DNA of 40,116 nt from Caryophanales bacterium (GTDB lineage: Bacteria; Bacillota_I; Bacilli_A; RF39; UBA660). A program made the position numbers and the translations under genes. A model generated the notes under the pieces. That model saw nothing but the letters and a program-made list of their open reading frames with translations. It was not told the origin of the DNA and searched no databases. The stretch is taken from contig JAEEKZ010000050.1 of NCBI GenBank assembly GCA_016288635.1, forward strand, positions 1-40,116, given 5' to 3'. How positions within the stretch are numbered: the first letter of the stretch is position 1; each line of letters starts with the position of its first letter. Of this stretch, positions 1 through 40,116 are shown piece after piece.

Positions 1-1639
1 AATATAATTTGTTATTATTCATATTTAATTCTTTAATACATGAATAATACTTTATTTTCTTTTTATCTAATACTTTAATTAATTCTTTTTCAAGGTTATT
101 GTATGATCCACAATTGAATATTACTTTCTCAACTTTAAAATTATCTATAAGATTTATTGCATCTCCCATATGGTCGTAATCTCCATGAGTAATAATTAAA
201 ACATCTATTCTTGCTATTCCCATACTATGTAAATAAGTAATAGTTTTTTCATAAATGTTTTTATTATATATTCCCCCACAATCGATTAATATGACTTTTG
301 ATTTATGAGGATATATTAATATGTTTTCATCTCCTTGTCCAACATCTGCTGCAATATAGTAAAATGAATTATCTAGATATGGAAGTAAAATGTTTATTAG
401 TAGAATAATAATATTTATGATAATGAATTTATAATTTCGTTTAGAAAAGAGAATTAAAAAAATGTAATATAAAGCAACTATAAAAATTGGCATTTTGGGG
501 ATTATTATGTTTAAGGAAACGTTAATTAATAAATTATTTAGAAAAAGAAATATATTTGCAAATATTATTGTAATGCGACTTAATGGTAAAAATATATATG
601 ATAATAAACAAGCTGGATATAGTATAAAAGTTACATATGGTACCATTACAATGTTTTTAAGTATGCTTAGAATATCAAGTTGATAATTTAAATTGATATT
701 TATAGGAAGACTATATAATAAAGCAATTAGACTTATGATAGTTATTTTTCTTAAATAGTTACCCCTAATGTACTTACGAGAGGCGTTTATTCCAAATGAA
801 ATAATAAATGAATATTTAAATGCCAGTGAATAAATGTTCCACGGGTTTATTAGCAATATAAAAAATAGAATAATTATTAATATTTGAATACTGTTTAGTT
901 TTAAATAACATTTATCATTTATGTAATGAAAAATATAACTTAATACTGCTCTAATTACGGATATACTGAATCCCGTTAAAAACGCATAGAAGAATAGAAT
1001 AAAGCTTATTATAAAAAAACGAGGAGTTTCCCTTAGAAAAAAGAATAATCCTCTTAGAAGTAATACCAATAAACTTATATGCATTCCCGATATAGCAATC
1101 AGGTGAACTATACCATTCTTTTTAAATAATTCATAATAATTTTCATCAAGATCATTTTTATTACCAAATATAAATAATTTTAAATAGCCACTCATTTTTT
1201 CATTATAATTGCATCTATTAAATAAATAATTTTTTATTTTATAAAAGAAACTTGCTTCTTTTATTACTTCTATGGTTTTTAAATTCATTGTGTAAAAAAT
1301 ATGATTATTATATAAGTATTTTTTGTTATTAAAGTTGTTAGGAATAGTATTATTAATAGGTTCTTTTAAACTTCCTGTTACTTTTACTATATCCCCATTC
1401 TCTATATCAATAGGATCATAAGAATATACCTTAATTTTCTCTTTCGATTTTAGAATAAAGCTTGTATATTCCTCTTTAATGATTATATTTGTTACTTTCC
1501 CTTCGAAAACTTCTTCAGATTCGTTATATATAGATTCATATTTTATTATCACAGTTTTTAGTACGCAATAAAGAACAATAAAAATAACTAGTAAGTAATA
1601 TAAAAGATTAGACTGTAATATGATCTTTAATCTTCTCAT
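1..1639 (-). CDS. comEC: ComEC/Rec2 DNA uptake channel protein, partial (C-terminus beyond window edge)
   Basis: Manual reverse-strand translation from ATG at 1637-1639 (MRRLKIILQSNLLYYLLVIF...), open to the window edge; contains HLIAISGMHI (ComEC competence motif) and DVGQGDENILI...THGDYDHMGD (metallo-beta-lactamase-like domain). Overlaps the 3' end of comEA. Not in the ORF track because it is truncated. Confidence 0.93.
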   Translation of the reverse strand, partial: MRRLKIILQSNLLYYLLVIFIVLYCVLKTVIIKYESIYNESEEVFEGKVTNIIIKEEYTSFILKSKEKIKVYSYDPIDIENGDIVKVTGSLKEPINNTIPNNFNNKKYLYNNHIFYTMNLKTIEVIKEASFFYKIKNYLFNRCNYNEKMSGYLKLFIFGNKNDLDENYYELFKKNGIVHLIAISGMHISLLVLLLRGLFFFLRETPRFFIISFILFFYAFLTGFSISVIRAVLSYIFHYINDKCYLKLNSIQILIIILFFILLINPWNIYSLAFKYSFIISFGINASRKYIRGNYLRKITIISLIALLYSLPININLNYQLDILSILKNIVMVPYVTFILYPACLLSYIFLPLSRITIIFANIFLFLNNLLINVSLNIIIPKMPIFIVALYYIFLILFSKRNYKFIIINIIILLINILLPYLDNSFYYIAADVGQGDENILIYPHKSKVILIDCGGIYNKNIYEKTITYLHSMGIARIDVLIITHGDYDHMGDAINLIDNFKVEKVIFNCGSYNNLEKELIKVLDKKKIKYYSCIKELNMNNNKLY

Positions 1640-2366
1640 ACATTGCCTCTCCTATTCCACTTACATTAGTAATATCATTAATTCTTTCAAACAAACCTTT
1701 TTGTTCTCTATATTCAATAATGCTATTAGCTTTAGATTCTCCCACTCCAGATAAGGTCATTAACTCCTCTTTGGATGCTGTATTGATATTTATTAAATCA
1801 TTATTTTTTTCTTCACAAAAGTCTTGCTCTATAATCAATCCTTCAACTTCTTCTTGTGGACTATCCACGGCAGCATCATTTTGAACTGTGGTATCTACTA
1901 TCATAGTGTCTGTCACCTGTTGCTCGATTATTTTGTCTTTATTGTCTTTTGAACAATATGTGTTTTTTAATGATTCGAGCGATTTTTTGAATTCAGTTTT
2001 TGTTGCTACATAAATAACCATTTCATTTTTTAATTCTTTGCTAAGGTTTATATTTAATGTGTATGCTGTACTTTTAAATCCTCCCGCAGCTTTTATGGCA
2101 TCGGTTACTAGTTTACCAAGTTCTAAGGAATAAACCCCTGGTTTTTTTACTGCTCCTTTTACATCTATATTTATTAGTTTAATTTCTTCTTCAGTTTCAT
2201 CCTGCTTTGTATCAGGGGCATTAGCATATTCTGTTATCCCTGATATTTCTTTCTCAACATAATTATTATTTGAATATAAATGAATTATTAGTATTAGTTG
2301 AGTACCTATAATTAGAAATAAAAACAAACATATAATATGCATCCTATATTTTTTTAGAAAGCTCAT
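1608..2366 (-). CDS. comEA: ComEA-like competence protein (TM anchor, SLBB domain, C-terminal helix-hairpin-helix)
   Basis: VDVKGAVKKPGVYSLELGKLVTDAIKAAGG (SLBB) and ININTASKEELMTLSGVGESKANSIIEYREQKG (HhH); upstream of comEC. Confidence 0.93.
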   Translation of the reverse strand: MSFLKKYRMHIICLFLFLIIGTQLILIIHLYSNNNYVEKEISGITEYANAPDTKQDETEEEIKLINIDVKGAVKKPGVYSLELGKLVTDAIKAAGGFKSTAYTLNINLSKELKNEMVIYVATKTEFKKSLESLKNTYCSKDNKDKIIEQQVTDTMIVDTTVQNDAAVDSPQEEVEGLIIEQDFCEEKNNDLININTASKEELMTLSGVGESKANSIIEYREQKGLFERINDITNVSGIGEAMYEKIKDHITV

Positions 2367-2439
2367 CTATTCACCTCCTTTCAAAAATATATATACAAAT
2401 GTCTTTTATTATTTCCTTGCAAAAAGAAGGCATAAAAAA

Positions 2440-2466
2440 AATAATAATTACTTTTGAATTATTATT
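2440..2466 (-). terminator. Rho-independent terminator after the L,D-transpeptidase gene
   Basis: Perfect 10-bp stem AATAATAATT-N7-AATTATTATT followed by a T run on the minus strand. Confidence 0.6.
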
Positions 2467-3548
2467 CTTACTTTATTATCTATTACACCATCGTGATTAG
2501 AATCCATATAATCATAGAATCTTGCACCTGTTGCTGTTGGTATACGCGTACAACCATGTGATTGAGGTTTACCAAAATCGGATTCTGGTTGGTTATAAGT
2601 ATGTGCGAAGTAGTTTCCATCATAGTGGAACGCATAGTCTACTGTTACACCAGCTTTGGTAAAAGTACGATCCCTTTCAGCTGTATCTATATACCACATT
2701 CCTTCAGGAGTCTCATATCCCCTTTTTCCTGTCGAAGCTTTTGAATTTATTAACATTTGTGTATTACAGTAAAAATTAAATCTTTGATCGCTTTTATCAA
2801 CAACAACAAATCTTCCCTTTAATTTTTCAATATCTCTTTTAGCAACATATCCAACGCTACCGTCATAAGATATTAAATAGTAATCATTCTCTTGTCTTAA
2901 TATATTAACAACATGTGGATAAGAAATGGCAACAGTTCTTCCTGTGCTAGTTGTAAACGATGTGTCGCGTTTTACAGCACCCATGCAGAATATTTCGATG
3001 TTCTCAGCATCAGGATAATATGATTGAACTGCACTTCTTAATGATCTTGTAAATTCTTTACTTATATATACGAATTGTCCATCATATCTAACTAAATACC
3101 ATTGGTCATCTACTTGAGCAATAGTTTCTATTTCATAACCTGAAGGTAAAGTACCAAGTTTTGTTTCATTGCTTTTAACAGGTTGACTTCTATAATTTAA
3201 TACGTCTGTAGTAACAACTACATCCTTATCTTCAACATAACAGTGTTCAGGAAGAACATTTCCGTATGTTTGAGTAAGAAATTCGTGAGAAACGTATCCT
3301 AGTTGACCATTACAAGATATGAAGTCCCAATCACCATCATTAAAGATAACTCTAACGGAATCACCTCTATTGAATCTACCAATCGCTTGATAATCAGTTC
3401 CTGGTCCTAATCTAAAATTAACTTTACTAGCTGTAATTGATGCATCTGCATCAACATTTGTTATTTCTGCTAAAGCAGCACCACTATTAATACACATTAC
3501 TGCACCTAATAAAAATGATGCTATTCTTTTATTAATTTTACCACACAT
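2448..3548 (-). CDS. Secreted L,D-transpeptidase (YkuD) with N-terminal SH3b domains
   Basis: SHGCTRIPTATGARFYDYM catalytic motif; SH3-like repeats (ITASKVNFRLGPGTDYQAIGRFNRGD); signal peptide. Start set at the internal ATG 3546-3548 with a GGGGG RBS rather than the ORF-track start 3605. Confidence 0.88.
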   Translation of the reverse strand: MCGKINKRIASFLLGAVMCINSGAALAEITNVDADASITASKVNFRLGPGTDYQAIGRFNRGDSVRVIFNDGDWDFISCNGQLGYVSHEFLTQTYGNVLPEHCYVEDKDVVVTTDVLNYRSQPVKSNETKLGTLPSGYEIETIAQVDDQWYLVRYDGQFVYISKEFTRSLRSAVQSYYPDAENIEIFCMGAVKRDTSFTTSTGRTVAISYPHVVNILRQENDYYLISYDGSVGYVAKRDIEKLKGRFVVVDKSDQRFNFYCNTQMLINSKASTGKRGYETPEGMWYIDTAERDRTFTKAGVTVDYAFHYDGNYFAHTYNQPESDFGKPQSHGCTRIPTATGARFYDYMDSNHDGVIDNKVRIIIQK

Positions 3549-3599
3549 ATCCAATTCCCCCTTTGAATATACGTACATTCTAGCACATTTAATAAAAAA

Positions 3600-3625
3600 A
3601 GTCAAATATTTGTTTGTATTTGACT
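3600..3625 (-). terminator. Rho-independent terminator after the AAA+ gene
   Basis: AGTCAAATA-N8-TATTTGACT hairpin followed by T run on minus strand. Confidence 0.65.
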
Positions 3626-3626
3626 C

Positions 3627-5228
3627 TTAATAATCGATATCATTCTTGGTAATTGTCTTTAAAATAGACTTTTTCTTGGCATTTTTAGTATTTGTAGCAT
3701 GCTTGATAACAGTCTTTTCATATACATTTCTAGCAAATCTTGCATTACCGAAATTCTTGGTATCTTTATATTGATCTACTAGCTTTTCGAATTCTTTTAA
3801 TGCATCATCATTGCATTCAAATCCTGCCTTTTTTACCATTCCAAGGAATATTTGACTTAATTCTTCTTTAGTATAATCATCAAACTCTAATGTATATCCT
3901 ATTCTAGATACTATTCCAGAGTTTGAATCTAGGAAGTCTTGCATTTCTTTAGTATATCCAGCAAAAATTACTACTAAATCGTCACGATAATCTTCCATCG
4001 CCTTAATTAGCGTTGCTATTGCTTCTGCATTATATTGGTTATCGCCTTTTTTATCTTGTAATGCATATGCTTCATCAATGAATAATACTCCACCCATTGC
4101 TCTATCTACAACACTCATTGTTTTTGGGGCTGTTTGTCCAACATATTCAGCAACTAAATCTTTTGAACTAACTTCAATTAATTTATTTTGCCTAATATAT
4201 TTTAAATCATATAGAATTCCGCATATCATTCTAGCTACTGTAGTTTTACCTGTTCCGGGATTTCCTAAGAATACCATATGTAAATTTATATTTCCTAGTT
4301 TTAATTCATCCTTTGTTTTATTTTTTAATGAAATTAAATCCACAAGGTCTTTTAATGATTTCTTAACTTTTTCTAATCCAACTAATTCATTTAAATCCTT
4401 AAATATTTCATCAATTGGTTTTAATTTTTCTAATTCAGGAACGTCTTTATTAAATGAAATATGATTAATTAAGATGTTTATATAATCAAGTGGATCTTTT
4501 GTAGATTTTGGATAAGTTTCTGTTATGTAATCCAATAATTTAACTTTAAATTCATCTTCTAAATTAAGATTATTAGTTGAATCTAATACTCTTTGATAAA
4601 CGTCGTTTAATTCTGGTTTTTCATACTTTAATTCAAATAAGAATCTATTGTTTAATTCATCATCTAATTGGAAGAATAATTTTAATCTATCTTCTTTATC
4701 AGCGACAATTGTAATTCTTTTTTCTAAACCTTCCATCATGTAATATACAAATTTCTTTTTGAAGTTATCATCATGCATATTGATGCCGTCTAAATCATTA
4801 AATACAATAATTCCATCTTCTTTATATAGTTTTATTAGTTTATCTATTTCATCTATTTTAATTAATGAATTAACACTTACTGTACTATTATCTATATAAT
4901 GATAATTTTTTACTGCTTTACTTAATAATTCCGCAACATCTTTAGAAATATATTCGTTATTAACTTTAATATTGAAGTTGATATAATTATCTACTTCTTT
5001 TGCATGGTATGACTCCATATACTTGATTATTTTCTTTAATAAAGTTTTTGAAGCCTCATCTAAGTATAGTTTGTCTACTTCGTCATTATAGTCCATTTTT
5101 TCTTCAGGAACTGTTTCTGTAGCTATAGTTGTTACCTCACCTTTTTCCTGTTTGTTTAGAAAATCATTTATATCTAAGGTTGCTTCAAAAAAATCCTTAT
5201 ATACATCATTTAAATCATATCTTTGCAT
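3627..5228 (-). CDS. CbbX/SpoVK-type AAA+ ATPase with degenerate N-terminal AAA-like copy
   Basis: Walker A GNPGTGKT, Walker B GVLFIDEAYAL, 'VSRIGYTLEFDDYTKEEL' lid typical of the SpoVK/CbbX clade. Confidence 0.88.
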   Translation of the reverse strand: MQRYDLNDVYKDFFEATLDINDFLNKQEKGEVTTIATETVPEEKMDYNDEVDKLYLDEASKTLLKKIIKYMESYHAKEVDNYINFNIKVNNEYISKDVAELLSKAVKNYHYIDNSTVSVNSLIKIDEIDKLIKLYKEDGIIVFNDLDGINMHDDNFKKKFVYYMMEGLEKRITIVADKEDRLKLFFQLDDELNNRFLFELKYEKPELNDVYQRVLDSTNNLNLEDEFKVKLLDYITETYPKSTKDPLDYINILINHISFNKDVPELEKLKPIDEIFKDLNELVGLEKVKKSLKDLVDLISLKNKTKDELKLGNINLHMVFLGNPGTGKTTVARMICGILYDLKYIRQNKLIEVSSKDLVAEYVGQTAPKTMSVVDRAMGGVLFIDEAYALQDKKGDNQYNAEAIATLIKAMEDYRDDLVVIFAGYTKEMQDFLDSNSGIVSRIGYTLEFDDYTKEELSQIFLGMVKKAGFECNDDALKEFEKLVDQYKDTKNFGNARFARNVYEKTVIKHATNTKNAKKKSILKTITKNDIDY

Positions 5229-5253
5229 AATAAGCCTCCCTTAATTCAAAAAT

Positions 5254-5272
5254 AAAGCATATTTTATGCTTT
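5254..5272 (-). terminator. Intercistronic hairpin between telA-like and AAA+ genes (weak terminator or attenuator)
   Basis: AAAGCATA-TTT-TATGCTTT inverted repeat followed by ATTTTT on minus strand, in the 42-nt gap. Confidence 0.4.
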
Positions 5273-6419
5273 ACTTTTCAACTTTTAGTTCTAACATTTT
5301 ATCTTTTAGTTCTTTTTCAATTGCAACTAATTCTTTTTCAGCTTCAACACGTTTAGCTCTTCCTTCTTCATGAATCTTAATTACAGATTCTAAAGTATCA
5401 ACGATATCTTTATTTGTCTTTCTAAGAGTTTCAATATCGATAATAGCTTTTTCAGATTCCTGAGCAATATTGATTGATCCTTGTTTTAATGTTTCACTAT
5501 TCTTCTTTAGCATATCATTTGTTAATTTAGATACTGCTTGTTGATTCTTTAATGCTCTTTGAGTATTAGTAATACCTAAAGCAAGTACCATTTGGTTTTT
5601 CCAAAGAGGAATTGTATTTGTAATTGAACTTTGAATCTTTTCAACTAATTCTGCATCAGCATTTTGTAACAATCTAATTTGTGGTGCCATTTGAATAGAT
5701 ATAATTCTTGTAGTTTTTAAATCATATATCTTCTTTTCAAATCTATTAATTTGTGCTTCTAAGTCATTTACTTTTTGAACATCAATTTGTTCTCCTGATT
5801 CTTTAGCTTTCTTTGTTAATTCTGGTAAAGTAACTTCCTTTAATTCTTTTAATTTTCTTTCACCAGCGATAATGTATAAAGAAACTTCTTTAAAATATTC
5901 TAAGTTCTTTTCATACATTGTATCAAACATATTAACATCTGTTAAAAGTTGGATTTTATTCTTTTCTAATCCACCCTCAATAGTGTCAATGTTCTTTTCA
6001 ACTTTACCATAGCTAGCTAAAATTTTATTGAATTCTTTCTTAGCACTATAGAATAATTTTGAAATACCTGTTTTTGGTGGTGTTGCAACACTATCAAATG
6101 TTTTGATTTCCGCAACTAATTCTGCTAATAAATCACCAGCATCACCAGTTTGTTTTGTTTTAACATTCTCTAATACTGTATCAGAGAATCTACTGATTTT
6201 GTCTTGAGCAGCTGCACCAAATTGTAATATTTGTGTTGAATCATAAATATCAATTTTCGAATTAAATTCATCTACTGCTTTCTTTTCAGCTTCTGTTAAT
6301 TCATCATAATTCAATGATTTTTCAATTTTTGCATCAGTTACTTCCTTACTTGTTGTTAATTCCGTAACAATGCTTTCATCCATTTTCTTATCTTCTACTT
6401 TGATTTCTAAATTTGCCAT
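5271..6419 (-). CDS. TelA/YaaN family 'toxic anion resistance' protein
   Basis: Predicted coiled-coil family with IPLWKNQMVLALG near the centre, characteristic of TelA; next-but-one to an XpaC-like gene as in B. subtilis xpaC-yaaN. Confidence 0.85.
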   Translation of the reverse strand: MANLEIKVEDKKMDESIVTELTTSKEVTDAKIEKSLNYDELTEAEKKAVDEFNSKIDIYDSTQILQFGAAAQDKISRFSDTVLENVKTKQTGDAGDLLAELVAEIKTFDSVATPPKTGISKLFYSAKKEFNKILASYGKVEKNIDTIEGGLEKNKIQLLTDVNMFDTMYEKNLEYFKEVSLYIIAGERKLKELKEVTLPELTKKAKESGEQIDVQKVNDLEAQINRFEKKIYDLKTTRIISIQMAPQIRLLQNADAELVEKIQSSITNTIPLWKNQMVLALGITNTQRALKNQQAVSKLTNDMLKKNSETLKQGSINIAQESEKAIIDIETLRKTNKDIVDTLESVIKIHEEGRAKRVEAEKELVAIEKELKDKMLELKVEK

Positions 6420-6437
6420 TTTTCCTTCTTCCTTTCT

Positions 6438-7643
6438 CTATTTAAGATAATCAATTAGTTGATTATAATAATCCATCTTTAAACTTGTTACTGTGCTTGT
6501 AATCTTTTGTGGAATTGCAATTCCAAATGATGATACATCGTATTTTCCACCAGTAACGCCAGTTCTAAATCCATATTTTTCCCATGCTATTTGTTGAATT
6601 TCACTATCATTAAATGCATCATATAGTTTTTTACCATTTTCAGTAAACGCTGCATAACAGTGTGAATTCCAAATTGTAGGTTTTGGATACAATATTATTA
6701 TATCATCTTTTACTTGAGCAAACTTATCAGGTTGCTCATTTGCAAATTCTATTATACTTTTTTCATAATCAACAATCATAGGTTTTCCACCCATTCCTGT
6801 CATTAAATATGATTGGAATAAATCTGCAGGAGTATTATTCATATATCCTGATTTAATATAGAATTCTTTTAATTTTGGTAAGTTTTCTTTAATACTTGAA
6901 TCTGTTATTTGATTTTCTCCAAGGATTGAAAGTAATAATCCATAGTATGTTGCTCCTGGACTTGATGTTACAGGATCTGTGGAAGCTATATTAAGGTTAC
7001 CATATAAATCTGGTAGGCTTATATCTTGCCACTTCTTTCCGTCTAGAATATAATCAATTAATTTATTCATATCACTTATGTAATAAACACCATCAGCGTC
7101 TTGAGTAACTATTCCTTCTTTTTGTAATGAAGCAACTACTTCTTTCCAACTATAAATTACAATTGGTGTATTAAGAGTTAATCCTCCATCTAATACTGAG
7201 AATCTTTCAGCTTCCCCTGCTGCTGTATCTGGTCTTAATTTGTAATAGTCATAGAATCTTTGGTCTGATGTAAATAATGCATCATATTGAGTTACTTCTT
7301 CACTATGTAATGAATATGTTTTACCATTTTCAATATTTTTAATTATATCTGGTTTACCATATTTAGCATATTCTCTATATAATGGCCAAAGTACTGTTTT
7401 ACCATTACTCCAGTTATCAAATACCGGATTAAGTTTATACTTATCTCTTAATATTTGAATTACTCTTTCATCAGCAAGGAAGTCTTCTTTTCCTCCACCC
7501 GTTGCAACATATACTGTAGTTAATTTAGATAAATCTACATTGTTTGGATTAGCAGGATTGTGATCTAGGAAATATTTTATTCCAACGATTGCTGCTAGTA
7601 AAACTACAAATATGCCTATTCCTATAATTCGTTTTTTGTCCAT
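6438..7643 (-). CDS. Membrane-anchored extracellular substrate-binding-like protein
   Basis: N-terminal TM (IIGIGIFVVLLAAIVGIKYFL) then type-2 periplasmic-binding-like sequence; no lipobox Cys. Confidence 0.65.
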   Translation of the reverse strand: MDKKRIIGIGIFVVLLAAIVGIKYFLDHNPANPNNVDLSKLTTVYVATGGGKEDFLADERVIQILRDKYKLNPVFDNWSNGKTVLWPLYREYAKYGKPDIIKNIENGKTYSLHSEEVTQYDALFTSDQRFYDYYKLRPDTAAGEAERFSVLDGGLTLNTPIVIYSWKEVVASLQKEGIVTQDADGVYYISDMNKLIDYILDGKKWQDISLPDLYGNLNIASTDPVTSSPGATYYGLLLSILGENQITDSSIKENLPKLKEFYIKSGYMNNTPADLFQSYLMTGMGGKPMIVDYEKSIIEFANEQPDKFAQVKDDIIILYPKPTIWNSHCYAAFTENGKKLYDAFNDSEIQQIAWEKYGFRTGVTGGKYDVSSFGIAIPQKITSTVTSLKMDYYNQLIDYLK

Positions 7644-7644
7644 A

Positions 7645-8259
7645 TTACTTACTCTCCTTTTCTTCAGTATTATTTACTTTAATGCCATCTGATTGCATCA
7701 TAGCATCAAATACTTTTAAATCTATACCGGTTTCTAGTATTTCTGATTCATATACATTGTTTAACATCTTTTTATATGCTTCATCTAGATTTTTAATCAT
7801 TTTATCCGTAGATTCCATAAATTTTTTTGAATCACTAGAAGTTAAATTTAAATCTTCAATAACATCATATCTATCAATTATACTTACTGTTGTTGGTAGA
7901 TAATATTCAAAGAAGTTTTTAACTTTTTTATGTTTCTTAGGGTCAGCTTCAATGGCACTAATTATTTTATAAATAGTATCATTTATGCTAATTATATATC
8001 TTTTTACTTCCGGAGTATCTATCTTTTTCGTCATATCCAGAATATGTTTATTTTGCTTTTTTGCATTCTCAACTTGTTCATATAAACTATAACTAAATTT
8101 TCTTAATTTGCTATCATTCTTTCCAAATACCAACTGGCCTGCGACAAAGGCACCACCACCAATTAATAATGATGGAAGAATGGGAACAGATAGTGCCAAG
8201 TAAGGAACTGCAAAGAAAACTCCACCTGCCGCTGCCGACAGAATATTCTTACTATCCAT
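7645..8259 (-). CDS. XpaC-like (5-bromo-4-chloroindolyl phosphate hydrolysis family) membrane protein
   Basis: N-terminal TM pair and 'VKNFFEYYLPTTVSIIDRYDVIEDL' resembling the XpaC family; adjacent to telA. Confidence 0.75.
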   Translation of the reverse strand: MDSKNILSAAAGGVFFAVPYLALSVPILPSLLIGGGAFVAGQLVFGKNDSKLRKFSYSLYEQVENAKKQNKHILDMTKKIDTPEVKRYIISINDTIYKIISAIEADPKKHKKVKNFFEYYLPTTVSIIDRYDVIEDLNLTSSDSKKFMESTDKMIKNLDEAYKKMLNNVYESEILETGIDLKVFDAMMQSDGIKVNNTEEKESK

Positions 8260-8270
8260 ACTATATCCTC

Positions 8271-9872
8271 CTAGTTATAATTTCTAACTTCTTTAAATGC
8301 TGCTAATAAATTTTCTTTTCCATCAAATATTTTAGCATTGGTTAAATTTGCAATTTCTTGAAGTTGTCTTTCATCAGCAGTACCAAATGTAATGCTATAA
8401 ACTGGAATTCTTAAATTATTTCTACGATAATAATATGATAAATTTTGATATGTTCCAACATTGGCTGCACCATCAGTCATTGCAATAACAACTTTGTTAT
8501 AATCGTCACTTTCATTTTTTAATAATTCAAGTGCGTTTTGTATTGCATCATATAAAGCTGTTGATCCTCCAACTGAATTAGTCTTTATTTTGTTAATTAA
8601 TTCACTTGTATTATTTCCATAGTATGGTCCCCAAGTCTTATTAGCTCTCGTTTCAAATGGTATTACCGTTATTTTATCTTTTCTTGAGAACTGTAAGTTA
8701 TCTGATGCAGATTTTTCACTATCTAACAAATAATCCATAGAATTAATTAGACTTTCTATTCCTTCGCCATACATACTTCCTGAGTAATCTAGGCAAAATA
8801 CAATATCAATCGGTTTTCTAAATTCATCTAAGTAAAGGGTGATAGCCTTATTTATTACCTTTTTAGATGGATATTTAACCGCTGTTAAATATCTTGTGGT
8901 ATCTATACCATCATCTGGATTAAATATGCTCTTATCAGCATTTTTATTAATACCACCATACCAAGTTCTTCTACCAGTTTTTAATAATTCCCTTTGTCCT
9001 TCTTCACCTAATAAATATTTCTTTAAAGCGAAGTATTGGTCTTTTTTATCAGTATCGCCTTTGATATATGCGAATGTTGAATCATTAATTGGAACCCCGT
9101 CAACTGGGTAAATTGTATATAACTTATCATCTCCATTTAACTGTTTGTTAATATTAATAATTGATGATTCACTGGTGATGATTGCTTCAAAGTTCTTGTC
9201 GTTTTTGAACATTTCTTCAAGGTATGTTTCACTACCTGATACTCTTTCTACCCCAGAGAATAAACTTACTAGATTTTCTGCTAGTCTATCATCATCTAGC
9301 ATTTCTGTAGTTAACACCTCTGGAGATCCAGCAAGTGTATTTAGGAATCCTAGATATGCTGTTGCTCCTGTGTTAGTTGATAATACATTTGGCATAACAT
9401 ACTTTATTTGTTTGTTTTTAATAAGTTCTAGTATATCAGCGTTAGTAACTTTTCTATCAATTAAGCCAAGTTCTTTTGCTTTACTCTTTCTAATACCCAT
9501 GACTACTGGGGAAATACTTATTGAAGATGACTCAGAATAAATTGAGGTATTATCTAGCATATATAACCATAATGAGTTAGATATCCATGCTCCATTATAT
9601 TTACCTGAATTGGTATTTAATTCTTCAACAATGTCCAAATCACCCATATGGGTTATTTCCAAATCAATTTTATTCTTTTTAGCATAGGCTTTAAATGATT
9701 CATCTACAAATCTATTTTCATCTGAAGATAACAGATGAAAGGCATTATCATTTCTTCTGGGTTTATTTTCTATTGAATTGTTATTGTCTTCACCACCAAA
9801 GAAGACAAAATAGCCTATTACAAATAAAACTATCGCTAAAAGAATATTTCCTGAATCTTTATTTTTTTTCAT
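8271..9872 (-). CDS. Substrate-binding domain + von Willebrand factor A domain fusion, membrane-anchored
   Basis: C-terminal VWA with MIDAS (DYSGSMYG ... GGSTALYDAI ... VIAMTDGAAN); N-terminal TM and SBP-like region. Start chosen at ATG 9870-9872 (MKKNKDSGN). Confidence 0.82.
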   Translation of the reverse strand: MKKNKDSGNILLAIVLFVIGYFVFFGGEDNNNSIENKPRRNDNAFHLLSSDENRFVDESFKAYAKKNKIDLEITHMGDLDIVEELNTNSGKYNGAWISNSLWLYMLDNTSIYSESSSISISPVVMGIRKSKAKELGLIDRKVTNADILELIKNKQIKYVMPNVLSTNTGATAYLGFLNTLAGSPEVLTTEMLDDDRLAENLVSLFSGVERVSGSETYLEEMFKNDKNFEAIITSESSIININKQLNGDDKLYTIYPVDGVPINDSTFAYIKGDTDKKDQYFALKKYLLGEEGQRELLKTGRRTWYGGINKNADKSIFNPDDGIDTTRYLTAVKYPSKKVINKAITLYLDEFRKPIDIVFCLDYSGSMYGEGIESLINSMDYLLDSEKSASDNLQFSRKDKITVIPFETRANKTWGPYYGNNTSELINKIKTNSVGGSTALYDAIQNALELLKNESDDYNKVVIAMTDGAANVGTYQNLSYYYRRNNLRIPVYSITFGTADERQLQEIANLTNAKIFDGKENLLAAFKEVRNYN

Positions 9873-9891
9873 AATACACGCCCTTTTCCTT

Positions 9892-10803
9892 TTATATTGT
9901 TTCTTTATTCTCAATTACATGTGGTAAATATATTCTTAAACCTATTAGTATTGGGGGAATAATAAAGTATGCTATCGTAAACATTGTTAAGTCTGATGTA
10001 ATTGGTAATAGCAATTGATTTGCTGACTCCCAAACTGTCGGAATAACTACAAGTGATGAAGTTGCTAAACTAAATGCTGTTGAAATAGCAAGCAGAATAA
10101 GCGATGCTATTATAAAACTTGCTGCAATCCAAGGGAAAGTTTTTATAAAACTTCTTTGTGCAGCGAACATACCTAAGATTATCAACACTCCAAAAATAAT
10201 TAGAACATTGCTTATAGCTTTTCCGGTAAAAACCATCGCCATTGAGTTTGCTTGAATAGCATATGTTTTAATAATTTTTATTAGTCCCTTATAATTTGTA
10301 GATAATATTTCATTAGCAGTTTTGGAATCCTTCCCAACTAATTTATTTCCCTCAAATTTTATTTGGGCATCATCACTAGATACTTCAAATTGTCCTGAAT
10401 ATATTATATAATTTGCAACATCCTCTAAAGTGTTCATTTCAGATGTATCAGTAAAAACTGATAATTTTTCTTTTAGCATTATTGTAATTTCTTCGCCTAA
10501 CGTTAATCCAGATTCCTTATATCTAGATAATAATTGTTTATAATCATCAGTTTTAAGATTTAATTGTTTTGTGATAGAGTTATCGTCTACCTCATCATAA
10601 AAAGAAGCGCTATCTATTACCTTTTGTATATCAAAATTGTCTATTGCTTTTTCTATTTTTTCGTTGCTTAGATTATTATTAATCGATTTTGTAATTGCAA
10701 ACCCTGACAAAACAAAGGTAAGGCCTATAACTAACAATATAGATATTATTATGCAAACAATATTAATAATGGTTTTTTTATCAAATTTAATATTTGTATT
10801 CAT
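9892..10803 (-). CDS. Multi-TM membrane protein, first gene of the TelA/VWA/AAA operon
   Basis: One N-terminal and several C-terminal TM segments around an extracytoplasmic region; RBS GAAGGTGAT before ATG 10803. Confidence 0.6.
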   Translation of the reverse strand: MNTNIKFDKKTIINIVCIIISILLVIGLTFVLSGFAITKSINNNLSNEKIEKAIDNFDIQKVIDSASFYDEVDDNSITKQLNLKTDDYKQLLSRYKESGLTLGEEITIMLKEKLSVFTDTSEMNTLEDVANYIIYSGQFEVSSDDAQIKFEGNKLVGKDSKTANEILSTNYKGLIKIIKTYAIQANSMAMVFTGKAISNVLIIFGVLIILGMFAAQRSFIKTFPWIAASFIIASLILLAISTAFSLATSSLVVIPTVWESANQLLLPITSDLTMFTIAYFIIPPILIGLRIYLPHVIENKETI

Positions 10804-10855
10804 AATATCACCTTCTTTATAATCCATTAGTATTTTATCACATAAATGCCAATTA

Positions 10856-10879
10856 AAAAAGATGGATTGACCATCTTTT
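10856..10879 (-). terminator. Rho-independent terminator separating 10878-11411 from the downstream operon
   Basis: AAAAGATGG-N5-CCATCTTTT with T run on minus strand. Confidence 0.6.
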
Positions 10880-11411
10880 ATGAAATCTTTTCGTATTCAA
10901 TACCATCAATAGTTACAGTATTACCATCTTGACTAAATTCTAAATTTTCAAATTTTCGCTTTGGTGCAGGGATCAATAGAGCTCTAATATTCTCAGGTAC
11001 TTCAATTGGGGCTAAATTTTCTTGAATCATTATACTGTCCTTATAACATTTACATAATACATATGTATTTGTTGGTGATTTTTGTCCGCCATAATCAATT
11101 ATATTTTTTTTATCCTCAATTTGGTTTGTGTTAGGGTTAAAAATCTGCACTATAGTGCTGCCACCTTCTTTATCGCCACTGTATTCACCATTTTGCATAA
11201 GTCGTTTAACTATTCCATAACATTTAAACCCATGCTCATTTATATTCTTTTTTAATTTTTTTTCTGCTATTCCAGCAAAAATAAGGAGGCCTCCTGTTAT
11301 TGTAAAAATCGCAAAAAACACTAATGAAATGCCATGGCTTTCGGGTATCCACCAAAAAGGAAGAATAGATAAAGAAACGAATATTATCATTATTATTCCT
11401 GCTATTATCAT
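10878..11411 (-). CDS. Small membrane protein, paralogue of 11429-11974 (uncharacterised)
   Basis: TM helices, then ...GFKCYGIVKRL...VQIFNPNTNQIED...YVLCKCYKD...FSQDGNTVTIDGIEYEKIS. Confidence 0.7.
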   Translation of the reverse strand: MIIAGIIMIIFVSLSILPFWWIPESHGISLVFFAIFTITGGLLIFAGIAEKKLKKNINEHGFKCYGIVKRLMQNGEYSGDKEGGSTIVQIFNPNTNQIEDKKNIIDYGGQKSPTNTYVLCKCYKDSIMIQENLAPIEVPENIRALLIPAPKRKFENLEFSQDGNTVTIDGIEYEKIS

Positions 11412-11428
11412 GTTACATTCTCCTTTTA

Positions 11429-11974
11429 TTATTTTTTCTTGTATTTAACGCCATCTATGGTTACATATTCTCCATCTGGGCTAAATACTACATTTTCCGA
11501 ATTGGAAAAGTTTGATATTATTATTAACCTTTTTTTGGTTTCTTCTGGGATTTCATTTATATCTATTTTTTTTATTATATTTACATCTCCTTGATAATAT
11601 TTACATAGCACGATAGAGTTTACAGAATATTTTTTGTAGTTAAAACCTATAACTTCTTCAAAATCCTCTAATTGGTTTGTTTCGGGATTCACAATTTGAA
11701 TAGTTGCTTTATATTCTGGATTATCATTAACAGCAAAATCAGTTGTTTTTATTTCCCTAACCACTCCGTAACATTGAACACCATTTTTTTCGGTTTTTAT
11801 ATTTTGTATTACTGTTTTTCCACCACTAATTATTAAATATAAGGCTATAGCATCAAATACATATATAAGATTAAATGGCCCCATTAACATAAGAGAATGA
11901 GTCATTTCATAGAACATATGATGAAAAAACGTCACAAAACACCCAAATAAAATACCAGTTACTAATTTTGCCAT
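11429..11974 (-). CDS. Small membrane protein, paralogue of 10878-11411 (uncharacterised)
   Basis: TM helices, then ...GVQCYGVVREI...IQIVNPETNQLED...IVLCKYYQGD...FSPDGEYVTIDGVKYKKK. Confidence 0.7.
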   Translation of the reverse strand: MAKLVTGILFGCFVTFFHHMFYEMTHSLMLMGPFNLIYVFDAIALYLIISGGKTVIQNIKTEKNGVQCYGVVREIKTTDFAVNDNPEYKATIQIVNPETNQLEDFEEVIGFNYKKYSVNSIVLCKYYQGDVNIIKKIDINEIPEETKKRLIIISNFSNSENVVFSPDGEYVTIDGVKYKKK

Positions 11975-12037
11975 ATTCTATCTCCTTTATTATAACTATA
12001 TTGATATTATAACATATACAATTATAAATATTAAATT

Positions 12038-14404
12038 TTATTCCATTCTTAGTGATTCAACTGGGTCTTTTTTTGCAGCCATACTTGCTGGTTTGTAACC
12101 TGCAATAACATTTAATATAATACTTAATAACACTAAAACTATGGCACTAGTTATAGGAAGTTTAGCCATACTTTCGAATTTAAATATTGCAACTAATATT
12201 ACATTGATTAAATTTGATAAAGCCAGAGCAACTACAATTCCTAATATACCGGCAATTGCTCCTTCAATAATTGTTTCTGCTATAAATACTCTTCTAACAT
12301 CTTTCTTTGATGCCCCAATCGCTCTTAATATTCCAATTTCTTTTGTTCTTTCTAGTACACTAATATAGGTAATAATAGATATCATTATTGAAGATACAAT
12401 TAGACTTATAGCAACAAAAGCAATTAATACATACGAAACAATATCAACAACTTTTGTGATTCCTCCCACTACGCCTTTCATTATGTCAGAGTATGTTATT
12501 TCTAAATCTGTGAACTTGTTGTCATCATTATATTTTGTTATTAAATCCTCTAGTTTTTCTTTTGATTCATAGTCTTTGGGATAAATATTAATACTTGATG
12601 GATCATCTAGTTCATATAATGCAAGTTTTGATGCAACATCATCGTATGTGTTTAAGAAGCCATCAAATTCTTCTCCGGTTAATACATTTACATTTTTGTT
12701 GTTAATTTGAGCTTGATATATTTGTGTTTGGCTATTCATCTCAATTACTTTTTCCGTTAATTGCTTTGTATATCCAACAAAACTTTCTGAACTTTCTTTG
12801 TCTTTAACTAATCCCACCACTTTGAGAGTAATTCCATTATTAATTATATTTTTCATATAGTTTTGATTGTTAGAATTATCAATATAAATATTATTTTCTA
12901 GTTTATAATAGTCAGTATTTAATATTAATTTATATGATAGGTTTAATAGTTTGTCATATGAAAATGATGTGGTCTCAACTTTGTAACCCTTACTCTTTTT
13001 AATTTTAGAAATATCTTCTATTAATATTTTTTTATCTTTAATTCCTAGCGAATAAAGAATAGTATCGTTTATTTGATTATCACTATTAACTACTAAAACT
13101 ATTTCATTTTCATTAGATGGTAAAGAACCCGCTAATAATTCATATTTCTTCTCTTTAATATCTATTTCTTTAAATAGATTTGTTTCTGTAGAATTTACTC
13201 CTAAATTACTTGGATTAACTTTTTCATAATCATTTGTATATACTTGGGGAATGATACCATAGTCATATTCTATTTTTGTTGATAATTCTTCAAATTCTTT
13301 TGTTGATTCTATGTATTTCTTAAATGCTTTGGTATTATTCTTTTTTAACACACCCTCATCTGTTATAGCAGATACTCTTACAATGTCATCTGTTGAACAA
13401 ATTTTATTTTCCGCACATTTTTCATTATCCCCAATCATTGAGAATGCCGCACTTAATGTTCCAAATAAATCATAACTTGTTTTTTCAATTCTTAAAGGAT
13501 AATCTGATAGTGATTCTCTTTCTAATTTTTTAGCATAACTATTAACTCCATTTGATAAAGCTAGGATTAAAGCAATTCCAATAATGCCTATTGAACCAGC
13601 AAGTGCAGTCAAAAAGGTTCTTCCTTTTTTTGTTAACAGATTGTTTAAAGACAATGATAAAGCCGATAGCAATGACATTGAAGTTTTGTTTGTCTTTTTT
13701 GCTTCTTTATTATCCTTTTCTTTACCCTTTACTGGATTACTGTCATTAATTATCAATCCATCTTTTAATTCAATTATTCTTGTCGAATATTTCTTAGCTA
13801 TCTCTGGATTATGGGTTACCATGATTACTAATTTATCTTTAGAAATTTCTTTTAACAAATCCATGATTTGATAGCTTGTTACAGAGTCTAGTGCTCCAGT
13901 TGGCTCATCAGCAAGGATTATCTCCGGATTGTTGACCAAAGCTCTAGCTATAGCTACTCTTTGCATTTGACCACCAGATAATTGGTTTGGTTTTTTTAAT
14001 ATGTGTTCTTTTAAGCCAACTTTTTCTAGGGCTTCAGTTGCTCTTTTTGTTCTTTCTGTTTTAGATACGCCTGATAATGTTAATGCTATCTCAACATTTT
14101 GTAATACACTTTGATGCATTATTAAATTATAATTTTGAAAAATAAAACCAACGCGATAATTACGATATGAGTCCCAATCTCTATCAGTGAATTCCTGAGT
14201 CGATATTCCGTCAATGGTTAAATCACCATCATCATATCGATCTAATCCCCCAATAATATTTAGTAGTGTTGTTTTACCACTTCCTGATGAACCTAAAATA
14301 GATGTGAATTCGTTATTTCTAAATTTTATATCAATTCCTTTAAGTACTTCTTGAATTGTTTCTCCAACTACATAACTCTTTTTTATCTTTTTTAATTCTA
14401 ACAT
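12038..14404 (-). CDS. MacB-like ABC transporter, fused ATPase-permease
   Basis: Walker A GSSGSGKTT, signature LSGGQMQRVAIARALVNNPEIILADEPTGALD, FtsX-like C-terminus (TKEIGILRAIGASKKDVRRVFIAETIIEG). Start set at ATG 14402-14404 preceded by AGGAGA (MLELKKIKKSY). Confidence 0.9.
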   Translation of the reverse strand: MLELKKIKKSYVVGETIQEVLKGIDIKFRNNEFTSILGSSGSGKTTLLNIIGGLDRYDDGDLTIDGISTQEFTDRDWDSYRNYRVGFIFQNYNLIMHQSVLQNVEIALTLSGVSKTERTKRATEALEKVGLKEHILKKPNQLSGGQMQRVAIARALVNNPEIILADEPTGALDSVTSYQIMDLLKEISKDKLVIMVTHNPEIAKKYSTRIIELKDGLIINDSNPVKGKEKDNKEAKKTNKTSMSLLSALSLSLNNLLTKKGRTFLTALAGSIGIIGIALILALSNGVNSYAKKLERESLSDYPLRIEKTSYDLFGTLSAAFSMIGDNEKCAENKICSTDDIVRVSAITDEGVLKKNNTKAFKKYIESTKEFEELSTKIEYDYGIIPQVYTNDYEKVNPSNLGVNSTETNLFKEIDIKEKKYELLAGSLPSNENEIVLVVNSDNQINDTILYSLGIKDKKILIEDISKIKKSKGYKVETTSFSYDKLLNLSYKLILNTDYYKLENNIYIDNSNNQNYMKNIINNGITLKVVGLVKDKESSESFVGYTKQLTEKVIEMNSQTQIYQAQINNKNVNVLTGEEFDGFLNTYDDVASKLALYELDDPSSINIYPKDYESKEKLEDLITKYNDDNKFTDLEITYSDIMKGVVGGITKVVDIVSYVLIAFVAISLIVSSIMISIITYISVLERTKEIGILRAIGASKKDVRRVFIAETIIEGAIAGILGIVVALALSNLINVILVAIFKFESMAKLPITSAIVLVLLSIILNVIAGYKPASMAAKKDPVESLRME

Positions 14405-14449
14405 GTTATTTCTCCTAACGTTTGATATTATAGTATTTCTATATCTCAA

Positions 14450-14481
14450 AAAAAAGACTATTTTGTCGTTATAGTCTTTTT
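14450..14481 (-). terminator. Terminator after the RsgI-like gene
   Basis: AAAAGACTAT...(N)...ATAGTCTTTT hairpin with flanking A/T runs. Confidence 0.6.
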
Positions 14482-15860
14482 TAATTATGATTTGCTTCAA
14501 TTATATCGTATATTATGCATTCGGTTCCTTTTAAGCGACTGTTTTCTCTTTCACAATAATATCCAGGTGTTTTTTCAATTACATCATTGTAATTAATACA
14601 TTTATCATCTTCAGTTTTTGTATATCCACTTGGGCATTCTCTCTCGTGTCTTGGATCTTCCGCTTCTTCTTTTAGACATTTTTGTCCATCAAGAGTATAT
14701 CCATTTGGGCATCCATATTCTTCCACGATTGGGTCAATGTATTTAATTGAGTGTTCACAATATTCATCTCTACTCTTATATTGCTTACCATCACGATATC
14801 CTTCACAAATTAGTATGTTAGATGCATCATCCCAGCATTCTCCGCCTACTTGGATTTTTCCTGGGCATCCTGATGCAATAACCGGAGCTCTATGCCAATA
14901 GCATTTTCCACCAACTTTTTTAAATTCTGTACCATCGTGAGTTTCGCATGGAGACACTGGGTGTTTTGCATTTGATTTATCAACGCATACTATATCGTTT
15001 GCATCGCCAGCATTAGCCGTGGTTAATCCCATTTTTAATCTTGTTGATTCCTCTCCTGATGGGCATGTATATTTTATTGGTGTTGCATCAATTCTTTCTG
15101 TTCTTATACATTTATTATCCACTAATTCAAATTCACTAGGACAATATAATCTATCAGTATCAATAACTCCAGTTTCGGCATAGCATGTGCCTCCATTATC
15201 TACATATCCATTTGGACATACTTCTCCATTGGAAGCTGCATATCTTTCTCTTTCTTTTAAGCAAGAATCCCCTTCAAGGGTATATCCTTTATCACAAGAA
15301 ATTCCAGATGATTTTGTTTCCTCTAGTTCGTGAACTGATTTATCAATTAATGCTTCAACATCAATATTCTCATTTTCCTTTTTTACTTGATTGATATATG
15401 ATGCTTTACCAATGGAAATATTGTGTTTCTTAGCAAGCTCTTCATCTTCTTTTGTTACTTTATCAATTGTTATAATATAAGGATTTAGACCTTTTTCTTC
15501 GTATGAGTCTCTTATTTTTTTGTCTAGCTCATCATTTGATATTTTTCCTTTTGAGTAAATTATTATTTCAATATGTTCTTGGTCAACATATCCTTTTTCA
15601 ACAGTCTTTTCGGCAATATAGTTTAATGTTTCGTCTAGTGATTTTCCAACTAGATTTTGACTAATAACTTCTTTAGCATCATCATTTAGTGCAATAATGC
15701 TTTTGACCATAGAGTTATTAGTCAAATTAATTTCAATGCTAGGATTTATATCTAGCGTAATTGTTGAAGCAGCTTTATTATTTCCAAATAATATGAAACA
15801 AGCAACTCCTACAACTAAAACAAGGCAAATAAGTATGGGAATAAGTATTTTCTTTTTCAT
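14481..15860 (-). CDS. RsgI-like single-pass membrane protein with a Cys-rich modular ectodomain
   Basis: TM then TLDINPSIEINLTNNSMVKSIIALNDDAKEVI (RsgI extracytoplasmic-type motif), followed by about ten C-P-x-G-[YF]-...-C modules. Start at ATG 15858-15860 with AGGAGAGAG RBS. Confidence 0.7.
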   Translation of the reverse strand: MKKKILIPILICLVLVVGVACFILFGNNKAASTITLDINPSIEINLTNNSMVKSIIALNDDAKEVISQNLVGKSLDETLNYIAEKTVEKGYVDQEHIEIIIYSKGKISNDELDKKIRDSYEEKGLNPYIITIDKVTKEDEELAKKHNISIGKASYINQVKKENENIDVEALIDKSVHELEETKSSGISCDKGYTLEGDSCLKERERYAASNGEVCPNGYVDNGGTCYAETGVIDTDRLYCPSEFELVDNKCIRTERIDATPIKYTCPSGEESTRLKMGLTTANAGDANDIVCVDKSNAKHPVSPCETHDGTEFKKVGGKCYWHRAPVIASGCPGKIQVGGECWDDASNILICEGYRDGKQYKSRDEYCEHSIKYIDPIVEEYGCPNGYTLDGQKCLKEEAEDPRHERECPSGYTKTEDDKCINYNDVIEKTPGYYCERENSRLKGTECIIYDIIEANHN

Positions 15861-15905
15861 AATTCTCTCTCCTACTATATAAAGTATAACATATATTATT
15901 GAAAC

Positions 15906-15934
15906 AAAAAACAAGATTCATTAATCTTGTTTTT
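15906..15934 (-). terminator. Terminator after 15969-17060
   Basis: AAAAACAAGAT-N7-ATCTTGTTTTT. Confidence 0.65.
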
Positions 15935-15968
15935 AACATTTATTATTTTCTTCTTAAAACATGAATAA

Positions 15969-17060
15969 TTACATTTTATCTATTTTTTCTAAAAATTCAT
16001 TTGAATATTTATACCATTTATAAATAGATTTTTTCTTTTCTTGGTATTTAATTAATTCTTCTTCAGTATAATTATAATTTAATTTGTATCTTTCGATACA
16101 TCTTTCATAACATTTATCTATACTTGTTCTAATAACAATTAAGGTTCCTTTTAGAAGATTAATATCTTTTATGCAATGAAATTGTGCACAATCAATTACT
16201 ATAGTTTTATCACTATTTTTACAATAGTTTAATATTTCTGTATATATTAGATCAAAATCATCACCACAGTTCGGAAGTTTATCAAATTTGCTTCTAAAAT
16301 GTTCACCTAGTTCTTTATTAATTCCACTTGTAACTTCAAATCTTGCATCAGAAAAAATATCATCTGTATCAATAACTAAATAGTTTTCATTGTTGAAATG
16401 CTCACTAGCATAGGTTGACTTGCCAGATCCACTTTGACCTGTTAGATTAATAATCTTATCATCTGTAATTTTTTTGATGAATGGTTCTTTATCCACATAC
16501 AAACTAATATCAACTGGGCTTTTTATTTCTTCTAATATTTCTTTAACCTTGTTATAGCATTCATAGTCAACTTCATGCCAAGGTTTTATTGAAGTGTTAA
16601 ATTCCTCAAGTGCTTCATCTATGTTTGATAAATTTACTTTATCCTTGATTATCATTAAAGCAAGATTATAGTATCCCCTTGTTGATAATAGTCCAATACA
16701 TTCAAAATATGTTGATAATGGTAGTTTTGATTTATGATAAAAATCTAGAAGTAATTCTTCTGAGATTGGTATAGGATTTTTTAAAATTATTTTATTTGCA
16801 ATTATTATTCCTCCTGGAGTCTTATCGTTTCTTACTTCAAATATTTCTCCATCAGTTGGAATTTCTACTTCATATAAAGTATCCCCTCTAGACATCCATC
16901 TAAGAGCACATTCTTCATTTGTAAAATTGAATCCACCTCTTTTATCCCAATCACTATTTTGGGGATCCCATGTATCAGCTGTGATTACTTTTCCAATTTC
17001 AAATGATTTGTCATTTGTATGCCCCATTTTCGTACCAAATACCCATTTTAAATACTTCAT
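15969..17060 (-). CDS. Two-domain protein: uncharacterised N-terminal domain + C-terminal P-loop kinase
   Basis: C-terminal Walker A GQSGSGKSTYA with downstream VIDTDD and TIVIDCAQ; N-terminal YLKWVFGTK...GGFNFTNEECALRWMSRGDTLYEVEIP. Confidence 0.7.
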   Translation of the reverse strand: MKYLKWVFGTKMGHTNDKSFEIGKVITADTWDPQNSDWDKRGGFNFTNEECALRWMSRGDTLYEVEIPTDGEIFEVRNDKTPGGIIIANKIILKNPIPISEELLLDFYHKSKLPLSTYFECIGLLSTRGYYNLALMIIKDKVNLSNIDEALEEFNTSIKPWHEVDYECYNKVKEILEEIKSPVDISLYVDKEPFIKKITDDKIINLTGQSGSGKSTYASEHFNNENYLVIDTDDIFSDARFEVTSGINKELGEHFRSKFDKLPNCGDDFDLIYTEILNYCKNSDKTIVIDCAQFHCIKDINLLKGTLIVIRTSIDKCYERCIERYKLNYNYTEEELIKYQEKKKSIYKWYKYSNEFLEKIDKM

Positions 17061-17089
17061 TATTATCCCTCTTTCTTGCGATTAATATT

Positions 17090-17434
17090 TTAATTTGCTT
17101 TTCTATTTATTAAATTTACTATGCCTGTTACTCCTGTTACTATAAGAGATGCTACTAAGTGACATGTTGCATAGATCATGACTGCATCAAATTGATTGTA
17201 ATGAATAAAACCTGATGGTATAAATATTACAAATACAATAATTGGATAAAAATACTTTATTCTTTTTTGTGATATACAGCATAATATAATCGAAAGAATA
17301 AATGTTAGTAAAATATTTAAGAAAATAGTAACAACCATAGTATCTTTTGATATGTTGTTAGCTATTAATGGCAATATATAAAATAGTAATAATTGAATAA
17401 TTAATATTATTATTTCTTTAAAATATTTATTCAT
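17090..17434 (-). CDS. Small membrane protein, 114 aa
   Basis: About four hydrophobic segments; good intergenic spacing with flanking genes. Confidence 0.55.
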   Translation of the reverse strand: MNKYFKEIIILIIQLLLFYILPLIANNISKDTMVVTIFLNILLTFILSIILCCISQKRIKYFYPIIVFVIFIPSGFIHYNQFDAVMIYATCHLVASLIVTGVTGIVNLINRKAN

Positions 17435-17452
17435 TCTTTTCTCCTTGAATTA

Positions 17453-17857
17453 TTATTTTATTAGTTTATTCTTTAAGCAGTATGGAACAACCTCATTTTT
17501 TAATGTGTTAGAAAGAATATCATATCCATCTGATGATTCATACCATTTGAATGTTTCAATTTCTTCAGATGAAGTTAGTTTTCCCTCTAATTGGCCATTA
17601 TACTTAAATACATAAAAATGAATTGGAGTAACGCCATCACTTGTTGCAATTTCATTAAATTCCATGACCAATTCAATTAATGAATTGTCAAATATAGCTT
17701 CGTTTCCCAATTCCTCGTGGCATTCTCTTATTGCAGCCTCAATTGGGGTTTCCCCATCTTCAACTCTTCCACCAATCATTTGATATGTTGGTCTTTTTCT
17801 CGGTTTATCAATAAGTAATTTTTGATTTTTAAAAAACATTGTTCCTACAACTTCCAT
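17453..17857 (-). CDS. NUDIX hydrolase
   Basis: Complete Nudix box GRVEDGETPIEAAIRECHEELGN. Confidence 0.9.
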   Translation of the reverse strand: MEVVGTMFFKNQKLLIDKPRKRPTYQMIGGRVEDGETPIEAAIRECHEELGNEAIFDNSLIELVMEFNEIATSDGVTPIHFYVFKYNGQLEGKLTSSEEIETFKWYESSDGYDILSNTLKNEVVPYCLKNKLIK

Positions 17858-17887
17858 AATATATCTCCAACAAAATTATAGCATAAA

Positions 17888-17913
17888 AAAATCAAAATTT
17901 TATTTTGATTTAA
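17888..17913 (-). terminator. Terminator after 17910-18494
   Basis: AATCAAAAT/ATTTTGATT hairpin with T run on minus strand. Confidence 0.5.
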
Positions 17914-18494
17914 TTAGTTTTTTCTCGACGTTCTCTTACTCTTGGTGCAACTTCTTGCTTATCACTCATAAGTCTCTCTATAGTGTCATTAACAGCTTCT
18001 ATCATTGCATCAGCTGGAGTTCCGTTATTGTATAAACATTCAATTGTATTGGATAAGACTCTTAATCTATCAGCAATTGCCGCGTCATATTCTTTTCTTA
18101 TAGGAATCATAATATCCATAAAATCTATAACATGTTCTAAAGGAATTCTCTTACAATAATATGAAGCTCCTTGACCATTTATGCATCCTATTTCTAATCC
18201 CACATTTCCATATTTTATATGATAGAATTCTTCTAGCCCGCCCATTGAAGATTGAATATTCTTAGATTTAACGCGATTAAATATTCCTAAAAAGAATAAT
18301 GGTAACTCTTTAACTTTTTCTTGATCTTCTGGAGTTAATTTTTCTTCAGGGTTATCCCAATCACTATCATAGAATCCGCCTCTAGTCTCAGTAAAATCGA
18401 TAAGCCACTCAATATAGCTTGTATTGGACATTAAAGTTTTAATTCTTTCGTTTCTTTGTTTTTCTTCCGTCATTGTTTCAGAAATTTCTGCCAT
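17910..18494 (-). CDS. Hypothetical protein, 194 aa
   Basis: Intact ORF, no family recognised. Confidence 0.5.
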   Translation of the reverse strand: MAEISETMTEEKQRNERIKTLMSNTSYIEWLIDFTETRGGFYDSDWDNPEEKLTPEDQEKVKELPLFFLGIFNRVKSKNIQSSMGGLEEFYHIKYGNVGLEIGCINGQGASYYCKRIPLEHVIDFMDIMIPIRKEYDAAIADRLRVLSNTIECLYNNGTPADAMIEAVNDTIERLMSDKQEVAPRVRERREKTN

Positions 18495-18559
18495 TAAACT
18501 TCACCATTTCCTTTGCATAAACAAGGAATATTATATAACAAAGCTTTTATAGTTTCAAT

Positions 18560-19189
18560 TTATATATTATTATTTTTAAGCCAGTTGATGATATTTATAA
18601 ATACAGGATCATCTTCAAATTTGCTTCTATCAAATTCAATCCAGATATTAGTAACATTCTTTTCGTTATTCGCCAATTGTTTAATATCTGGCGTATTTAT
18701 TATAGGGTTATTAGACTGATTATTAATATTAATACTTCCTTCTTGTTCATATTTTTTTACTTGTAAAATGCATTCCAATTTGTCGCAATGGTATGCATAC
18801 TTTGCTTCTTCTGTTTTTCTTTCATTAAACTCATCTAATAAGTCGGATATTTCTTCCTTACCAATTAAATCTTTTAAAAGACAATCTGTTGCTCTTTTTC
18901 CTTCTTTTAATTTTTCGTCATCGGCAATTTCATAGAAAGCTAAATCGCCAATTTCAATTTCTTCTAGTTCATGAATAGCAAGCATATATATTATTTTATT
19001 TAAATCAAGTTTATATCCAAATTGATAATAGATTGCAATTGCCAATATTTGAACTCCGTATATATGTTCAGCTACGCTTTCTATTCTTTCTCTTTGGGCA
19101 TTCCAGGTTAATACTCCTTTTCTTAATGTGTCTTTTAATTTATTACACAATGCATAAAAATGCATTACATTCGCTATATTATTGTTCAT
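18560..19189 (-). CDS. HD-superfamily (YfbR/HDDC2-like) phosphohydrolase with HE in place of HD
   Basis: RIESVAEHIYGVQILAIAIYY ... AIHELEEIEIGDLAFYE; RBS GAGGTAATT. Confidence 0.7.
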   Translation of the reverse strand: MNNNIANVMHFYALCNKLKDTLRKGVLTWNAQRERIESVAEHIYGVQILAIAIYYQFGYKLDLNKIIYMLAIHELEEIEIGDLAFYEIADDEKLKEGKRATDCLLKDLIGKEEISDLLDEFNERKTEEAKYAYHCDKLECILQVKKYEQEGSININNQSNNPIINTPDIKQLANNEKNVTNIWIEFDRSKFEDDPVFINIINWLKNNNI

Positions 19190-19211
19190 AATTACCTCTT
19201 TCTAAAATGTA

Positions 19212-20102
19212 TTATTTTATTAATGTGTTTTTTATACCGTCTTCCATATTTATTCTTGTTGGAATAATGTATTTTGCTTCAATTTGATGAGAAATATAAT
19301 TTGTAATAACCTTCATTGCTCTTGATCCATCAAACCAACTTGGATTATCGCTATTATTTCTAATTCTATCTAAAGATGTAACAAGTGCATCTTTATCATA
19401 TTCATCACTCATTTCAATTGTAATTAATTTATCTTGGTTTTCTTCTTTATATATATTATTATCTAATAATTTATATCCAGCATTATTATACCAGTAGAAG
19501 TGATCTCCACCTGCAAGGATTAATATATCTGCTTTAAGGTTTATATCCGTGATTAATTCACTGATATAATTAGATACTTCGTCAAATGTGCATGTTGGTA
19601 TATCTTCTTTTAAACTTTCAAATTTAGCGGTGACATCTACTACACCGAAATTATAGTATTTTTTATCTATTACTTTTTTGTTATTAACAAATATTAGTTC
19701 AATAGATCCGCCTCCACCAATAAATACACAAATGTTTCCATCATAATCTATATTAGAATAGCAACCTAATGCAGTATAATATGCCTCATCTTCTTGAGAT
19801 ACTACTTCAATTTTTATTTTACATTCTTCATAAACCTTATCATTAACTTCTTTTAATTCATCATCGCTAAGGTTTCTAAAGATACTACATCCATATATGT
19901 GAATTTCTTCTGTGTATTCAAATGCTTTTTTTATAATAGAAATTATTACTTCAACATCATCATTAGATATCTTACCATTTTCTTTATAATTTGATTTTAG
20001 TTTTAAAGTAGTATTATTATCATAAATTACTTTACCTTCTTCATATACGTGTGTTTTTGTGTTATAACTTCCTATTTCTATAATTGCAAATCTTTTTTTC
20101 AT
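19212..20102 (-). CDS. Ppx/GppA-like (ASKHA fold) protein
   Basis: AIIEIGSYNTKTHVYE (phosphate-1-like), VSQEDEAYYTALG, CVFIGGGGSIELIF (phosphate-2-like); preceded by AGGAGG. Confidence 0.72.
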   Translation of the reverse strand: MKKRFAIIEIGSYNTKTHVYEEGKVIYDNNTTLKLKSNYKENGKISNDDVEVIISIIKKAFEYTEEIHIYGCSIFRNLSDDELKEVNDKVYEECKIKIEVVSQEDEAYYTALGCYSNIDYDGNICVFIGGGGSIELIFVNNKKVIDKKYYNFGVVDVTAKFESLKEDIPTCTFDEVSNYISELITDINLKADILILAGGDHFYWYNNAGYKLLDNNIYKEENQDKLITIEMSDEYDKDALVTSLDRIRNNSDNPSWFDGSRAMKVITNYISHQIEAKYIIPTRINMEDGIKNTLIK

Positions 20103-20108
20103 ATTAAG

Positions 20109-20687
20109 TTACCTCCTTGCTGGTTTTTGTCTATGATATTCTTCTAAAGTTAAGCCGTTTTGATATATTTCTTGGGCTAAAACTCTACCAACATATCGAA
20201 AATGCCATGGTTCAAAATTAAAGCCCGTTACAGCTTCTTTGCCCTTTGGATATCGAAGAATAAAACCGTATTTATGGGCATTAGCAAATAGCCACATTAT
20301 TTCTGGGTCATCTTCTTTTTGTTCTTCAATCATTTCCCCATTACGGCGAAATATTATATCAATAGCTAAACCTGTTTGATGTTCGCTACCTCCAGGAGGA
20401 GCAACATATTTTGTAGCGTGATCTATGCCTTTTTCTAACATTATTGCATTAAATAGTCTTTCTTGATATTCATATGGCCTATATGAAGAATCTATAAATA
20501 TTTCATATCCTTCTTTTAAAGCATCGTTTTGCATTTGTTTAAAGTTTGCATATGCTTCTTTATCTAATCTATTAACATAAGTTTCGTCTAACTTTGATCC
20601 CATTGGTTCGTGTATTTCTTCCATTGACTCCGGGACATAGTCACTAGTTAACAAATTTTCCTTATTTACTAACATTTCATAATTCAT
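20109..20687 (-). CDS. D-Ala-D-Ala carboxypeptidase, VanY/M15B family
   Basis: SSYRPYEYQERLF, GGSEHQTGLAIDI, EPWHFRYVG. Confidence 0.9.
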   Translation of the reverse strand: MNYEMLVNKENLLTSDYVPESMEEIHEPMGSKLDETYVNRLDKEAYANFKQMQNDALKEGYEIFIDSSYRPYEYQERLFNAIMLEKGIDHATKYVAPPGGSEHQTGLAIDIIFRRNGEMIEEQKEDDPEIMWLFANAHKYGFILRYPKGKEAVTGFNFEPWHFRYVGRVLAQEIYQNGLTLEEYHRQKPARR

Positions 20688-20699
20688 AAATATCACCTA

Positions 20700-20957
20700 T
20701 TATTTAACAATAAAATAGCCTTTATTAAATATATTATCTATTGGGCACGCATTATCAATTAAGTGTTGTATTACAGCACCCGCAACTGCTGATAGTAATA
20801 TCTTTGCTGTTTCTGATAAATTATCGAGTTTTATAATCTGATTTGCTGCCACTTCGTTCAGCATAAACTTCATTCCTTTTAATTCATCAAAATATTCAGA
20901 TAGTGCCCATTCGATTGTGTATTTTTTTTCATCAACAACTATTTCAATTATTTGCAT
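20700..20957 (-). CDS. Hypothetical small protein, 85 aa
   Basis: Intact ORF in an operon-like array; no family recognised. Confidence 0.45.
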   Translation of the reverse strand: MQIIEIVVDEKKYTIEWALSEYFDELKGMKFMLNEVAANQIIKLDNLSETAKILLSAVAGAVIQHLIDNACPIDNIFNKGYFIVK

Positions 20958-20972
20958 CTGTCATTCTCCTTT

Positions 20973-21587
20973 TTAAAATTTGCTTAATGACCTTCTTAGC
21001 GCATTATATCTATACGTATTATCTAGTTCTTTTCCTTTTAATTCCTTAAATGCTACATTAGTTCCTTCTAAAATAAATACTGAATAAAAATAGGGCTTAG
21101 TTATTTCACCAGTAATCTCTTTTGCAATTGATCCTTTGCTTTCTCCAATTTCTTGTCTATATTCCCCGTTAGGCATCATTGTTGTTACACAACATCTATA
21201 TGTAGCGCGTCTATTTTTTTCGTTTTCTAATTTTCTTAATAGTTTTAATATACATTGATATTTAGGTAGTTTTGGATTTACTTCCAATTCATCATCAGCG
21301 TATCTTGATGTAAATACCCCTGGTTCTCCATTTAATACATCCACATACAAACCAGCATCATCTGCCATTATGGGATATTCAATATTATGATCTTTACAAA
21401 AGGCTAATATGGTTTGAGCTTTTATAAGAGAGTTTTCTTCAATTGTGGAACCATTTTCTTCAATTTCTCCTCTATCCCAACCGATATCTTCCATGCTTAA
21501 TACTTGAAAATCCAAATTCATTTCATCGATTATATTTTGTAAATCTTCAGTTTTTCTTTTACTTGTTGTCCCAAAAATTAGTTTCAT
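20973..21587 (-). CDS. Divergent HAM1/RdgB-like non-canonical purine NTP pyrophosphatase
   Basis: MKLIFGTTSKRKTEDLQ, ADDAGLYVDVLNGEPGVFTSRYA. Start at the ATG giving MKLIFG. Confidence 0.82.
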   Translation of the reverse strand: MKLIFGTTSKRKTEDLQNIIDEMNLDFQVLSMEDIGWDRGEIEENGSTIEENSLIKAQTILAFCKDHNIEYPIMADDAGLYVDVLNGEPGVFTSRYADDELEVNPKLPKYQCILKLLRKLENEKNRRATYRCCVTTMMPNGEYRQEIGESKGSIAKEITGEITKPYFYSVFILEGTNVAFKELKGKELDNTYRYNALRRSLSKF

Positions 21588-21635
21588 ATTTATTGTTTCC
21601 TTTCTAAATAGCAAATAAATTTAATGTGGTATTGC

Positions 21636-22385
21636 TCAAATATGATATATAGCTGTTAAATTATTTTCTTTCTCGTGATCTTCTTCTATAAATAGTTCTT
21701 TTTTATAATTAATGTTATTATGTTCTAAACATAATTCTAAAAAACATAAAAATATACCAATATCAATTTGATTGTAATAAATAACTTTATCTTTAGGCAT
21801 TATTCCTCTTTTGCCTTCTTTACGATATCTATATACCTTTATTTCTTTATCTGTTGCTTCTACTTTCCAAGGTTGTGTATTACATGCACTTGGGGCAAAT
21901 CTAACAATATTAGCAATATCCGTGTAGTTATCTCCACTCCATATTTCAGATATTTCTTTTCTCTTGCTTTTATACATATCTTTTCTAAATTTGTCTGGAG
22001 AATCAACCTTAGCAATGGCAATCATTATTACATAATCTAATCCATCTAATTTTCTTTCTTCTGGTTTACCTATTCCAAACCATAGTGTACCTATGTTTTT
22101 AGATACTAGATATAAATCTAATTGTTCACCCATATAACCTATGTTTTGAAGATAATTGTCTTTCTTTTCAGAATAGAATAGTATGCAGTATTCTTGCCCT
22201 CTTAGAATAGATTCTTTTTTAACTATTTTTATTTTCACTTTAATATCTTCTGTTAGCGGTTTTAGATTAGTTATTTCTTTTTCGATATCTTTTAATTCAT
22301 CTTCCGTAATGCGTTCATTACCAATGTTCCTAAATAGATGAAATGATTTTCTTTTAAATATCATGTCATATAATTCTTTGTCCAT
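21636..22385 (-). CDS. Nitroreductase-family protein
   Basis: RKSFHLFRN N-terminus, NIGTLWFGIGKPE, VRFAPSACNTQPWKVE. Confidence 0.75.
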   Translation of the reverse strand: MDKELYDMIFKRKSFHLFRNIGNERITEDELKDIEKEITNLKPLTEDIKVKIKIVKKESILRGQEYCILFYSEKKDNYLQNIGYMGEQLDLYLVSKNIGTLWFGIGKPEERKLDGLDYVIMIAIAKVDSPDKFRKDMYKSKRKEISEIWSGDNYTDIANIVRFAPSACNTQPWKVEATDKEIKVYRYRKEGKRGIMPKDKVIYYNQIDIGIFLCFLELCLEHNNINYKKELFIEEDHEKENNLTAIYHI

Positions 22386-22425
22386 AATTTATCTTCTCTC
22401 TTTTATAATACTTGGAATAGGTCTA

Positions 22426-22689
22426 TTATTCGTTATCATCTTTATCGCCTGAAAATGCGATTCCCAAACACAATCCAATGCTAATTCCCATTGGTAACCA
22501 TAAAGCAATATTATTTGTTGCGCTACCGATTGCTGTTCCTATACTTATTCCTAAGCATAATCCTATTGGTAACCAATAACTACCGCCTTCTTCTTTTTCA
22601 TCTTTTTCTTCTTCTACTTGTATTTGCTTTTTCTTATTATTTTCTTCAGCTTCTTTTTTCTTTTGTTTTTCTTTTTTCATACAATCCAC
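22426..22689 (-). CDS. Small protein: K/E-rich cytoplasmic segment + two glycine-zipper-like TM repeats
   Basis: YWLPIGLCLGISIGTAIG ... LWLPMGISIGLCLGIAF. Confidence 0.55.
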   Translation of the reverse strand: MDCMKKEKQKKKEAEENNKKKQIQVEEEKDEKEEGGSYWLPIGLCLGISIGTAIGSATNNIALWLPMGISIGLCLGIAFSGDKDDNE

Positions 22690-22690
22690 C

Positions 22691-23881
22691 TTACTTCCTT
22701 TCTAATATAGCAATTGATTCACAATGATATGTGTAACTAAACATATCTAGACTATATATCTTATTTATTTCGTATTTTTCTTTTAATAGATTTAAATCCC
22801 TAAAGAATGTTTGGGGATCACATGATACATAGATAATTTTATCTGGTAATTCATTTAATAATAAATTCATTATTTTGTTAGAAATGCCGCTTCTAGGTGG
22901 ATCAAGAATAAATGTGTCATATTTATTGTTTGTATCAATTCCCTTATTTAAGTCTTGTAAAATAAACTCTACGTTTTCAACATTATTTAATTTTGCATTC
23001 TTTTTGGCATTCTTTACGGCATTTTCAACCACTTCTGCTCCAACGACTGACTTTGCCTTTTTTGAAGCCACTATAGAAAGTGTTCCAACTCCACAATATA
23101 AGTCTAGAACATTACCTGTTACGTTGTTCTCTACTATCTCAAATAACTTTTGAGTTATATATGTGTTAATTTGGAAAAATGAATCATATGATACTTCAAA
23201 ATACAAGTCTTTTATCTTCTCAGTGAATGAATCTCTTCCATAGATACATTTGCCATTTAGGACTATACCCCAAATGTTATTAGCATCTATGATATCGTCA
23301 CCCAAATTCTTTATATGATCTTCTGCTTCAATAGATATTAATAATTCTTCTTTATAATTACATCTAATTGTTACCTTACCATTTTTAATTCCGAATAAAT
23401 GTATTTTAGGAATAAAGTTATTAATTGGTTCTTTAGCAAGTAAGCATTTGTCTATTTTAGTTATTTTATGAGTCTTTTCTTCGAAGTATCCTAGTTTACC
23501 GTCTACGATTTGCAAAGATATTTTATTTCTATAACCAAATGGTTCTCTATTCTCAATAAAAGTATATTCCTTTACATCGATATTATTTCTTTTAATTAAA
23601 TCCAATATTTTATTCTTTTTGATTGCTATTGTGTTATCATACGTGGTATTTAAAAATGTACATCCACCACACTTGTCAAAATATGGACACTTACTCTCAA
23701 TTCTGCTTGGAGAATTCGTAATTATCCTGTTAATAGTAGCTTCGTTATATTTACTTTTTTTATTAGTTACTTCGATGTCAACGACATCACCAGGCAATGC
23801 TTTAGGTACAAAAGTAATCTTATCATCCACAAAAGTAATTCCACGACCAAAATTATCTAATTTTTCAATATTCTTCTTCAT
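22691..23881 (-). CDS. 23S rRNA (uracil-5-)-methyltransferase, RlmD/RlmCD-like
   Basis: TRAM-like N-terminus, CPYFDKCGGCTFL Fe-S cysteines, LDLYCGVGTLSI, ILDPPRSGI, YVSCDPQTFFRDL. Confidence 0.92.
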   Translation of the reverse strand: MKKNIEKLDNFGRGITFVDDKITFVPKALPGDVVDIEVTNKKSKYNEATINRIITNSPSRIESKCPYFDKCGGCTFLNTTYDNTIAIKKNKILDLIKRNNIDVKEYTFIENREPFGYRNKISLQIVDGKLGYFEEKTHKITKIDKCLLAKEPINNFIPKIHLFGIKNGKVTIRCNYKEELLISIEAEDHIKNLGDDIIDANNIWGIVLNGKCIYGRDSFTEKIKDLYFEVSYDSFFQINTYITQKLFEIVENNVTGNVLDLYCGVGTLSIVASKKAKSVVGAEVVENAVKNAKKNAKLNNVENVEFILQDLNKGIDTNNKYDTFILDPPRSGISNKIMNLLLNELPDKIIYVSCDPQTFFRDLNLLKEKYEINKIYSLDMFSYTYHCESIAILERK

Positions 23882-23934
23882 ATCTATATTTTACTAAAAT
23901 CACTTGTAAAAATCTATAAATTCAGGAAAATAAA

Positions 23935-23959
23935 AAATGTTCTTTATTAGAACATTTTA
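23935..23959 (-). terminator. Terminator after the HD-domain gene
   Basis: AAAATGTTCT-N5-AGAACATTTT. Confidence 0.6.
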
Positions 23960-24451
23960 TAATCTTATTGATAAGAAATTAACTAAGAATACCATTACTG
24001 ATACCGTAGTAGTTGGCACCTTATATTTTGAACATTCATATGTTGCACAATACTTATCAGCAGCTGTTATAATCCAACTTCCAATGTTTGTTGGTAATGT
24101 AGTACAAAGTGGGAACATGTGTGATAAAATCATATTACTTTGTCTTTTATTAATACCAAAATGCTTAATAGAATTTCTATTAGCAATACCTGGATGAATT
24201 AATTGGTTCTTACCATGTAATTCTTCTTTTGTGAAGAAATCATGTAATAACGCCGCTCTAGTTATATCAACATAATCTTTTACTTTTAAGGCCTTAGCCC
24301 ATTTAAATGAAACCTTTGCAACATTTATTGAATGTTCAATTCTAGTAAAACCATGATGATATTCATCTCTTAGTTTTAGGAATTCTTCATTCTTTAATAT
24401 GTCAGCTACGATTTTATTAAATTCTATCTCTAAATCATAATTTAAATTCAT
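23957..24451 (-). CDS. HD-domain protein (predicted phosphohydrolase)
   Basis: HGFTRIEHSINVAKVSFKWAKAL ... AALLHDFF. Confidence 0.75.
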   Translation of the reverse strand: MNLNYDLEIEFNKIVADILKNEEFLKLRDEYHHGFTRIEHSINVAKVSFKWAKALKVKDYVDITRAALLHDFFTKEELHGKNQLIHPGIANRNSIKHFGINKRQSNMILSHMFPLCTTLPTNIGSWIITAADKYCATYECSKYKVPTTTVSVMVFLVNFLSIRL

Positions 24452-24585
24452 ATTATTCTTCCTTTAATGTAGGTACATTATACCATTATATTTTAAAATA
24501 AGCAAAAAAATAATGAAAATCATGTGTTAGATACATGTAAAGTAGCATAAAAAAGTGCTTTTTTTCAGCAAAAAGAACAAATTTG

Positions 24586-24614
24586 TTGCTTTTTCCAATA
24601 AACTATAATATAAT
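24586..24614 (+). promoter_or_regulatory. Sigma-A-type promoter for the tRNA-Arg/tRNA-Pro pair
   Basis: TTGCTT-N17-TATAAT, -10 about 20 nt upstream of tRNA 5' end. Confidence 0.7.
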
Positions 24615-24633
24615 TAATTTGCGTTTTGGGAAT

Positions 24634-24710
24634 GCACCCATAGCTCAATTGGATAGAGCGTTAGACTACGGATCTAAAGGTTGGGGGTTCGACTCCCTCT
24701 GGGCGCACCA
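24634..24710 (+). tRNA. tRNA-Arg(ACG)
   Basis: Cloverleaf assembled by hand; anticodon loop CTACGGA, T-arm GTTCGA, encoded CCA. Acceptor GCACCCA/TGGGCGC has one A3-C70 mismatch. Confidence 0.93.
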
Positions 24711-24723
24711 ATTTATTACTCTT

Positions 24724-24800
24724 CGAGAAGTAGCACAGTTTGGTAGTGCACTACGCTTGGGACGTAGGGGTCGCAGGTTCAAATCCTGTCTTCTCGACCA
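24724..24800 (+). tRNA. tRNA-Pro(TGG)
   Basis: Acceptor CGAGAAG/CTTCTCG, anticodon loop CTTGGGA, encoded CCA. Confidence 0.95.
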
Positions 24801-24811
24801 ATTAAAAAAAT

Positions 24812-24834
24812 AGACGATTAATTCGTCTTTTTTT
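24812..24834 (+). terminator. tRNA operon terminator
   Basis: AGACGA-TTAAT-TCGTCT followed by T run. Confidence 0.75.
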
Positions 24835-24872
24835 ATTGTTTGTTTTTTAGTATAATTGTTTTTGTGATGCAT

Positions 24873-25961
24873 ATGAAAAAAATAGGATTAATAGTTATTC
24901 TTATTATATCTATAGCTGCAATTGTTTTTGTTTATAATGATTATTTTCTATATAAAAATCCTATACTAAAAGTAACAAGTATAAAAACAATTGTTGAAGA
25001 TAATGATGCTATTGGTGAAAAAGTATATACTCAGCATATTAAAGGCATTATTAAAAATGGCCGTCATCGTGGAAAGAAATATGAATTGACTAATACATAT
25101 TCTGAATCACTAGTTTACGATGATAAAATAGAAAACCACACGGAATTATTTGTAGAGTTTTCTGTGGATGATAATGAAATAAATGGAATAACTGGTATTA
25201 AACGTGATAAGTATATAGCTATATTGTTAATTATATTTATAGATTTAATATTAATAATTGCTGGTAATAAAGGCGTTAAAACATTGATTAGTTTATTTGT
25301 TAATATAGGCATTACTGCTGGAGCTATTCTTTTGTTTATGAAAAATATTACAACAACTAATTTATTATTGTTATTCTTTATAGTAGCTATTATATTTGTT
25401 GTATCCTCCCTATTTATTACTAATGGTAAAAGCAAGAAAACTTTGGCAGCAATTGTTTCATCCATTGTATCCTTGTTAATATCATTCGGATTATCATTCT
25501 TATTTATTAAATTGAATGAAGAAAAAATATTTATATGGACAATGGATTATATTGAGGCCGTATTCGATTATAATAACTATTTATATGTTTGTATTTTGTT
25601 ATCTGGCTTAGGTGCTATTATGGATATATCAATAACTATATCATCTGCTTTAAGTGAATTAATTAGAAAAAACAAAAAAATAGATAGATTAGCACTTATT
25701 AAATCTGGTAAGGAAATATCTAAGGATATTATAGGCACTATGATTAATGTTATGTTATTCACTTGTTATACATCTATAATACCAACTGTTGTATTAGCTA
25801 CTAGAAATAATATGAATTTAATTACGGCATTAGACTTTTATGGTAATTTAGAATTAATGATTGTTTTATGCAATTGTATAGGAATTGTATTAACTATCCC
25901 TATCTCATTATTTATTTCCATCTTAATATTAAAGAAAAAGGAAGTGAAAAAAGATGAATAA
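24873..25961 (+). CDS. YibE/F family membrane protein
   Basis: Multi-TM, '[39 protein letters not shown]' YibE/F motif. Start could be ATG 24867 or 24873; the track's 24840 TTG overlaps the promoter region. Confidence 0.85.
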
Positions 25962-26748
25962 GATATTGTTTTTAGTTCTATTAATTCTTTTATTACTTAT
26001 CGGTAGAAAACGAGGTTTGAAAACATTTATTTCATTCATATTCTGTATGGCATTAATAGTTCTATACCTATTCTTGATGAAACTTGGTGCTAACGCCATT
26101 ATTACAGCATTTATTATATGTATATTAGCTAGTTTAGTTTCGATATTCTTACTTAATGGAATAAGTACTAAAACATTAGCTGCTTTTATAGGCGTTATGA
26201 TTGTTCAAGTTATTACTTTCGTTCTTATATGTTTTATAACTAATAGAGCCAATATTGGAGCATTTTCAGAAGAATCTTTAGGAACTGTAGCCTGCTTCAA
26301 TCAAGGAATTAATTATAATATGATGAACGTAATAATTGGAATGTATTTAGTAAGTATTGTTGGAACAGTTATAGACACATCTATTTCTGTATCATCAAGT
26401 ATGAATGAAGTATTAGAAAACAATCCTAAAATAAAAGAAAAAGAATTATATAAATCTGGTATGAATATTGGTGGAGATATATTAAGTACCACAATTAATA
26501 CCCTATTCTTTGCTTTAATAAGTGTATTTATAGGATTCTTTATGTGGCATAGAGGAATGAGTTTTGAGCAAGTAATAAATTATAAATCTTTTGCAGATGA
26601 TGTTGCTAGACTAATAATTGCCTTTATTGGATCGGTGTTAATAATCCCTGTAACATCATTAATAAGTTCTAAAATACTTTTAAATAAGAAAGTTATTAAT
26701 TTTGTTGATGATGTTCAAGATAGAATATCAGAAATATTTAATGAATAA
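25954..26748 (+). CDS. YibE/F family membrane protein (second copy)
   Basis: 'MYLVSIVGTVIDTSISVSSSMNEVLENNP' motif; 8-bp overlap with previous gene. Confidence 0.85.
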   Translation: MNKILFLVLLILLLLIGRKRGLKTFISFIFCMALIVLYLFLMKLGANAIITAFIICILASLVSIFLLNGISTKTLAAFIGVMIVQVITFVLICFITNRANIGAFSEESLGTVACFNQGINYNMMNVIIGMYLVSIVGTVIDTSISVSSSMNEVLENNPKIKEKELYKSGMNIGGDILSTTINTLFFALISVFIGFFMWHRGMSFEQVINYKSFADDVARLIIAFIGSVLIIPVTSLISSKILLNKKVINFVDDVQDRISEIFNE

Positions 26749-26752
26749 AAAG

Positions 26753-26778
26753 AACTCGCTTATGCGAGTTTTTATTTT
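26753..26778 (+). terminator. Terminator of the YibE/F pair
   Basis: AACTCGC-TTAT-GCGAGTT followed by TTTATTTT. Confidence 0.75.
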
Positions 26779-26789
26779 AGTAATTAAAA

Positions 26790-26813
26790 AAGAATAATGA
26801 TTATCATTATTCT
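26790..26813 (-). terminator. Terminator of the 26823-29063 permease
   Basis: AAGAATAATGATTATCATTATTCTT palindrome flanked by A/T runs. Confidence 0.6.
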
Positions 26814-26822
26814 TTTATTTTA

Positions 26823-29063
26823 TTATGCAGCGTATGTTGCAATTAATGCTACAATCACTAGCACTGCTACAAATGAAAGAGCAAACTTCCAAATATACTT
26901 TAACCAAGATTTGTATTCAGTCTTTGTATATGTTAATCCAAGAACAAGTAATCCACTTGTTGGAAGAAGAATTTGTACTAAACCATGAGTTGCTACATAA
27001 ATTGTATGAACAACATCAACGTTAGCCTTGAATGTTGCTAATGCATATGCACCAACTGCGTAACCACTAAATCCAAAATCCATGTGGAATATAGCGGTAA
27101 CAAAGCTTGAAAGTATTGTAACAATTGGATTAAATCCTTCAACCATGCTGTATAAAGAATTAGCCATTGTTACAGTGAATTGGCTTGTATAAGGAATACC
27201 AAATACTACGAAAGCAATCATAAACATAACGATTGGTTTAATCATAGCTTTTATTCCCTTTTCGCTTGCTTCAAAGAAATCTGAAATTTCAAATTTATTT
27301 AATACGGCAATTATTACTGCAAATACCATAATAAATGCAGCAAATATTAATAATGACCATGTACCAAATGCACCAAAACCTGATCCAAACACTTCAGAGA
27401 ATGTACTATTTCCTAGTATTGAAGTAATACTAGAACCTATATTACTCTTCATTACTGTGTCAAATAAGTTTTTGAAGTATTTTATTCCTAAATAAGATTC
27501 CCAATTTACATATGCAAGTATTGTAATAACTGCCATTACAATTAGGCTTACTTTTACTGGAGTTTCATTTACTTCATTATCTACTTCTTCTAATTCATAA
27601 GGATCCTTTGCTGCTTCTAATTCTTTATTTTTCTTTGCAGTAAGACGAAGTCCAATGAATAGAATAAATAATACTATTGCAATTCCTTCAAGGATTAGAC
27701 GTAAAACGAATCCTGTTTCTAGATTTTGACTAGTATAATAATTAAATGCCTCGATGCTTTCAGTTCCCCATGGTGCTGCCATTGTTCCTAAAATAACACT
27801 ACCAAATGTTGCTACCATTGTTGTTAATTTATCAACTTTCATTCTTGATAAAATTGAAACAACAAATGGAACAAATGCTAATGCTACCATTGTTTGTGAT
27901 AAAATTGCACCTAATGCAGCTAAACCTAAAACTACTAGGATAACAAATAATAATCTACTAGATTCCATTTTCTTAGCAATATTATTTACTAATTTATTAT
28001 ATCCTTCAGTTTTAGATAATACACCATAGAATGCTGCTAAAGCGATTAGATATACTACTTTATCTAATACAAAGTATATACCATAATACATTATAGTTGA
28101 AACATCAGTTAAACCAACTCTTGACATTGAAGATGCAGTGAATGCTGTTCCACTATAAGCACCATTTGCTAATACCCAAGTACCAATTAATCCTACAAGA
28201 GCAATTCCAAATATTGATTTAAGAAGAACTGCCTTCTTAGAACTAACTGCGCTTCCTATTAATCCTATAGTTAATAATACTAACTCAATTGTTAAAGCAA
28301 GTTCTGCTTCTTCAAATAAGTTGTATGTGCAATATATTGCAACTAATAAGCCAACTGTTACTATATTAAATATCTTTAATGCTAAAGTTTTGTTTTGATT
28401 TAAGAAAATCTTAACCATAACCGCTAAAGCAATAATAATTAATCCTATAACGTTAATCGTTACAAGAGAATCAATATCAAATAAGTTTGTTAATAATAAC
28501 AAGCCAGCGATAACAACTATTGTTGAATTAATAGCTTTATCAATTGCATTTCCTTTCGATAATAGTATCCCTGGTACTATTGATAGTGTTAAGATACCTA
28601 ATACTATTGCACTAATGATAGTTAATACCCCAGCATCTTTAACAAACATGCCAGATATTAATAATGCAGTTACTGCAGCAATATCAACGGATACCATGCA
28701 TTTACCAATAACACCTAATTTTGAAACCATAGCTTTTAAAATACCTGATAAAGCAACTAATGCCATACCAATAGTTTGAACTACTGTATTTTCATTAAAA
28801 GCAACAGCGCCTAGAAAAATCACAAGTAAGCCGATAACAATTCCCATGTTACTTATAATATCTAATACTTTTTCAGATTTAGATCTTTTAACTGGCTTTT
28901 CTTTTGCAACTGGTGCTGTTTTAGTTTCTTTTTCAACAACTTCTACTTTTTCTATTTTTGCATTTTTTATAGAAGTTTCACCCTTTTTACCGTTAACTTT
29001 TTTAGCGTTAACTTTCTTTTCAGATTTCTTTCCAGAATTTTTCTTTTCTTTCAAATCTTTCAT
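26823..29063 (-). CDS. YfcC/AbgT-like (ion transporter superfamily) permease with Lys-rich and extra-TM N-terminal extension
   Basis: C-terminal part: SRLLFVILVVLGLAALGAILSQTMVALAFVPFVVSILSRM, GTMAAPWGTESIEAFNYY, LVQILLPTSGLLVLGLTYTKTEYKSWLKYIW; about 290-aa extension upstream. Confidence 0.7.
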   Translation of the reverse strand: MKDLKEKKNSGKKSEKKVNAKKVNGKKGETSIKNAKIEKVEVVEKETKTAPVAKEKPVKRSKSEKVLDIISNMGIVIGLLVIFLGAVAFNENTVVQTIGMALVALSGILKAMVSKLGVIGKCMVSVDIAAVTALLISGMFVKDAGVLTIISAIVLGILTLSIVPGILLSKGNAIDKAINSTIVVIAGLLLLTNLFDIDSLVTINVIGLIIIALAVMVKIFLNQNKTLALKIFNIVTVGLLVAIYCTYNLFEEAELALTIELVLLTIGLIGSAVSSKKAVLLKSIFGIALVGLIGTWVLANGAYSGTAFTASSMSRVGLTDVSTIMYYGIYFVLDKVVYLIALAAFYGVLSKTEGYNKLVNNIAKKMESSRLLFVILVVLGLAALGAILSQTMVALAFVPFVVSILSRMKVDKLTTMVATFGSVILGTMAAPWGTESIEAFNYYTSQNLETGFVLRLILEGIAIVLFILFIGLRLTAKKNKELEAAKDPYELEEVDNEVNETPVKVSLIVMAVITILAYVNWESYLGIKYFKNLFDTVMKSNIGSSITSILGNSTFSEVFGSGFGAFGTWSLLIFAAFIMVFAVIIAVLNKFEISDFFEASEKGIKAMIKPIVMFMIAFVVFGIPYTSQFTVTMANSLYSMVEGFNPIVTILSSFVTAIFHMDFGFSGYAVGAYALATFKANVDVVHTIYVATHGLVQILLPTSGLLVLGLTYTKTEYKSWLKYIWKFALSFVAVLVIVALIATYAA

Positions 29064-29104
29064 ATACTACCTCCTTATTTAAATTATAGCACAAAGAAGC
29101 CAAA

Positions 29105-29127
29105 AAAAAAGTGTTTTCACACTTTTT
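29105..29127 (-). terminator. Terminator after the surface-protein gene
   Basis: AAGTGTgaaaACACTT followed by T run on minus strand. Confidence 0.65.
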
Positions 29128-29149
29128 TCTTCGTTATTATCTCAAAAAA

Positions 29150-29779
29150 TTAGATATTTTTAATTTTTGATTTTTTTGTAGTTACAGCATATACGCCTAA
29201 AGCTACGATTGCAGTTCCACCCAAAACAAGTGCAGGAACACTAACACCAGTAACAGGACTAGGTGTAGGGTCGTCTGTTGGGATGACAACTGGTTCTGGT
29301 TGTTCAGTTTCTGCTTGTTCAGCATCTATAGACATTAGAACACCACAATCATCCATATCTAGAGCATGATTGTAATGAACTGTAGCAATTTTAGTTGCTT
29401 GTCCAACTGGTATAACTTCTTCTGAATTGATAACGAATTCATAATTTGCTAATCCGCTTCCAACTTCGATTTCAGTTTCACCATTTTCTCCAGTATAACC
29501 GTCAGCTAAAGTAACTTTAAAGTTAGTAATTTTTTCTACTTCTGCAGACTTTGGAGTAATCTTAATTGTTGCTCTTCCAAGTTTTCCTTCTTCATCAACA
29601 TTTGTAATTGTAAGATCAAATTCTGTTGTACATACCTCTCCTTCAGCTTGTGGGCATGTATTTGACATAGAATCTTGAACCCAGTCTAATTTAACTGTCT
29701 TTGCTTGTACATTTACAAATGGCATTGCTAAAGCAACTGCTGCTAGGCCTAAAATTACTTTCTTCTTGAAACTCTTCAT
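29150..29779 (-). CDS. Secreted surface protein with cohesin-like ectodomain and C-terminal SPVTG-type sorting signal
   Basis: Signal peptide VILGLAAVALAMPFVNVQA; C-terminus SPVTG-VSVPALVLGGTAIVALGVYAV-TTKKSK (pentapeptide + hydrophobic + positive tail); P/E-rich spacer. Confidence 0.7.
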   Translation of the reverse strand: MKSFKKKVILGLAAVALAMPFVNVQAKTVKLDWVQDSMSNTCPQAEGEVCTTEFDLTITNVDEEGKLGRATIKITPKSAEVEKITNFKVTLADGYTGENGETEIEVGSGLANYEFVINSEEVIPVGQATKIATVHYNHALDMDDCGVLMSIDAEQAETEQPEPVVIPTDDPTPSPVTGVSVPALVLGGTAIVALGVYAVTTKKSKIKNI

Positions 29780-29926
29780 CTCTTCACTTCTCCTCTTCTA
29801 TTTTATGTACCCATTATAACATCAAAAAAATGAAAAATAAATATTTTTTTAAAAAAATGTATGTAAATGTGTAAAATGTAAAATTTTTGTGTTATCATAT
29901 TCAATGTAAGATAAGGGTGATTATGT

Positions 29927-31609
29927 TTGACAAAAATATTAGTACAGATTAAAAATGGAACACTTGAGTTCAAGGTTAGAAAACAATTGAACGATGAATA
30001 TAAGAACATGTTAAACACCAATATTATTAGTAATAATGAGTTATTATTTAATGATGAATATATGGAGAATAATAGAAATATCATTTCAAATTTCATTAAA
30101 GAATTGGCAAATGAATATTCTATTTCTACTGTTATTATATATAATGAAAGCATTTATGAACTTATAATAGATTTAATTAAAAATATTAAAAATATTGACA
30201 CTTTAATATTAAAAGATGAAACAAATCTAACATATAAAATAACTAATCTGATATGTAAATGCAATTATATTAAAAAAATTGGGTGTTATCAGGTTCAAGA
30301 GTTTATTATTGAACTATTAAGTAAAAAAGAAAAAATGGTTGATTGTCAAAGTGAGCTTACCGTGGTTAGTAAGTTTATGAGACGTAATAATATGCATAGA
30401 TTATCTGATATATATTATAAAAAGACAATTATTATTACTGACGAAATGACTGAGACTGACAAAAGTGAATTTGATACTTTTTGTTCATTAAATAGAAACT
30501 TAAAAAATATTCAACTAGGAATGACACATATTCCATCAATAGAATATATAGTTAGTGTATTAAAAAGATATAAGAAAAAGAATATAAAAATATCTATTCA
30601 CGAAGATATAACCGATCAACACGTTTTAGAATTCCTTAGTAAATTTAATGCTAAATATTCAAAGAAATATGGAATTAGATTTAAAGTGGCATATTCAAAT
30701 ACTTTTATACAAGAAAATTATTTGCCGCAAACTAATTTAAATATTTTAAGAAACGGTTGCGTTTTAATTATTTTGTTGGTTTTAGGAACATTTGCATATA
30801 TCTTCTATGATAATTACAAAGTTGCTAAAGAAGTTGACGATACCAAAACTGATATTAAAGAATCAGTTAGTAAAATTTCTTCTGACGATTTAGAAAAACT
30901 AAAAAAAGATTTGATTAGTAAAATACCTATAAAAAAGCCAATTAAGCCTACCCCATCAAATCCTGAAGATAATCCTGAGGGAACTGTTGAAGATATACCT
31001 GAAGATAATCCAGAAGAAACCGATGTCGAGCCAAAAATAAATGTTAATAATGATATGGTTTCTCTACTTGCGATAAACGATGAAACTGTTGGTTGGATAT
31101 CAATTAAAAATACTAATGTCGATTATCCTGTAGTTCAACACAAAGACAATGATTTTTATCTAACAAGAGATTTCTACAAAAAGAAAGCTTATTCAGGTTG
31201 GATATTCATGGATTATAGAAATAATTATTATGATTTTAATGATAATACTATAATATATGGACATAATAGATATTCAAATGGAACAATGTTTGGTACATTG
31301 TCTAGAACATCTGAAAAAGATTGGTATGAAGATGAAGATAATTTAATAATTACATATGATACGTTATTTGGTACAACAAAATGGGAAATATTCTCAACAT
31401 ATAAGATACTTGTAACAAGTGATTATTTGGAAATTAAATTCTCAAATGATGATAAGAGACTAGAATTCTATAACATGTTAAAAGATAGAAGTACGCATGA
31501 TTTTGGTGTTGAACTTACAGCTGATGATAAAATACTTACACTTTCAACTTGTTATAAATCCAATCAAAGATATGTTGTTCATGCTAGATTAATAAAAGAG
31601 GCTGATTAA
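29927..31609 (+). CDS. Class B-like sortase with about 270-aa N-terminal predicted cytoplasmic domain
   Basis: C-terminal YPVVQHKDNDFYLTRDF, IIYGHNRYSNGTMFGTL, ILTLSTCYKSNQRYVVHARL (His, TLSTC, Arg); single TM at about residues 278-297. TTG start. Confidence 0.88.
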   Translation: MTKILVQIKNGTLEFKVRKQLNDEYKNMLNTNIISNNELLFNDEYMENNRNIISNFIKELANEYSISTVIIYNESIYELIIDLIKNIKNIDTLILKDETNLTYKITNLICKCNYIKKIGCYQVQEFIIELLSKKEKMVDCQSELTVVSKFMRRNNMHRLSDIYYKKTIIITDEMTETDKSEFDTFCSLNRNLKNIQLGMTHIPSIEYIVSVLKRYKKKNIKISIHEDITDQHVLEFLSKFNAKYSKKYGIRFKVAYSNTFIQENYLPQTNLNILRNGCVLIILLVLGTFAYIFYDNYKVAKEVDDTKTDIKESVSKISSDDLEKLKKDLISKIPIKKPIKPTPSNPEDNPEGTVEDIPEDNPEETDVEPKINVNNDMVSLLAINDETVGWISIKNTNVDYPVVQHKDNDFYLTRDFYKKKAYSGWIFMDYRNNYYDFNDNTIIYGHNRYSNGTMFGTLSRTSEKDWYEDEDNLIITYDTLFGTTKWEIFSTYKILVTSDYLEIKFSNDDKRLEFYNMLKDRSTHDFGVELTADDKILTLSTCYKSNQRYVVHARLIKEAD

Positions 31610-31622
31610 AAAGCCTCTTTTT
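31597..31622 (+). terminator. Terminator overlapping the sortase stop codon
   Basis: AGAGGCT-N7-AGCCTCTTTTTT. Confidence 0.7.
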
Positions 31623-31645
31623 TGGTATTTTGACCTAAAAATGTA

Positions 31646-31674
31646 TTGAAATTAAAAATAAAGTGATATATAAT
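31646..31674 (+). promoter_or_regulatory. Promoter of tRNA-Arg(TCT)
   Basis: TTGAAA-N17-TATAAT, 15 nt upstream of tRNA 5' end. Confidence 0.75.
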
Positions 31675-31688
31675 GTTTTTGTGCTGAT

Positions 31689-31765
31689 GTCCTCGTAGCT
31701 CAGCTGGATAGAGCAATCGCCTTCTAAGCGATCGGTCAAGTGTTCGAATCACTTCGGGGACACCA
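31689..31765 (+). tRNA. tRNA-Arg(TCT)
   Basis: Acceptor GTCCTCG/CGGGGAC, anticodon loop CTTCTAA, encoded CCA. Confidence 0.95.
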
Positions 31766-31776
31766 CTAAAAAATAT

Positions 31777-31802
31777 ACTTGTACATCGTACAAGTTTTTT
31801 TA
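31777..31802 (+). terminator. tRNA-Arg(TCT) terminator
   Basis: ACTTGTAC-atc-GTACAAGT followed by T run. Confidence 0.75.
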
Positions 31803-31820
31803 TGTCTTTTTTTAAATAAA

Positions 31821-31849
31821 AAAAGTTAGTATTATCTACTAACTATTTT
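31821..31849 (-). terminator. Terminator after the 59-aa glycyl-radical ORF
   Basis: AGTTAGTagataatACTAACTTTTTTT on minus strand; overlaps the stop codon of the small ORF, implying it is the last gene of the nrdD transcript. Confidence 0.7.
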
Positions 31850-32022
31850 TCATCTTTTGTATTTAAACTATGTTTTACTCTATCTTTTTCTTCTGCACGT
31901 TTTCCATTGTTAAAACGTTCAACAGTACCAACTAAGTAGCCAGTTATACGACGAATTCTTTCAAATTCTACGCCCTCTCCTACTTGTTTTTTACTTTGAT
32001 TTACTTCTTGCTCTTTAGTCAT
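31843..32022 (-). CDS. Stand-alone glycyl-radical C-terminal domain of class III ribonucleotide reductase (59 aa)
   Basis: Manual translation: MTKEQEVNQSKKQVGEGVEFERIRRITGYLVGTVERFNNGKRAEEKDRVKHSLNTKDEK. RRITGYL matches the NrdD glycyl-radical motif (E. coli NrdD ends ...RRVCGYLGSPDARPFNAGKQEEVKRRVKH..., recalled from memory). Below the track's apparent length cutoff. Confidence 0.87.
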   Translation of the reverse strand: MTKEQEVNQSKKQVGEGVEFERIRRITGYLVGTVERFNNGKRAEEKDRVKHSLNTKDEK

Positions 32023-32028
32023 TTTTAA

Positions 32029-34350
32029 TTACTCCTTTCCTTCTAAATTTCTCAATATATCAACAGGAACTCCCTCGCCTGTTCTTCTACCACACTTAGG
32101 GCAAACGTCTTTAATAACGCCTACATATCCACATACGGGATCTCTATCTACTGGATGGTTAATTGCACCATATCCAATATTATTCTTTCTCATTAATCTA
32201 ACAACCGTTTCAAATGCTTCTAAGTTGTCGCTTGGATCTCCATCTAATTCAATATAACTAATATGACCTGCATTAGTTAATTCATGGAATGGTCCTTCTT
32301 TCTTTAATTTATTTGAAACACTTATATTGTAATATACTGGTACATGGAATGAGTTTGTATAGTAATCTCTATCAGTAACTCCTTTGATTTTTCCATATAT
32401 TGCTTTATCAATTTGAACAAATCTTCCACTTAGTCCTTCGGCAGGAGTTGCTAAGCATGTGAAGTTTAGTCCATATTTCTGAGCATATTCATCACATTTC
32501 TTTCTCATGTGTTTAATAATTTCAATTCCTAGTTTTTCAGCTTCTTCTGATTCACCATGATGTTCACCAATTAAAGCTTTTAAACATTCTGCTAAACCAA
32601 TAAATCCTATTGATAAAGTACCATGTTTTAAGATTTTCTTTAGTTTATCATTTGGTTTAAGTTTTTCGCTATCTAACCATACACCTTGACCCATTAGGAA
32701 TGGGAAGTTATAAACTCTACGATTGCATTGACATTCATATCTTTCTAGTAATTGATCTTTTACTAAATCCATAAGTTCATCTAAATCTTCATAGAATCCC
32801 TTGATGTCTGCTTTATCATGTTTTAATGGTCCAATAATACCATGTTTAATACCTAGTCTAGGTAAGTTTATTGATGTAAATGATAAATTACCTCTTCCTG
32901 GTGTTATAGCTTTAGATGGATCTGCAACGTTTGCTATAACTCTTGTACGGCATCCCATATAACATACTTCTGTACGATAATCGCCTTCTTTTAAATAGGC
33001 TTTATTATATGGAGCATCTAAGAAACTCCAGTTAGGGAATAATCTCTTTGCAGATACTCTTAAACTTAATTTAAATAAATCATAGTTAGGATCTTCAGGA
33101 TTATAGTTTACTCCCTCTTTTACTTTGAAGATTGAAATTGGGAATATTGGTGTTTCACCATGGCCTAATCCTGCTTCAACTGCTAACATATAATTTCTCG
33201 TAACCATTCTGCCTTCTGGTGAAATATCAGTACCAAAGTTAATTGATGAGAATGGTACTTGAGCGCCCGCTCTAGAATGCATTGTATTTAGATTATGTAC
33301 GAATGCTTCCATTGCTTGATAAGTTCTCTTTTCAGTTTTTTGTAGAGATTTTTCAATAGCCATTCTAAATAATCTTTTTAATACTTCTGATTCTTTATAA
33401 TATTTTTCAAAATATTCTTCTTTTATATCGATTGTTTCAACATCCATAATGTCTTTTTCAAGACCTTTTATAGCTATTAAATCAGTAAAATCATATAAAT
33501 CTAAGAAATCAATGATTGTAGCTTTTAAAATCTTACGGAATGATTTTAAAACACCTGGAGCTAAATAATAATCAAATGCTGGAATAGACTGTCCACCATG
33601 TTGATCATTTTGGTTACTTTGAATAGCTATTGCTGCTAATGCAGAATAACTCATAATGTCATTTGGTGCTCTTAAATGTCCATGTCCAGTTGAGAATCCA
33701 TTCTTAAATAACTTATTTAAATCAATTTGCATACATGTTGTTGTGCCCATTGGCCAGAAATCCATATCATGAATATGAATATCACCATCATCATGAGCAT
33801 CAGCAAATTTTTTCTTCATTAAATAGTCTTTAGCAAATTCTCTTGATACAGTTGAACCATATTGCAACATAGTACCCATAGCAGTATCACCATCTATGTT
33901 AGCATTTTCTCTTTTTGTATCATCTTCTGCAGCACTCTTTAATCCTAATCCTTCAAGAGTTTTTAAGAATTTATGTACTTTTTTATCATACATAAACATT
34001 TCTCTTGATTGATTTCTTTTTTCGCGATATTCAGAGAATGATTTATAAACATCATCGTATTTAAGTTTTTGTAATTGCTTTTCAATGATGTTTTGTATCT
34101 CCTCAATCTTTATTTTATCCTTATCAACATAATCTTTTTCTATTTCTTTAATAACTGCTTTAAAAACTTTTTGAATATCAGCTTCTGTATATTTTGCTTT
34201 TTCGATGTCTTCACCATCTTCATCTTTAGCAATTATAGTTACGCTGTCAAATCCTTTTTTTATAGCAATAGCAACCTTAGTAGAATTAAAATCTACTTTA
34301 GTTCCATTTCTTTTTACTACTTTTATATTTTTTAATACTTCACTTTCCAT
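32029..34350 (-). CDS. nrdD: Anaerobic ribonucleoside-triphosphate reductase, catalytic core lacking the C-terminal glycyl-radical motif
   Basis: N-terminal ATP-cone (VVKRNGTKVDFNSTKVAIAIKKGF), NrdD core (DGDIHIHDMDFW, SINFGTDISPEG), ends ...DPVCGYVGVIKDVCPKCGRRTGEGVPVDILRNLEGKE*. AGGAGG RBS. Confidence 0.93.
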   Translation of the reverse strand: MESEVLKNIKVVKRNGTKVDFNSTKVAIAIKKGFDSVTIIAKDEDGEDIEKAKYTEADIQKVFKAVIKEIEKDYVDKDKIKIEEIQNIIEKQLQKLKYDDVYKSFSEYREKRNQSREMFMYDKKVHKFLKTLEGLGLKSAAEDDTKRENANIDGDTAMGTMLQYGSTVSREFAKDYLMKKKFADAHDDGDIHIHDMDFWPMGTTTCMQIDLNKLFKNGFSTGHGHLRAPNDIMSYSALAAIAIQSNQNDQHGGQSIPAFDYYLAPGVLKSFRKILKATIIDFLDLYDFTDLIAIKGLEKDIMDVETIDIKEEYFEKYYKESEVLKRLFRMAIEKSLQKTEKRTYQAMEAFVHNLNTMHSRAGAQVPFSSINFGTDISPEGRMVTRNYMLAVEAGLGHGETPIFPISIFKVKEGVNYNPEDPNYDLFKLSLRVSAKRLFPNWSFLDAPYNKAYLKEGDYRTEVCYMGCRTRVIANVADPSKAITPGRGNLSFTSINLPRLGIKHGIIGPLKHDKADIKGFYEDLDELMDLVKDQLLERYECQCNRRVYNFPFLMGQGVWLDSEKLKPNDKLKKILKHGTLSIGFIGLAECLKALIGEHHGESEEAEKLGIEIIKHMRKKCDEYAQKYGLNFTCLATPAEGLSGRFVQIDKAIYGKIKGVTDRDYYTNSFHVPVYYNISVSNKLKKEGPFHELTNAGHISYIELDGDPSDNLEAFETVVRLMRKNNIGYGAINHPVDRDPVCGYVGVIKDVCPKCGRRTGEGVPVDILRNLEGKE

Positions 34351-34379
34351 ATTTTTGTTCCTCCTATCTGTACATTAAA

Positions 34380-34408
34380 ATTGTATAATGCTTTTTGGAT
34401 AAATTCAA
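34380..34408 (-). promoter_or_regulatory. nrdD promoter
   Basis: Minus strand TTGAAT-N17-TACAAT upstream of AGGAGG...ATG. Confidence 0.7.
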
Positions 34409-34421
34409 CAAAATTTCGAAT

Positions 34422-34516
34422 TTTACAAAAAAATGTAAATTTATTTTTTGGCGTATTTATGCCTTTTATTTTTTTAATAAAATCGTAAAATTGCTTATTT
34501 TTGGCATATATATGCC
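34422..34516. promoter_or_regulatory. Array of inverted repeats upstream of the nrdD -35 box
   Basis: TTTACA-N6-TGTAAA (34422-34439); GGCGTATTTATGCC (34450-34463); GGCATATATATGCC (34503-34516). Confidence 0.5.
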
Positions 34517-34526
34517 AAAAAATAAA

Positions 34527-34558
34527 AAAGACAAATTATACACAAATTTGTCATTTTT
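34527..34558 (-). terminator. Terminator after rpe
   Basis: GACAAAT...ATTTGTC hairpin followed by T run on minus strand. Confidence 0.65.
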
Positions 34559-34582
34559 TTATTTTTTAAGAAAAACGTTTTT

Positions 34583-35209
34583 TTATTTTTTTAGTTTTTC
34601 AATTTGTTTTTCTGGATCATCTGCTTTACATACATAAGATCCTGACACTAAATCATCAACGTAATTTTTAACTAATTTAGCGGTATCTTCGTTAATACCT
34701 CCATCAATATTTATTGTAAAGTTTAGATTAGCCTCTTTACGATATTTTACTATCTGCTTTAATTTATCAATTGTTTCCATCATAAATGATTGGCCACCAG
34801 CACCAGGAATAACACTCATAACAAGAATCTTATCTACATATGGATAATACTTCTTCATTAATTCCAAATCATCCCATGGGTTAATAACTAGTCCAACTCT
34901 AAATCCCTTTTTTCTAATTTGCTCTAAATCATTTAGAAAGTAAGAATTATAATTTATATATATTATTCTTACATTTAAACCTTTAAAATGATCTACATAC
35001 TTTAAAGGATTTTTAACCATGAAATGAACATCTAATGGTTTTTCACAATATTGTAGGTATTTCCACATTCTTGCACCAATATTTTTATTTTCAACAAATT
35101 TACCATCCATTAAATCAACGTGAATAAAATCTGCGGATGATTTGTTAATCATATCAATTGTTTGCCCAGTGGTACGTTTACTACTTAAAAAGCTTACTGC
35201 GACTTTCAT
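34583..35209 (-). CDS. rpe: Ribulose-phosphate 3-epimerase
   Basis: FIHVDLMDGKFV, LDVHFMVKNP, VMSVIPGAGGQSF, INIDGGIN. Confidence 0.93.
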   Translation of the reverse strand: MKVAVSFLSSKRTTGQTIDMINKSSADFIHVDLMDGKFVENKNIGARMWKYLQYCEKPLDVHFMVKNPLKYVDHFKGLNVRIIYINYNSYFLNDLEQIRKKGFRVGLVINPWDDLELMKKYYPYVDKILVMSVIPGAGGQSFMMETIDKLKQIVKYRKEANLNFTINIDGGINEDTAKLVKNYVDDLVSGSYVCKADDPEKQIEKLKK

Positions 35210-36032
35210 AACACTCCTCTAAAATAATTAAATAATCTTCATATCTTTCTTTTTTCACTAAACCATCTAATACAGCTTTATGTAAATTGCAATTGTCTTT
35301 ATGAACGCAATCTCTGAACTGACATGGATATTTACTAAATTCAACGAAGTAATGTCTTAATTCAGTTGGTTCTATCTTGTTAATATCTAATGCACTAAAT
35401 CCCGGAGTATCCATGATACGCACTTTATTAACAACATGTATCTCAACATTTCTTGTTGTATGTACACCACGTCCCAGGCTTTCACTAACGGCCTTCGTTT
35501 CAATGTTTTTAGTCTCATCAAGCATATTAATCAAAGTTGACTTTCCTGCGCCTGATTGGCCTATTAAAACGACTGTTTTATTTTCTAAATACTTTAAAAT
35601 ATTCTCTTTATCAGAATTGGCAAACACTTTATAGCCAATAGATTGATAATAATCCATGGTTTCTTTAACATCTTTTAGTTCATTATCATTTAATAGGTCT
35701 AGTTTGCTAAATATTAAAACAGGTTCTACTCCATTACTTTCACATAATACTATTTGCTTATCCAATAATAATAAAGATAAAGCCGGTATTTGAGTACTAG
35801 TTACAATTATTCCGGCATCAATATTTGATACTCTTGGCCTTTCTAGTTCATTAGTTCTTTCTAATATGTCTTCAATAATCTTTGTTTCAGGATTAATAAT
35901 TACTCTATCACCGACTAAAGGAGTAAGCTTATCTAATCTAAACTTACCCCTTGGTTGGCATGTAATTATTTCATTATCGACTAAACAATCATATTGATTA
36001 CTTATATTTTTTACGATAATTCCATTTTTCAT
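35181..36032 (-). CDS. rsgA: Ribosome small-subunit-dependent GTPase RsgA
   Basis: GQSGAGKSTLINML, DTPGFS, Zn-binding CQFRDCVHKDNCNLHKA; operon context. Confidence 0.94.
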   Translation of the reverse strand: MKNGIIVKNISNQYDCLVDNEIITCQPRGKFRLDKLTPLVGDRVIINPETKIIEDILERTNELERPRVSNIDAGIIVTSTQIPALSLLLLDKQIVLCESNGVEPVLIFSKLDLLNDNELKDVKETMDYYQSIGYKVFANSDKENILKYLENKTVVLIGQSGAGKSTLINMLDETKNIETKAVSESLGRGVHTTRNVEIHVVNKVRIMDTPGFSALDINKIEPTELRHYFVEFSKYPCQFRDCVHKDNCNLHKAVLDGLVKKERYEDYLIILEECYESRSKLFK

Positions 36033-37963
36033 TAAAAATCATTCTCATCTTCAGCAGGTACGTCATCTGCATTTACATCCGGATCAACATCTCCAGTTGG
36101 ATCATTAACCAAATTGATATAAATCTTAATGGTTAACGCTGGGTTAACTGTTGTTCCCTCAATAACGTTTTGCTTATAGATTGCACCTTCTTCATATTCT
36201 TCGAGAACTTGTGTTACATAATTAATTTGTAGTTTATCGACAGGAACATCGTTTTGATAACACCATTCTTTAATATCATCAATAGAATATCCTTTAGTAA
36301 AGTCAGGATACTTATTAATTACTTTAGGTAACTCAAATTTAATCGTATCTCCAGCTTCTAGATATGTTCCAGGATCTCTATTTTGACCAACAATAGTTCC
36401 TTCTTCAGCTTTCTTATCTTTATTAAGTTCTACATAAGTATAAGTAACAACTATTCCTTTAGCTTCAAGACTACCTTTTACTTCATTGTAATTCTTACCA
36501 GTGTAATCTATTACTTCAATTTGGCTAGATCCTGTTGATACATATAATGTTACTTCATAGCCCTTCTTACGTTTTAATCCTGCAGCAGGATTTGTCTTTA
36601 TAACATGGTCTTCCTCAACTTTTGAACTTGCTTGGTTAATTTGTTTATCAGAAACCATAAAGCCAGCATCTTGTAAAATTTGTATTGCTTCTGAGGCTTT
36701 CTTATTAGTTACATCTGGAATATACGCTTGCTTAGAAGCATTTATTCTAGGTATTAAGACAACAATTGAAGTAATTAAAACAACGATTGTTGTAAAGATA
36801 CTAAGTAATACTACTAAGATTTTATTTTGCTTCTTATTTTCATTTCTAAATAATCTTTTAGCAATTAGCTTTTGATCTTCTTCTGTTAGAGTATTAGTTA
36901 ACTCCTCAATACGAAGTTCTTCAGCTTCTTCAATTTCTTTCTTAGTCTTTTTCTTTTCTTTTGGCGGCTTCTTTGCGGCTTTTTCAGCAGCTTTTTCCGC
37001 TTTTTTAGCTTCTTTTTCCATTTTTTTCTTTTCTTTTGGATCCATATCATCCTCAAGTTTATCTTCTGGAACTTTTAAAGTTTTATCTGTAAATCCTGTT
37101 TCAGGATATTTTAAAACTATTTTAGCTTCATGCTCTCTTGATTCATCTAAGCATGTCTTTAAATCCTCATGCATTTCTCTTGCATCAGTATATCTATTCT
37201 TAGGATTCTTTGCAGTAGCTCTAATAATGATATTTTCTAATGCTTGAGGTACTGTAGAGATTTCTTCTCTTACAGATGGCATAGGCTCTTTTAAGTGTTT
37301 TAGAGCTATTTCTACGGCATTATCACCTTTAAATGGTAATTTGCCTGTTAATAACTCATACATCATTATACCGATTGAATAAACATCGCTTTGTAACGTT
37401 GCCTTTTCACCACTTGCTTGTTCAGGAGGTAAATAATGAACACTACCCATGACTGAATTTGTTTGTGTCAATTGAGTTGAATTTAAGGCAACTGCAATAC
37501 CAAAGTCAGTAATTTTAACTAAGCCATTATCTAACATTAAGATATTTTGTGGTTTAATATCTCTATGAATTATATAGGAATCATGAGCAACACTTAACCC
37601 ATTAGTTATTTGTAGTGCTATATCAACAACTTCACTAACTGTTAATTTGCCACGTTTTCTTAGTATTTGTTTTAAATGCTTTCCTTCAATATATTCCATG
37701 ACAATGTAGTATTCGCCATTATCTTCACCAACATCATATACTTCAACAATATTAGGATTAGATAAACTAGATGCTGCTAGTGCTTCTCTTCTGAAACGTC
37801 TAACAAACTTTTCATCTGTTGCTAGATCTCCCCTTAGGACTTTAACAGCAACATTTCTATCCAATATTACATCGTAAGCTAGGTAGACATTTGCCATTCC
37901 ACCTTCGCCAATCGACTTGATTATTTGGTATCTATCACTAATTTTTTGACCCTTCATTATCAT
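36032..37963 (-). CDS. prkC: PASTA-domain Ser/Thr protein kinase
   Basis: GEGGMANVYLAYD, IIHRDIKPQNIL, TDFGIA; TM; PASTA repeats in ectodomain; K/E/A-rich linker. Confidence 0.95.
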   Translation of the reverse strand: MIMKGQKISDRYQIIKSIGEGGMANVYLAYDVILDRNVAVKVLRGDLATDEKFVRRFRREALAASSLSNPNIVEVYDVGEDNGEYYIVMEYIEGKHLKQILRKRGKLTVSEVVDIALQITNGLSVAHDSYIIHRDIKPQNILMLDNGLVKITDFGIAVALNSTQLTQTNSVMGSVHYLPPEQASGEKATLQSDVYSIGIMMYELLTGKLPFKGDNAVEIALKHLKEPMPSVREEISTVPQALENIIIRATAKNPKNRYTDAREMHEDLKTCLDESREHEAKIVLKYPETGFTDKTLKVPEDKLEDDMDPKEKKKMEKEAKKAEKAAEKAAKKPPKEKKKTKKEIEEAEELRIEELTNTLTEEDQKLIAKRLFRNENKKQNKILVVLLSIFTTIVVLITSIVVLIPRINASKQAYIPDVTNKKASEAIQILQDAGFMVSDKQINQASSKVEEDHVIKTNPAAGLKRKKGYEVTLYVSTGSSQIEVIDYTGKNYNEVKGSLEAKGIVVTYTYVELNKDKKAEEGTIVGQNRDPGTYLEAGDTIKFELPKVINKYPDFTKGYSIDDIKEWCYQNDVPVDKLQINYVTQVLEEYEEGAIYKQNVIEGTTVNPALTIKIYINLVNDPTGDVDPDVNADDVPAEDENDF

Positions 37964-38718
37964 TTGCTTTCATCACCCTCAATAAATAAGCAAGCTATTG
38001 AAATGTTATCATTCTTATTTGTTTCTGTGCCTCTAGCTTTGCATTTTTTTATTAATTTACCAACCTTACCCTCTACGCTTAATTTATTATCATTTAATAC
38101 TCTTTCGATTTGATCATCAGATAACATATCTGTTAAGCCATCGCTACATAATAATATTGCATCACCGATTTCAACGTCTTTTAAATCGATTTCGCCACTA
38201 TCGCCAATATTACCAAGTGCTCTTGTTACGCAATGCTTTTTTGGATGAGCTTTAGCTTCTTCTTCAGATATTTCACCACTCTCAACTAAGTATCTTACAA
38301 AGTTATGTGGTTTAGTTACTGGATATAATTTTTCATTCTTTAATACATATGCCATTGAATCACCAACATTTCCCACCAAAAGGAAATCTTTGGTTAAAAT
38401 AGCAATTACAATAGTTGTAGCCATTGATTCAGCATCTTTATGGTTTTCTGCATACTCTCTTATCTTAGCATGTGCTTTCTTAACATTCTCACTGATCCAG
38501 TTAACAGCTTCATCTCTTGTTCCAACACTAACCAATCTAGTAAATTCTCTTCCCATATGTGTTAATACGATTGATGAAGCAACTTCTCCTTTGTTGTAGC
38601 CACCCAATCCGTCTGCAACTAACATCATATGTTCGCCAGACTTATTTGATAATATGCAAACACTATCTTCATTAAGTGTTCTATCACCATCATCTGTTGC
38701 ATAAAAAGACTTAATCAT
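37960..38718 (-). CDS. stp: PP2C-family Ser/Thr phosphatase
   Basis: DGDRTLNEDSV, LVADGLGGYNKGE, VGNVGDSMAYV, LLCSDGLTDML; ATGA overlap with prkC. Confidence 0.94.
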   Translation of the reverse strand: MIKSFYATDDGDRTLNEDSVCILSNKSGEHMMLVADGLGGYNKGEVASSIVLTHMGREFTRLVSVGTRDEAVNWISENVKKAHAKIREYAENHKDAESMATTIVIAILTKDFLLVGNVGDSMAYVLKNEKLYPVTKPHNFVRYLVESGEISEEEAKAHPKKHCVTRALGNIGDSGEIDLKDVEIGDAILLCSDGLTDMLSDDQIERVLNDNKLSVEGKVGKLIKKCKARGTETNKNDNISIACLFIEGDESK

Positions 38719-39736
38719 TTAAATCACCTTCATACTTGCTTCTTAATTGACCACATGCCGCGGAAATCTTTCCGCCAAACTCTCTTCTTACAGTTACATT
38801 AATACCTTGCTTTTTTAAGGTATCATAGAACATGTCGATTGACTTACTTTTCTCAAAATCATTGGCATTTGTTTCATTGTAAGGGATTAAGTTTACATAC
38901 GCATTTAATCCTTTAAGTAAATTTGCTAATTCAAGTGCACATTCTTTACTATCATTAACTGCATTAAGCATAACATATTCAATGGTTATTCGTCTACCTG
39001 TTTTAGTGATATACGCTTTAATTTCGTCAATAAGTTTACTCAAATTATACACTTTGTTTATTGGCATTAATTTACTTCGCAAATCATTATTTGGTGCATG
39101 TAATGAAATAGCTAAATTAACTTGGAATGGTAACTCACCGAATTCTTTGATTTTAGGTATTATTCCACAGGTTGATACCGTTATGTGTCTTGAACCCATT
39201 CCTATACCCTTTGGTTCATTCATGATAGTTATGAATTTAACCACATTATCAAAGTTATCAAATGGTTCACCTATTCCCATCATTACGATGCTATCTATTT
39301 TTTGACCTATATATTTTTCAATTAATAATATTTGTTCTACGATTTCATAGGCTTCTAAGTTTCTTTTCTTGCCAAATCTACCTGATTCGCAAAATGCACA
39401 GTGCATATTGCAACCAACTTGACTTGATACGCAAACACTTAGCCCATAATCGTGATACATTAATACAGCCTCGATATGCTCTCCATCCGTTAATTCAAAT
39501 AAGAACTTCTTAGTTAACTTATCTTCCTCAACATTAATGATCTTTATCCAGTCAAATTGAAAGTTTTTTTCTAATACCTCAATTGATTTATTAGAGATAT
39601 TGCTCATCTCTTTAAATGAAAAAATACGATGCTTATAAATCCACTCATAAATTTGAGTAGCCTTAAACTTTTTTTCACCCAACTGAACAAGTTCATTCTC
39701 GAGTTCTAATTTTGTGTAATTCATTATATTATTCAT
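38711..39736 (-). CDS. rlmN: 23S rRNA (adenine2503-C2)-methyltransferase
   Basis: CNMHCAFC radical-SAM motif, MMGIGEPFDN, GGKISAACGQL. Confidence 0.95.
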   Translation of the reverse strand: MNNIMNYTKLELENELVQLGEKKFKATQIYEWIYKHRIFSFKEMSNISNKSIEVLEKNFQFDWIKIINVEEDKLTKKFLFELTDGEHIEAVLMYHDYGLSVCVSSQVGCNMHCAFCESGRFGKKRNLEAYEIVEQILLIEKYIGQKIDSIVMMGIGEPFDNFDNVVKFITIMNEPKGIGMGSRHITVSTCGIIPKIKEFGELPFQVNLAISLHAPNNDLRSKLMPINKVYNLSKLIDEIKAYITKTGRRITIEYVMLNAVNDSKECALELANLLKGLNAYVNLIPYNETNANDFEKSKSIDMFYDTLKKQGINVTVRREFGGKISAACGQLRSKYEGDLND

Positions 39737-39792
39737 AATAGTATTTTATCAAATTTTCTAATATTTTTCCATAGTTTAGAAGAATTAAAAAA

Positions 39793-39809
39793 AAGCCTTT
39801 AAAAGGCTT
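39793..39809 (-). terminator. tRNA cluster terminator
   Basis: AAGCCTTTTAAAGGCTT followed by T run on minus strand. Confidence 0.7.
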
Positions 39810-39819
39810 ATTTTTAAAA

Positions 39820-39895
39820 TGGTGTCCTGTACGCGATTTGAACGCGTGACCCTTTGATTAAAAGTCAAATGCTCTACCTACTGAGCTAACAGGAC
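39820..39895 (-). tRNA. tRNA-Lys(TTT)
   Basis: GTCCTGT acceptor, anticodon loop CTTTTAA, encoded CCA. Confidence 0.95.
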
Positions 39896-39907
39896 ATACT
39901 ATAAAAT

Positions 39908-39983
39908 TGGCTGTCTCGGATGGATTCGAACCATCGGAATGTCAGAGTCAAAGTCTGATGCCTTACCACTTGGCTACGAGACA
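39908..39983 (-). tRNA. tRNA-Gln(TTG)
   Basis: TGTCTCG acceptor, anticodon loop CTTTGAC, encoded CCA. Confidence 0.95.
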
Positions 39984-39988
39984 ATAAG

Positions 39989-40072
39989 TGGTGGAGGGAC
40001 ATAGATTTGAACTATGGAACCCGAAGGAACAGATTTACAGTCTGCCGCGTTTGACCACTTCGCTATCCCTCC
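39989..40072 (-). tRNA. tRNA-Tyr(GTA)
   Basis: GGAGGGA acceptor, anticodon loop CTGTAAA, long variable arm, encoded CCA. Confidence 0.95.
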
Positions 40073-40079
40073 ATAAAAA

Positions 40080-40116
40080 TGGTGCCGACAGAGGGAATCG
40101 AACCCCCAACCTACTG
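40080..40116 (-). tRNA. tRNA, 3' part only (probably Thr)
   Basis: 3' half CAGTAGGTTGGGGGTTCGATTCCCTCTGTCGGCACCA; anticodon lies outside the window, identity from similarity to Bacillota tRNA-Thr only. Confidence 0.75.

Follow-up and report, generated by a model that had tools for sequence, protein, structure and literature searches.

Organization of the operon

The window, by which we mean the whole stretch of 40,116 nucleotides that was analysed, contains six consecutive open reading frames on the minus strand that are separated by gaps of 1–42 nt (19, 11, 1, 18 and 42 nt in the order of transcription). The positions of the genes are listed in Table 1, together with those of the two stem-loops that enclose them. 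Both stem-loops were missed by a simple terminator scanner and, to judge from their sequence, are real terminators, in agreement with the preliminary description of this DNA, which had proposed a tight operon between terminators.

Table 1. Features of the operon and its boundaries, with positions in the window, listed in the order of transcription
Feature	Position	Strand	Basis
Terminator of the upstream gene, operon 5′ boundary	10854..10880	−	Stem-loop AAAGATGG/CCATCTTT and T tract
Gene 1, 303-aa membrane protein	9892..10803	−	No Pfam family; TMs by hydropathy
Gene 2, membrane-anchored type-II SBP with C-terminal VWA (SBP-VWA)	8271..9872	−	Pfam, AlphaFold2, Foldseek
Gene 3, XpaC (PF10112)	7645..8259	−	Pfam 2e-19; hydropathy
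Gene 4, TM-anchored type-II solute-binding protein (SBP2)	6438..7643	−	No Pfam family; fold prediction
Gene 5, TelA (PF05816), soluble	5271..6419	−	Pfam 4e-115
Gene 6, AAA+ ATPase, CbbX/SpoVK/EccA type	3627..5228	−	Pfam AAA, AAA_lid_6
Rho-independent terminator after gene 6	3594..3628	−	12-bp stem and T tract, z = −3.5

The product of gene 1 is predicted by hydropathy to comprise one N-terminal TM, an outer part of ~150 aa and four C-terminal TMs, and finds no family match in Pfam or among further family profiles. Only a single weak partial match to it was obtained in 59 related genomes, and no counterpart is present 5′ of SBP-VWA in the relatives, which rules gene 1 out as a core member. Because it is unique to this genome, we place it outside the conserved set and regard it as a lineage-specific passenger that is co-transcribed by position. 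Thus, the conserved unit, which had been proposed to span all six genes, is confined to the other five.

Predicted architecture and topology of the encoded proteins

Structure prediction, one of the checks proposed in the preliminary description, yields a type-II solute-binding fold for both SBPs, with an AlphaFold2 pLDDT of 88 in each case. Within SBP-VWA, Pfam detects VWA (6e-16) and SBP_bac_11 (1e-7), and Foldseek matches the model to AfuA, FbpA and sulfate SBPs as well as to VWA. The MIDAS of the VWA domain is complete (D362-x-S364-x-S366, T438 and D467), and its residues are invariant across 43 homologues. SBP2, which is highly conserved with a mean column identity of 69%, has no convincing solved relatives by sequence search, and its Foldseek matches are FbpA, ModA and sulfate-binding proteins (E values of 1e-10 to 1e-9). 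The SBP-fold matches of both proteins are binders of anions, metals or sugar phosphates; the ligands of the closest ones are iron, sugar phosphates, sulfate or molybdate. As had been described, hydropathy assigns one N-terminal TM to each SBP, whereas the SBP-VWA proteins of Variovorax, Sphaerotilus and Deinococcus carry a lipobox instead of the TM anchor seen here. From these signals, lipoboxes and TMs, both SBPs and the VWA domain are predicted to be extracytoplasmic.

XpaC, for which sequence searches returned no convincing solved relatives, scores 70.9 bits against a curated cut-off of 29.8 and is predicted to form an N-terminal hairpin of two TMs followed by a helical, presumably cytosolic domain. 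TelA, the only member of its family in this genome, scores 385 bits against a curated cut-off of 30, has no TM predicted by hydropathy and matches no solved structure. In addition to a region of its own of about 270 aa at the N-terminus, the ATPase contains the AAA (5e-20) and AAA_lid_6 (2e-11) domains. Comparison with solved structures gives E values of 2e-73 for CbbX (3zuh) and 3e-58 for EccA1 (9lur), with bpMoxR at 0.07, and together with the presence of AAA_lid_6 this places the protein in the CbbX/SpoVK/EccA class and not in the MoxR class. While the AAA+ core is of the CbbX/EccA class, the protein scores well below the equivalog cut-offs of CbbX (234.5 vs 459 bits), SpoVK (244 vs 423 bits) and EccA (194 vs 467 bits).

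Neither a TM nor a signal is predicted for the ATPase. The preliminary description had drawn an analogy to MoxR/VWA and CbbQ/CbbO, which the predicted topology does not favour: because the VWA domain would be extracytoplasmic and the AAA+ cytosolic, a pairing of the two is unlikely, and we reject a direct AAA+-VWA chaperone pair on these grounds. Should the ATPase remodel a member of the set, the likely client would be TelA or else the cytosolic domain of XpaC.

The type-II fold of the two extracellular proteins is shared with SBP-dependent ABC importers, yet Pfam finds no importer permease or ATPase subunit among the six operon proteins, as had been described. The only BPD-type permease in the genome (89.5% complete, which sets the scope of the search for an orphan permease) belongs to an amino-acid importer that is complete, having an SBP and an ATPase of its own. 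Import through a distant permease is therefore rejected for this assembly, and the earlier claim that the operon does not encode a transporter is upheld.

The retention of two SBPs without an ABC permease, together with the invariant MIDAS, could nevertheless be explained by non-ABC uptake or surface assembly, in which XpaC and TelA would receive their ligand, a lipid-linked or cell-wall precursor, from the SBPs, or an assembly chaperone would be anchored by the VWA domain. Assembly or remodelling is the role of MoxR/VWA and CbbX-type ATPases. However, the VWA domain and the AAA+ are predicted to lie in different compartments, XpaC offers two TMs only with no other conserved polytopic protein, and no conserved wall or lipid enzyme is found nearby, the L,D-transpeptidase at 2448-3548 having no counterpart in the neighbourhoods of relatives. 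We consider such a machine distinctly unlikely.

Conservation and co-inheritance of the module

The order SBP-VWA, XpaC, SBP2, TelA is retained in 45 loci of related genomes, with the AAA+ gene next in 32, such that the neighbourhood survey suggested in the preliminary description revealed conservation. At 11 loci the AAA+ is missing although at least 2 kb, and mostly 6-10 kb, are left downstream of TelA, and therefore the machine there works either without an AAA+ or with one encoded elsewhere. An SPFH/Band_7_1 protein fills the TelA slot in two relatives (G290 and G446), 12 and 2 nt from SBP2, respectively, and in these two genomes, on which the swap rests, it replaces both TelA and the AAA+. 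The AAA+ is thus dispensable, as evident from the 11 loci and the SPFH swap.

Among 145 genomes of the same family, sampled as one per genus, SBP2 is present in 17, and XpaC in those same 17. Nested within this set are full-length SBP-VWA (16 genomes), strong TelA (14) and strong AAA+ (13), and several of the gaps fall at contig ends. The hypergeometric p values for co-occurrence are ≤2e-15, uncorrected for phylogeny. Conserved neighbourhood and co-occurrence together bear out the proposal of a real functional unit: SBP-VWA, XpaC, SBP2, TelA and usually the AAA+ constitute a genuine module that is gained and lost as a unit.

A core of SBP2, TelA and SBP-VWA also occurs, in other gene orders, on plasmid and secondary-replicon records of Variovorax, Sphaerotilus and Nonomuraea, and the homology of SBP2 extends across phyla (hhalign E of 1e-26). 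That other phyla have the same core in a different order points to function and not to synteny by descent. The related genomes that contribute most loci are Bacilli-type MAGs from the rumen or gut, as would be expected of an ordinary operon of unrelated functions held by synteny alone; this reading is already disfavoured by the rearranged core and by the all-or-none presence across genera, and we regard it as very improbable indeed. The loci of other phyla also contain, beside SBP-VWA, a hairpin protein of XpaC-like size with a hydrophobic N-terminus and one or two predicted TMs. No significant homology to XpaC was detected for it with hhalign; by eye, a YLP motif is common to both.

A distribution that is patchy and all-or-none (17 of 145 genera) would also suit an exclusion system directed against phages or bacteriocins, where a surface receptor would trigger a sub-membrane barrier to the entry of DNA or toxin. 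TelA/Ter systems have been proposed to stop phage or xenobiotic entry (PMC7824862), and a Wadjet-type defence operon lies about 3 kb from the Variovorax locus. However, PADLOC recognises no system in this DNA, returning only weak, generic AAA matches to IetA and others, and 50,697 phage records yielded 0 matches, so that a PADLOC defence system and a phage-borne module are both rejected. The remaining loci that were inspected are not evident defence islands, and an exclusion system appears improbable.

Relation to known systems and proposed working

Adjacent PF10112 and PF05816 proteins, likewise scoring above the Pfam cut-offs, form the XpaC-TelA (xpaC-yaaN) pair of Firmicutes, which is linked to sigma-W, CesSR and LiaR and presumed to operate in the context of envelope stress. 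Indeed, xpaC-yaaN is part of the core sigma-W regulon in B. subtilis, as are the pspA and floT operons (PMC3498285), and XpaC/TelA of Listeria (lmo1966-1967) feature in the envelope-stress literature (PMC12791056). Counting these five families, 26 of the 33 TelA loci that lack SBP2 carry just the XpaC-TelA pair. In comparison, the locus described here adds two membrane-tethered SBPs, one with a VWA domain, and a CbbX-type AAA+.

According to the results cited in PMC12791056, a Listeria telA mutant is 4-fold more susceptible to nisin and 2-fold more sensitive to tellurite. The latter effect, the name and history of TelA and the SBP folds nearest to FbpA, ModA and sulfate/sugar-phosphate binders would be consistent with resistance to toxic oxyanions or metals, whereby the SBPs would serve to capture or detect ferric iron or oxyanions (tellurite, phosphate-like anions), and tolerance itself would come from TelA/XpaC. 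In the same cited results, however, the nisin effect exceeds that of tellurite, and no recurring reductase, efflux pump or sequestering enzyme was found in the neighbourhoods examined, which makes a resistance function unlikely in our view.

Ter/TelA systems (TerC, TerD, TerF-vWA and TelA) also combine TelA with a vWA protein and are proposed to build sub-membrane structures, which have been ascribed to TelA (PMC7824862), the scaffold role being an inference of others. In contrast, the vWA domain here is predicted to be extracytoplasmic and is fused to an SBP, and Pfam detects no TerB, TerC or TerD domains among the six operon proteins. Psp/SPFH systems (PspA-Band-7-AAA+) work alike in that a sub-membrane scaffold is joined by an AAA+ or Band-7 partner, both of which are recurrent partners of PspA (PMC11237479), and the likeness includes the SPFH protein in the TelA slot of two relatives. 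PspA_IM30 is matched in none of the 145 family genomes, including this one, and in 9 of 14 control genomes. SBP-type signalling sensors similarly employ an extracytoplasmic SBP as receptor, as in 6lkg, which is among the Foldseek matches of SBP-VWA and to which the PDB ascribes a role in two-component signalling, whereas the module has no histidine kinase.

Given a real unit, a conserved neighbourhood and no orphan permease, we take the module to be a functional unit and not a transporter. The best reading, to which we give roughly even credence, is a machine of the TelA/XpaC class that would sense the envelope by extracellular anion-type SBP/MIDAS sensors and would protect or remodel the membrane. 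The sensor machine for envelope or anion stress put forward in the preliminary description is retained in part: an envelope role fits the XpaC/TelA literature (PMC3498285, PMC12791056), whereas ligand sensing and the direction of the signal remain conjectural. The type of ligand, the TelA scaffold, TelA as client of the AAA+ and envelope protection as the outcome are likewise what we infer.

For the working of this machine, we propose that two paralogous type-II SBPs of the anion/metal class would be tethered to the outer face of the membrane and, through ligand closure and the MIDAS of the VWA domain, may dock onto a partner at the surface or in the envelope. The hairpin of XpaC, and the TM helix of SBP2, would relay the state of the SBPs to TelA, which may build a sub-membrane scaffold, and the AAA+ would disassemble or recycle TelA. 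A more specific mechanism, which we offer as a tentative possibility, is permease-free outside-in signalling, in which the two SBPs would switch a cytosolic TelA scaffold by way of XpaC, a dedicated CbbX-type AAA+ would recycle TelA in a manner resembling Vps4/ESCRT-III, and SPFH could replace TelA.

TelA and XpaC are widespread and have repeatedly been connected with how cells tolerate nisin and other compounds acting on the envelope; to our knowledge, their mechanism is not known. If the outside-in signalling reading is true, both proteins would gain a function, and the module would clearly exemplify the use of solute-binding proteins as receptors only. With sensors outside, an ATPase inside and a core that extends across phyla, this compact co-inherited set makes the role of TelA testable.

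Operon and its surroundings

The six ORFs of the minus-strand operon are separated by gaps of only 19, 11, 1, 18 and 42 nt and are flanked by a terminator on either side (table), which bears out the tight packing of six real ORFs noted in the preliminary description. The host genome is a 1.14-Mb draft (89.5% complete) with a single TelA. A Pfam search of the six operon proteins assigned SBP-VWA, XpaC, TelA and AAA+ to families, and returned no family match for the second substrate-binding protein (SBP2) or for the membrane protein encoded by gene 1.

Upstream of the operon, past a terminator, lies a 789-aa ABC-FtsX fusion, whose protein family suggests an exporter type unrelated to SBP import, and upstream of this is a gene encoding an RsgI-like anti-sigma domain; the surroundings are envelope-related. 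Two adjoining small membrane proteins of 177 and 181 aa, family-less and similar to one another (common NPxTNQxED), likely represent a tandem duplication. Directly past the operon terminator, an SH3-SH3-SH3-L,D-transpeptidase gene has its own promoter-like site and no counterpart in the neighbourhoods of relatives.

Features in the window, and in compared loci (L numbers)
Feature	Position	Strand	Remark
Terminator upstream of operon	10880-10854	minus	
Terminator downstream of operon	3628-3594	minus	z = -3.5
L,D-transpeptidase	2448-3548	minus	
Its promoter-like site	3605-3577		
177-aa and 181-aa membrane proteins	10878-11974	minus	
ABC-FtsX fusion	12038-14407	minus	
RsgI-like gene with ABC-FtsX fusion	12038-15914	minus	
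SPFH/Band_7_1 in TelA/AAA+ place	L110:7267-8229; L111:6911-7870		two related genomes
Cassette between TelA and AAA+	L034:11215-14573; L025 and L114:1616-4987	opposite	six genes
Gene between SBP2 and TelA	L019:8329-9897		522 aa
Gene between SBP2 and TelA	L010:8138-9970		610 aa
Distant TelA with ATPase	L116:2484-6946		
SBP-VWA and following protein	L092:6671-9311		Streptomyces
SBP-VWA and following protein	L093:6809-9314		Miltoncostaea
Flotillin and OB-fold genes	L083:779-3174		Variovorax
Wadjet-type operon	L083:12532-17485		Variovorax

Conservation and inheritance of the module

Among 80 TelA-bearing loci compared, the order SBP-VWA, XpaC, SBP2, TelA is observed in 45 (median gaps 2, -11 and 10 nt), and AAA+ follows TelA in 32 of these, at a distance of ≤250 nt in 31. 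Two further loci carry a partial set at a contig end, and SBP2 is missing from 33, in 26 of which XpaC adjoins TelA. The relatives are mostly rumen and gut Bacilli-type MAGs, as titled in their records. In none of the compared loci is SBP-VWA preceded by a counterpart of gene 1, for which 59 related genomes gave only one weak partial match. The neighbourhood proposed as a six-gene unit is therefore kept and the module is real, but it comprises five genes, without gene 1. In three loci an opposite-strand cassette splits TelA from AAA+, and in two others a gene without a Pfam family sits between SBP2 and TelA; elsewhere, a distant TelA adjoins an AAA_5-type ATPase and a 435-aa protein, representing another TelA-ATPase pairing.

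The module is inherited all-or-none. Within 145 genomes of the host's family, one per genus, SBP2 is present in 17 and XpaC in exactly those 17, within which full-length SBP-VWA (16), strong TelA (14) and strong AAA+ (13) are each nested (hypergeometric p ≤2e-15, uncorrected for relatedness). Matches are limited to this family within a phylum-wide sample of 392 genomes, although the four-gene order is also seen at one Lachnospiraceae MAG locus (L065).

Binding proteins, transport and other phyla

An AlphaFold2 model of SBP2 (pLDDT 88), computed from 45 homologues with a mean column identity of 69%, has an N-terminal helix at residues 3-28 and Foldseek neighbours among type-II binders of ferric iron, molybdate and sulfate (E 1e-10 to 1e-9; target-normalised TM ≤0.65), predicting SBP2 to be a binding protein. 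In the SBP-VWA model (pLDDT 88), the SBP half matches sugar-phosphate, iron and sulfate binders and the remainder VWA structures; the MIDAS residues D362, S364, S366, T438 and D467 are invariant in 43 homologues. An hhalign comparison shows the two SBPs to be paralogous to each other (E 4e-8, probability 95%). The sole BPD-type permease of the genome is part of a complete amino-acid importer that has an SBP and an ATPase of its own, and no orphan permease for the SBPs is present in the 89.5% complete assembly, in agreement, within that completeness, with the earlier proposal that the system is not a transporter.

Using tblastn against plasmid and secondary-replicon records, SBP-VWA was detected in Variovorax, Sphaerotilus, Nonomuraea and Deinococcus, in all four near SBP2, the homology of which is secure (hhalign E 1e-26). 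The order, SBP2-TelA-SBP/VWA-hairpin protein, differs from that in Bacilli, with TelA between SBP2 and SBP-VWA in all except Deinococcus, where no TelA is annotated at the locus. Comparison of the hairpin protein, a predicted membrane protein that, like XpaC, is encoded next to SBP-VWA, with XpaC did not establish homology. A pattern search revealed a lipobox on SBP-VWA in Variovorax, Deinococcus and Sphaerotilus, and one is readable by eye in Nonomuraea, which argues for an outward-facing VWA. The Variovorax module has flotillin and OB-fold genes close by, and downstream of it lies a Wadjet-type operon. The gene after SBP-VWA in Streptomyces and Miltoncostaea encodes a protein whose N-terminus contains a hydrophobic segment, and the vicinity has no annotated TelA; these loci may represent a minimal form of the module.

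A proposed membrane scaffold slot

In two related genomes, G290 and G446, the place of TelA and AAA+ after SBP-VWA, XpaC and SBP2 is taken by an SPFH/Band_7_1 protein that starts 12 and 2 nt past SBP2, respectively (E 1.5e-28 and 4e-24), and TelA is absent from both genomes. Band_7_1 proteins occur in 49 of the 145 family genomes and, because G290 and G446 each have a second one elsewhere, the module protein is an extra copy. PspA, whose partners in membrane-stress systems include Band-7 and AAA+ proteins (PMC11237479), is found in none of the 145. According to published work, TelA forms structures beneath the membrane (PMC7824862). The xpaC-yaaN pair is part of the core sigma-W regulon, and the pspA and floT operons also belong to the sigma-W regulon (PMC3498285).

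The individual components and the XpaC-TelA pair are already known. No description of the five-gene set was found in the literature searched, though a 2012 TelA/Ter survey outside that literature may have noticed part of the arrangement. The general idea of a sensor coupled to a remodelling ATPase is retained, whereas the analogy to AAA+-VWA remodelling pairs is dropped because AAA+ and VWA are predicted to lie on opposite sides of the membrane. Beyond the established composition, linkage, predicted folds and topology, permease absence and SPFH replacement, we suggest that TelA and SPFH fill one slot, that of a membrane-associated scaffold controlled by outside sensors. The external SBPs would sense a ligand, with the relay passing through XpaC to TelA as the scaffold, which would also be the client of AAA+; the outcome would be protection of the envelope.
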